This document shows, in pieces, positions 1-34,045 of a DNA stretch of 34,045 bases (position 1 is its first letter; the number at the start of each line of letters is the position of its first letter). Source of the DNA: an uncultured Pelagibacteraceae bacterium (GTDB lineage: Bacteria > Pseudomonadota > Alphaproteobacteria > Pelagibacterales > Pelagibacteraceae); contig CACIUF010000008.1 in NCBI GenBank assembly GCA_902589765.1, forward strand, positions 1 to 34,045. Reading direction: 5' to 3'. Position numbers and translations under genes: made by a program. Below the pieces are notes generated by a model. That model made no database searches, had not been told where the DNA came from, and saw nothing but the letters and a program-made list of their open reading frames with translations.

Positions 1-370
1 AGTCAGTCTTGTTTGTACAAACAGCCATAGAAATGCTATTTTTTTTTGACCATATTAGAAAATCTTTGACACCATTTATCAGAGTACTTTCGTTTACAAT
101 GTTTTTTCCATAGAAGTCGGTAAAATCTTTAATCATTTCTTTTTTAGTCTTTTCGTCTTGTACTTTTCCAAACTCTTTTTTAGCTTGCCCCCAAATGGAT
201 CTACCTAGCATTGCACCTGCGCCTTGACCAACAAGATTTCTTATTTCCTCAGTAGATTTTGTGGGATAGCCAAATTTTTTCATCACATGATTATGAGCTC
301 GCATTAAATCTGGGGCTGTATCAACTAAAGTTCCATCTAAATCAAAAAGAATTGTAAAATTTTGCCTCAT
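1..370 (-). CDS. gph: Phosphoglycolate phosphatase-like HAD hydrolase (partial, C-terminus beyond left edge)
   Basis: The first 123 codons are present, starting at an ATG at 370 on the minus strand; the rest lies outside the window. Residues 6-16 contain the HAD nucleophile motif FDLDGTLVD, followed by a helical cap segment (APDLMRAHNHVMKKFGYP, then VGQGAGAMLGRSIWG) typical of the Gph branch. HAD motif II appears near the edge as MAVCTNKTD. The family removes phosphate from 2-phosphoglycolate in the cytoplasm, a salvage step after DNA 3'-end repair or RuBisCO-type oxygenation. Related HAD phosphatases share these motifs, so the substrate is inferred. It is divergent from the GlmU-like gene, with a 71-base gap that must hold both starts. 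Confidence 0.82.
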   Translation of the reverse strand, partial: MRQNFTILFDLDGTLVDTAPDLMRAHNHVMKKFGYPTKSTEEIRNLVGQGAGAMLGRSIWGQAKKEFGKVQDEKTKKEMIKDFTDFYGKNIVNESTLINGVKDFLIWSKKNSISMAVCTNKTD

Positions 371-441
371 AAATAAAAGTTTTTTTAAGAAATATTATGT
401 GAATTAAGAAACATGTATACTTAATATAAAGGATTTTATAG

Positions 442-1065
442 ATGAAACAATTAAATTTACAAAAGCTTCAGAATATTCTTCGAAAAAAATTTTTAAAAGA
501 TGGTGTAAAAATGATTGGTCCTGAAACAATTTTTTTTTCGAAAGATACTAAATTAGGAAAGAATGTGATTATTGAACCTTACGTAGTAATTGGTCCAAAA
601 GTAAAAATAGGAAATAATGTTACAATAAAATCTTTTTCACATTTAGAAAATTGTAAAATAGAAAATAAAGTTGATATTGGACCGTATGCCAGAATAAGAC
701 CAGGCGCTGTTTTAAAGGCTGGTTCAAAGGTTGGTAATTTCGTAGAAATTAAAAAAAGTACTTTAGGCATAAATTCAAAAGTGAACCACTTAACATACAT
801 CGGTGATAGTGAAATTGGTAAATCAGTCAACATTGGCGCTGGAACAATTACTTGTAATTATGATGGAGTAAAAAAAAGTAAAACCAAAATAAAAGACAAT
901 GTATTTATTGGTTCAAATTCATCATTAGTAGCACCATTAACAATTGAAGAAGATAGTGTGGTTGGAGCTGGTTCAGTTATTACTAAAAAGGTAAAGAAAA
1001 AATCATTAGCTTTAACTAGAAGTTTACAGACTGAAATTAAAAATTATAAAAGAAAGTTCAAATAG
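442..1065 (+). CDS. glmU: Stand-alone GlmU C-terminal domain: glucosamine-1-phosphate N-acetyltransferase
   Basis: This 207-residue protein matches only the left-handed beta-helix half of GlmU (full enzyme about 450 aa). Residues 1-30 resemble the linker helix of GlmU, ending in GVKMIGPET, so the truncation point is at the domain border. Isoleucine-rich hexapeptide repeats fill residues 35-180. The acetyl-transfer residues are in place: R86 in RPGA, K104 in VEIKK, H116 and Y119 in NHLTYIGD, N139 in CNYDG, R193 near the end. It should acetylate GlcN-1-P using acetyl-CoA. The N-terminal uridylyltransferase domain that makes UDP-GlcNAc is absent; the upstream DNA encodes a gene on the other strand. 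AAGGA eight bases before the ATG is a good ribosome binding site. glmS follows after 2 bases, placing two steps of the same pathway together. Confidence 0.88.
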   Translation: MKQLNLQKLQNILRKKFLKDGVKMIGPETIFFSKDTKLGKNVIIEPYVVIGPKVKIGNNVTIKSFSHLENCKIENKVDIGPYARIRPGAVLKAGSKVGNFVEIKKSTLGINSKVNHLTYIGDSEIGKSVNIGAGTITCNYDGVKKSKTKIKDNVFIGSNSSLVAPLTIEEDSVVGAGSVITKKVKKKSLALTRSLQTEIKNYKRKFK

Positions 1066-1067
1066 TT

Positions 1068-2888
1068 ATGTGTGGAATAATTGGAATTAATAGCAACAAA
1101 CCTGTATCAGCAACTATTATAAATTCTTTAAAAAAATTAGAGTACAGAGGTTATGACTCGGCTGGTATGGCAACGCTCTATAATGGATTGATAAATGAGG
1201 TAAAATCTGAGGGAAGAGTAGAAAACTTAGAAAAAAATTCTTTAGTTCAGAACATGCAGGGAACTATAGGTATTGGTCATGTAAGATGGGCGACACATGG
1301 GCTTCCAAATAGTGTTAATGCTCATCCACATTCTTCACAGAATGTTTCTGTTGTTCACAATGGAATTATTGAAAACTCGACGATATTAAAAAAATTTTTA
1401 ATTGGAAAAGGTCATAAATTTAAATCTCAGACTGATACAGAGGTAATAGTCCATTTAATTACTGAAAATCTTAAAACAGAAAATATTGTTGATTCAATTC
1501 AGAAAACGTTGAAGTCATTACATGGAAGCTTTGCACTTGGTATAATTTTTAAAGATCAACCAGATTTAATTGTAGGTGCAAGAAGAGGCTCACCATTAGC
1601 TGTTGGTTATGGTCCAAATGAAAATTATCTTGGTTCAGACTCTTATGCACTTAAATCAATGACAAACAAGATTACGTATTTAAATGATGGTGAATTCTGC
1701 ATTATAAAAAAAGATCATGTGGAATTTTTTAGTGAAGAAGGAACCAAAATTAATAAAAAAGTTTTAGAATTATCCTCTAAAGAAGAAAAATATGACAAAG
1801 GTGATTACAAACATTTTATGGCTAAAGAAATTGAAGAGCAGCCAAACACAATTAGAAATGGAATTAATGAGTATATAGATATGTCAAATAAAGATATTAA
1901 TATTTATAACTTTCCTTGGAAAAGTAATGAGATTACATCAATAACCTTGATTGGATGTGGAACTGCATATCATTCATGTTTAATGGCAAAATATTGGTTT
2001 GAGGAAATAACATCATTAGATGTGAATATTGATATAGCATCAGAATTTAGATACAGAAAAAATAGATTTAAAAAAGACACACTTTATGTATTTGTCTCAC
2101 AATCTGGAGAAACAGCAGATACTTATGCTGCTCTAGATCTTTGTAAACAAAGTGGTGTTAAAACGTGTGCAGTAGTAAATGTAGTAGAAAGCTCAATCGC
2201 AAGAGACTCAGAATTTGTATTACCAATACATTGTGGAACTGAAATAGGTGTCGCTTCAACCAAAGCTTTTCTTGGACAAATATTAATTTTATATATTCTA
2301 GCCTTAAAGCTTGCTTTATTGAGAAAAGATATTGAAAAGAAAAATTTTGATAAAAAAATTGATGACCTTAAAAATCTACCAAAACTTGTTGAGCAAACAT
2401 TGTTGATTGATAACAAGATACAAACGATCTCAAACACTTTTAATGAGGCTAAGGGTTCTATGTTTCTTGGAAGAGGTTTTTCTTACCCAATCGCTCTTGA
2501 AGGTGCATTAAAACTAAAGGAACTTTCATACATTCATGCAGAAGGTTATCCTGCGGGAGAAATGAAACATGGTCCTCTTGCATTAATAGAAGAGGGTATG
2601 CCAGTTGTAGTCTTAGCTCCAAGAGATAATTATTATAAAAAGACAATTTCAAATATGCAGGAAGTAATTGCAAGAGGAGCTAAAGTTTTATTAATTACTA
2701 ATAAAAGTAAGGATGAAGTCATTTCTGAAAATATTTGGGAGAAAATCGAAGTTGAAAGTACTAATGAAGATCTTTTACCATTTCTTTTAACTATTCCTTT
2801 GCAAAAATTAGCATATTACTCTGCATTGAAAAAAGGTTATGATATAGACAAACCAAGAAATTTAGCAAAATCAGTAACAGTTGAGTAA
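1068..2888 (+). CDS. glmS: Glutamine-fructose-6-phosphate aminotransferase (isomerizing)
   Basis: At 606 aa it is full length (E. coli GlmS is 609). It converts fructose-6-P and glutamine to glucosamine-6-P, the entry step to UDP-GlcNAc for peptidoglycan and lipid A. The N-terminal class II amidotransferase begins MCGIIGI, leaving Cys2 as nucleophile after Met removal. R73 and H77 lie in HVRWATHG and N98-G99 in VVHNGIIEN. Two SIS sugar-isomerase domains follow, with LIGCGTAYHS, SQSGETADT, EIGVASTKAF and EGYPAGEMKHGPLALI, and the tail DKPRNLAKSVTVE is the conserved GlmS end. It sits 2 bases after the GlmU-like gene and is almost certainly co-transcribed. No glmS ribozyme is visible, as expected outside Firmicutes. 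Confidence 0.98.
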   Translation: MCGIIGINSNKPVSATIINSLKKLEYRGYDSAGMATLYNGLINEVKSEGRVENLEKNSLVQNMQGTIGIGHVRWATHGLPNSVNAHPHSSQNVSVVHNGIIENSTILKKFLIGKGHKFKSQTDTEVIVHLITENLKTENIVDSIQKTLKSLHGSFALGIIFKDQPDLIVGARRGSPLAVGYGPNENYLGSDSYALKSMTNKITYLNDGEFCIIKKDHVEFFSEEGTKINKKVLELSSKEEKYDKGDYKHFMAKEIEEQPNTIRNGINEYIDMSNKDINIYNFPWKSNEITSITLIGCGTAYHSCLMAKYWFEEITSLDVNIDIASEFRYRKNRFKKDTLYVFVSQSGETADTYAALDLCKQSGVKTCAVVNVVESSIARDSEFVLPIHCGTEIGVASTKAFLGQILILYILALKLALLRKDIEKKNFDKKIDDLKNLPKLVEQTLLIDNKIQTISNTFNEAKGSMFLGRGFSYPIALEGALKLKELSYIHAEGYPAGEMKHGPLALIEEGMPVVVLAPRDNYYKKTISNMQEVIARGAKVLLITNKSKDEVISENIWEKIEVESTNEDLLPFLLTIPLQKLAYYSALKKGYDIDKPRNLAKSVTVE

Positions 2889-2891
2889 GAT

Positions 2892-3707
2892 TTGTTTAAA
2901 ATTGATTTCAAAAATAAAAGAGTAGATTTTTTCAGATTGGCAACTTTTGCTAAAAAAAATAATCTTAATCACAAAGAGTGTTTAATGCAGGCCTTCAATC
3001 AAAATGTGCTGATAGAAGAAAATGTAGTTTTGCTTAAAAATTTTATTAATAGCTTTGAGAACATAGAACAAATAAATTCTCAGTTATATCAAGATGTTTT
3101 TGCATCATTTATAATTGGGGAAAAATTTGAAAAGACATATCTTGAATTTGGTGCAACAGATGGTCTCAATCTTTCAAATTCTTATCTACTTGAAAATTCA
3201 TTTAATTGGAAAGGTGTATTATCTGAACCAAGTCCACAATGGCATGAAGCTTTAATAAAAAATAGAAAAAAATCTGATATTATAACAAAATGTATTTGGA
3301 AAGAGTCTGGAAAAAAATTAGATTTTTTTATGTCTGATGCAGGAGAGCTTTCTACTTTAAAAGATTTTCTCGAAAGTGATAAAATTTCAATGCCAATCAA
3401 TAATAAAATGAGAAAAGAAAGCGGAAAAACTATTTCTGTTGAAACAATTTCTTTGAATGATTTGGTTAGAGAATACTTTAATAATATTTGCCCATCTTAC
3501 ATATCTATTGATACTGAAGGCTCTGAATATGAGATTTTAAAAGCTTTTGATTTAAATAAATACAGACCTAAACTATTTACAATTGAGCACAATTTTACTG
3601 AAAATCATACAAAATTAGATGAACTTTTAATATCCAATGGTTATGTGAGAATATTTAGAAAATTAACTGCTTTTGATGCATGGTATATTCTGTTAGAAAA
3701 TCTTTGA
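2892..3707 (+). CDS. FkbM-family SAM-dependent methyltransferase
   Basis: The SAM-binding motif appears as YLEFGATDGLNLSN (residues 83-96), in place of the usual DVGANxG, followed by an acidic position in LSEPSP. Further on, YISIDTEGSEYEILKAFD and LFTIEHN are the characteristic FkbM (Methyltransf_21) segments. Such enzymes O-methylate sugars, lipids or polyketides; the acceptor here is unknown. The start is uncertain: TTG at 2892 directly follows the glmS stop (TAA, GAT, TTG, all in one frame) and the next in-frame Met is residue 32. The N-terminal 60 residues are unassigned. It lies between amino-sugar and shikimate genes, so its position says little about substrate, though surface-glycan O-methylation is the usual role. 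Confidence 0.8.
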   Translation: MFKIDFKNKRVDFFRLATFAKKNNLNHKECLMQAFNQNVLIEENVVLLKNFINSFENIEQINSQLYQDVFASFIIGEKFEKTYLEFGATDGLNLSNSYLLENSFNWKGVLSEPSPQWHEALIKNRKKSDIITKCIWKESGKKLDFFMSDAGELSTLKDFLESDKISMPINNKMRKESGKTISVETISLNDLVREYFNNICPSYISIDTEGSEYEILKAFDLNKYRPKLFTIEHNFTENHTKLDELLISNGYVRIFRKLTAFDAWYILLENL

Positions 3708-3768
3708 GCGAATAAAGTCGATTAGTTGAATATTTCTAAAACTCTGGTACAACAATCTTGAGTTGAAT

Positions 3769-5148
3769 ATGAAAAATTGGAAAGTAAATAGTTGGAGAAA
3801 GTACCCAGTAAAACATATTCCGGAATATCCGGATAAAAAAGAACTGGAGCAAGTTTTAAATAAAATTAAAACTTTTCCACCATTAGTTTTTGCTGGAGAA
3901 ACTAGACATTTGAAACAACAGCTTGCTGAAGTTGTAGATGGAAAAGCTTTCTTATTACAAGGTGGAGATTGTGCAGAAAGTTTTGCAGAATTTCATCCTG
4001 ACAATATAAGAGATACATTTAAAGTTATTCTTCAAATGTCATTAGTTTTAACTTACTCCGCATCTTTACCGGTTGTAAAACTTGGAAGAATAGCAGGTCA
4101 GTTTTCTAAACCAAGAAGTGCACCTACTGAAATACAGGGTGGTAAAGAATTACCAAGTTATTTAGGGGATAATATAAATGCAATTGATTTTACAGAAAAA
4201 GCAAGAAGACCAGATCCAAAAAGGATGTTTAAAGCGTATTCTCAATCAGCATCAACTCTAAATATTTTAAGAGCTTTTTCAAAAGGAGGTTTTGCTGATT
4301 TAAATAAAGTCCATCTATGGAACTTAGATTATATTAAGAAAAGTCCTCAAGCTAAAAAATTTAAAGAGCTAGAGGATAAAATTGCTGATGCATTAGCATT
4401 TATGGAAGCTTGTGGAATAACTTCAGATTTTAATAATAGATTATACACAGTAAATTTCTGGACTTCACATGAGGCATTACATTTACCTTTTGAGGAAAGT
4501 ATGACCAGAGTTGATTCTACTACTGGAGAATACCATGATACCTCAGCTCACTTTGTTTGGATTGGGGACAGAACAAGACAAATTGATGGTGGCCATGTAG
4601 AATTTTGTAAAGGTATTGAGAACCCAATTGGAATTAAATGTGGACCAACTTCTAAGCCGGATGAAATTGCAAAAATTTGTGAGTTGATAAACCCAAATAA
4701 TGAAAAAGGTAAGATTACTTTAATCTCAAGGTTTGGTCATAAGAATGTAGAAAAATTTTTACCTAAATTGATCAGAGGAATAAAGAAAGAGGGTTTAAAT
4801 GTTGTTTGGTCATGTGATCCAATGCATGGAAATACGATTAAATCGACGACTGGTTTCAAAACAAGACCTTTTAACGATGTTGTTAGTGAGGTAAAAAACG
4901 TATTCGCTGTTCATCAGTCAGAAGGTTCTTATGCTGGTGGTTTACATGTTGAAATGACTGGACAAGATGTGACAGAGTGTACTGGGGGTGCAAGAAAAAT
5001 ATCTGATGCTGACTTATCTAGTAGATATCACACTCATTGTGATCCTCGTTTAAACTCAGATCAAGCAATTGAATTAGCATTTTTAATTTCTGATGAGATT
5101 AAAAAGAATAGCAGCTATTCAAAAAACGCTATTCAAGCGGCATCTTAG
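3769..5148 (+). CDS. 3-deoxy-D-arabino-heptulosonate-7-phosphate synthase, class II
   Basis: This enzyme condenses phosphoenolpyruvate and erythrose-4-P, the first step of the shikimate pathway. It is the plant/actinobacterial class II type (about 460 aa), unrelated in sequence to E. coli AroG/F/H. Diagnostic segments are FLLQGGDCAESF (metal ligand C68), KLGRIAGQFSKPRSAP, WTSHEALHLPFE, VWIGDRTRQIDGGHVEF, GPTSKPDE, CDPMHGNT (His ligand), GGLHVEMTGQDVTEC (Glu ligand) and HCDPRLN (Asp ligand). I chose the ATG at 3769; a TTG six bases upstream is in frame but the protein normally begins near the W-K-V-x-S-W segment. The preceding 61-base gap has no recognised signal. The regulatory N-terminal extension seen in the Mycobacterium enzyme is not obvious. 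Confidence 0.96.
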   Translation: MKNWKVNSWRKYPVKHIPEYPDKKELEQVLNKIKTFPPLVFAGETRHLKQQLAEVVDGKAFLLQGGDCAESFAEFHPDNIRDTFKVILQMSLVLTYSASLPVVKLGRIAGQFSKPRSAPTEIQGGKELPSYLGDNINAIDFTEKARRPDPKRMFKAYSQSASTLNILRAFSKGGFADLNKVHLWNLDYIKKSPQAKKFKELEDKIADALAFMEACGITSDFNNRLYTVNFWTSHEALHLPFEESMTRVDSTTGEYHDTSAHFVWIGDRTRQIDGGHVEFCKGIENPIGIKCGPTSKPDEIAKICELINPNNEKGKITLISRFGHKNVEKFLPKLIRGIKKEGLNVVWSCDPMHGNTIKSTTGFKTRPFNDVVSEVKNVFAVHQSEGSYAGGLHVEMTGQDVTECTGGARKISDADLSSRYHTHCDPRLNSDQAIELAFLISDEIKKNSSYSKNAIQAAS

Positions 5149-5187
5149 ACTGTTGTTTTCAAATTAATTAAGATTAAATATTAGACT

Positions 5188-5925
5188 ATGAATCCTGCTG
5201 AAAAAGTAAAATTTATATCAAATTGGATCAAGAATTATGTTGATCAAATGCCAAACAAAGCTCAATCTTTAGTGATTGGTATTTCTGGTGGTATTGACTC
5301 CTCTGTTTCAAGTACTTTGAGTGCGATGACAGGTTTAAAAACTATTGTTTTAACTATGCCAATAAAACAAAAAGAAAATCAGCATGATTTAAGCTTAAAA
5401 CATCAAGAGTGGTTAATAAAGAAATTCAAAAATGTTGAAGCCCATACTATTAGTTTAGACAGATTGTTTGAAACATTTTCATCTACATTAAATAAGTTTG
5501 ATAATGAACATGGTTATGCAAATTCTAGAGCAAGGTTAAGAATGACAACTCTTTATCAAGTAGCTGCAGCTAATAAAGGCATTGTAGTTGGGACTGGAAA
5601 TAAAGTTGAGGATTTCGGTGTTGGCTTTTACACTAAATATGGTGATGGAGGTGTAGATATTTCTCCGATTGCAGATTGCAATAAAACAGAAGTATGGGAA
5701 TTAGGTAAAGAACTTGGGATATTAAAAGAGATAATTGATGCTCCACCAACTGATGGCTTGTGGGATGATGGTAGAACAGATGAAGGTCAATTAGGATTCA
5801 ATTATAGTGAATTGGAAGATGCGATGAGCAACCCAAATTCACCACATAGAGACCAATACGAAAAAATTAGAAATCAAAACTTGCATAAAATGGAGCCTAT
5901 TCCAGTTTGCAAGATTCCTGGTTAA
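5188..5925 (+). CDS. nadE: NAD synthetase, ammonia-dependent type
   Basis: It catalyses the last step of NAD synthesis, amidation of deamido-NAD with ATP. The adenylation P-loop of the N-type ATP pyrophosphatase family is seen as SGGIDSS (residues 33-39). Further conserved segments are SRARLRMTTLYQ, GTGNKVEDFGVGFYTKYGDG, PIADCNKTEVWELG and PPTDGLWDDGRTDEGQLGF. The protein is 245 aa and has no N-terminal nitrilase-type glutaminase domain, which the long glutamine-dependent NadE (about 540-650 aa) carries. So it should use free ammonia or a separate partner. A different short-NadE branch acts on nicotinate mononucleotide in Francisella; I cannot tell from sequence alone which substrate is preferred here. 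Confidence 0.93.
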   Translation: MNPAEKVKFISNWIKNYVDQMPNKAQSLVIGISGGIDSSVSSTLSAMTGLKTIVLTMPIKQKENQHDLSLKHQEWLIKKFKNVEAHTISLDRLFETFSSTLNKFDNEHGYANSRARLRMTTLYQVAAANKGIVVGTGNKVEDFGVGFYTKYGDGGVDISPIADCNKTEVWELGKELGILKEIIDAPPTDGLWDDGRTDEGQLGFNYSELEDAMSNPNSPHRDQYEKIRNQNLHKMEPIPVCKIPG

Positions 5926-5934
5926 TCAATTAGA

Positions 5935-5968
5935 TTAACAAATCACTAAATTAAGTATATTTCTTAAT
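5935..5968 (+). promoter_or_regulatory. Possible promoter and overlapping inverted repeat before cysS
   Basis: A -35-like TTAACA (5935-5940) and a -10-like TATATT (5956-5961) are separated by 15 bases, shorter than ideal. A 6-bp inverted repeat, ATTAAG (5950-5955) and CTTAAT (5963-5968), frames the -10 box. The implied leader before the cysS ATG at 5974 would be only about 5 bases. In DNA this AT-rich such matches arise easily by chance. Confidence 0.3.
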
Positions 5969-5973
5969 CATTA

Positions 5974-7320
5974 ATGATGGATATTTTTTTAACAAATAAT
6001 TTAACTAACAAGAAAGAGCAGTTCATTCCAAAAAATAAGGAAAAAATAGGAATGTATGTCTGTGGACCTACTGTTTATGATGATCCGCACATTGGTAATG
6101 CAAGACCTTTGGTTGTATTTGATATCTTATTTAAATTGCTTAAAAATAATTTTTCAAAAGTAACTTACATTAGAAATATAACTGATATTGATGACAAGAT
6201 TATAAAATCATCTCAAGAACAAAAAATTTCCACAAAAGAACTTACTGAAAAAGTAACTTCAGGTTTTCTAAAAGATTGTGAATTTTTGAATTGTGAAAAT
6301 CCAACTCATCAACCTAAGGCTACAGAACATATAGATCTAATGATAGAGATGATTACTGAACTAATTAAAAAAGGTTTTGCTTATGAAAATCAAAAACATG
6401 TCTATTTTGAAGTAAAAAAATTTGCTGATTATGGAAAATTATCAAATAAAAATTTAGATGAGTTGATTGCTGGATCAAGAATAGAAATTAGTGAAAATAA
6501 AAAAAATTCTGAGGACTTTGTTTTATGGAAACCGTCATTAAATGATGAACCTTACTGGAATTCTCCTTGGGGAAAAGGAAGACCTGGTTGGCATTTAGAA
6601 TGTTCTGCAATGTCCAAAAAATTTTTGGGCAATGAATTTGATATTCATGGCGGCGGTATAGATTTAATTTTTCCACATCACGAAAATGAAATAGCACAAT
6701 CTAGATGTGCAAACGAAACAAAAGTTTTTGCGAATTACTGGATTCACAATGCCTTTATCACAATGTCTAATGAGAAAATGGGCAAGTCTCAAGGAAATAT
6801 TCTGAAGATTAAAGATTTTAGAAATAAGATTAGCGGTCAAATAATTAGATTAGCTTTGATGAGCACACATTACAAACAACCGCTTGATTGGAATGATAAG
6901 TTATTGAGTGATTGTGAAAACACTTTAGACAAATGGTATCGGGTTTATTCATCTGGTTTAAAATCTGTAAAAATTCCAGATGAAATTTTAAAACCATTAT
7001 ATGAAGATTTGAACACTCCTGGTTTTATTGCAAATCTTCATAATTTATTTGAAAAAGCCACTAAAGGTGAAAGCGTAGATTTATTTATATCAGCGTGCCA
7101 GTTTATTGGTTTAATGCATGAAAGTGTTGAACAATGGAATGACTATAAAAAGAATAAAGTATCCATTAGTGAATCTGAAATTAGGGATATGCTTAAATTA
7201 AGAGAGAAAGCTAGAGAAAATAAGAATTATAAAGAGGCTGATAGAATTAGAGATGAACTTTTAGACAAAGGTGTTTTAATAGAAGACAAAGATGGTAAAA
7301 CACTTTGGAAATTTAAATGA
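5974..7320 (+). CDS. cysS: Cysteinyl-tRNA synthetase
   Basis: A class I aminoacyl-tRNA synthetase charging tRNA-Cys in the cytoplasm; 448 aa, near the usual 460. The HIGH-type motif is HIGN (39-42) in CGPTVYDDPHIGNARP. Zinc ligands by comparison with E. coli are C30, C210 (GWHLECSAM), H235 and E239 (PHHENE). The KMSKS loop reads KMGKS (268-272, followed by QGN), a Gly in place of the usual first Ser. The C-terminal helical/DALR-like part ends with EADRIRDELLDKG, a conserved CysS segment. Two tandem ATGs begin the gene; either may serve. Its stop overlaps the next start by four bases (ATGA), indicating translational coupling to cimA. Confidence 0.97.
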   Translation: MMDIFLTNNLTNKKEQFIPKNKEKIGMYVCGPTVYDDPHIGNARPLVVFDILFKLLKNNFSKVTYIRNITDIDDKIIKSSQEQKISTKELTEKVTSGFLKDCEFLNCENPTHQPKATEHIDLMIEMITELIKKGFAYENQKHVYFEVKKFADYGKLSNKNLDELIAGSRIEISENKKNSEDFVLWKPSLNDEPYWNSPWGKGRPGWHLECSAMSKKFLGNEFDIHGGGIDLIFPHHENEIAQSRCANETKVFANYWIHNAFITMSNEKMGKSQGNILKIKDFRNKISGQIIRLALMSTHYKQPLDWNDKLLSDCENTLDKWYRVYSSGLKSVKIPDEILKPLYEDLNTPGFIANLHNLFEKATKGESVDLFISACQFIGLMHESVEQWNDYKKNKVSISESEIRDMLKLREKARENKNYKEADRIRDELLDKGVLIEDKDGKTLWKFK

Positions 7321-8918
7321 GCAAAGAAAGATTATACATATTTGATACAACTCTAAGAGATGGAGCTCAAACCCAGGGTGTTGATTTTTCTTTAGAAGAT
7401 AAAGAAAAAATTGCCTCAGCTTTAGATAGTTTAGGCGTTGATTATATCGAGGCAGGATGGCCTGGTGCTAATCCAACAGATACAGAATTTTTTCAAAAAA
7501 AACATAATTTTAAAAATTCAAAGTTGACATCTTTTGGGATGACAAAAAAATCAGGAAGAAGTGCAGAAAACGATACTGGTTTATCAGCACTCATGAATTC
7601 AAACACTTCTGCTGTTTGTTTAGTAGGAAAGTCTTGGGATTTTCATGTTGATGTAGCTTTAGGAATAACTAATGATGAAAATTTAGATAATATTTCTGAA
7701 AGTGCCAAACATTTTGTAAAAGCAAAAAAAGAATTCATGTTTGATGCAGAGCATTTTTTTGATGGTTATAAAGCAAATCCAAAATATGCATTGTCTTGTA
7801 TAAAGGCTGCATATGATCAAGGTGCAAGATGGATTGTTTTATGTGATACGAATGGAGGAACACTTCCCCATGAGGTCTCACAAATAGTAAATGAGGTTTC
7901 AAAAGTAGTTCCAGGTAAAAACTTAGGGATCCATGCACATAATGATACTGGCAATGCAGTTGCAAATTCTTTAGCTGCAGTTTTATCTGGTGTTAGACAA
8001 ATTCAAGGAACAATTAATGGTTTAGGTGAAAGATGTGGTAATGCAAATTTAATGTCATTAATCCCAACATTTTTTTTGAAAAAAGATTTTTCATCTCAAT
8101 TTGAAATCAGTATCAAATCAGAAAACATTAAAAATTTAACTGAATGTTCAAGATTATTAGATGAAATTTTAAACAGAAAACCTAATCAGCATTTACCTTA
8201 TGTTGGTGCTGCAGCATTTTCACATAAAGGAGGATTACATGTATCTGCTGTACAAAAAGATCCAAAAACTTATGAACACATCAATCCAGAGGATGTTGGT
8301 AACACTAGAAATATTGTTGTTTCAGACCAATCTGGAAAATCAAATATCATATCTAGATTAAAGAGTATCAAAATTAATATTGAGGAAAGTGATCCAAAAA
8401 TTAAAAAATTGTTAGACGAAGTTAAAGATAGGGAATTTATTGGTTATAGTTATGATGGAGCTGATGCCTCTTTTGAATTATTGGCTAGAAGAATTATTGG
8501 AGAAATACCAAGGTATATTTCAATTAATGAATATGACGTTTCCGTAAAAAAAAATAAGTCTGGAGAAATAGTTTCTTCTGCAAAAGCTCAATTAGAAGTT
8601 GATGGAGAAAAAATTATGTGTGAAGGAGAGGGGAATGGACCAGTAAATGCATTAGATAATGCTATTAGACAAAACGTAGATAGACTAGCAAAATATTCAA
8701 AATATCTGAAAGATTTGAAACTTGTTGATTATAAAGTAAGAATTTTAAATACAGGAACAGAGGCGGTTACTAGAGTGTCTATTGAAAGCACAGACTCTAA
8801 GGGAAAAAATTGGTTTACTATTGGTGTGTCTACAAACATTATCGATGCTTCGTTCAAAGCATTAATTGATAGCTTAGATTATAAACTATTTAAGGATAAT
8901 GCTCCAGCCAGTAAATAG
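7317..8918 (+). CDS. cimA: (R)-citramalate synthase
   Basis: Member of the isopropylmalate/homocitrate synthase family that condenses pyruvate with acetyl-CoA to citramalate, giving 2-oxobutyrate for isoleucine without threonine. The N-terminal TIM barrel starts IFDTTLRDGAQTQGVDFS and continues IEAGWPGANPTD, GIHAHNDTGNAVANS (HxH metal ligands) and GLGERCGNANL. A GAAAFSHKGGLHVSA segment follows, then a C-terminal LeuA-type allosteric domain (about 400-525) ending in TRVSIES and GVSTNIIDASF. AGWPGANPTD and GAAAFSHKGG, rather than the LeuA versions, favour CimA over 2-isopropylmalate synthase; the 533-aa length fits. The ATG overlaps the cysS stop, and the next gene starts on the base after its stop. 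Confidence 0.93.
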   Translation: MSKERLYIFDTTLRDGAQTQGVDFSLEDKEKIASALDSLGVDYIEAGWPGANPTDTEFFQKKHNFKNSKLTSFGMTKKSGRSAENDTGLSALMNSNTSAVCLVGKSWDFHVDVALGITNDENLDNISESAKHFVKAKKEFMFDAEHFFDGYKANPKYALSCIKAAYDQGARWIVLCDTNGGTLPHEVSQIVNEVSKVVPGKNLGIHAHNDTGNAVANSLAAVLSGVRQIQGTINGLGERCGNANLMSLIPTFFLKKDFSSQFEISIKSENIKNLTECSRLLDEILNRKPNQHLPYVGAAAFSHKGGLHVSAVQKDPKTYEHINPEDVGNTRNIVVSDQSGKSNIISRLKSIKINIEESDPKIKKLLDEVKDREFIGYSYDGADASFELLARRIIGEIPRYISINEYDVSVKKNKSGEIVSSAKAQLEVDGEKIMCEGEGNGPVNALDNAIRQNVDRLAKYSKYLKDLKLVDYKVRILNTGTEAVTRVSIESTDSKGKNWFTIGVSTNIIDASFKALIDSLDYKLFKDNAPASK

Positions 8919-9632
8919 ATGAGTAAAAATAACATCTCATTTATTTTACATAAACCTCAATTGTCAGAAAATATTGGTGCATGTGCAAGAGCAATAAAAA
9001 ACTTTGATTTTAAAAAATTAGTTATAATTAATCCAAAACCTATTTTTCCAAACGATAAAATCTTAGCCACATCTGTTGGGGCAAAAGATATCATTAATCA
9101 AAGTAAAAAATATGACAATTTAGATAAAGCTTTAGGAAAGATTGATATTTTGATTGCTACTTCAGCAAGATTTAGAAATAAAAATATAAAACATATTAAT
9201 TTAGAAGACTTAAAAAAGATTAATTTTAAGAAGAAAGTTGGTTTTTTATTTGGGTCAGAAGCATCCGGTTTATCAAATGATGAAATTAGCTATGCAAATT
9301 ACACTTTACAAATACCTACAAATCCTGATTTCAAATCATTAAATTTATCTCATAGTTTAATCATAATCGCTCAGTATGTAGCTAGTCTTATCAAATTAAA
9401 AAATATTCCGTTTAAAAAATCAAAAAAGGTAAAATCAGCAAGTAAAAAAGAAATTCAATCAATGCTAAGTCTTTGTATTAAAAATCTAGATGAAATAAAT
9501 TTTTTTAGACCTAAAGAGAAGAGACCAAAAATGCTAGAAAACCTAAGAAACATTTTTTACAAAATGGACTTATCTGATAAAGAAACACGTATATTATCTG
9601 GTGTATTTGCAAGTTTGGGTAAAAAACGTTGA
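8919..9632 (+). CDS. trmJ: SPOUT-family RNA 2'-O-methyltransferase, TrmJ-like
   Basis: The SpoU/TrmH knot motifs are clear: NIGACARAIKNFDF (motif 1), GFLFGSEASGLSNDE (motif 2) and SLNLSHSLIIIAQYV (motif 3). The N-terminal start SFILHKPQLSENIG and a helical C-terminal extension of about 70 residues (KSASKKEIQSMLSLC to the end) match TrmJ, which methylates the 2'-hydroxyl of position 32 in tRNA anticodon loops. Members modifying other RNAs share these motifs, so the exact target is inferred. It abuts cimA with no spacer and lies just upstream of rpsD, whose promoter begins on the base after this stop codon. Confidence 0.85.
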   Translation: MSKNNISFILHKPQLSENIGACARAIKNFDFKKLVIINPKPIFPNDKILATSVGAKDIINQSKKYDNLDKALGKIDILIATSARFRNKNIKHINLEDLKKINFKKKVGFLFGSEASGLSNDEISYANYTLQIPTNPDFKSLNLSHSLIIIAQYVASLIKLKNIPFKKSKKVKSASKKEIQSMLSLCIKNLDEINFFRPKEKRPKMLENLRNIFYKMDLSDKETRILSGVFASLGKKR

Positions 9633-9660
9633 TTGACAAAATAATGAGTAAGTTTATAAA
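9633..9660 (+). promoter_or_regulatory. Strong sigma-70-type promoter for rpsD
   Basis: TTGACA (9633-9638) matches the -35 consensus perfectly, and TATAAA (9655-9660) matches the -10 in five of six positions, with a 16-base spacer. The next bases, GCCCTCT, form a GC-rich discriminator that stands out in this AT-rich DNA and is typical of stringently controlled ribosomal promoters. Transcription should start near 9666-9668, leaving only about 5-7 bases before the rpsD ATG at 9673. Confidence 0.72.
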
Positions 9661-9672
9661 GCCCTCTATCAA

Positions 9673-10290
9673 ATGACAAAAAGATTAAACTCTAAACATA
9701 AAGTTGACAGAAGATTGAAAGTAAATCTTTGGGGAAGACCTAAAAGTCCATTTAATACTAGAGCATATGGACCAGGCCAACATGGTCAAACAAGAACCTC
9801 AAAACCTTCAGATTATGGAATTCAGTTACAAGCAAAACAAAAATTAAAAGCTTATTATGGAAATATTAATGAAAGACAATTTAGAAATATCTATAAAAAA
9901 GCTAGCATGCTTAAAGGTGATACAAGTGAAAACCTAATTGGATTGTTGGAAAGAAGATTGGACGCAGTTATTTATAGAGCGAAGTTTGCAACTACAATTT
10001 TTTCTGCAAGACAACTAATTAATCATGGACATGTAAAAGTTAATGGAAAAAAAGTTAATATTGCTAGTTATTCTGTTAAAGAAGAAGACACTATAGAAAT
10101 TAGAGATAAGTCAAAACAACTTGCAATAATTGACATTGCTTTAGCTAGCAAAGAAAGAGATGCTCCAGAATACATACAAATGGATGAAAAAAATAAAAAA
10201 TTTAAGTTTGTTAGAGTTCCAAAATTTGAAGAAGTACCATACCCAGTTGTTATGGAGCCAAATTTAGTAATTGAATATTACTCTAGATAA
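9673..10290 (+). CDS. rpsD: 30S ribosomal protein S4
   Basis: At 205 aa it has the standard bacterial S4 length. It opens [20 protein letters not shown], followed by [19 protein letters not shown], and the S4 RNA-binding domain is at about residues 94-155 ([33 protein letters not shown]). The tail [16 protein letters not shown] is the conserved C-terminus. It has no zinc-binding cysteines. S4 binds 16S rRNA early in 30S assembly. It is not in an rpsM-K-rpoA operon here but alone, as is common in alphaproteobacteria, behind its own promoter. There is no Shine-Dalgarno sequence before the ATG, consistent with a very short leader. It converges on grxD with three bases between stop codons. Confidence 0.98.
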
Positions 10291-10309
10291 TAATTATTTT
10301 TTATAATTA
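10291..10309. terminator. Possible bidirectional terminator between rpsD and grxD
   Basis: A perfect 7-bp inverted repeat (TAATTAT at 10291-10297, ATAATTA at 10303-10309) with a five-T loop lies where the convergent genes meet and overlaps the end of grxD. The stem is all A-T and therefore weak, and chance is possible at this composition, but there is no other candidate terminator for either transcript. Confidence 0.3.
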
Positions 10310-10626
10310 ATACCTTTATCATCAAATAATTTTTTTAATTCTCCGCTCTCATACATTTCTTTAATGATATCACATCCACCTATAAACTCTTTTTTAATAT
10401 AAAGTTGCGGGATAGTTGGCCAATCACTAAATACTTTAATTCCATCTCTTAAAGATTGATCTTCTAATACATTTACACCCTTAAAATTTATTTCTAATAT
10501 TTTAAGTATATTTATAACAGCCATTGAAAAACCGCATTGTGGTTGATCTGGAGTACCCTTCATAAAAAGGCACACATCATTAGTATCAATATGGTTTTGA
10601 ATTAAACTTTTTGTTTGATCATCCAT
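10294..10626 (-). CDS. grxD: Monothiol glutaredoxin, Grx4/GrxD type
   Basis: This 110-residue protein carries the monothiol active site CGFS (31-34) after MKGTPDQPQ, followed by the glutathione- and cluster-binding segments WPTIPQLYIKKEFIGGCDI. CGFS glutaredoxins bind a [2Fe-2S] cluster with glutathione and pass it to target proteins or form hybrid clusters with BolA proteins. Here bolA lies directly upstream: its TAA shares one base with this ATG (TAATG), a coupled pair that supports complex formation. It is the last gene of the purine run, so it may depend on promoters upstream. Confidence 0.97.
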   Translation of the reverse strand: MDDQTKSLIQNHIDTNDVCLFMKGTPDQPQCGFSMAVINILKILEINFKGVNVLEDQSLRDGIKVFSDWPTIPQLYIKKEFIGGCDIIKEMYESGELKKLFDDKGINYKK

Positions 10627-10856
10627 TATTGTTCCTTAGTTTTAATTGCTAAAGCATGTAACTCATTTCCCATCTTACCTTTTAATGAATCATAAACCAT
10701 TTTATGTTGTTCAATTTTGCTTTTTCCTGCAAATTGAGAAGAGGTTATAGTTGCTGAATAATGATTACCATCTCCAGCTAAATCTTGAATATCTATTACA
10801 GCGTCTGGCATCGCTTCTTTAATATGTTTTTCTATTTCTTTTAAATCCATTGCCAT
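10626..10856 (-). CDS. bolA: BolA-family protein
   Basis: The 76-residue protein has the BolA fold signature: GDGNHYSATITSSQFAGKSKIEQHKMVYDSLK, containing the conserved invariant HKMVY-type helix and a His (H33 region) available for cluster binding, then a short tail with ELHALAIKT. BolA-like proteins partner CGFS glutaredoxins in Fe-S trafficking and iron sensing; the next gene is exactly such a glutaredoxin. Two in-frame ATGs (residues 1 and 3) are close together. It follows purL after two bases. Whether it also regulates transcription, as proposed for E. coli BolA, cannot be seen. Confidence 0.94.
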   Translation of the reverse strand: MAMDLKEIEKHIKEAMPDAVIDIQDLAGDGNHYSATITSSQFAGKSKIEQHKMVYDSLKGKMGNELHALAIKTKEQ

Positions 10857-10858
10857 TT

Positions 10859-13048
10859 TTAACTCATATATTTAGTTAGCCAACTTGTATAATAAGACTT
10901 TAATTCGTCAATTGTAAGTTTTGTCTTTTCATTAATTATTATATCGTTTTTCGTGATAATACCAAATTCCTCATAATACACAGAATTTTTATCTAAAATT
11001 TTTGCAACTTCTTTTAAATCTTCTTTATTTATCTCTATTAAATACCTTCCTTGATCCTCTGAAAAAAAATATTCAATTTCATTCATTAAATTCTTTGACT
11101 TATTAATCTTAATTCCCTTATCACCTTTAATGCACATTTTGCTTATCGCAACTAATAAACCTCCTAAAGAAATATCATGAGCACTTTTCACAAATCCTTT
11201 ACCAATTAAATTTAATATTGTTTCCCCATTATTTTTTTCATTAAAAAGATTTACCTCTGGTGGTGGACCATTTTTTTCATCTAAAATTGTTCTAGTAAAT
11301 AAACTTTGGTCAATATGACCTTCAGTTTTACCAATGATTAAAACTAAATTATCAACTTCTTTTAAATCCATTGAAATCATTTTTTTGTAATCTTTAATTA
11401 AACCCACACCACCAATTGAAGGAGTTGGTTTGATCCCAACTTCTTTAGTTTGGTTGTAAAAAGATACATTGCCAGATACCACAGGGAAGTTTAAATATTT
11501 ACTTGCCTCTCCAATCCCCTGAACACATTCAACAAACTCACCCATGTTGTCTTCTTTTTCGGGACTTCCAAAATTTAAACAATTCGTAATAGCGATTGGA
11601 GTCGCTCCAACTGAAATTAAATTCCTCCAACTTTCAGCGACAACCTGTTTACCTCCTGTTAATGGGTGGGCCCAACAATAAACTGCTGAGGAGTCTACTG
11701 ATGCTGCTACAGCTTTATTAGTTCCATGTACTCTTACCACACCAGAGTCTCCACCTGGTTTTTGAATAGTGTCACCCATTACAGTATGATCATATTGTTG
11801 CCAGATCCATTCTTTACTACAGATATTTTGATTAGATAAAATCTTCTTTAGTACATCCTTAATCTTTAATTTATTTAAAACTTCATTTTTAATTTTATTT
11901 TTTTTGGGTAACTTTGATTTTTTCCATTTACGATCGTACATTGGAGAATTTTCAACAAGAATATTAACAGGTATTTTTGCTACTTGTTCTTGATTGAAAA
12001 ATAATTCGATGTTTTTTGAGTTTGTTGTTTTTCCAATGACCGCAAAGTCTAAATTCCATTTATCAAATATTTTTTTTGCAATATCTTCCTTGCCATTTTC
12101 TAAAACTATTAACATTCGTTCTTGGCTTTCAGACAACATAATTTCGTATGGAGTCATTTTAGTCTCTCTGCATGGGACTTTATTTAAATCAATTTCAATG
12201 CCTAAATTTCCTTTTGATGCCATTTCAATACTCGAAGAAGTAAGACCAGCAGCCCCCATGTCTTGAATGGCAATAATTGAGTCACCAGCCATTAATTCTA
12301 AACATGCCTCTAGTAAAAGTTTTTCTGTAAAAGGATCACCAACTTGCACAGTTGGTTTTTTTTCCTCAATTTTTTCATCAAAACTAGCTGAAGCCATACT
12401 TGCACCATGAATTCCATCTCTACCAGTCTTAGAACCCACATAAATTACAGGTTTATTTAAACCTGCAGCCTTAGAGTAAAAAATTTTATTTTTTTTAACT
12501 AGACCAAGTGTCATTGCATTAACTAAAATATTTCCATTGTAAGAACTATCAAAAGAAGTTTGTCCAGCGATAGTTGGCACACCCATACAATTTCCGTATC
12601 CACCAATACCATGCACAACTCCCCGTAAAAGATTTTTTGTTTTTTTATGTTGTGGTGATCCAAAATGTATCGAATTTAAATTGGCTATCGGTCTTGCTCC
12701 CATCGTAAATACATCTCTCATTATCCCTCCCACACCAGTTGCAGCCCCTTGATAGGGTTCTATAAATGAAGGATGATTATGGCTTTCAATTTTAAAAACA
12801 ATCGCATCTCCATCTTCGATATCAATAACACCTGCATTTTCTCCTGGACCTTGAATCACTTTTTTTCCTTTGGTTGGAAGTTTTTTAAGGTGAAGTCTTG
12901 ATGACTTATATGAACAATGTTCATTCCACATTGCAGAAAAAATTCCAAGTTCAGTAATATTTGGAGTTCTTTTAAGTAATTGACAAATTTTTTTATACTC
13001 ATCAGACTTAAGACCATGATCTATAGCAATTTGTTCATTAACTTCCAT
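10859..13048 (-). CDS. purL: Phosphoribosylformylglycinamidine synthase, large subunit PurL
   Basis: This 729-aa protein is the small-type PurL that works with separate PurS and PurQ subunits rather than the 1300-aa fused enzyme. It makes FGAM from FGAR, ATP and the ammonia delivered by PurQ. AIRS/GARS-type motifs include [80 protein letters not shown] and, in the second half, [19 protein letters not shown] and AHDISLGGL. Its ATG shares one base with the purQ stop. All three subunits are adjacent (purS-purQ-purL), in the usual alphaproteobacterial order. Confidence 0.98.
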
Positions 13049-13731
13049 TATTTAATATTATTAATAAGGTTTTTGAAAAAAATTGAGCCATCTTCCCCAG
13101 ATAAACTTTGGTCTATCATTCTTTCAGGATGAGGCATCATTCCTAAGACATTTTTTTCTTTATTGAAAATGCCTGCAATATTTTTAATTGAGCCATTAGG
13201 ATTATATTGATCTTCTATCTTGCCTTCTTTATTACAATAATAAATTGCTATTTGATTATTATCCTTAATTTCTTTTAATTGATCTTTGGTACAAAAATAA
13301 TTTCCTTCATTATGTGCAATATGAAATTCTAGAACATCTTTATTAAGATTTTTAAAATATGTATTTTCTTTGTTATCCAATTTCACAAAGACATTTTTAC
13401 ATATAAACTCCAAGTACTTATTTCTTAACAAAACTCCTGGCACTAAACCTGTTTCAACTAGTATTTGAAATCCATTACAAATTCCCATTACTAATCCTCC
13501 AGATTTTGCAAAATTTATCACTGACTGCATTATCCTAGACTTTGATGCCATACTCCCGCATCGCAAGTAATCCCCATACGAAAAACCACCTGGAAGCACA
13601 ACTAAATCACTTTTAGGGAGTTCATTATTATCATGCCAAACCATCTTGTTGTTAAACCCAAATTTCTTGAGCGCAACATCCATGTCTCTATCACAATTTG
13701 AGCCAGGAAAAGTTATTACAGATGACTTCAT
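13048..13731 (-). CDS. purQ: Phosphoribosylformylglycinamidine synthase, glutaminase subunit PurQ
   Basis: A class I glutamine amidotransferase of 227 aa supplying ammonia to PurL. The nucleophile elbow is GICNGFQIL with C85; the oxyanion region is [14 protein letters not shown], and the His/Glu of the triad are in MMPHPERM near the C-terminus. The start [12 protein letters not shown] is characteristic of PurQ. It sits between purS (three-base gap) and purL (one-base overlap). Confidence 0.98.
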
Positions 13732-13734
13732 TAA

Positions 13735-13977
13735 TTATTGTGTTTCAATAATTTTAAAGTTTTCGATTACAAGATTAGCTAAAAGTTTTTTACACATGTC
13801 CTCCACAACAGCTTTTGCTTTGCTTGGATCATTTTCATTAACATCTATTTCAAAATATTTACCTTGTCTTACTTCACTTATATTTTCAAAACCCATTCCA
13901 TCTAGGGCTTGATGGATGACTTTACCCTGTGGATCTAAAACATCTTTTTTTAATGTTATTATTGCGGAAACTTTCAT
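13735..13977 (-). CDS. purS: Phosphoribosylformylglycinamidine synthase subunit PurS
   Basis: The 80-residue PurS bridges PurL and PurQ and helps channel ammonia. The sequence follows the family pattern: ITLKKDVLDPQGKVIHQAL, then GFENISEVRQGKYFEIDV and a C-terminal helix with MCKKLLANLVIENF. Its ATG overlaps the purC stop by four bases (ATGA), so translation is probably coupled. Confidence 0.96.
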   Translation of the reverse strand: MKVSAIITLKKDVLDPQGKVIHQALDGMGFENISEVRQGKYFEIDVNENDPSKAKAVVEDMCKKLLANLVIENFKIIETQ

Positions 13978-14759
13978 TTACTCTTTTTTTTTACTGAAGA
14001 GAGTTTTGTTACGTTAACAGCGGATACATTTGATTGTTCATGAAGAATACCAAGTCGTTTTGCAACTTCTGTATAAGCTGGTATTAAATCTCCCAAATCT
14101 TTTCTAAATCTGTCCTTATCAAGTTTTTTATCAGTAATTGAATCCCACAATCTACAAGTATCGGGGCTGATCTCATCTGCTAAAATAATATGATTTTTCC
14201 CACTTTCATGTGTAAAGCCAAACTCTACTTTAAAATCAACTAATTTTATTCCAACGCCTCGAAATAAACCAAGTAAAAAATCATTCAGTCGTTTTAAATT
14301 TTCATCAATCAAATCAAGTTGAATTGCGTTAAGCCAATTAAATGCCAGAATATGTTCTCTGCTTATGTTTGGATCACCTAACTTATCATCTTTGAGGCAA
14401 TACTCTATTAATGGATAATCAAGTACAGTTCCATCTTCAATACCTAATCTTTTTGTTAAAGATCCAGTTGCAATATTTCTTACAATGAACTCAATAGGAA
14501 TAATATCCACAAGTTTCACAAGTTGTTCTCTCATATTTAGTCTTTTTACTAAATGATTTTTAATTCCAATTTGATTTAGGTTTGATAGTATATGTTCTGA
14601 AATTCTATTATTAAGTACACCTTTACCTTCAATAGTACTTTTTTTTTGATTATTAAATGCTGTTGCATCATCTTTAAAATATTGAATAACAAGATTTTTG
14701 TCAGAAGTTGCATAAATAATTTTAGCTTTTCCTTCGTATAGTTTTTTCCCTTTTTTCAT
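13974..14759 (-). CDS. purC: SAICAR synthase
   Basis: It joins aspartate to CAIR using ATP, giving SAICAR. The 261-aa protein opens KKGKKLYEGKAKIIYAT, the purC signature, and contains IPIEFIVRNIATGSL, VDFKVEFGF and LADEISPDTCRLWD, which bind substrate and metal. A C-terminal extension of about 20 residues rich in Lys and Ser is beyond the usual end (about 237-255 aa). It overlaps purB by one base (TAATG) upstream and purS by four bases downstream. Confidence 0.97.
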   Translation of the reverse strand: MKKGKKLYEGKAKIIYATSDKNLVIQYFKDDATAFNNQKKSTIEGKGVLNNRISEHILSNLNQIGIKNHLVKRLNMREQLVKLVDIIPIEFIVRNIATGSLTKRLGIEDGTVLDYPLIEYCLKDDKLGDPNISREHILAFNWLNAIQLDLIDENLKRLNDFLLGLFRGVGIKLVDFKVEFGFTHESGKNHIILADEISPDTCRLWDSITDKKLDKDRFRKDLGDLIPAYTEVAKRLGILHEQSNVSAVNVTKLSSVKKKSK

Positions 14760-16051
14760 TAATTAATTACTCTCCTAAAAATAAAATTGACATTTTTCAT
14801 GTGTTTTGAATAGCTAAATATTGATTTTAATTTCTTCATTGGTATTTTGCTCATTATATATCTGTCAGAACGCACTACATCAAATAAATTTAAATTTTCA
14901 GCAAAACATTTTTTTGAGAAATTTTGAACCATCCGATATGATTTTTCTCTAGTTAAACCAGTTTTTGTAAGTTCAAGCATTAACTCTTGTGAAAAAATTA
15001 AACCTTTAGTTATATTTAAATTTTCTAGCATTTTTTTTGGATAAACAATCATATTATCCAAAATATTTGTTAATCTTACTAATGCAAAATCAATAGTTAT
15101 ATTAGCATCAGGACCAATATTTCTCTCCACGCTTGAATGTGAAATATCTCTTTCATGCCATAAGGCTATATTTTCAAGCGCAGGAATTACTGTACTTCGG
15201 ACCATTCTTGAAAGACCCGTTAAATTTTCACTTAAAATAGGATTTTTTTTATGGGGCATTGCAGAGGAGCCTTTTTGTTTTTTTGAAAAAAATTCTTGTA
15301 GTTCATACACCTCACTCCTTTGTAAATGTCTGATTTCTATTGCCACTCGTTCAATTGAACCAGCAATGATACCAAGAACTGAAAAATAAAAAGCATGTCT
15401 ATCTCTTGGAATAACTTGAGTTGAAATTGGTTCAACTTTTAAGCCAAGTTTTTTAGCAACATGTTTTTCCACATTTGGATTAATATTGGCAAAGGTTCCA
15501 ACTGCACCTGATATAGCACATGTCGAGACTTCATCTATCGCATCAACTAATCTTTTTCTATTTCTTTTAAATTCTGCATAAAAAGAAGCAAGTTTTAAAC
15601 CAAAGGTAATGGGTTCAGCATGTATGCCATGGCTTCTTCCCATGCATGGTGTAAATTTATATTTATTAGCTTGTCTTTTTAATACTTTTAAAATTTGGTC
15701 AATATCTTTGAGAATTATTTTTCCTGATTGAACTAATTGAATATTGAAACTTGTATCCAAAACATCTGATGATGTCATTCCTTGATGAAGGTATCTTGCT
15801 TTAATTCCAGCTTTCTCTGTAACAGAAGTTAAAAAAGCTATGACATCATGTTTAACTTGTGCTTCAATTTGATGAATTCTTTTAACGTTAATTCTCGCTT
15901 TTTTTCTAACAATTGAAGAAACCCCTTTAGGAATTTGATTTAATTTTTCCATAGCTTGTGCTGCAGCTATCTCTACATCTAACCAAATTTTGTATTTATT
16001 TTCCTCTGACCAAATATCAGTAAGTTCTTTTCTCGAGTATCTTTTAATCAT
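14759..16051 (-). CDS. purB: Adenylosuccinate lyase
   Basis: A fumarase/aspartase-superfamily lyase acting twice in purine synthesis: SAICAR to AICAR and adenylosuccinate to AMP. At 430 aa it is of the shorter bacterial type. Signatures are QGMTSSDVLDT, GRSHGIHAEPITFG (catalytic His region) and the mobile loop GSSAMPHKKNPILSENLTGL with the catalytic Ser. It leads the pur genes and acts directly on the product of purC, encoded next. Start MIKRYSRKELTDIWSEENK agrees with the family. Confidence 0.98.
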   Translation of the reverse strand: MIKRYSRKELTDIWSEENKYKIWLDVEIAAAQAMEKLNQIPKGVSSIVRKKARINVKRIHQIEAQVKHDVIAFLTSVTEKAGIKARYLHQGMTSSDVLDTSFNIQLVQSGKIILKDIDQILKVLKRQANKYKFTPCMGRSHGIHAEPITFGLKLASFYAEFKRNRKRLVDAIDEVSTCAISGAVGTFANINPNVEKHVAKKLGLKVEPISTQVIPRDRHAFYFSVLGIIAGSIERVAIEIRHLQRSEVYELQEFFSKKQKGSSAMPHKKNPILSENLTGLSRMVRSTVIPALENIALWHERDISHSSVERNIGPDANITIDFALVRLTNILDNMIVYPKKMLENLNITKGLIFSQELMLELTKTGLTREKSYRMVQNFSKKCFAENLNLFDVVRSDRYIMSKIPMKKLKSIFSYSKHMKNVNFIFRRVIN

Positions 16052-16054
16052 TAA

Positions 16055-16828
16055 TTATAAATATGGAGGCTTTACATAACCTTTAGCAGATTCTGTAAAA
16101 ATTTCATAACCATTTTCTGTTATTCCAACTGTATGTTCAAATTGTGCAGACAAAGATTTATCTTTTGTAACTGCTGTCCAACCATCATTAAGCATTTTTG
16201 TAGCAAATTTACCCGCATTAATCATAGGTTCAATTGTAAATGTCATTCCTGGTTTTAGTTCCATTCCTGTATTTTTAGTTCCATAATGTAAAATATTTGG
16301 TGACTCATGAAAAGTTGTGCCTATACCATGTCCACAAAAATCTCTGACAACTGAAAAACCTTTTTCTTCTACATATGTTTGAATTTCATGACCAATATCT
16401 CCAAGTTTTTTTCCAGGTTTTAAAATTTTTATTGCCCTCATCATTGACTCATGTGTTGCATCTATAAGATTATTTAATTTTACAGAAGTTTTACCTATAC
16501 AAAACATTCTACTTGTATCTCCATAGTGGTTATTAATGATTGCAGTTACATCCACATTGACTGCATCACCTTCCTCTAAAATTCTTTCTTCAGATGGAAT
16601 TCCATGACAAACAACATGGTTTAATGATGTACATAATGATTTGGTAAAGCCTCTGTAATAAAGAGGGGCAGAGTAACCTCCGTTGTCTCTAATAAATTCG
16701 TAACCAAGTTTATCAATTTGTGCAGTTGAAATACCTTCTTTTATATTTTCAGTAAGCATATCTAAGGTCTGAGCTGCAAGTTTTCCTGCAATTCTCATTT
16801 TTTCAAATTTTTCTGAATAATTATTCAT
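16055..16828 (-). CDS. map: Methionine aminopeptidase, type I
   Basis: It removes the initiator Met from nascent proteins in the cytoplasm. All five metal ligands are visible: D93 (NVDVT), D104 (YGDTSRMF), H167 (CGHGIGTTFHE), E200 (FTIEPMI) and E231 (AQFEHTVGI). The substrate-binding His is at 75 in VVCHGIP. Length 257 aa matches type Ia enzymes without N-terminal zinc fingers. It overlaps sfsA upstream by eight bases and precedes purB by three, so it is in the same transcript as the purine genes. Confidence 0.98.
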   Translation of the reverse strand: MNNYSEKFEKMRIAGKLAAQTLDMLTENIKEGISTAQIDKLGYEFIRDNGGYSAPLYYRGFTKSLCTSLNHVVCHGIPSEERILEEGDAVNVDVTAIINNHYGDTSRMFCIGKTSVKLNNLIDATHESMMRAIKILKPGKKLGDIGHEIQTYVEEKGFSVVRDFCGHGIGTTFHESPNILHYGTKNTGMELKPGMTFTIEPMINAGKFATKMLNDGWTAVTKDKSLSAQFEHTVGITENGYEIFTESAKGYVKPPYL

Positions 16829-17519
16829 TTATAATCTTTAACTTTTTTTCTATTCTTATTTCTTTTGAATTTAGTCTACATCTATAAGCAAGAAAATTAA
16901 CACCAGCTTTTTTCGCAATAAGATAGTTTTTATAATATTCTTCATCAATATCTTTCGCAATTTTAAAATTTTCCATATTTTGTATTTGAACTAAGAAGAT
17001 CAAATATGATTTATAACCTTTTTTTATGGCATCAATAAGGGTAAGAAGATGTTTTGAACCTCTTGTAGTAATTGCATCAGGAAATTCGGCAGTTTTTTTC
17101 TCTCTAAAAAGAGTTACATTTTTAACCTCAATAAAGGTTTTTTGCTTTTTTTTTTCTATCAAAAAATCAAACCTAGTTTCTTTGTTGTAAAAAACTTCTG
17201 ACTTTATGCTATCATTGTTTTTTAATTCATTTATTAAATTAGCATTTAGTCCATGTTCAACAATTTTGTTGGCCATGTGAGTATTTACACCAACTAAATT
17301 ATTCTTGGCCTTAATCAATTCTAAACCATATTTAAGTTTTCTTTTTGGATTATCATTTTTGAGTAAGAAGACTTCATTTCCTTCATCAAGCAGACCTTTC
17401 ATTGAGCCTGTATTTGGACAATGGGCTGTAACAACTTCTTTATTTATTTTTACATCTACAAAAAAACGTTTATATCTTTTGATTAATTTGCCTTTTATTA
17501 AAGACTTGGTAAATTCCAT
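16821..17519 (-). CDS. sfsA: SfsA family protein (sugar fermentation stimulation protein homolog)
   Basis: Family members share VTAHCPNTGSMKGLLDEG, ANKIVEHGL, TRFDFLIE and FIEVKNVTLF followed by AEFPDAITTRGSKHL, all present. The SfsA fold contains an OB-like N-terminal domain and a nuclease-like core with D/E-x-K residues (FDFLIE...FIEVK), suggesting nucleic-acid binding, but its cellular role is poorly known. I prefer the ATG at 17519 (232 aa); a TTG two codons upstream is in frame. It heads the long minus-strand run, and a perfect TATAAT lies seven bases before the ATG. Confidence 0.92.
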   Translation of the reverse strand: MEFTKSLIKGKLIKRYKRFFVDVKINKEVVTAHCPNTGSMKGLLDEGNEVFLLKNDNPKRKLKYGLELIKAKNNLVGVNTHMANKIVEHGLNANLINELKNNDSIKSEVFYNKETRFDFLIEKKKQKTFIEVKNVTLFREKKTAEFPDAITTRGSKHLLTLIDAIKKGYKSYLIFLVQIQNMENFKIAKDIDEEYYKNYLIAKKAGVNFLAYRCRLNSKEIRIEKKLKIINE

Positions 17520-17537
17520 ATTCAAATTATAAATAAT
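17520..17537. promoter_or_regulatory. Minimal 18-base divergent spacer between sfsA and cinA with -10 boxes
   Basis: Reading the minus strand, TATAAT (17531 to 17526) is a perfect -10 box ending six bases before the sfsA ATG at 17519, so transcription would start at or next to the start codon. A -35 would have to lie inside cinA, where I see only poor matches (such as TTGTAT with a 16-base spacer). On the plus strand TATAAA occupies 17528-17533, overlapping the same bases, but is too close to the cinA ATG to serve it well. Confidence 0.45.
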
Positions 17538-18287
17538 ATGACAAAAAATACAAAAGTTAATGCTGCTATATTAATTATTGGAAATGAAATTCTTTCAGGC
17601 AGGACTCAAGATACAAATACAAGTACTTTAGCTGTTTGGCTAAATTCACTTGGTGTGCAGGTAAATGAAGTTAGAGTGATACCAGATACAAAAAAAATTA
17701 TAATTGAAAATTTGAATGTCTTAAGAAAAAAAAATGATTACGTCTTTACAACTGGTGGTATTGGTCCAACACATGATGATATTACCGCTGAGTCTGTTTC
17801 TGAAGCTTTTGGATTAAAATACGAAATTCATCCGGAAGCTTTTAAAATTTTAGAAAGTTATTATAAGCCAGGAGAATTTAATGAAGGTAGACAAAAAATG
17901 GTCTGGATGCCACAGAATGCAAAATTAATTTTAAATCCAACGAGTGGGGCACCAGGATTTAGTGTTGAGAATGTGTTTTGTTTACCAGGTGTCCCATCAA
18001 TATTAAAATCAATGTTAGGTAGTTTGAAACAAAAAATTGTAGGTGGTGATCCAATACTGAGCCATACCATAAGTTTAAGAACTGTAGAGAGTGAAATTGC
18101 AAATTCTTTATCAAAAGTTCAAGATCAAAATAAAGATGTTGAAATTGGAAGCTATCCATTTTTCCATGCTGGAAAACTTGGTGTATCCATAGTTCTTAGA
18201 TCTGAGCAGCAATCAAAAATCGATACTTGTAATGCTCAGATTTTAGATTTTATAAAAGAAAAAAAAATTGAAATAGTAGATCGATAA
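17538..18287 (+). CDS. CinA N-terminal domain protein (MoaB/Mog-like fold)
   Basis: The 249-residue protein matches the COG1058 half of CinA: AAILIIGNEILSGRTQDTN, then VFTTGGIGPTHDDIT (the nucleotide/molybdopterin-like loop) and CLPGVPSILKSML. In other bacteria this domain has ADP-ribose pyrophosphatase activity and is often fused to a C-terminal NMN deamidase (PncC); that second domain is absent, as in many alphaproteobacteria, where the gene sits beside sfsA and map as here. The function is inferred as nucleotide-sugar or pyridine-nucleotide cleanup, not molybdopterin synthesis. The next gene begins on the base after its stop. Confidence 0.88.
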   Translation: MTKNTKVNAAILIIGNEILSGRTQDTNTSTLAVWLNSLGVQVNEVRVIPDTKKIIIENLNVLRKKNDYVFTTGGIGPTHDDITAESVSEAFGLKYEIHPEAFKILESYYKPGEFNEGRQKMVWMPQNAKLILNPTSGAPGFSVENVFCLPGVPSILKSMLGSLKQKIVGGDPILSHTISLRTVESEIANSLSKVQDQNKDVEIGSYPFFHAGKLGVSIVLRSEQQSKIDTCNAQILDFIKEKKIEIVDR

Positions 18288-18689
18288 ATGCTTTATTTTG
18301 CTTATGGGAGTAATCTTCATCATTTTCAAATGAAAAGAAGATGTAAGGATAGTATTTTTTTAAAGAAAATAAATTTAAACAATTTTAAGTTAACCTTTAG
18401 AAGTAAATATAGAGCGGCAGATATAGAGCCAAAAAAAAATTCAATTGTGCCCGGTGGACTTTTTGAAATATCTAAAAGTGATGAAAAAAAACTTGATGTA
18501 TATGAGGATTTTCCAAATTTATATAAAAAATATTATTTTTTATATTATGGAAAAAAAGTTATGACTTATACAATGACTCACAAAACATCTTTTAGATTTC
18601 CAACTGAAAGATACCTTAATGTTGTAAAAAGGGGTTATAAAGATTGTAAACTTGATCAAAAATATTTGTTAAAAGCTTTATCAAATTGA
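18288..18689 (+). CDS. Gamma-glutamylcyclotransferase-like (AIG2/GGCT fold) protein
   Basis: The N-terminus MLYFAYGSNL contains the family's YGSNL substrate-binding loop (6-10), and LDVYEDFPNLYKKYY supplies the expected catalytic Glu, E73. At 133 aa it is a minimal member. GGCT-like enzymes cyclise gamma-glutamyl groups to 5-oxoproline, acting on gamma-glutamyl amino acids, amines or glutathione; which substrate applies here is unknown. It follows cinA without spacing, so it is probably co-transcribed. Its last nine bases overlap the end of the convergent oxidoreductase gene. Confidence 0.82.
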   Translation: MLYFAYGSNLHHFQMKRRCKDSIFLKKINLNNFKLTFRSKYRAADIEPKKNSIVPGGLFEISKSDEKKLDVYEDFPNLYKKYYFLYYGKKVMTYTMTHKTSFRFPTERYLNVVKRGYKDCKLDQKYLLKALSN

Positions 18690-19640
18690 TGATAACTCGT
18701 TAATTATGAAATGAATTTTTTTTGCATCAAAAAAATTTGGTTTTAATAATTTTTTTTCATTAATACTTTTTTGAAAATTTTTTAGATTTGTTAAGACAGG
18801 ATAAAATCTGAAATCTTTTTTATCATTTATTGGTTTAAAAATAACTTTATTTGATTTTTTCAATATAAATTGGTCACTTAAACTCTCAGTTTTTGAAAAT
18901 AATTCAAAATTATTATTTTTACCGAAAATCTTGATTTGGTGAATAGGTTTTTGTTTGGATTTTAAAGATAAAATTTTAAAATTTACGTAAATAATAAAAT
19001 TTTTTTTAATATTTTTTAATTTAATTTTTATAGAAGAAGGATTCTTTTTTCTATTTTTATACAGTTTTTCAATGACAAAATCACCAAATAAGTCCCCCAA
19101 ATAATATATACTATGACATATGTAATTATAAAAAATACCACCACCTTTATTATGAGAATTTTTCCATGAAGACCTTTTTTGATGAGAAATTTTGATTGTC
19201 CAATTTATTTGAATTTTTTTGATATGAATTTTTTTTAGAATATTTTTTTTAAAAAATTTAAATGCTGCTATTTTGGGGAATTCATAATTCACCATATGAA
19301 ATAATTTTTTATTTTTTAATAAATTGGTAACTTGTATGACTTGTTTGTAAGATTTAGTAACAGGTTTTTCACAAAAAATGTGAATTTTTTTCTTAATAGC
19401 TGTTTTAATTATTTCTAGATGTGTTTCTGGTGGAGAAGATATTATTACTGCATTGATTTTTTTGTTACTAAGCATTTTTTTCCAGTCCGTATATATCTTA
19501 ATTTTATTTATAGTTTTGAAATTACTAGGATTTTTGAAACAAAAAGCAATTGTGTTAAATTCTTTTACTCTTTGAATTACAGTGAAAATAAGTTTATAGC
19601 CAAAATTTTTTCCAATTATTCCTACATTAATTTTTTTCAT
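18681..19640 (-). CDS. Gfo/Idh/MocA-family oxidoreductase, probably sugar-linked
   Basis: An N-terminal Rossmann domain (MKKINVGIIGKNFGYK, then NAVIISSPPETHLEI) and the family's EKP motif at residues 91-93 (IFCEKPVTKSY) identify an NAD(P)-dependent dehydrogenase of the Gfo/Idh/MocA superfamily. The C-terminal half is extremely Lys/Ile/Phe/Asn-rich and poorly conserved; NKGGGIFYNYICHSIYYLGD resembles the substrate-domain GGGxxxDxGxH segment with a changed Asp. Members oxidise or reduce sugars and NDP-sugars. It overlaps the upstream GT2 gene by four bases, so the two form an operon likely acting on a surface glycan. Confidence 0.85.
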   Translation of the reverse strand: MKKINVGIIGKNFGYKLIFTVIQRVKEFNTIAFCFKNPSNFKTINKIKIYTDWKKMLSNKKINAVIISSPPETHLEIIKTAIKKKIHIFCEKPVTKSYKQVIQVTNLLKNKKLFHMVNYEFPKIAAFKFFKKNILKKIHIKKIQINWTIKISHQKRSSWKNSHNKGGGIFYNYICHSIYYLGDLFGDFVIEKLYKNRKKNPSSIKIKLKNIKKNFIIYVNFKILSLKSKQKPIHQIKIFGKNNNFELFSKTESLSDQFILKKSNKVIFKPINDKKDFRFYPVLTNLKNFQKSINEKKLLKPNFFDAKKIHFIINELSSI

Positions 19641-20335
19641 TTTTTAAAAGCAGACATTAGAATGTATAGGTACCATTTAAAATAAAATGGAATTGTATAA
19701 TAACTGAATTTACTTTTACCACTTGTTCTTACTGGCCATTTTTCAGGCAATTCTGTAATTTTATAATTATTTCTATGTGCTTTTGCTAACAATTCTATAC
19801 TAAAAGTAAAACCCTTCTTTGACTCAATTGGGAATTTTTCAACAATTGATTTTGAAAATAATCTAAAGCCGTTGGTTGCATCTTTTGTGGGTAAAGATGT
19901 AAAATTAGTTAATGTAAAAGACACAAACTTCACAATTAACTTTTTTATTAGTGGCGCCCCCTCATAACTTCCACCATCAATAAATCTACTCGCGCAAACT
20001 ATATCATAACCTTCATTAAACTTATTAAACATTTTAGATATTAAATTAAAATTCTTGTGATCATCTGCGGGGTAAAGCAATGTTGCCTTAGATTGAATAT
20101 TCTCAAAACCTGTCTTTATAGCTCCATTAAACCCTTCGTATTTATTTTTTAAACAGATTACTTCAGATTTATTAAATCTTTGATTTATTACATTAAGTGT
20201 GGGATCTTCATCGAAATCATAAATAACTAATATTCTATAATTTATTTCTGAAATTTTAGAAATTTCTTGTAACGTTTTTGAGATATTACCTTCCTCTCTG
20301 AAAACTGGCACTATGATATCTAAATCATATTTCAT
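19637..20335 (-). CDS. Family 2 glycosyltransferase, dolichol-phosphate-mannose-synthase-like
   Basis: The GT-A fold is apparent from IIVPVFREEGNI at the start, LVIYDFDEDPT, NKYEGFNGAIKTGF and the metal-binding acidic pair PADDH (D91, D92). ASRFIDGG and TNGFRLFSK follow the pattern of DPM1/polyprenyl-phosphate sugar transferases. At 232 aa it lacks the C-terminal membrane segments of the GtrB type; only the last 20 residues are hydrophobic/aromatic. The likely role is transfer of a sugar to a lipid carrier or glycan. It is co-transcribed with the oxidoreductase downstream and divergent (56-base gap) from the C-methyltransferase. Confidence 0.88.
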   Translation of the reverse strand: MKYDLDIIVPVFREEGNISKTLQEISKISEINYRILVIYDFDEDPTLNVINQRFNKSEVICLKNKYEGFNGAIKTGFENIQSKATLLYPADDHKNFNLISKMFNKFNEGYDIVCASRFIDGGSYEGAPLIKKLIVKFVSFTLTNFTSLPTKDATNGFRLFSKSIVEKFPIESKKGFTFSIELLAKAHRNNYKITELPEKWPVRTSGKSKFSYYTIPFYFKWYLYILMSAFKK

Positions 20336-20391
20336 TTTAATTTAAATGACTTGTTATTATCTTATATAAAGGTATTTATTATTCAATAGAT

Positions 20392-21648
20392 ATGAGTGTT
20401 TCTGATTTAAAACCTGGTGTTATTTATGAATGTCAGATTTGCAGGTCAAAAAAAATATATGAAATTTTAGATCTTGGACATTCCGGTTTGTGTGACAGCT
20501 TACTCAGGAAAGATGATTTAAATAAATACGAAAAAAGTTATCCACTAAAACTTTTTAAATGTAAAAATTGTCATTTACTTCAAATAAATTACGTCGTGGA
20601 TAATAAAGAGGTCTTTCATTTAGATTATCCGTATAAAAGTGGCATAACAAAAACTCTTAAAGACTTATTACATAGTACCAGTAAATATGCAGTTAAAAAT
20701 TTTGAATTTTCAAAAAACCCTCTGGCTATAGATATAGGATCGAACGATGGTACTCTTCTTGAAGGTTTTAAAAACCAAGGATTCAAAGTTTTAGGTGTTG
20801 AACCAACAAATATAGCTAAATTAGCAAATAAAAAGGGAATCAAAACAATTCAAAAATTTTTTGATACTAAAACTGCTCAATATATAAGAAAAAAATTTCA
20901 GAAAGCCGAGGTAATTACTGGAACAAATATTTTTGCTCATATCAATAAACTTGATAGTTTGATGAAAGGAGTAAAAAGTTTAATAAATATAAAAAATGGA
21001 ATTTTTGTCACCGAGTCTCATTATGCAGTGAATATTTTAGATGAAATGCAATTTGACTCAATTTATCATGAGCATTTAAGATTTTATTTATTAAGGCCTT
21101 TAATTTTTTTATTAAATAAATATGGTTTTAAAGTAATCGATGCATCCCGAATACCAAATTATGCAGGCTCTATAAGAGTCACAGCAACTCTTAATAAAAA
21201 CATACAACCAAAAAAAAGTGTAAAAAAGTTAATAAATCAAGAAAAAAAGAGGGGCTTTTATTCCGAAAAAAAATATAAACAATATGCAAATAAAGTAATT
21301 AAGGTAAAAAAAGATTTAACTGAATTACTTTGGAAATTAAGATTAAAAAGAAAAAGAATTGTAGGAGTAGGATGCCCTGGAAGAAGTATAACTTTATTAG
21401 CTTATTGTAATATAACTAGTCAATTGATTGATTATATCGCTGAGCAAAGTAGTTCATTAAAGTTAAATATGTTTACCCCAAGCACACATATAAAAATTAT
21501 AGATGAAAAATATATGATAAAGTATCAACCAGATTATGCACTTATTTTATCTTGGCATTATGGAAAAAATGTGATGAAAAATTTAAGAAATAAAGGTTAT
21601 AAAGGTAAGTTTATTATGCCGTTACCGAAACCTCGAATTATTAATTAA
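20392..21648 (+). CDS. NDP-sugar C-methyltransferase-like protein (zinc-binding, three domains)
   Basis: Three parts are visible. First a zinc-binding N-terminus with C14 and C17 (CQIC) and C57 and C60 (CKNC). Next a SAM methyltransferase core with DIGSNDGTLLEGF (114 on), LGVEPTNIAKLA and the active-site region SIYHEHLRFY. Last, a C-terminal domain with GVGCPGRSITLLAYC and LSWHYGKNVMKNLRNKGYKGKF. This layout (Methyltransf_13/11/14) is that of TylC3-type enzymes that C-methylate dTDP-hexoses, and of related enzymes in O-antigen clusters. At 418 aa it is full length. The sugar is unknown. With the oxidoreductase and GT2 next door it suggests a branched or methylated surface sugar. Confidence 0.85.
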   Translation: MSVSDLKPGVIYECQICRSKKIYEILDLGHSGLCDSLLRKDDLNKYEKSYPLKLFKCKNCHLLQINYVVDNKEVFHLDYPYKSGITKTLKDLLHSTSKYAVKNFEFSKNPLAIDIGSNDGTLLEGFKNQGFKVLGVEPTNIAKLANKKGIKTIQKFFDTKTAQYIRKKFQKAEVITGTNIFAHINKLDSLMKGVKSLINIKNGIFVTESHYAVNILDEMQFDSIYHEHLRFYLLRPLIFLLNKYGFKVIDASRIPNYAGSIRVTATLNKNIQPKKSVKKLINQEKKRGFYSEKKYKQYANKVIKVKKDLTELLWKLRLKRKRIVGVGCPGRSITLLAYCNITSQLIDYIAEQSSSLKLNMFTPSTHIKIIDEKYMIKYQPDYALILSWHYGKNVMKNLRNKGYKGKFIMPLPKPRIIN

Positions 21649-21675
21649 ACACAATAATAAAATTTATTTCGTATA

Positions 21676-23145
21676 ATGGAATTAAGTAAAAAAAAAGAGA
21701 TCATCTTATATATTATACTTAGCTTTTTTTTTGCAATAACAGTTCAGCAATTTCCACTTTTTAAAGGTAACTCGTTGCATCTGCTTCATGCCATAAAAGA
21801 TTTTGAGTTTAATAAGTTGCAAAATGACTGGATAGCTAATCAAACTAATCATTTACCATTTTTTACTATGTTTAATCATTATTTGATTAAATTTTTTTCA
21901 CTTAAAATATTATATTTTGTTCATTTTATATTATTATTATTATGTTCCTTTTTTTTATTTTTAATTTGTAAAACTCATTTCAAAAAACTTTCAAATGTTT
22001 ATTTATCTATAATTTGGTTTGCGCTATTTTTAATCATTTATCACGAAAATAGTTTGTTTGGTGGTGTTGCGGGTCAAGATATTATCAATGAGGGTTATCA
22101 ACCTGCAAGTTTTGGTGTACTTTTTTTTATTGGTATTTATTTTTTCCTTAAAAAAAAAAATTTATTTGCAGTTTTTTTTATTTGTTTAGCGGCAACTTTT
22201 CACCCCACTTATACACTTCATTCAGGATTTTTGATAAGTGGAATTTTAATTTATCTTATTTTTAGAAAAGAATTTAAAGAATTTTTTAAAGTCTTAATCT
22301 TTTATATCATTTTAATTTTACCAATAACGATCTATGTAATTTATAATTTCTTACTCATAGAAAGTGATATACTTTTAGAGGGTCAAAAAATTTTATTAAA
22401 TAGAATTCCTCATCATGCAAATATAAATCATTGGTTTTCTAATAAAGATCTATTATCTGTTATTACTTATTCAATTTCGTTGCTTATTGTCTATAAAAAC
22501 AAGCGTATATTTTTACCAATATTTATTTTTGGTTTTGTTGCAATTTTTTTATCTGTTGTTGATTATTTTATTTCAAATAATACACTATCACTTGCATTTC
22601 CATGGAGAAGCTCAGTTATTTTAATCCCACTATCAACAACTATTATTTTATCTTTCTTATTATCAAAAATTTCATTAGAAAATAAAACTCTCAAATTAGT
22701 AAGTATTGTTCTTTTTGTTTTATCTTGTTTTTTCTTTTTTATTAAAAATCATTATATTAAAAATTTAAATAAAGATTTTAATAAAAATTTAGAGTTGGTA
22801 AAAAAAATCAATAAAAATTATGACTCTATAGAGAGAATTTTGATTCCTGATAATTTGACATATATAAGAATGAATACTGGTTTACCAATATTTATTGACT
22901 GGAAACACCATGCTTTTAGATATGATGAAATTATTCATTGGAAAGAAAGATTAGATCTTACAAGAAGTTTTTATAAATCCAAAGATTTTGATGATAAAAA
23001 ATTAATTTTAGAGAACATTAATAAAATTGAAAAAGTCACGCATATTCTTTTTTATAAAAAAAATTTTCCTCTAAATTGTGAAAATTTGATTGATGATAAA
23101 AACTTTATATTTGTTAAGAAAAATAGCTGTTTTGGGATCAATTAA
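21676..23145 (+). CDS. Polytopic membrane protein of unknown function, possibly glycan-related
   Basis: No family is recognised with certainty. The first 370 residues contain about ten hydrophobic stretches (for example 9-25, 78-97, 108-122, 139-156, 161-180, 185-197, 207-226, 277-305, 320-335, 345-360). A soluble C-terminal domain of about 125 residues follows with VKKINKNYDSIERILIPDNL, IRMNTGLPIFIDWKHHAFRY and IIHWKERLDL. This arrangement of many membrane spans plus a C-terminal loop referring to charged/aromatic motifs is seen in GT-C-like or uncharacterised membrane proteins of surface-glycan clusters. It starts 27 bases after the C-methyltransferase on the same strand, so co-transcription is likely. 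Its end converges on the phosphorylase gene. Confidence 0.7.
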   Translation: MELSKKKEIILYIILSFFFAITVQQFPLFKGNSLHLLHAIKDFEFNKLQNDWIANQTNHLPFFTMFNHYLIKFFSLKILYFVHFILLLLCSFFLFLICKTHFKKLSNVYLSIIWFALFLIIYHENSLFGGVAGQDIINEGYQPASFGVLFFIGIYFFLKKKNLFAVFFICLAATFHPTYTLHSGFLISGILIYLIFRKEFKEFFKVLIFYIILILPITIYVIYNFLLIESDILLEGQKILLNRIPHHANINHWFSNKDLLSVITYSISLLIVYKNKRIFLPIFIFGFVAIFLSVVDYFISNNTLSLAFPWRSSVILIPLSTTIILSFLLSKISLENKTLKLVSIVLFVLSCFFFFIKNHYIKNLNKDFNKNLELVKKINKNYDSIERILIPDNLTYIRMNTGLPIFIDWKHHAFRYDEIIHWKERLDLTRSFYKSKDFDDKKLILENINKIEKVTHILFYKKNFPLNCENLIDDKNFIFVKKNSCFGIN

Positions 23146-23169
23146 CTTTATAAATTATTTATTATAAAT

Positions 23170-24894
23170 CTATATATTAGATATCCACAGAGTTTCAAAA
23201 GGTTTTAAAAATACAAATTGGTTATTTTTAATTTGTATTTTTGAACCCATTAAATTTCTAATTTTTTGATTGTTTCTTTTAATTTTTATTTTTTGGGCCA
23301 CTGAACTTAAATTTGTAACACACATTATTGTTTGTTTTTTATCTCTACTTATCCTTTTAAATCCAAATACTTTTGATCCAAAATTCATATTTATTCTTTT
23401 TGCATTTGGGTGGAAAGCTTTTTGCTTTCTTCTAATGTTGAGTAAATAACAAATATTTTGATAAAAAATACTTTCTTTAGTTTTATTATTTTTTAGTTTA
23501 TTAATGATATTCTTAAAATTCCATCTATATCTGTTTACGTCTCTATTGTTACCAGTGATAACAAACTTAGTTTCATCATTAGAAGTACCAAAAATAGAAT
23601 TAAAATATATAGCTGGTATTCCTTCAAAAGAAATCATTATAGCATGAGCTGAGATATATCTTTCTAAATAAAATTCACCTTTTTGATCATAATCTGATTT
23701 TTTTAAAGCATCAAAAACTGTGATATTTGCCTCATATACCTTTTTAACTTTATTTTGAACTTTTCTGTAAGAAAATTTTGAGCCATTTTTTTTTAGTCTC
23801 TTTAGAAAATTATTTAATGTTTTTTCATTTAACAATCCCTCTGTTGGTCTCATTCCTATTCCATCATGTGAAGCAATAAAATTTAAATAACAATTTTCAT
23901 TTTTTGTATTTGGAAGATTTTTACTCCACTTATTTAGATATGAACTATTTTCAAATAAAAAAGCATGAATTAATAATGGTGGTAAGGAAAAATTATATAT
24001 CCAATTAGCCTCGTCATTTTTACCAAAATAACTCAAATTTTCTTTTTCAGGTAAATTTGTCTCGGTAATGATCGTAGTTTGTACATTTAGCAGATTAATT
24101 ATATTTCTTAAAAGTTTAATAATTTCATGAGTTTGTTTTAAATTAATACACTTACTTCTATTTTCTTTCCAAAGGTATGCAATAGCGTCTAATCTAAAAA
24201 TAGTAACACCATTATTAATGAGATGAATCATTATTTTGATGAATTGAATTAATACAGATGGATTTCTAAAATTTAAATCAATTTGATCTGGGCTAAATGT
24301 TCGCCAAAGATAATCAGATTTTTTAAAAATTTTTATTTTTTTTAGTAATTTATGATCTCTTGGTCTAACCACTTTAGAAGTGTTAAATTTATTGTTGACT
24401 GTTAAAAAATAATCTTTTCCAGGATTCTTTTTTTTTAAAAAATTTTTAAACCACAAACCTCTTGCTGATGAATGATTAATAACCATATCGGCCATGACAT
24501 CACTTGATTTTGAAACATTCTTTATATCTAACCAATTACCAAGTTTATTCTCAACTTTATAATGATCTTTTACAGCAAAGCCACTATCACTGCTTGAGGG
24601 ATAGAATGGTAAAAAATGAATAGTATTAAAATAATTTTTTAATTTTTTCTTAAAGAAGCCTTGAAATACTCTAATCGATTTCTTTTTCTCAGAATATACA
24701 CTATCACCATAACAGATAACTAAAGTAGTTTTTTCAGAGATATTTTTCTTCTTTTTTGGATTTTTTTTATTAAAATTTTTGATTGTTTGAACAATTTCAT
24801 TCTCAAAGTAATCAATATCTTTTTTAGATAAGATTATTTTGTAAATATTATCTAGTCTAGATCTTATAATTCTCTGATCTTTTTGAGTTAACAT
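23170..24894 (-). CDS. GH13 subfamily 18 phosphorylase, probably glucosylglycerate phosphorylase
   Basis: The four GH13 regions are present: DVMADMVINH (H141), TIFRLDAIAYLWKE (nucleophile D236), TIITETNLPE (acid/base E278) and FIASHDGIGMRP (transition-state D344). ASHDGIG(M/L)RPxEG and the later GIPAIYFNSIFG and NNRDVNRYRW mark subfamily 18, whose members are phosphorylases (sucrose, sucrose-6'-P, glucosylglycerol, glucosylglycerate), not hydrolases. The product is alpha-glucose-1-P. The adjacent gpgS and phosphatase make glucosylglycerate the best guess; sucrose or glucosylglycerol remain possible. It is cytoplasmic, with no signal peptide, 574 aa. Its ATG shares one base with the gpgS stop. 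It is the last gene of the minus-strand operon. Confidence 0.85.
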   Translation of the reverse strand: MLTQKDQRIIRSRLDNIYKIILSKKDIDYFENEIVQTIKNFNKKNPKKKKNISEKTTLVICYGDSVYSEKKKSIRVFQGFFKKKLKNYFNTIHFLPFYPSSSDSGFAVKDHYKVENKLGNWLDIKNVSKSSDVMADMVINHSSARGLWFKNFLKKKNPGKDYFLTVNNKFNTSKVVRPRDHKLLKKIKIFKKSDYLWRTFSPDQIDLNFRNPSVLIQFIKIMIHLINNGVTIFRLDAIAYLWKENRSKCINLKQTHEIIKLLRNIINLLNVQTTIITETNLPEKENLSYFGKNDEANWIYNFSLPPLLIHAFLFENSSYLNKWSKNLPNTKNENCYLNFIASHDGIGMRPTEGLLNEKTLNNFLKRLKKNGSKFSYRKVQNKVKKVYEANITVFDALKKSDYDQKGEFYLERYISAHAIMISFEGIPAIYFNSIFGTSNDETKFVITGNNRDVNRYRWNFKNIINKLKNNKTKESIFYQNICYLLNIRRKQKAFHPNAKRINMNFGSKVFGFKRISRDKKQTIMCVTNLSSVAQKIKIKRNNQKIRNLMGSKIQIKNNQFVFLKPFETLWISNI

Positions 24895-26114
24895 TAATAA
24901 TATTTTTTATTATCATCATTAACTACTTTTTCAAGTCTTCCAAGAAAATCTGGTATAGCGCTTTTTACTCTGCTCCATGTGGGTATAAAAGGGGTATCCA
25001 TCGGATTAAGAATAAAAGCCTCTCCAGCTTTCATTATGTTTATTGCAAATAATTCGACTGCTTTTTCCTCAGTGTGAGAATCAAATTTTAAGCCATTCAT
25101 AACTGCATCATTTCTATATATATCAATTAAATCTAAGGCAGATCTATAATAAGTTGCTTTTAATGATCTGAACTTTTCCCTACTAAAAGTATTACCTTGA
25201 GTTGCTAATTTTTTGATAAATGTTTTGATAATATCAATAGACATTCTTGATAGTCCTTTTGTTTCATCATCAATTGATAGCACCTGATGTTTGTGATCAT
25301 AAGTATCCGCTAAATCTACTTGACATATATTTTGTGGTGAAAAACTTCTTTGCATTTCAGATAAAATTCCAACTTCTATTCCCCAGTCTGAAGAAATTCT
25401 CAATTCAGGTAAAACATTTCGTCTAAATGAAAACTCACCTGCTAAAGGATATTTAAATGATTTCATAAAGTCTAAATAATCACTTTTACCAATAGTTTTT
25501 TCTAAAGCTGTCAATAGTGGAAAAACTAATAATCTTGCCACTCTTCCATTCATTTTTTCATTTGCTACTCTTGGATAATAACCTTTGCAAAATTCAAAAT
25601 TGAAAAGGGGATTTACTACTGGATAAAATAACTTTGCAAGCATTCTTCTATCATAAGTTTTAATATCACAATCATGTAAAGCAACGGATCTTGCACTATC
25701 TCTTGCTATACACATGCCTATACAATACCAAACATTCCTACCTTTACCGAGCTCACTTGGTGCAAGATTGTTTTTTTTTAATTCTCGATCAAGTTTTTTC
25801 AAACTAGGACCATCATTCCATAGAATTGAAAAAGGTGATTTTAATTTCTTAAAAAATTTCCAAGCTTTTTTTGCTTGTGCTTCATTTGCTTGGTCTAATC
25901 CAATTATTATGTGATCTAAATATTTTGTTTTACTTATTTCTTCAACTATTTTTGGTAAAGCCGTTCCTTCTAATTCAGAATAAAGACATGGTAAAATTAA
26001 TTCCATTTTTCTTTGTTTTGAAAATTTTGATAGTTCACTTTCAATGACCTCTGTGGACTTTGTTTTAAAGTCGTGCAGAGTTGAGACCACTCCATTTTGA
26101 GAAAAATCACTCAT
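24894..26114 (-). CDS. gpgS: Glucosyl-3-phosphoglycerate synthase (GT81)
   Basis: It should transfer glucose from a nucleotide sugar to 3-phosphoglycerate, the committed step to glucosylglycerate. The GT-A core shows LILPCLYSELEG (40-50), HIIIGLDQANEAQ, GKGRNVWYCIGM and the metal-binding DxD as HDCDIK (D148, D150), followed by GYYPRV and FKYPLAGEFSFRR and SSDWGIEVG, all segments of GpgS-type rather than archaeal mannosyl-3-phosphoglycerate synthases (GT55). Length 406 aa. It lies 15 bases after a gene for a matching phosphatase and overlaps the phosphorylase gene. The donor (UDP- or GDP-glucose) cannot be read directly; a mannosyl product is the main alternative. Confidence 0.86.
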   Translation of the reverse strand: MSDFSQNGVVSTLHDFKTKSTEVIESELSKFSKQRKMELILPCLYSELEGTALPKIVEEISKTKYLDHIIIGLDQANEAQAKKAWKFFKKLKSPFSILWNDGPSLKKLDRELKKNNLAPSELGKGRNVWYCIGMCIARDSARSVALHDCDIKTYDRRMLAKLFYPVVNPLFNFEFCKGYYPRVANEKMNGRVARLLVFPLLTALEKTIGKSDYLDFMKSFKYPLAGEFSFRRNVLPELRISSDWGIEVGILSEMQRSFSPQNICQVDLADTYDHKHQVLSIDDETKGLSRMSIDIIKTFIKKLATQGNTFSREKFRSLKATYYRSALDLIDIYRNDAVMNGLKFDSHTEEKAVELFAINIMKAGEAFILNPMDTPFIPTWSRVKSAIPDFLGRLEKVVNDDNKKYY

Positions 26115-26129
26115 GGCGAGTTTTTAATC

Positions 26130-26930
26130 TCAAAAGTCTAATTTAACTAGTGCCGTTTTAATCACATCAGCCCAGCCCTCAGGTGATGGCTTGTTCGAAA
26201 CTATTAGATTATCTATGTTTATTTGATCCTGTTTAAATTGATCATTAAAGACTAAACATGGAATATCACAATTTCTTAACATATCTAAGTCATTGAAATT
26301 ATCTCCTACAGCTATGACCTTTATTTTACTTTCTACCTTTTTGTAAATTTTAAGAACTTGATTCATTGATTTAACTTTATCTGTATTATCACCTAAGTTT
26401 AAAACACGACCTCCTTCTTGCATACTTAATGAGGAAGACTTTAAAATATTTAGTAATCTAATTTTTTCTTTTTTGTCACCTTCAAATAAAAAGGGAATTG
26501 TATATTTCCGATTTAAAGCATTTTTTAAATTATTTTCTTGAAGACCCAAAATATTGATTTGTTCTTTTGAATTCATTTTTGAAATAAATTTACACTTAGC
26601 TTTAAGATTTTCAGGAATTTTAGAATTAAAAATTTCAATTAATTCCTGTTTATCTCTGCTCAAAACTATTTTGTTTGGAAAGTTGCTATTAATTAAATTC
26701 AGTCCATGAATTGAAGATCCATTTTCAGATATATAAGGAAGATCTAAGCCAAGTTCTGATATAAATTCCTCTATCTCTTTTTCAGTTTTACTAGTATTTG
26801 GAATAATAATAATCCCCTCATCAATAAGACTTTTTATATAATCTTTTATCTCATCAAATTTAAAATTATCTCTATGTAACAATGAACCATCTAAATCAGT
26901 AAATATAATTATTGAAAATTTTTTACTCAA
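26130..26930 (-). CDS. gpgP: Sugar-3-phosphoglycerate phosphatase of the MpgP/GpgP family (HAD-IIB)
   Basis: HAD motif I is FTDLDGSLLH with nucleophile D12 and D14; motif II is IIPNTSKTEKEIEEF; motif IV is VIAVGDNFNDLDML. YISENGSSIHG is the MPGP-family segment (usually FENGAAI). The family removes phosphate from mannosyl- or glucosyl-3-phosphoglycerate to give the free glycosylglycerate osmolyte; some members accept both. Encoded six bases after the ABC ATPase and directly before gpgS, it completes a two-step synthesis path, so glucosyl-3-phosphoglycerate is the inferred substrate. 266 aa, no signal peptide. Confidence 0.85.
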   Translation of the reverse strand: MSKKFSIIIFTDLDGSLLHRDNFKFDEIKDYIKSLIDEGIIIIPNTSKTEKEIEEFISELGLDLPYISENGSSIHGLNLINSNFPNKIVLSRDKQELIEIFNSKIPENLKAKCKFISKMNSKEQINILGLQENNLKNALNRKYTIPFLFEGDKKEKIRLLNILKSSSLSMQEGGRVLNLGDNTDKVKSMNQVLKIYKKVESKIKVIAVGDNFNDLDMLRNCDIPCLVFNDQFKQDQINIDNLIVSNKPSPEGWADVIKTALVKLDF

Positions 26931-26936
26931 AGAAAT

Positions 26937-27989
26937 CTATCTTATCCTGTTTTTATTTTTGTCAAAAAATAAAATTTTGTCTTTAGAAAATGATATTTTA
27001 AGTGGCTGATTGTTTATATCTTCTGACGATTTAATAATAATTTGGGTTTCTGATAATTTAGCGTGAATAATTTTTTCGAAGCCTAAATTTTCAATTAGAT
27101 CCACTTTGACGTTTAGTTTAATTTCACGATCATCTTTAATGCTGATATCTTCAGGCCTAATACCTAAATAAATCTCATCTTTAAAATCAAAATTTTCAAA
27201 AGTAATTTTATTTTTAAACAATTCAATGGTGTTTGAATTGATTATTTGTTCTTTATTAATTTTGACAATATTCATTTTTGGGGAACCAATAAATTCTGCA
27301 ACAAAAATATTATTGGGATCAGTGTAAATTTCATTTGGTGTTCCAAATTGTTCGATAATTCCTTTATTTAGCACTACAATTCTATCAGCTAATGTCATTG
27401 CCTCTATTTGATCGTGTGTTACATAAATAATATTTGTTTTTAATTTTTTGTGTAACTTAGAAATTTCAACTCTCATTTCAGATCTTAAAGCTGCATCTAG
27501 ATTTGACAATGGCTCATCAAATAAGAATACTTTAGGATTTCTTGTAATAGCTCTTCCGATTGCAACTCTTTGCCTTTGTCCACCTGAAAGTTGTTTGGGT
27601 TTTCTCTCTAATAGATCTTCAATTTGAAGCGTAGCAGCTGCGTGATTAACTTTTTTTTTAATTTCATTTTTTGAAATTTTTTCCATTTTCAAACCAAATG
27701 ACATATTTTCAAAAACATTCATGTGTGGATATAAAGCGTAAGATTGAAAGACCATTGCAATTTCACGCTTAGAAGGAATTAAATTATTAATTAGCTTTGT
27801 ATCTAAAAAAATTTCTCCTTGATCGATACTTTCTAGTCCAGAGACCATTCTTAATAAAGTTGATTTTCCACAACCTGAAGGACCTACTAAAACTATGAAT
27901 TCCCCATTCTTTATGTCTATGTTAAAATTGTTGATAACTTTATTTTCGCCAAAAGATTTTTCGAGATTTTTTATAACAATTTTTGACAT
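26937..27989 (-). CDS. ABC transporter ATPase, MalK/UgpC type (carbohydrate uptake)
   Basis: The nucleotide-binding domain has Walker [10 protein letters not shown] (36-44), Q82 in [11 protein letters not shown], signature LSGGQ (134-138), Walker B VFLFDE (154-159) and the switch His in YVTHDQIEA. Residues 240-350 form a TOBE/MalK-type regulatory domain with [10 protein letters not shown]. At 350 aa it is typical of the CUT1 family energising two-permease sugar importers. It is not next to the permeases; it faces them across the 140-base control region and leads the operon holding the phosphatase, gpgS and phosphorylase genes. So the importer and the solute enzymes are linked in expression. 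No Shine-Dalgarno is seen before the ATG. Confidence 0.95.
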
Positions 27990-28006
27990 TTATTTGATTT
28001 AAAGGG

Positions 28007-28034
28007 ATTTTAACTAACCATTAAATGTTGTTAA
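28007..28034 (-). promoter_or_regulatory. Promoter for the minus-strand ATPase-gpgP-gpgS-phosphorylase operon
   Basis: On the minus strand TTAACA (28034 to 28029, five of six consensus bases) and TAAAAT (28012 to 28007, five of six) are 16 bases apart. Transcription would start near 28000, giving a leader of about 11 bases before the ATG at 27989. Confidence 0.5.
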
Positions 28035-28036
28035 AA
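28008..28036. promoter_or_regulatory. Inverted repeat, candidate operator in the divergent control region
   Basis: The arms are TTTTAACTAAC (28008-28018) and GTTGTTAAAA (28027-28036). They are complementary over ten bases except for one extra T in the left arm, around an eight-base centre. The repeat covers the minus-strand -10 and both -35 boxes, where a bound repressor would block both operons. No regulator gene is encoded nearby in the window. Confidence 0.4.
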
Positions 28037-28056
28037 ATTTATTACACTGCTAGATT
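28028..28056 (+). promoter_or_regulatory. Promoter for the binding protein-permease operon
   Basis: TTGTTA (28028-28033) and TAGATT (28051-28056), each four of six consensus bases, are 17 bases apart. Transcription would start near 28062-28064. The -35 box lies on nearly the same bases as the minus-strand -35 box, so the two promoters would be back to back and probably exclusive or jointly controlled. Confidence 0.42.
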
Positions 28057-28063
28057 TATCGCA

Positions 28064-28117
28064 ATGAAAAAATCGCGAACATCAGAGAAAACTAAATACC
28101 AGAGAGAAACAATATAA
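28064..28117 (+). CDS. Possible 17-codon leader ORF before the binding-protein gene
   Basis: ATG at 28064 opens MKKSRTSEKTKYQRETI, ending in TAA at 28115-28117, directly before the Shine-Dalgarno of the next gene. It has no upstream ribosome binding site, but the predicted transcription start falls on or next to its ATG, so it could be read from a leaderless mRNA. The peptide is basic and matches nothing I know. Chance is a fair alternative. Confidence 0.25.
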   Translation: MKKSRTSEKTKYQRETI

Positions 28118-28125
28118 GAGGGGGA
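28117..28125 (+). promoter_or_regulatory. Strong Shine-Dalgarno for the sugar-binding protein
   Basis: AGAGGGGGA ends four bases before the ATG at 28130. It is the most purine-rich site in the window and contrasts with the missing or weak sites of most genes here, consistent with high expression of the binding protein. Confidence 0.7.
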
Positions 28126-28129
28126 ATGC

Positions 28130-29458
28130 ATGATTAGAAAAATCATAATTAATATATTTGCTCTAGTATTTCTAATTACTAATACTAGTTTTGCGGATAT
28201 TAAATTTTGGACAACGGAGGTCCAACCTGCAAGAATGGCAAAACAAGAGGAGATGGCTAAAGCGTTTGAAGCTAAAACTGGCATCAAAGTTGAAGTCATA
28301 CCAATTGAAGAAAAAGATCTTGGCACAAGAGCTACTGCAGCAGCAGCAGCAGGAGATCTTCCAGATGTGATTTATCACACTCTTCAATATGTTTTACCAT
28401 GGGCTGAGGCAGGCATATTAGATGTTGATGCAAATAACGCTGTAGTTAAGTCGTTAGGTAAGAAAACATTTGCACCGGGCGCATTAAATATGGCTAAGAA
28501 GGGTGGAAAAATTGCAGCTGTACCAGTTGATGGCTGGACACAAATGGTCGTTTATAGAAAAGATCTATTTGCTGCAGCTGGCTTAGAGCCACCAACTTCA
28601 TATGCAAACATTGTTAAAGCAGTTAATGCATTATCAAGCAATGACATGTTTGGCTTTGTAGCTGCCACAAAAACAGATGAAAACTTTATGAGCCAAGTAC
28701 TTGAACATGTACTTTTAGCTAATGGAGTTAATTTTGTTAAAAAAGGTGGAACTAAAAAGCAAGGGAAAGCTTTAAAGAATTCTTTAGAATTTTATAAAGT
28801 AATTGCGAAAGCAAGCCCTCCAGGAGAATTATTCTGGAAACAATCAAGAGCTTTATACTTTGCTGGAAAAACACCAATGATTATTTGGTCACCATTTATT
28901 ATGGATGAGTTAGCAGGTTTAAGAGATTCTGCTCCGCCAACAATTAATAGTGATCCGACATCACCAGAGTTAGCTTCTAAAACTGGTTTCATTACTAATT
29001 TTAGTGGACCTAACAATAAAAAAGGTGCTGCTTGGGCTGATGTAAGATACTTTGGTATTACTGCGGATGCAGATACAGATGAAGCTAAAAAATTCATCGA
29101 GTACTCTATGAGTGAAGGTTATACAGCTACATTAGGAATTGCTCCGGAAGGAAAATTCCCAGTAAGAAGAGGAAACAAAAGTGATCCTAGTGCTTACACT
29201 AAAGCTTGGAGTAAATTACCAGTAGGTGTTGATAGAAAAGCTCCTTTAACAGATCTTTATTCTGCAGATGTTATTGATAACATCGTTGCAGGTTTAGATA
29301 CTGCAAACAGATGGGGTGTCAAAGAGGGTGAACTATCTCGGGCATCAAAAATCATCAATTCTCAATTCTTAAATAGAATCACTAGAGAATATATTGATGA
29401 TCAAATCTCAGTTGATGAAGCGGTTAAGAAAATTAACGCTGAATTAGCTAAGTTTTAA
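28130..29458 (+). CDS. Periplasmic sugar-binding protein of a CUT1-type ABC transporter
   Basis: A 442-aa solute-binding protein of the SBP_bac_1 family. Residues 1-22 form a signal peptide (MIRKIIINIFALVFLITNTS then FA), with cleavage after SFA before DIKFW. There is no lipobox Cys. Family segments include GIKVEVIPIEEKDLGTRA, an Ala run, then GDLPDVIYHTLQYVLPWAEA, GGKIAAVPVDGWTQMVVYRK and MIIWSPFI. Codon use is visibly richer in GC than in neighbours, as expected for an abundant protein. With two permeases downstream and the ATPase opposite it completes an importer. The ligand is likely a glucoside such as glucosylglycerate or glucosylglycerol, inferred from the adjacent enzymes; glucose or other sugars are possible. 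Confidence 0.93.
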   Translation: MIRKIIINIFALVFLITNTSFADIKFWTTEVQPARMAKQEEMAKAFEAKTGIKVEVIPIEEKDLGTRATAAAAAGDLPDVIYHTLQYVLPWAEAGILDVDANNAVVKSLGKKTFAPGALNMAKKGGKIAAVPVDGWTQMVVYRKDLFAAAGLEPPTSYANIVKAVNALSSNDMFGFVAATKTDENFMSQVLEHVLLANGVNFVKKGGTKKQGKALKNSLEFYKVIAKASPPGELFWKQSRALYFAGKTPMIIWSPFIMDELAGLRDSAPPTINSDPTSPELASKTGFITNFSGPNNKKGAAWADVRYFGITADADTDEAKKFIEYSMSEGYTATLGIAPEGKFPVRRGNKSDPSAYTKAWSKLPVGVDRKAPLTDLYSADVIDNIVAGLDTANRWGVKEGELSRASKIINSQFLNRITREYIDDQISVDEAVKKINAELAKF

Positions 29459-29475
29459 ATAATAAATTTATAAAG

Positions 29476-29504
29476 AGCGGATAATATTTTATTATCCGCT
29501 TTTT
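29476..29504 (+). terminator. Intra-operon hairpin after the binding-protein gene
   Basis: AGCGGATAAT (29476-29485) and ATTATCCGCT (29491-29500) form a perfect 10-bp stem with a five-base loop, followed by TTTT. The permease ATG at 29508 starts eight bases after the stem. It can act as a leaky terminator and 3' mRNA stabiliser, giving more binding protein than permease, as in malE-malF. Confidence 0.85.
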
Positions 29505-29507
29505 ATT

Positions 29508-30767
29508 ATGAGTGATTCATTATCAAAATTAGAAAAAAGAACTGCTTACACTTTAGTTTTACCTGCAGTCCTATTAGTTTTTGCCATCGTATTATTTCCT
29601 ATATTTGCCAATGTTTGGATTAGTTTCAAAGACATTGAATTAAAAGATATTAGAATTCCAGAACCTCGAGCAAAGAAAATTGTTAAATCAATTTCAGAAA
29701 ATCAATCAGAATTAAAAATTGTTTATAAATTACGAAACAGTTCTTTAATTCAAGAAATAAGAAATGTTCAGTTTCAAGATAAATTTCCAACAAATGTTTC
29801 ACCAGTCAATCTTGATTCTAGATGTAATTTTCAATCTAAAAAAGTTGTTTGTGATTTTGGAAATTGGGAGGCAAAATACAGGGAAAATTTTGAGATAACT
29901 ATACAGAATATCAATGGTGAAATAATTGACAAAAAAATAATTAAATCTCAAAAACCAATTCTTAGTGGGAAAGCAGATAACCCGTTACTCACTACGAATT
30001 TTACTTTAGAAAATTTTAAAAAAGTTTTTTATGAAAATAACTTTGTTGAATTACTTTTAACAACATTTTACTTCACTTTTTTTGGCACAATTGGGGCAAT
30101 TATCTTTGGAATTTTAGCAGCACAATTAGTTAATCAAAATATTCAAGGTCGAACTTATATGCGAGGTATTTTACTTTTTCCATATGTAGGTCCTGTAGTT
30201 GCTTTAGCTTACACTTGGACACTATTGTTGGATCCAAATAGCGGAACTTTAAACGCATTATTGGTTAATTTTAACATCATAGAGCAACCAATAAATTTAT
30301 TAGGTCAAAAATACATAACCATGAGTATTTTAGGATTTGAATTTAAATTAAGGTTGGCTTTAACTACAGTCATCTTTTTTGAAATTTGGCGCTATTTTCC
30401 ACTCGCTTTTTTATTTATTTTAGCAAGATTGCAGGCAATACCACAAAGTTTGTATGAAGCAGCGGAGGTGGATGGAGCAAGTCCTATTCAAAAATTTATC
30501 CATATTACACTGCCTCAAATTACAGCGATTATCTCAATTTTATTTATGATTAGGTTTATTTGGAACTTTAATAAATTTGAGGATATCTTTTTATTAACCG
30601 GTGGCGCTTCAGGCACAAGAACTTTACCTATTAATGTTTATCAACAAGGGTTTGCTGTATCAGATATTGGAATGGGCTCTGCTGTTTCGATAGTCATTGT
30701 GATGTTACTTCTTAGTTTCATGGTTATTTATTTTAGATTAATTGGAAAGAGGGCTAATGAAGTTTAA
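29508..30767 (+). CDS. MalF-type ABC permease with large periplasmic Ig-like insert
   Basis: A CUT1 permease with TM1 at about 14-38 (TLVLPAVLLVFAIVLFPIFA), then five or so further segments from residue 178 on, and the EAA loop that contacts the ATPase as EAAEVDGASPIQKFIHITLP. Between TM1 and TM2 (about 45-165) lies an unusually long periplasmic insert. Residues 68-135 resemble a DUF11-type Ig-like beta domain: IVYKLRN, NVQFQDKFPTNVSPVNL, C106 and C115 able to pair, DFGNWEA and NFEITIQ. E. coli MalF also has a large Ig-like P2 loop that touches its binding protein, but at another position. Length 419 against a usual 290-310. No Shine-Dalgarno; a hairpin ends eight bases before the ATG. Confidence 0.93.
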   Translation: MSDSLSKLEKRTAYTLVLPAVLLVFAIVLFPIFANVWISFKDIELKDIRIPEPRAKKIVKSISENQSELKIVYKLRNSSLIQEIRNVQFQDKFPTNVSPVNLDSRCNFQSKKVVCDFGNWEAKYRENFEITIQNINGEIIDKKIIKSQKPILSGKADNPLLTTNFTLENFKKVFYENNFVELLLTTFYFTFFGTIGAIIFGILAAQLVNQNIQGRTYMRGILLFPYVGPVVALAYTWTLLLDPNSGTLNALLVNFNIIEQPINLLGQKYITMSILGFEFKLRLALTTVIFFEIWRYFPLAFLFILARLQAIPQSLYEAAEVDGASPIQKFIHITLPQITAIISILFMIRFIWNFNKFEDIFLLTGGASGTRTLPINVYQQGFAVSDIGMGSAVSIVIVMLLLSFMVIYFRLIGKRANEV

Positions 30768-31950
30768 GTCTCTTACAATATTTTTAATCATTTCATCTTT
30801 TTTTCTGACATGTATTTTGTCAATTTGGAAAATCATGTCGACATTACAGGGTCTAAACTTTACTAATTTAAACATCACACCTGTATTCTTAATTGGTATT
30901 TTATTATCTTTAGCATTTGTCTTAATCGGCAATAAAATTAATCACTTAATTAAGATTTTTTCATTATCATTTATATTTTCAATTTCATATTTTTATTTGA
31001 ATGAGGCATCTCCATATTGGTATATATTTGGAGTTTTCTTAATTACTTTATTTTTTACGAACAAACTCAAAAAATACAATATGCAATCTTTACAGGAAGA
31101 TTTTATATCAGAAAAAATTATTTTCGATTTTATCACTTTATTTGGCATTGTTTTTTTTGCATTTGTAATTTTATTTCCATTTTATATTATGTTTGTTACC
31201 AGTTTTAAAACTCAGATCGCTTTATTAGTTAATCCTTTAGACTTTAGTCTAGATTTTACAAAAAGCTTAACTGAGTTATTTAAATCTTATTTTGTTATCT
31301 TTGAAACTTATAATTTTGGTAGGTATATCTTAATAAGCTCAGCAGTTTCTATCGGAACTGTTATTGTCACATTATTATTTGCAATCCCTGCAGCTTATGC
31401 TGTTGCTAGATTAAACTTTTTCGGCAAAAACTTTTTATCAACTTCGATCTTAATTATTTATATGTTTCCAGCTATAGTATTAGTCATCCCTTTATACACT
31501 GTGTTTAGTCAACTTGGATTAAGAAACTCAATCTTTGGTCTATTGATTGTTTATACGGCCACAACCTTGCCGGTTGCTATTTATATGTTGCAAGGTTATT
31601 TCAAAAGTATTCCAAAAGAAATTGAAGATGCTGGCATTATGGATGGTCAAAATTGGTTTGGTATAATTTTAAAGATTATTATTCCTTTAAGTTTACCAGC
31701 TATTGCATCCGTTGCTCTTTATGTCTTTATGATTGCTTGGAATGAATTCCTATTCTCATTGATGTTTTTAGATAGTCCTAAGTCCTTTACTTTATCACGA
31801 GCCATTCAATATCTAAGTGGGGACGCTGAAACACCACGCCAATATTTAATGGCTGGCTCAGTAATAGTCACTTTACCAGTTCTATTCATATTTATTTATT
31901 TTGAAAAATATCTTGTCAGTGGCTTGACCGCTGGTAGCGTAAAAGAATAA
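30757..31950 (+). CDS. MalG-type ABC permease with four extra N-terminal membrane segments
   Basis: The C-terminal 280 residues are a normal MalG-type permease: FVILFPFYIMFVTSFKTQ, IPAAYAVARLNFFGK, MFPAIVLVIPLY, the EAA loop EIEDAGIMDGQNWFGIILKI, and AWNEFLFSLMFL. The first 110 residues add about four hydrophobic segments (roughly 6-25, 42-58, 64-81, 86-101) that standard 275-300-aa MalG proteins lack. I chose ATG 30757, preceded by GGAAAGAGGG; a TTG at 30742 is in frame. It overlaps the upstream permease by 11 bases, so translation is coupled. Together with the upstream permease it forms the channel of the importer. Confidence 0.93.
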   Translation: MKFKSLTIFLIISSFFLTCILSIWKIMSTLQGLNFTNLNITPVFLIGILLSLAFVLIGNKINHLIKIFSLSFIFSISYFYLNEASPYWYIFGVFLITLFFTNKLKKYNMQSLQEDFISEKIIFDFITLFGIVFFAFVILFPFYIMFVTSFKTQIALLVNPLDFSLDFTKSLTELFKSYFVIFETYNFGRYILISSAVSIGTVIVTLLFAIPAAYAVARLNFFGKNFLSTSILIIYMFPAIVLVIPLYTVFSQLGLRNSIFGLLIVYTATTLPVAIYMLQGYFKSIPKEIEDAGIMDGQNWFGIILKIIIPLSLPAIASVALYVFMIAWNEFLFSLMFLDSPKSFTLSRAIQYLSGDAETPRQYLMAGSVIVTLPVLFIFIYFEKYLVSGLTAGSVKE

Positions 31951-31955
31951 TAAAT

Positions 31956-31984
31956 TTTACATATTGCTCTTGTTCAATTATAAA
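31956..31984 (+). promoter_or_regulatory. Promoter for tRNA-Leu
   Basis: TTTACA (31956-31961) and TATAAA (31979-31984), each five of six consensus bases, are exactly 17 bases apart. A start near 31991 would give about 26 bases of 5' leader for RNase P to remove. It begins five bases after the permease stop codon. Confidence 0.62.
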
Positions 31985-32016
31985 TATTAGCATAAACACT
32001 CATGAAATTCATTAAT

Positions 32017-32102
32017 GCCCTCGTGGTGAAATTGGTAGACACAAAGGACTTAAAATCCTTGCCGCTTGCGGAGTGCCAGTTCGAGTCTGGCCGAGGGCAC
32101 CA
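32017..32102 (+). tRNA. tRNA-Leu (anticodon UAA)
   Basis: The 86-base gene folds as a class II tRNA. Acceptor GCCCTCG (32017-32023) pairs with CGAGGGC (32092-32098). The anticodon stem AAGGA/TCCTT encloses loop CTTAAAA, with TAA at 32051-32053. A long variable arm (about CCGCTTGCGG) marks Leu/Ser/Tyr tRNAs, and the T arm is GCCAG, TTCGAGT, CTGGC. Discriminator A and an encoded CCA end it. It reads UUA and UUG, major Leu codons in this AT-rich DNA. Confidence 0.97.
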
Positions 32103-32116
32103 TCAAACTATATAGG

Positions 32117-34045
32117 ATGGATGACCTTGATAAAGCTTTATCATTTCACAGGCAAGGTAAGTTAGAAGAAGCTGAAAAAATATATTCTGATATTTTAAGA
32201 AAAGATAAAAATAATCCTGAGATACTGCAATTACTTGGCACTATAAATCTACAATTAAAAGATTATAAAATTTCCGAGGAGTATTTTTTAAAAAGTTTAA
32301 ATCAAGACTCAAATAACTCAAGAACTTTAAATAATCTAGGTTTATTATATAAAGAAATTGGTAATTTTGAAAAATCAATAAATTACTTTGCAACTAATAT
32401 TGAAAAAAATGACTTCGAAAATAGCTGGGTTAATAAATCAAACATATTGTTAGAATATAAAAAATATGATGAAGGCTTAAAATTTACAAAAGAAGCATTA
32501 ATTAGATTTCCTAAAAACAGAAAAATAAAAAATAATCTTGCAGTATTCTATTTTGAATGTGGAAATCAAAATGAATCTTTAAAAATATATAATGAATTCG
32601 ATAAGGATAAATTACATTTTACAGATAGTTATCTAAATTATGTAAATATATTAATTAAAATAAATAATTTTTCGGAAGCTTTAAAAATTCTAAATTCACT
32701 TATTTTTACAGATCCACAAAACCAAAATGCTCTTAGACAACGTTCTTTTATTTATAAAAAATCTTTAGATTTTAAAAAAGCTGAGGACGATTTACTTCAA
32801 GCTATTAAAATTGATAAACTTAACTTTTTAAATAATAAAATGCTTGTCGATATTTATATTGAAAAAAATGAATATCAAAAAGCAATAACTTATTGTGACT
32901 CAATGATTAATGTAAATATTGAAACAAACTTTTTTCTTCCAAAAAAGATATTTTGTAAAATGAAACTAGGTATTTTCTCAAATTTAAAGAAAGATCTTGA
33001 TGTATTTAATAATGATTTAAACGAAAATAACTTATCATTGGACCCTTTGTTGATTAAATATATAAATGATGATGGACATTTTCAAAAAAAAATTGCTGAA
33101 AATTATTGGGGGCAAAATCCAAAAAATAATTATTTATCAAAAGTTTTTAATAAAGATAATATTAATAAATTAAAAACAAAAATAAGAATAGGATACTTTT
33201 CAGGAGATTTTAAGGATCACGCAGTATTTCAATTAATACAGGATTTATTTTCAAATCATGATAAATCAAATTTTGAGATTTATGCCTACTCAACGTTTAA
33301 AAAAGAGGGATCTTCTAGAGAAAAGATTATAAAAAATGTTGATAAATTTTTTGATATTGATGATTTAACAGACGAAGAAATTTTAAAATTAGTTGTTTCT
33401 CATTCACTTGATATAGCCATAGATCTCTCAGGTTACACAAATAATAGTAAATCTCATTTGTTTGAGTATAACATTTCAAAAATAAAAATTAATTATCTTG
33501 GTTTTCCAGGTACCATGGGAACAAATAAATATGATTATATTATTGCTGACCAAAATATTATTCCAAAAAACAGTTTAAATCTTTATTCTGAAAAAGTATT
33601 GTATATGCCCGAAGTTTATCAACCTTTTAGTCCTAAAATTTTCGATTTAAATGTCGAACGAAAAGAATTTAATTTACCGGAGAATGTTTTCATTATGGGA
33701 TGTTTTAGTAGAATAGAAAAAATTCTTCCAAATATCTTTAATATCTGGATGAACGTATTAAATAAATATGAAGATGTTTATTTAGCTTTGTACATTAAAA
33801 ATGAAGATGTAATAAAAAATATTACCTCTTATTGTAAAGAAAATAATTTTAACTCTAATCGAATCCTTTTTCTTAAAACTATTGAGCATAAAGATAATTT
33901 AAGAAGAATAAGCACTTTTAATTTGTATTTAGATACTTTCCCATACAATGGTCATACAGGTATTTCAGATAGCTTGTTTCAAAGTTGTGTTCCAACAATT
34001 TGTATTACTGGAAAGTCTTTTGCAAGTAGAGTTTCATATAGCTTG
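32117..34045 (+). CDS. TPR protein with O-GlcNAc-transferase-like (GT41/SPINDLY) domain (partial at right edge)
   Basis: An open frame of 643 codons runs from ATG 32117 past the window end. Residues 1 to about 280 hold tetratricopeptide repeats (for example ALSFHRQGKLEEAEKIYSDI, LLGTINLQLKDYKISEEYFL, TLNNLGLLYKEIGNFEKSI). From about 354 the GT41 catalytic region follows: IRIGYFSGDFKDHAVFQLI (probable catalytic His, residue 368), IAIDLSGYT, LGFPGTMGTNKYDYIIADQ, GCFSRIEKILPNIFNIW and LDTFPYNGHTGISDSLF, VPTICITGKSFASRVSYSL. Bacterial relatives glycosylate proteins, often flagellin or surface proteins, from a nucleotide sugar; donor and target here are unknown. It starts 14 bases after the tRNA with no clear ribosome binding site and no terminator between. 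The low-GC, Lys/Asn-rich codon use resembles the 18681-23145 patch. Confidence 0.88.
   Translation, partial: MDDLDKALSFHRQGKLEEAEKIYSDILRKDKNNPEILQLLGTINLQLKDYKISEEYFLKSLNQDSNNSRTLNNLGLLYKEIGNFEKSINYFATNIEKNDFENSWVNKSNILLEYKKYDEGLKFTKEALIRFPKNRKIKNNLAVFYFECGNQNESLKIYNEFDKDKLHFTDSYLNYVNILIKINNFSEALKILNSLIFTDPQNQNALRQRSFIYKKSLDFKKAEDDLLQAIKIDKLNFLNNKMLVDIYIEKNEYQKAITYCDSMINVNIETNFFLPKKIFCKMKLGIFSNLKKDLDVFNNDLNENNLSLDPLLIKYINDDGHFQKKIAENYWGQNPKNNYLSKVFNKDNINKLKTKIRIGYFSGDFKDHAVFQLIQDLFSNHDKSNFEIYAYSTFKKEGSSREKIIKNVDKFFDIDDLTDEEILKLVVSHSLDIAIDLSGYTNNSKSHLFEYNISKIKINYLGFPGTMGTNKYDYIIADQNIIPKNSLNLYSEKVLYMPEVYQPFSPKIFDLNVERKEFNLPENVFIMGCFSRIEKILPNIFNIWMNVLNKYEDVYLALYIKNEDVIKNITSYCKENNFNSNRILFLKTIEHKDNLRRISTFNLYLDTFPYNGHTGISDSLFQSCVPTICITGKSFASRVSYSL

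What the first reader, a model, noticed from the sequence alone, without database searches (positions are those of the whole stretch)
23170..31950. Uptake, synthesis and phosphorolysis of a glucosylglycerate-type solute around one control region
Seen: an importer (binding protein, two permeases, ATPase), a GpgS-type synthase, an MpgP/GpgP-type phosphatase and a GH13_18 phosphorylase, with the ATPase sharing an operon with the three enzymes. Known: GpgS plus GpgP makes glucosylglycerate, and GH13_18 includes glucosylglycerate phosphorylases releasing glucose-1-P and glycerate. Inference: the cell can make, take up and recycle one osmolyte, saving part of the bond energy as glucose-1-P. Nitrogen-free glucosylglycerate could replace glutamate under nitrogen limitation in ocean water. 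Having maker and breaker in one tight operon implies metabolite-level control or use as a reserve. Joint encoding with a dedicated importer in such a reduced genome is striking.
Basis: partly seen in the sequence, partly recalled or inferred. Interest (0 to 1): 0.85.

Follow-up and report, generated by a model that had tools for sequence, protein, structure and literature searches.

The report
SAR11 glucosylglycerate make-import-split gene cluster
A very common ocean bacterium carries, side by side, genes that appear to make, take in and split one nitrogen-free salt-protection sugar, and its relatives keep the importer while swapping one unrelated splitting enzyme for another, which points to what the importer carries.

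Summary
The seven genes are real and tightly packed. The window is from Pelagibacterales (SAR11) by its close relatives. The GH13 protein is a glucosylglycerate (GGA) phosphorylase by sequence: 37% identical to characterised E. coli YcjM, with both published signatures ((T/S)ETN, loop-A Glu) in 89 of 89 distinct SAR11 copies. Its neighbours are a GpgS-like synthase, an MPGP-family phosphatase and a CUT1-type importer.

New evidence from relatives: in 247 Pelagibacterales genomes, 87 of 91 with this importer also encode a GGA-splitting enzyme: this phosphorylase (28) or an unrelated GH63 glucosylglycerate/mannosylglycerate-type hydrolase (59). No genome has both (0 of 247). The two replace each other in place beside near-identical importers. 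That is the best evidence that the importer carries GGA.

All genes are adjacent in 15 of 247 genomes only. Maker and breaker in one operon is known elsewhere. The nitrogen role, ligand and activities are untested. GGA synthesis in offshore SAR11 was reported in 2025. I found no report of the importer link or the enzyme swap, but a key paper could not be read.

The parts
23170..24894 (-). GH13_18-type glucosylglycerate phosphorylase (GGaP), 574 aa; Asp236 (FRLDA), TETN 277-280 with Glu278, Asp344 (SHDG), loop-A Glu388; the catalytic roles of Asp236, Glu278 and Asp344 are recalled GH13 knowledge
   Evidence: BLASTP 385 bits, 37% over 528 to YcjM; the named columns are invariant in 89 of 89 distinct SAR11 copies, except the first T of TETN (88 T, 1 S); best PDB hit a sucrose phosphorylase, 156 phmmer bits
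24894..26114 (-). GpgS-like glucosyl-3-phosphoglycerate synthase, 406 aa
   Evidence: NF040724 GpgS_Meth 357.6 bits, E 8e-107, below its cut-off of 700; in 75 of 247 order genomes
26130..26930 (-). HAD-IIB phosphatase of the mannosyl-3-phosphoglycerate phosphatase subfamily (GpgP/MpgP type), 266 aa
   Evidence: TIGR01486 167.1 bits, cut-off 164.75
26937..27989 (-). ABC importer ATPase, UgpC/MalK type, 350 aa
   Evidence: NF008653 476.7 bits, cut-off 432
27990..28129 (.). divergent intergenic control region
   Evidence: layout; core in 27 of 28 loci of this layout
28028..28056 (+). promoter-like element TTGTTA-N17-TAGATT with TG before the second hexamer, towards the binding protein
   Evidence: sequence pattern only, not listed by the consensus scan
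28130..29458 (+). periplasmic solute-binding protein (SBP_bac_1), 442 aa; predicted glucosylglycerate binder
   Evidence: PF01547; orthologues in 91 of 247 genomes, 87 with a GGA-splitting enzyme; 25% identical to YcjN, the binding protein next to YcjM
29508..30767 (+). ABC importer permease 1, 419 aa
   Evidence: PF00528, UgpA-like
30742..31950 (+). ABC importer permease 2, 402 aa
   Evidence: PF00528, MalG-like

Best explanation
The cluster serves one solute, 2-O-glucosylglycerate (GGA). GpgS joins a nucleotide-activated glucose to 3-phosphoglycerate, GpgP removes the phosphate, and GGA accumulates as an anionic, nitrogen-free solute. The ABC importer brings GGA in from seawater (or recovers leaked GGA). 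GGaP cleaves GGA with phosphate to glucose-1-phosphate and glycerate; Glc1P can go straight back to nucleotide sugars or through phosphoglucomutase. Across SAR11 the splitting step is interchangeable: genomes carry either this phosphorylase or an unrelated GH63 hydrolase that should release free glucose, not both. Shown: gene content, order, signatures, co-occurrence, exclusion and in-place replacement. Inferred: every activity, the ligand, directions of flux and physiological role.
For: GGaP signatures in 89 of 89 distinct copies and 37% identity to YcjM (the E. coli enzyme is named as a characterised GGaP in PMC7178133). GH63 partner: NF047898 glucosylglycerate hydrolase E 2e-85, closest solved structure T. 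thermophilus mannosylglycerate hydrolase 310 bits, 13 of 13 checked substrate or catalytic residues invariant in 59 of 59 distinct sequences. Importer with a splitter 87 of 91, against 35 of 156 genomes without importer (p 3e-32); GpgS with a splitter 73 of 75 (p 8e-27); GGaP and hydrolase together 0 of 247 where independence gives about 15 (p 2e-9). In-place swaps: L115 (GGaP) against L102 and L107 (hydrolase), same neighbours on both sides; L081 (GpgP-GpgS-hydrolase) against L012 (GpgP-GpgS-GGaP), same downstream genes but for one extra. At least 5 splitter changes on the importer tree, 3 of them forced by well-supported branches. PGM/PMM and PGI-like proteins in 10 of 10 genomes.
Against: No activity or binding was measured. 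GpgS and the hydrolase score below their NCBIfam equivalog cut-offs (357.6 against 700; 287.1 against 550). GH63 enzymes of this type also split mannosylglycerate. A GGA phosphorylase that also uses sucrose is known (XpGP, PMC11009771), so strictness is not certain. Fisher tests treat related genomes as independent. Two glycerate kinase families were missing in 10 of 10 genomes. The binding protein is only 25% identical to YcjN, whose ligand I did not find stated. 4 of 91 importer genomes show no splitter (G177, G181, G217, G241; 88-90% complete drafts).
Confidence: 0.75

Rival explanations
1. The importer has another or broader main ligand (mannosylglycerate, glucosylglycerol, other small alpha-glucosides), and GGA is one of several cargoes.
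For: GH63 GgH/MgH enzymes act on mannosylglycerate too; the closest solved structure to the SAR11 hydrolase is a mannosylglycerate hydrolase; the binding protein has no close characterised relative among solved structures.
Against: Where GGaP sits in the hydrolase slot (L115, L153, L159), the substrate common to both enzyme types is GGA, since most characterised GGaPs are strict (PMC7178133; PMC11009771).
Confidence: 0.15
2. The system mainly recaptures the cell's own leaked osmolyte and adjusts its pool; it is not a feeding route.
For: In the window maker, breaker and importer ATPase share one apparent operon; GGaP genomes usually also have GpgS (50 of 56).
Against: 43 genomes have importer plus splitter and no GpgS (40 hydrolase, 3 GGaP), and 30 have GpgS without importer: import does not follow synthesis strictly. 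Drafts are incomplete, so some absences are false.
Confidence: 0.3
3. The importer carries glycerol-3-phosphate or a related glycerophospho compound, as its ATPase and first permease names (UgpC, UgpA) would suggest.
For: UgpC-type ATPase over cut-off and UgpA-like permease; a glycerol-3-phosphate dehydrogenase-like gene lies beyond the ATPase in one group of loci (L101, L102, L107, L115).
Against: UgpC-type ATPases serve many sugars (recalled); the binding protein's NCBIfam hits are MalE and another carbohydrate model, not UgpB; in 81 of 91 genomes the importer adjoins a GGA-splitting enzyme.
Confidence: 0.04
4. The GH13 is a sucrose phosphorylase and the importer a sucrose or glucose importer; the synthase is an unrelated neighbour.
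For: Best NCBIfam hit is sucrose phosphorylase TIGR03852 (163.4 bits).
Against: That hit is below its cut-off of 334.4; loop A has Glu where sucrose phosphorylases have the Gln of N(L/V)D(I/L/V)YQ, and (T/S)ETN is present, in 89 of 89; the GH63 enzyme swapped in its place is not a sucrose enzyme by family.
Confidence: 0.04
5. The genes merely share a variable island next to tRNA-Leu and are not functionally linked.
For: A tRNA-Leu starts 66 bases after permease 2 and flanking genes vary between genomes.
Against: Importer, splitter and synthase stay linked in several different neighbourhoods and layouts, and GpgP-GpgS-GGaP recurs in other alphaproteobacterial families.
Confidence: 0.03

Closest known systems
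GpgS/GpgP gene neighbourhoods with glucosylglycerate phosphorylase (EC 2.4.1.352)
   Same: GGaP genes often accompanied by GpgS, GpgP or glycerate kinase; same phosphorylase signatures (PMC7178133 passages)
   Different: Here an importer ATPase opens the operon, and in sister genomes the phosphorylase is replaced in place by a GH63 hydrolase
E. coli ycjM-ycjNOP cluster
   Same: GGaP (YcjM) beside a binding protein and two permeases
   Different: No GpgS/GpgP in the stretch shown; carries kojibiose phosphorylase and glucoside dehydrogenases; binding proteins only 25% identical
Picocyanobacterial GGA operon (Prochlorococcus NATL2A; Synechococcus WH8102 SYNW2434-2436)
   Same: GGA synthesis and recycling genes together, with an adjacent putative transporter in Prochlorococcus (PMC11631117 passages); GpgS, GpgP and a gene between them in WH8102 (PMC2874817 passages)
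   Different: Sequence relationship and transporter type were not compared here
GH63 glucosylglycerate/mannosylglycerate hydrolase (M. hassiacum GgH, T. thermophilus MgH)
   Same: The SAR11 partner enzyme keeps all 13 checked active-site residues
   Different: In SAR11 it sits beside an importer; 310 phmmer bits to the Thermus enzyme, about 166-174 to mycobacterial entries
Offshore SAR11 GGA synthesis reported in PMC12636525 (2025)
   Same: GGA synthesis genes noted as specific to offshore genera, with the nitrogen-limitation idea (section 14)
   Different: Main text has 0 occurrences of 'phosphorylase', 'ABC transporter' and 'glucose'; supplements were not readable

Membership tests
[quoted passage not shown]
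   Window TETN 277-280; 89 of 89 distinct SAR11 copies (88 TETN, 1 SETN) (motif from PMC7178133)
Glucosylglycerate phosphorylase (GGaP, GH13_18) | Glu instead of Gln in loop A | tested here: met
   Glu388, invariant in 89 of 89 and in YcjM; register against a sucrose phosphorylase
Glucosylglycerate phosphorylase (GGaP, GH13_18) | Closer to characterised GGaP than to other GH13_18 enzymes | tested here: inconclusive
   385 BLASTP bits to YcjM against 156 phmmer bits to the best solved sucrose phosphorylase; different programs, and no tree with all specificities was built
Glucosylglycerate phosphorylase (GGaP, GH13_18) | Reversible phosphorolysis of GGA, none of sucrose | not testable with these tools
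   needs enzyme assay
Sucrose phosphorylase | Loop-A N(L/V)D(I/L/V)YQ motif; TIGR03852 cut-off | tested here: not met
   Loop A reads VYEAN with Glu at the Gln position; 163.4 bits against 334.4
GpgS (glucosyl-3-phosphoglycerate synthase) | NCBIfam NF040724 cut-off | tested here: not met
   357.6 bits against 700, full-length match; hence called GpgS-like
GpgP/MpgP phosphatase subfamily | TIGR01486 cut-off | tested here: met
   167.1 against 164.75
CUT1-type sugar ABC importer | SBP_bac_1 binding protein, two BPD_transp_1 permeases, UgpC/MalK-type ATPase (definition recalled) | tested here: met
CUT1-type sugar ABC importer | Glucosylglycerate as ligand | not testable with these tools
GH63 glucosylglycerate hydrolase (partner enzyme in sister genomes) | Conserved substrate and catalytic residues listed in PMC6608630 | tested here: met
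   13 residues invariant in 59 of 59 distinct sequences, placed by the alignment
GH63 glucosylglycerate hydrolase (partner enzyme in sister genomes) | NCBIfam NF047898 cut-off | tested here: not met
   287.1 against 550; hence called GgH/MgH-type

The most novel reading that the evidence does not exclude
SAR11 is divided into glucosylglycerate makers and glucosylglycerate eaters. Makers (GpgS, usually with the phosphorylase) keep glucose as Glc1P for their own turnover; eaters (importer plus GH63 hydrolase, no synthase) live partly on GGA released by Prochlorococcus and by maker SAR11. The type of splitting enzyme marks the role, and one importer family in 91 of 247 genomes feeds both, making an N-free osmolyte a shared currency of the surface ocean.
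Probability: 0.3. Interest if true: 0.75.

Novelty: new variant of a known kind. Interest (0 to 1): 0.56.

Why it matters
Prochlorococcus and SAR11 dominate open-ocean plankton, and GGA is one of two major compatible solutes of Prochlorococcus NATL2A (PMC11631117 passages). A predicted GGA importer in 91 of 247 SAR11 genomes (after dropping four weak cases) names a concrete molecule that could pass between them and a binding protein to test. The repeated swap of two unrelated enzymes at one place gives a substrate assignment for an importer that sequence similarity alone could not.

Tried and rejected
Rejected: sucrose phosphorylase reading (motif and cut-off). Rejected: 'importer dedicated to the synthase operon'; all three searched genes are adjacent in 15 of 247 genomes.

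A prediction that turned out untestable: I expected KDPG aldolase (PF01081) to mark genomes with the hydrolase; it was found in 0 of 247, so it says nothing. Against my expectation, glycerate kinase families PF13660 and PF02595 were found in 0 of 10 genomes each. A P-loop kinase beside the triad in L220 (relative in L222, 70%) and a DUF4147/MOFRL glycerate kinase beside GGaP in L227 had no homologue in the SAR11 stretches I held, which are only parts of genomes.

No relative of GpgS confirmed in viral contigs in a scan for close relatives. Rfam found only a tRNA in the window. The consensus promoter scan was at chance level (54 found, 51.4 expected). The conserved promoter-like core (up to 3 mismatches, 300 bases upstream) was before the importer in 14 of 23 loci with GGaP, 0 of 58 with the hydrolase and 1 of 10 with neither in the stretch, so it is not a general site of this importer.

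Rows dropped before counts: four genomes with only weak partial binding-protein matches (G122, G135, G183, G228; 95 to 91) and one weak hydrolase match (G214; 67 to 66). Kept and counted once: G194 GGaP in two contigs, G103 binding protein and G179 hydrolase in two pieces, G170 hydrolase with internal stops. 'Adjacent' means same contig within 8 kb; in 6 importer genomes the splitter is on another contig, which may be contig breaks. The importer tree used 85 of 91 rows (all three proteins at over 80% coverage), two of them without a splitter label.

Papers: passages found by word search were seen of PMC6775983, PMC12636525 (also its whole section 14), PMC3686209, PMC7178133, PMC6720575, PMC11009771, PMC11631117, PMC6608630, PMC8938411 and PMC2874817; in PMC8443644 and PMC10654061 the only passage was in the reference list. 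The 2024 study of SAR11 binding proteins (doi 10.1038/s41586-024-07924-w, known to me by recall) and Franceus 2017 (PMC5601347) were not held; I read neither. That the importer link and the enzyme swap are not in print rests on searches of an open-access library, of which only the top rows were seen in the larger ones (for example 20 of 1,106 and 8 of 1,763).
Full report
What is there. Seven ORFs lie at 23170-31950 as described. Four on the minus strand (ATPase, GpgP, GpgS, GGaP) are spaced by 6 bases, 15 bases and a 1-base overlap; three on the plus strand (binding protein, two permeases) by 49 bases and a 26-base overlap. The source is Pelagibacterales by its relatives: its GpgS matches Pelagibacteraceae records at up to 99%. 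The genome is a 954-kb draft, 78% complete.

The phosphorylase. Against NCBIfam the GH13 resembles sucrose phosphorylase, at half the required score. E. coli YcjM, annotated as GGA phosphorylase in K-12, is 37% identical over 528 residues; the review PMC7178133 lists the E. coli enzyme among strict GGA phosphorylases (passages). The review names two diagnostic features, (T/S)ETN and a loop-A Glu. Both are present in 89 of 89 distinct SAR11 sequences (88 TETN, 1 SETN), and the residues I take from GH13 knowledge as catalytic are invariant. One known GGA phosphorylase also uses sucrose (PMC11009771), so the signature does not prove strictness.

The arrangement is a mosaic. Of 80 fetched GpgS loci, 27 hold all seven genes in this layout and 44 only GpgP-GpgS-GGaP (some are cut by contig ends). 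Searching one fixed set of 247 genomes of the order gave GGaP in 56, GpgS in 75 and the binding protein in 95, of which I kept 91. All three are adjacent in 15 genomes; 43 have the importer with neither GGaP nor GpgS. That looked at first like evidence against a GGA importer.

The hidden partner. I mapped 20 genome stretches and 11 fetched loci. Among those with a complete second permease and no GGaP in the stretch, 13 of 15 have a protein of about 420 residues directly after that permease; the other two are L106 and L118, and the genome of L118 has GGaP elsewhere. The protein is a GH63 glucosylglycerate/mannosylglycerate-type hydrolase: NF047898 E 2e-85 (287 bits, cut-off 550), PF22422 261 bits, T. 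thermophilus mannosylglycerate hydrolase 310 bits, mycobacterial hydrolase entries about 166-174 bits. Thirteen residues reported for substrate binding or catalysis in the mycobacterial enzyme (PMC6608630, passages) are invariant in 59 of 59 distinct sequences. It occurs in 66 of the same 247 genomes (one weak match dropped).

Association and exclusion. GGaP and the hydrolase never occur together (0 of 247; p 2e-9). Of 91 importer genomes, 58 have the hydrolase adjacent, 23 GGaP adjacent, 6 one of them on another contig, 4 neither. So 87 of 91 importer genomes have a splitter against 35 of 156 others (p 3e-32), and 73 of 75 GpgS genomes have one (p 8e-27). These p-values ignore relatedness. 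On a tree of the importer (85 rows, quick method, no bootstrap) the splitter changes at least 5 times, 3 of them forced by well-supported branches. The clearest case is in place: L115 has GGaP exactly where L102 and L107 have the hydrolase, with the same genes on both sides; L081 has the hydrolase after GpgP-GpgS where L012 has GGaP, with the same downstream genes but for one extra. Two enzymes of different family share one substrate, GGA, so I infer that the importer beside them carries GGA. The hydrolase type also accepts mannosylglycerate, which leaves room for a second cargo. Most neighbours of the importer were not annotated; of those scanned in L101, L103 and L112 (seven proteins) none was another sugar-splitting enzyme, but one is glycerol-3-phosphate dehydrogenase-like.

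A division of labour, weaker. GGaP goes with GpgS (50 of 56) more than the hydrolase does (23 of 66; p 4e-10); the hydrolase goes with the importer (59 of 66 against 28 of 56; p 2e-6). This suggests phosphorylase for home-made GGA and hydrolase for imported GGA, but clade effects could make the same pattern. GpgS without importer: 30 genomes; importer and splitter without GpgS: 43; GpgS and importer: 45. A guessed link to glucose catabolism could not be tested.

History of the phosphorylase. On a quick tree the SAR11 GGaPs form one supported group apart from nine other alphaproteobacterial sequences and YcjM, and the three GGaPs in the hydrolase slot form their own branch; long branches make deep placements unsure. 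Context (with or without importer, with or without GpgS) changes at least 24 times, a count that contig ends inflate.

Products. Phosphoglucomutase-family, PGI-like and nucleotidyltransferase proteins are in 10 of 10 genomes checked. Two glycerate kinase families are absent in all 10. In other Alphaproteobacteria GpgP-GpgS-GGaP recurs in the same order (L220, L222, L223, L224, L225, L226) or with GGaP on the other strand (L227, L228, L229); L221, L230 and L231 showed no GpgS in the stretch. A P-loop kinase (L220) or a glycerate kinase (L227) lies beside some of them. How SAR11 uses glycerate is open.

Control region. A promoter-like element with an extended second hexamer lies at 28028-28056; its core is in 27 of 28 loci of the same layout, in 14 of 23 GGaP loci and in 0 of 58 hydrolase loci of the order-wide set. 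It marks this lineage; none of the seven genes is a regulator.

Relation to what is known. GGaP near GpgS/GpgP is described (PMC7178133). Prochlorococcus has a GGA operon with an adjacent putative transporter (PMC11631117, passages). GGA synthesis as an offshore SAR11 trait, with the nitrogen argument, is in PMC12636525 (section 14); its main text has no occurrence of 'phosphorylase' or 'ABC transporter', supplements unread. What I did not find in the held library is the importer, its link to GGA and the swap of the two splitting enzymes. The 2024 survey of SAR11 binding proteins could not be read and may already hold a ligand for a relative of this protein.

Verdict. A new variant of a known kind: a GGA make-import-split system in SAR11 with an interchangeable splitting module. 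Confidence 0.75 for GGA as the common solute; all functions await assay.

Noticed in passing
window 29508-30767 and 30742-31950: Both permeases are long (419 and 402 aa, about the same in the mapped relatives) against 293 and 280 aa for YcjO and YcjP; the Pfam transport domain starts only at residues 197 and 214. The extra N-terminal part is unexplained.
   Followed up: no
window 32017-32102: A tRNA-Leu (TAA) lies just after the importer; flanking genes vary between genomes, as in a variable island.
   Followed up: partly
L080, L112 (and L079, where no ATPase was called): Another layout: GpgP, GpgS, importer and GH63 hydrolase all on one strand, i.e. the system in its hydrolase version.
   Followed up: partly
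L220 12290-13144, L222 5597-6451, L228 about 10558-11112: A P-loop kinase of the phosphoribulokinase/uridine kinase family beside or near GpgP-GpgS-GGaP in other Alphaproteobacteria: a candidate glycerate kinase.
   Followed up: partly
L221 8964-18004: GGaP beside another importer together with GH1 and GH4 glycosidases and no synthase in the stretch.
   Followed up: no
G170 C19 4972-6199: Hydrolase gene with internal stops next to an importer, possibly decaying or a draft error.
   Followed up: no
window 21676-23145: Membrane protein with a weak DUF6798 match directly downstream of GGaP on the opposite strand; found at over 40% identity in 4 of 80 loci.
   Followed up: no
GpgS is far more conserved (79-99% in full-length order-wide matches) than GGaP (59-99%); GpgP is 54-94% in the loci.
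   Followed up: no
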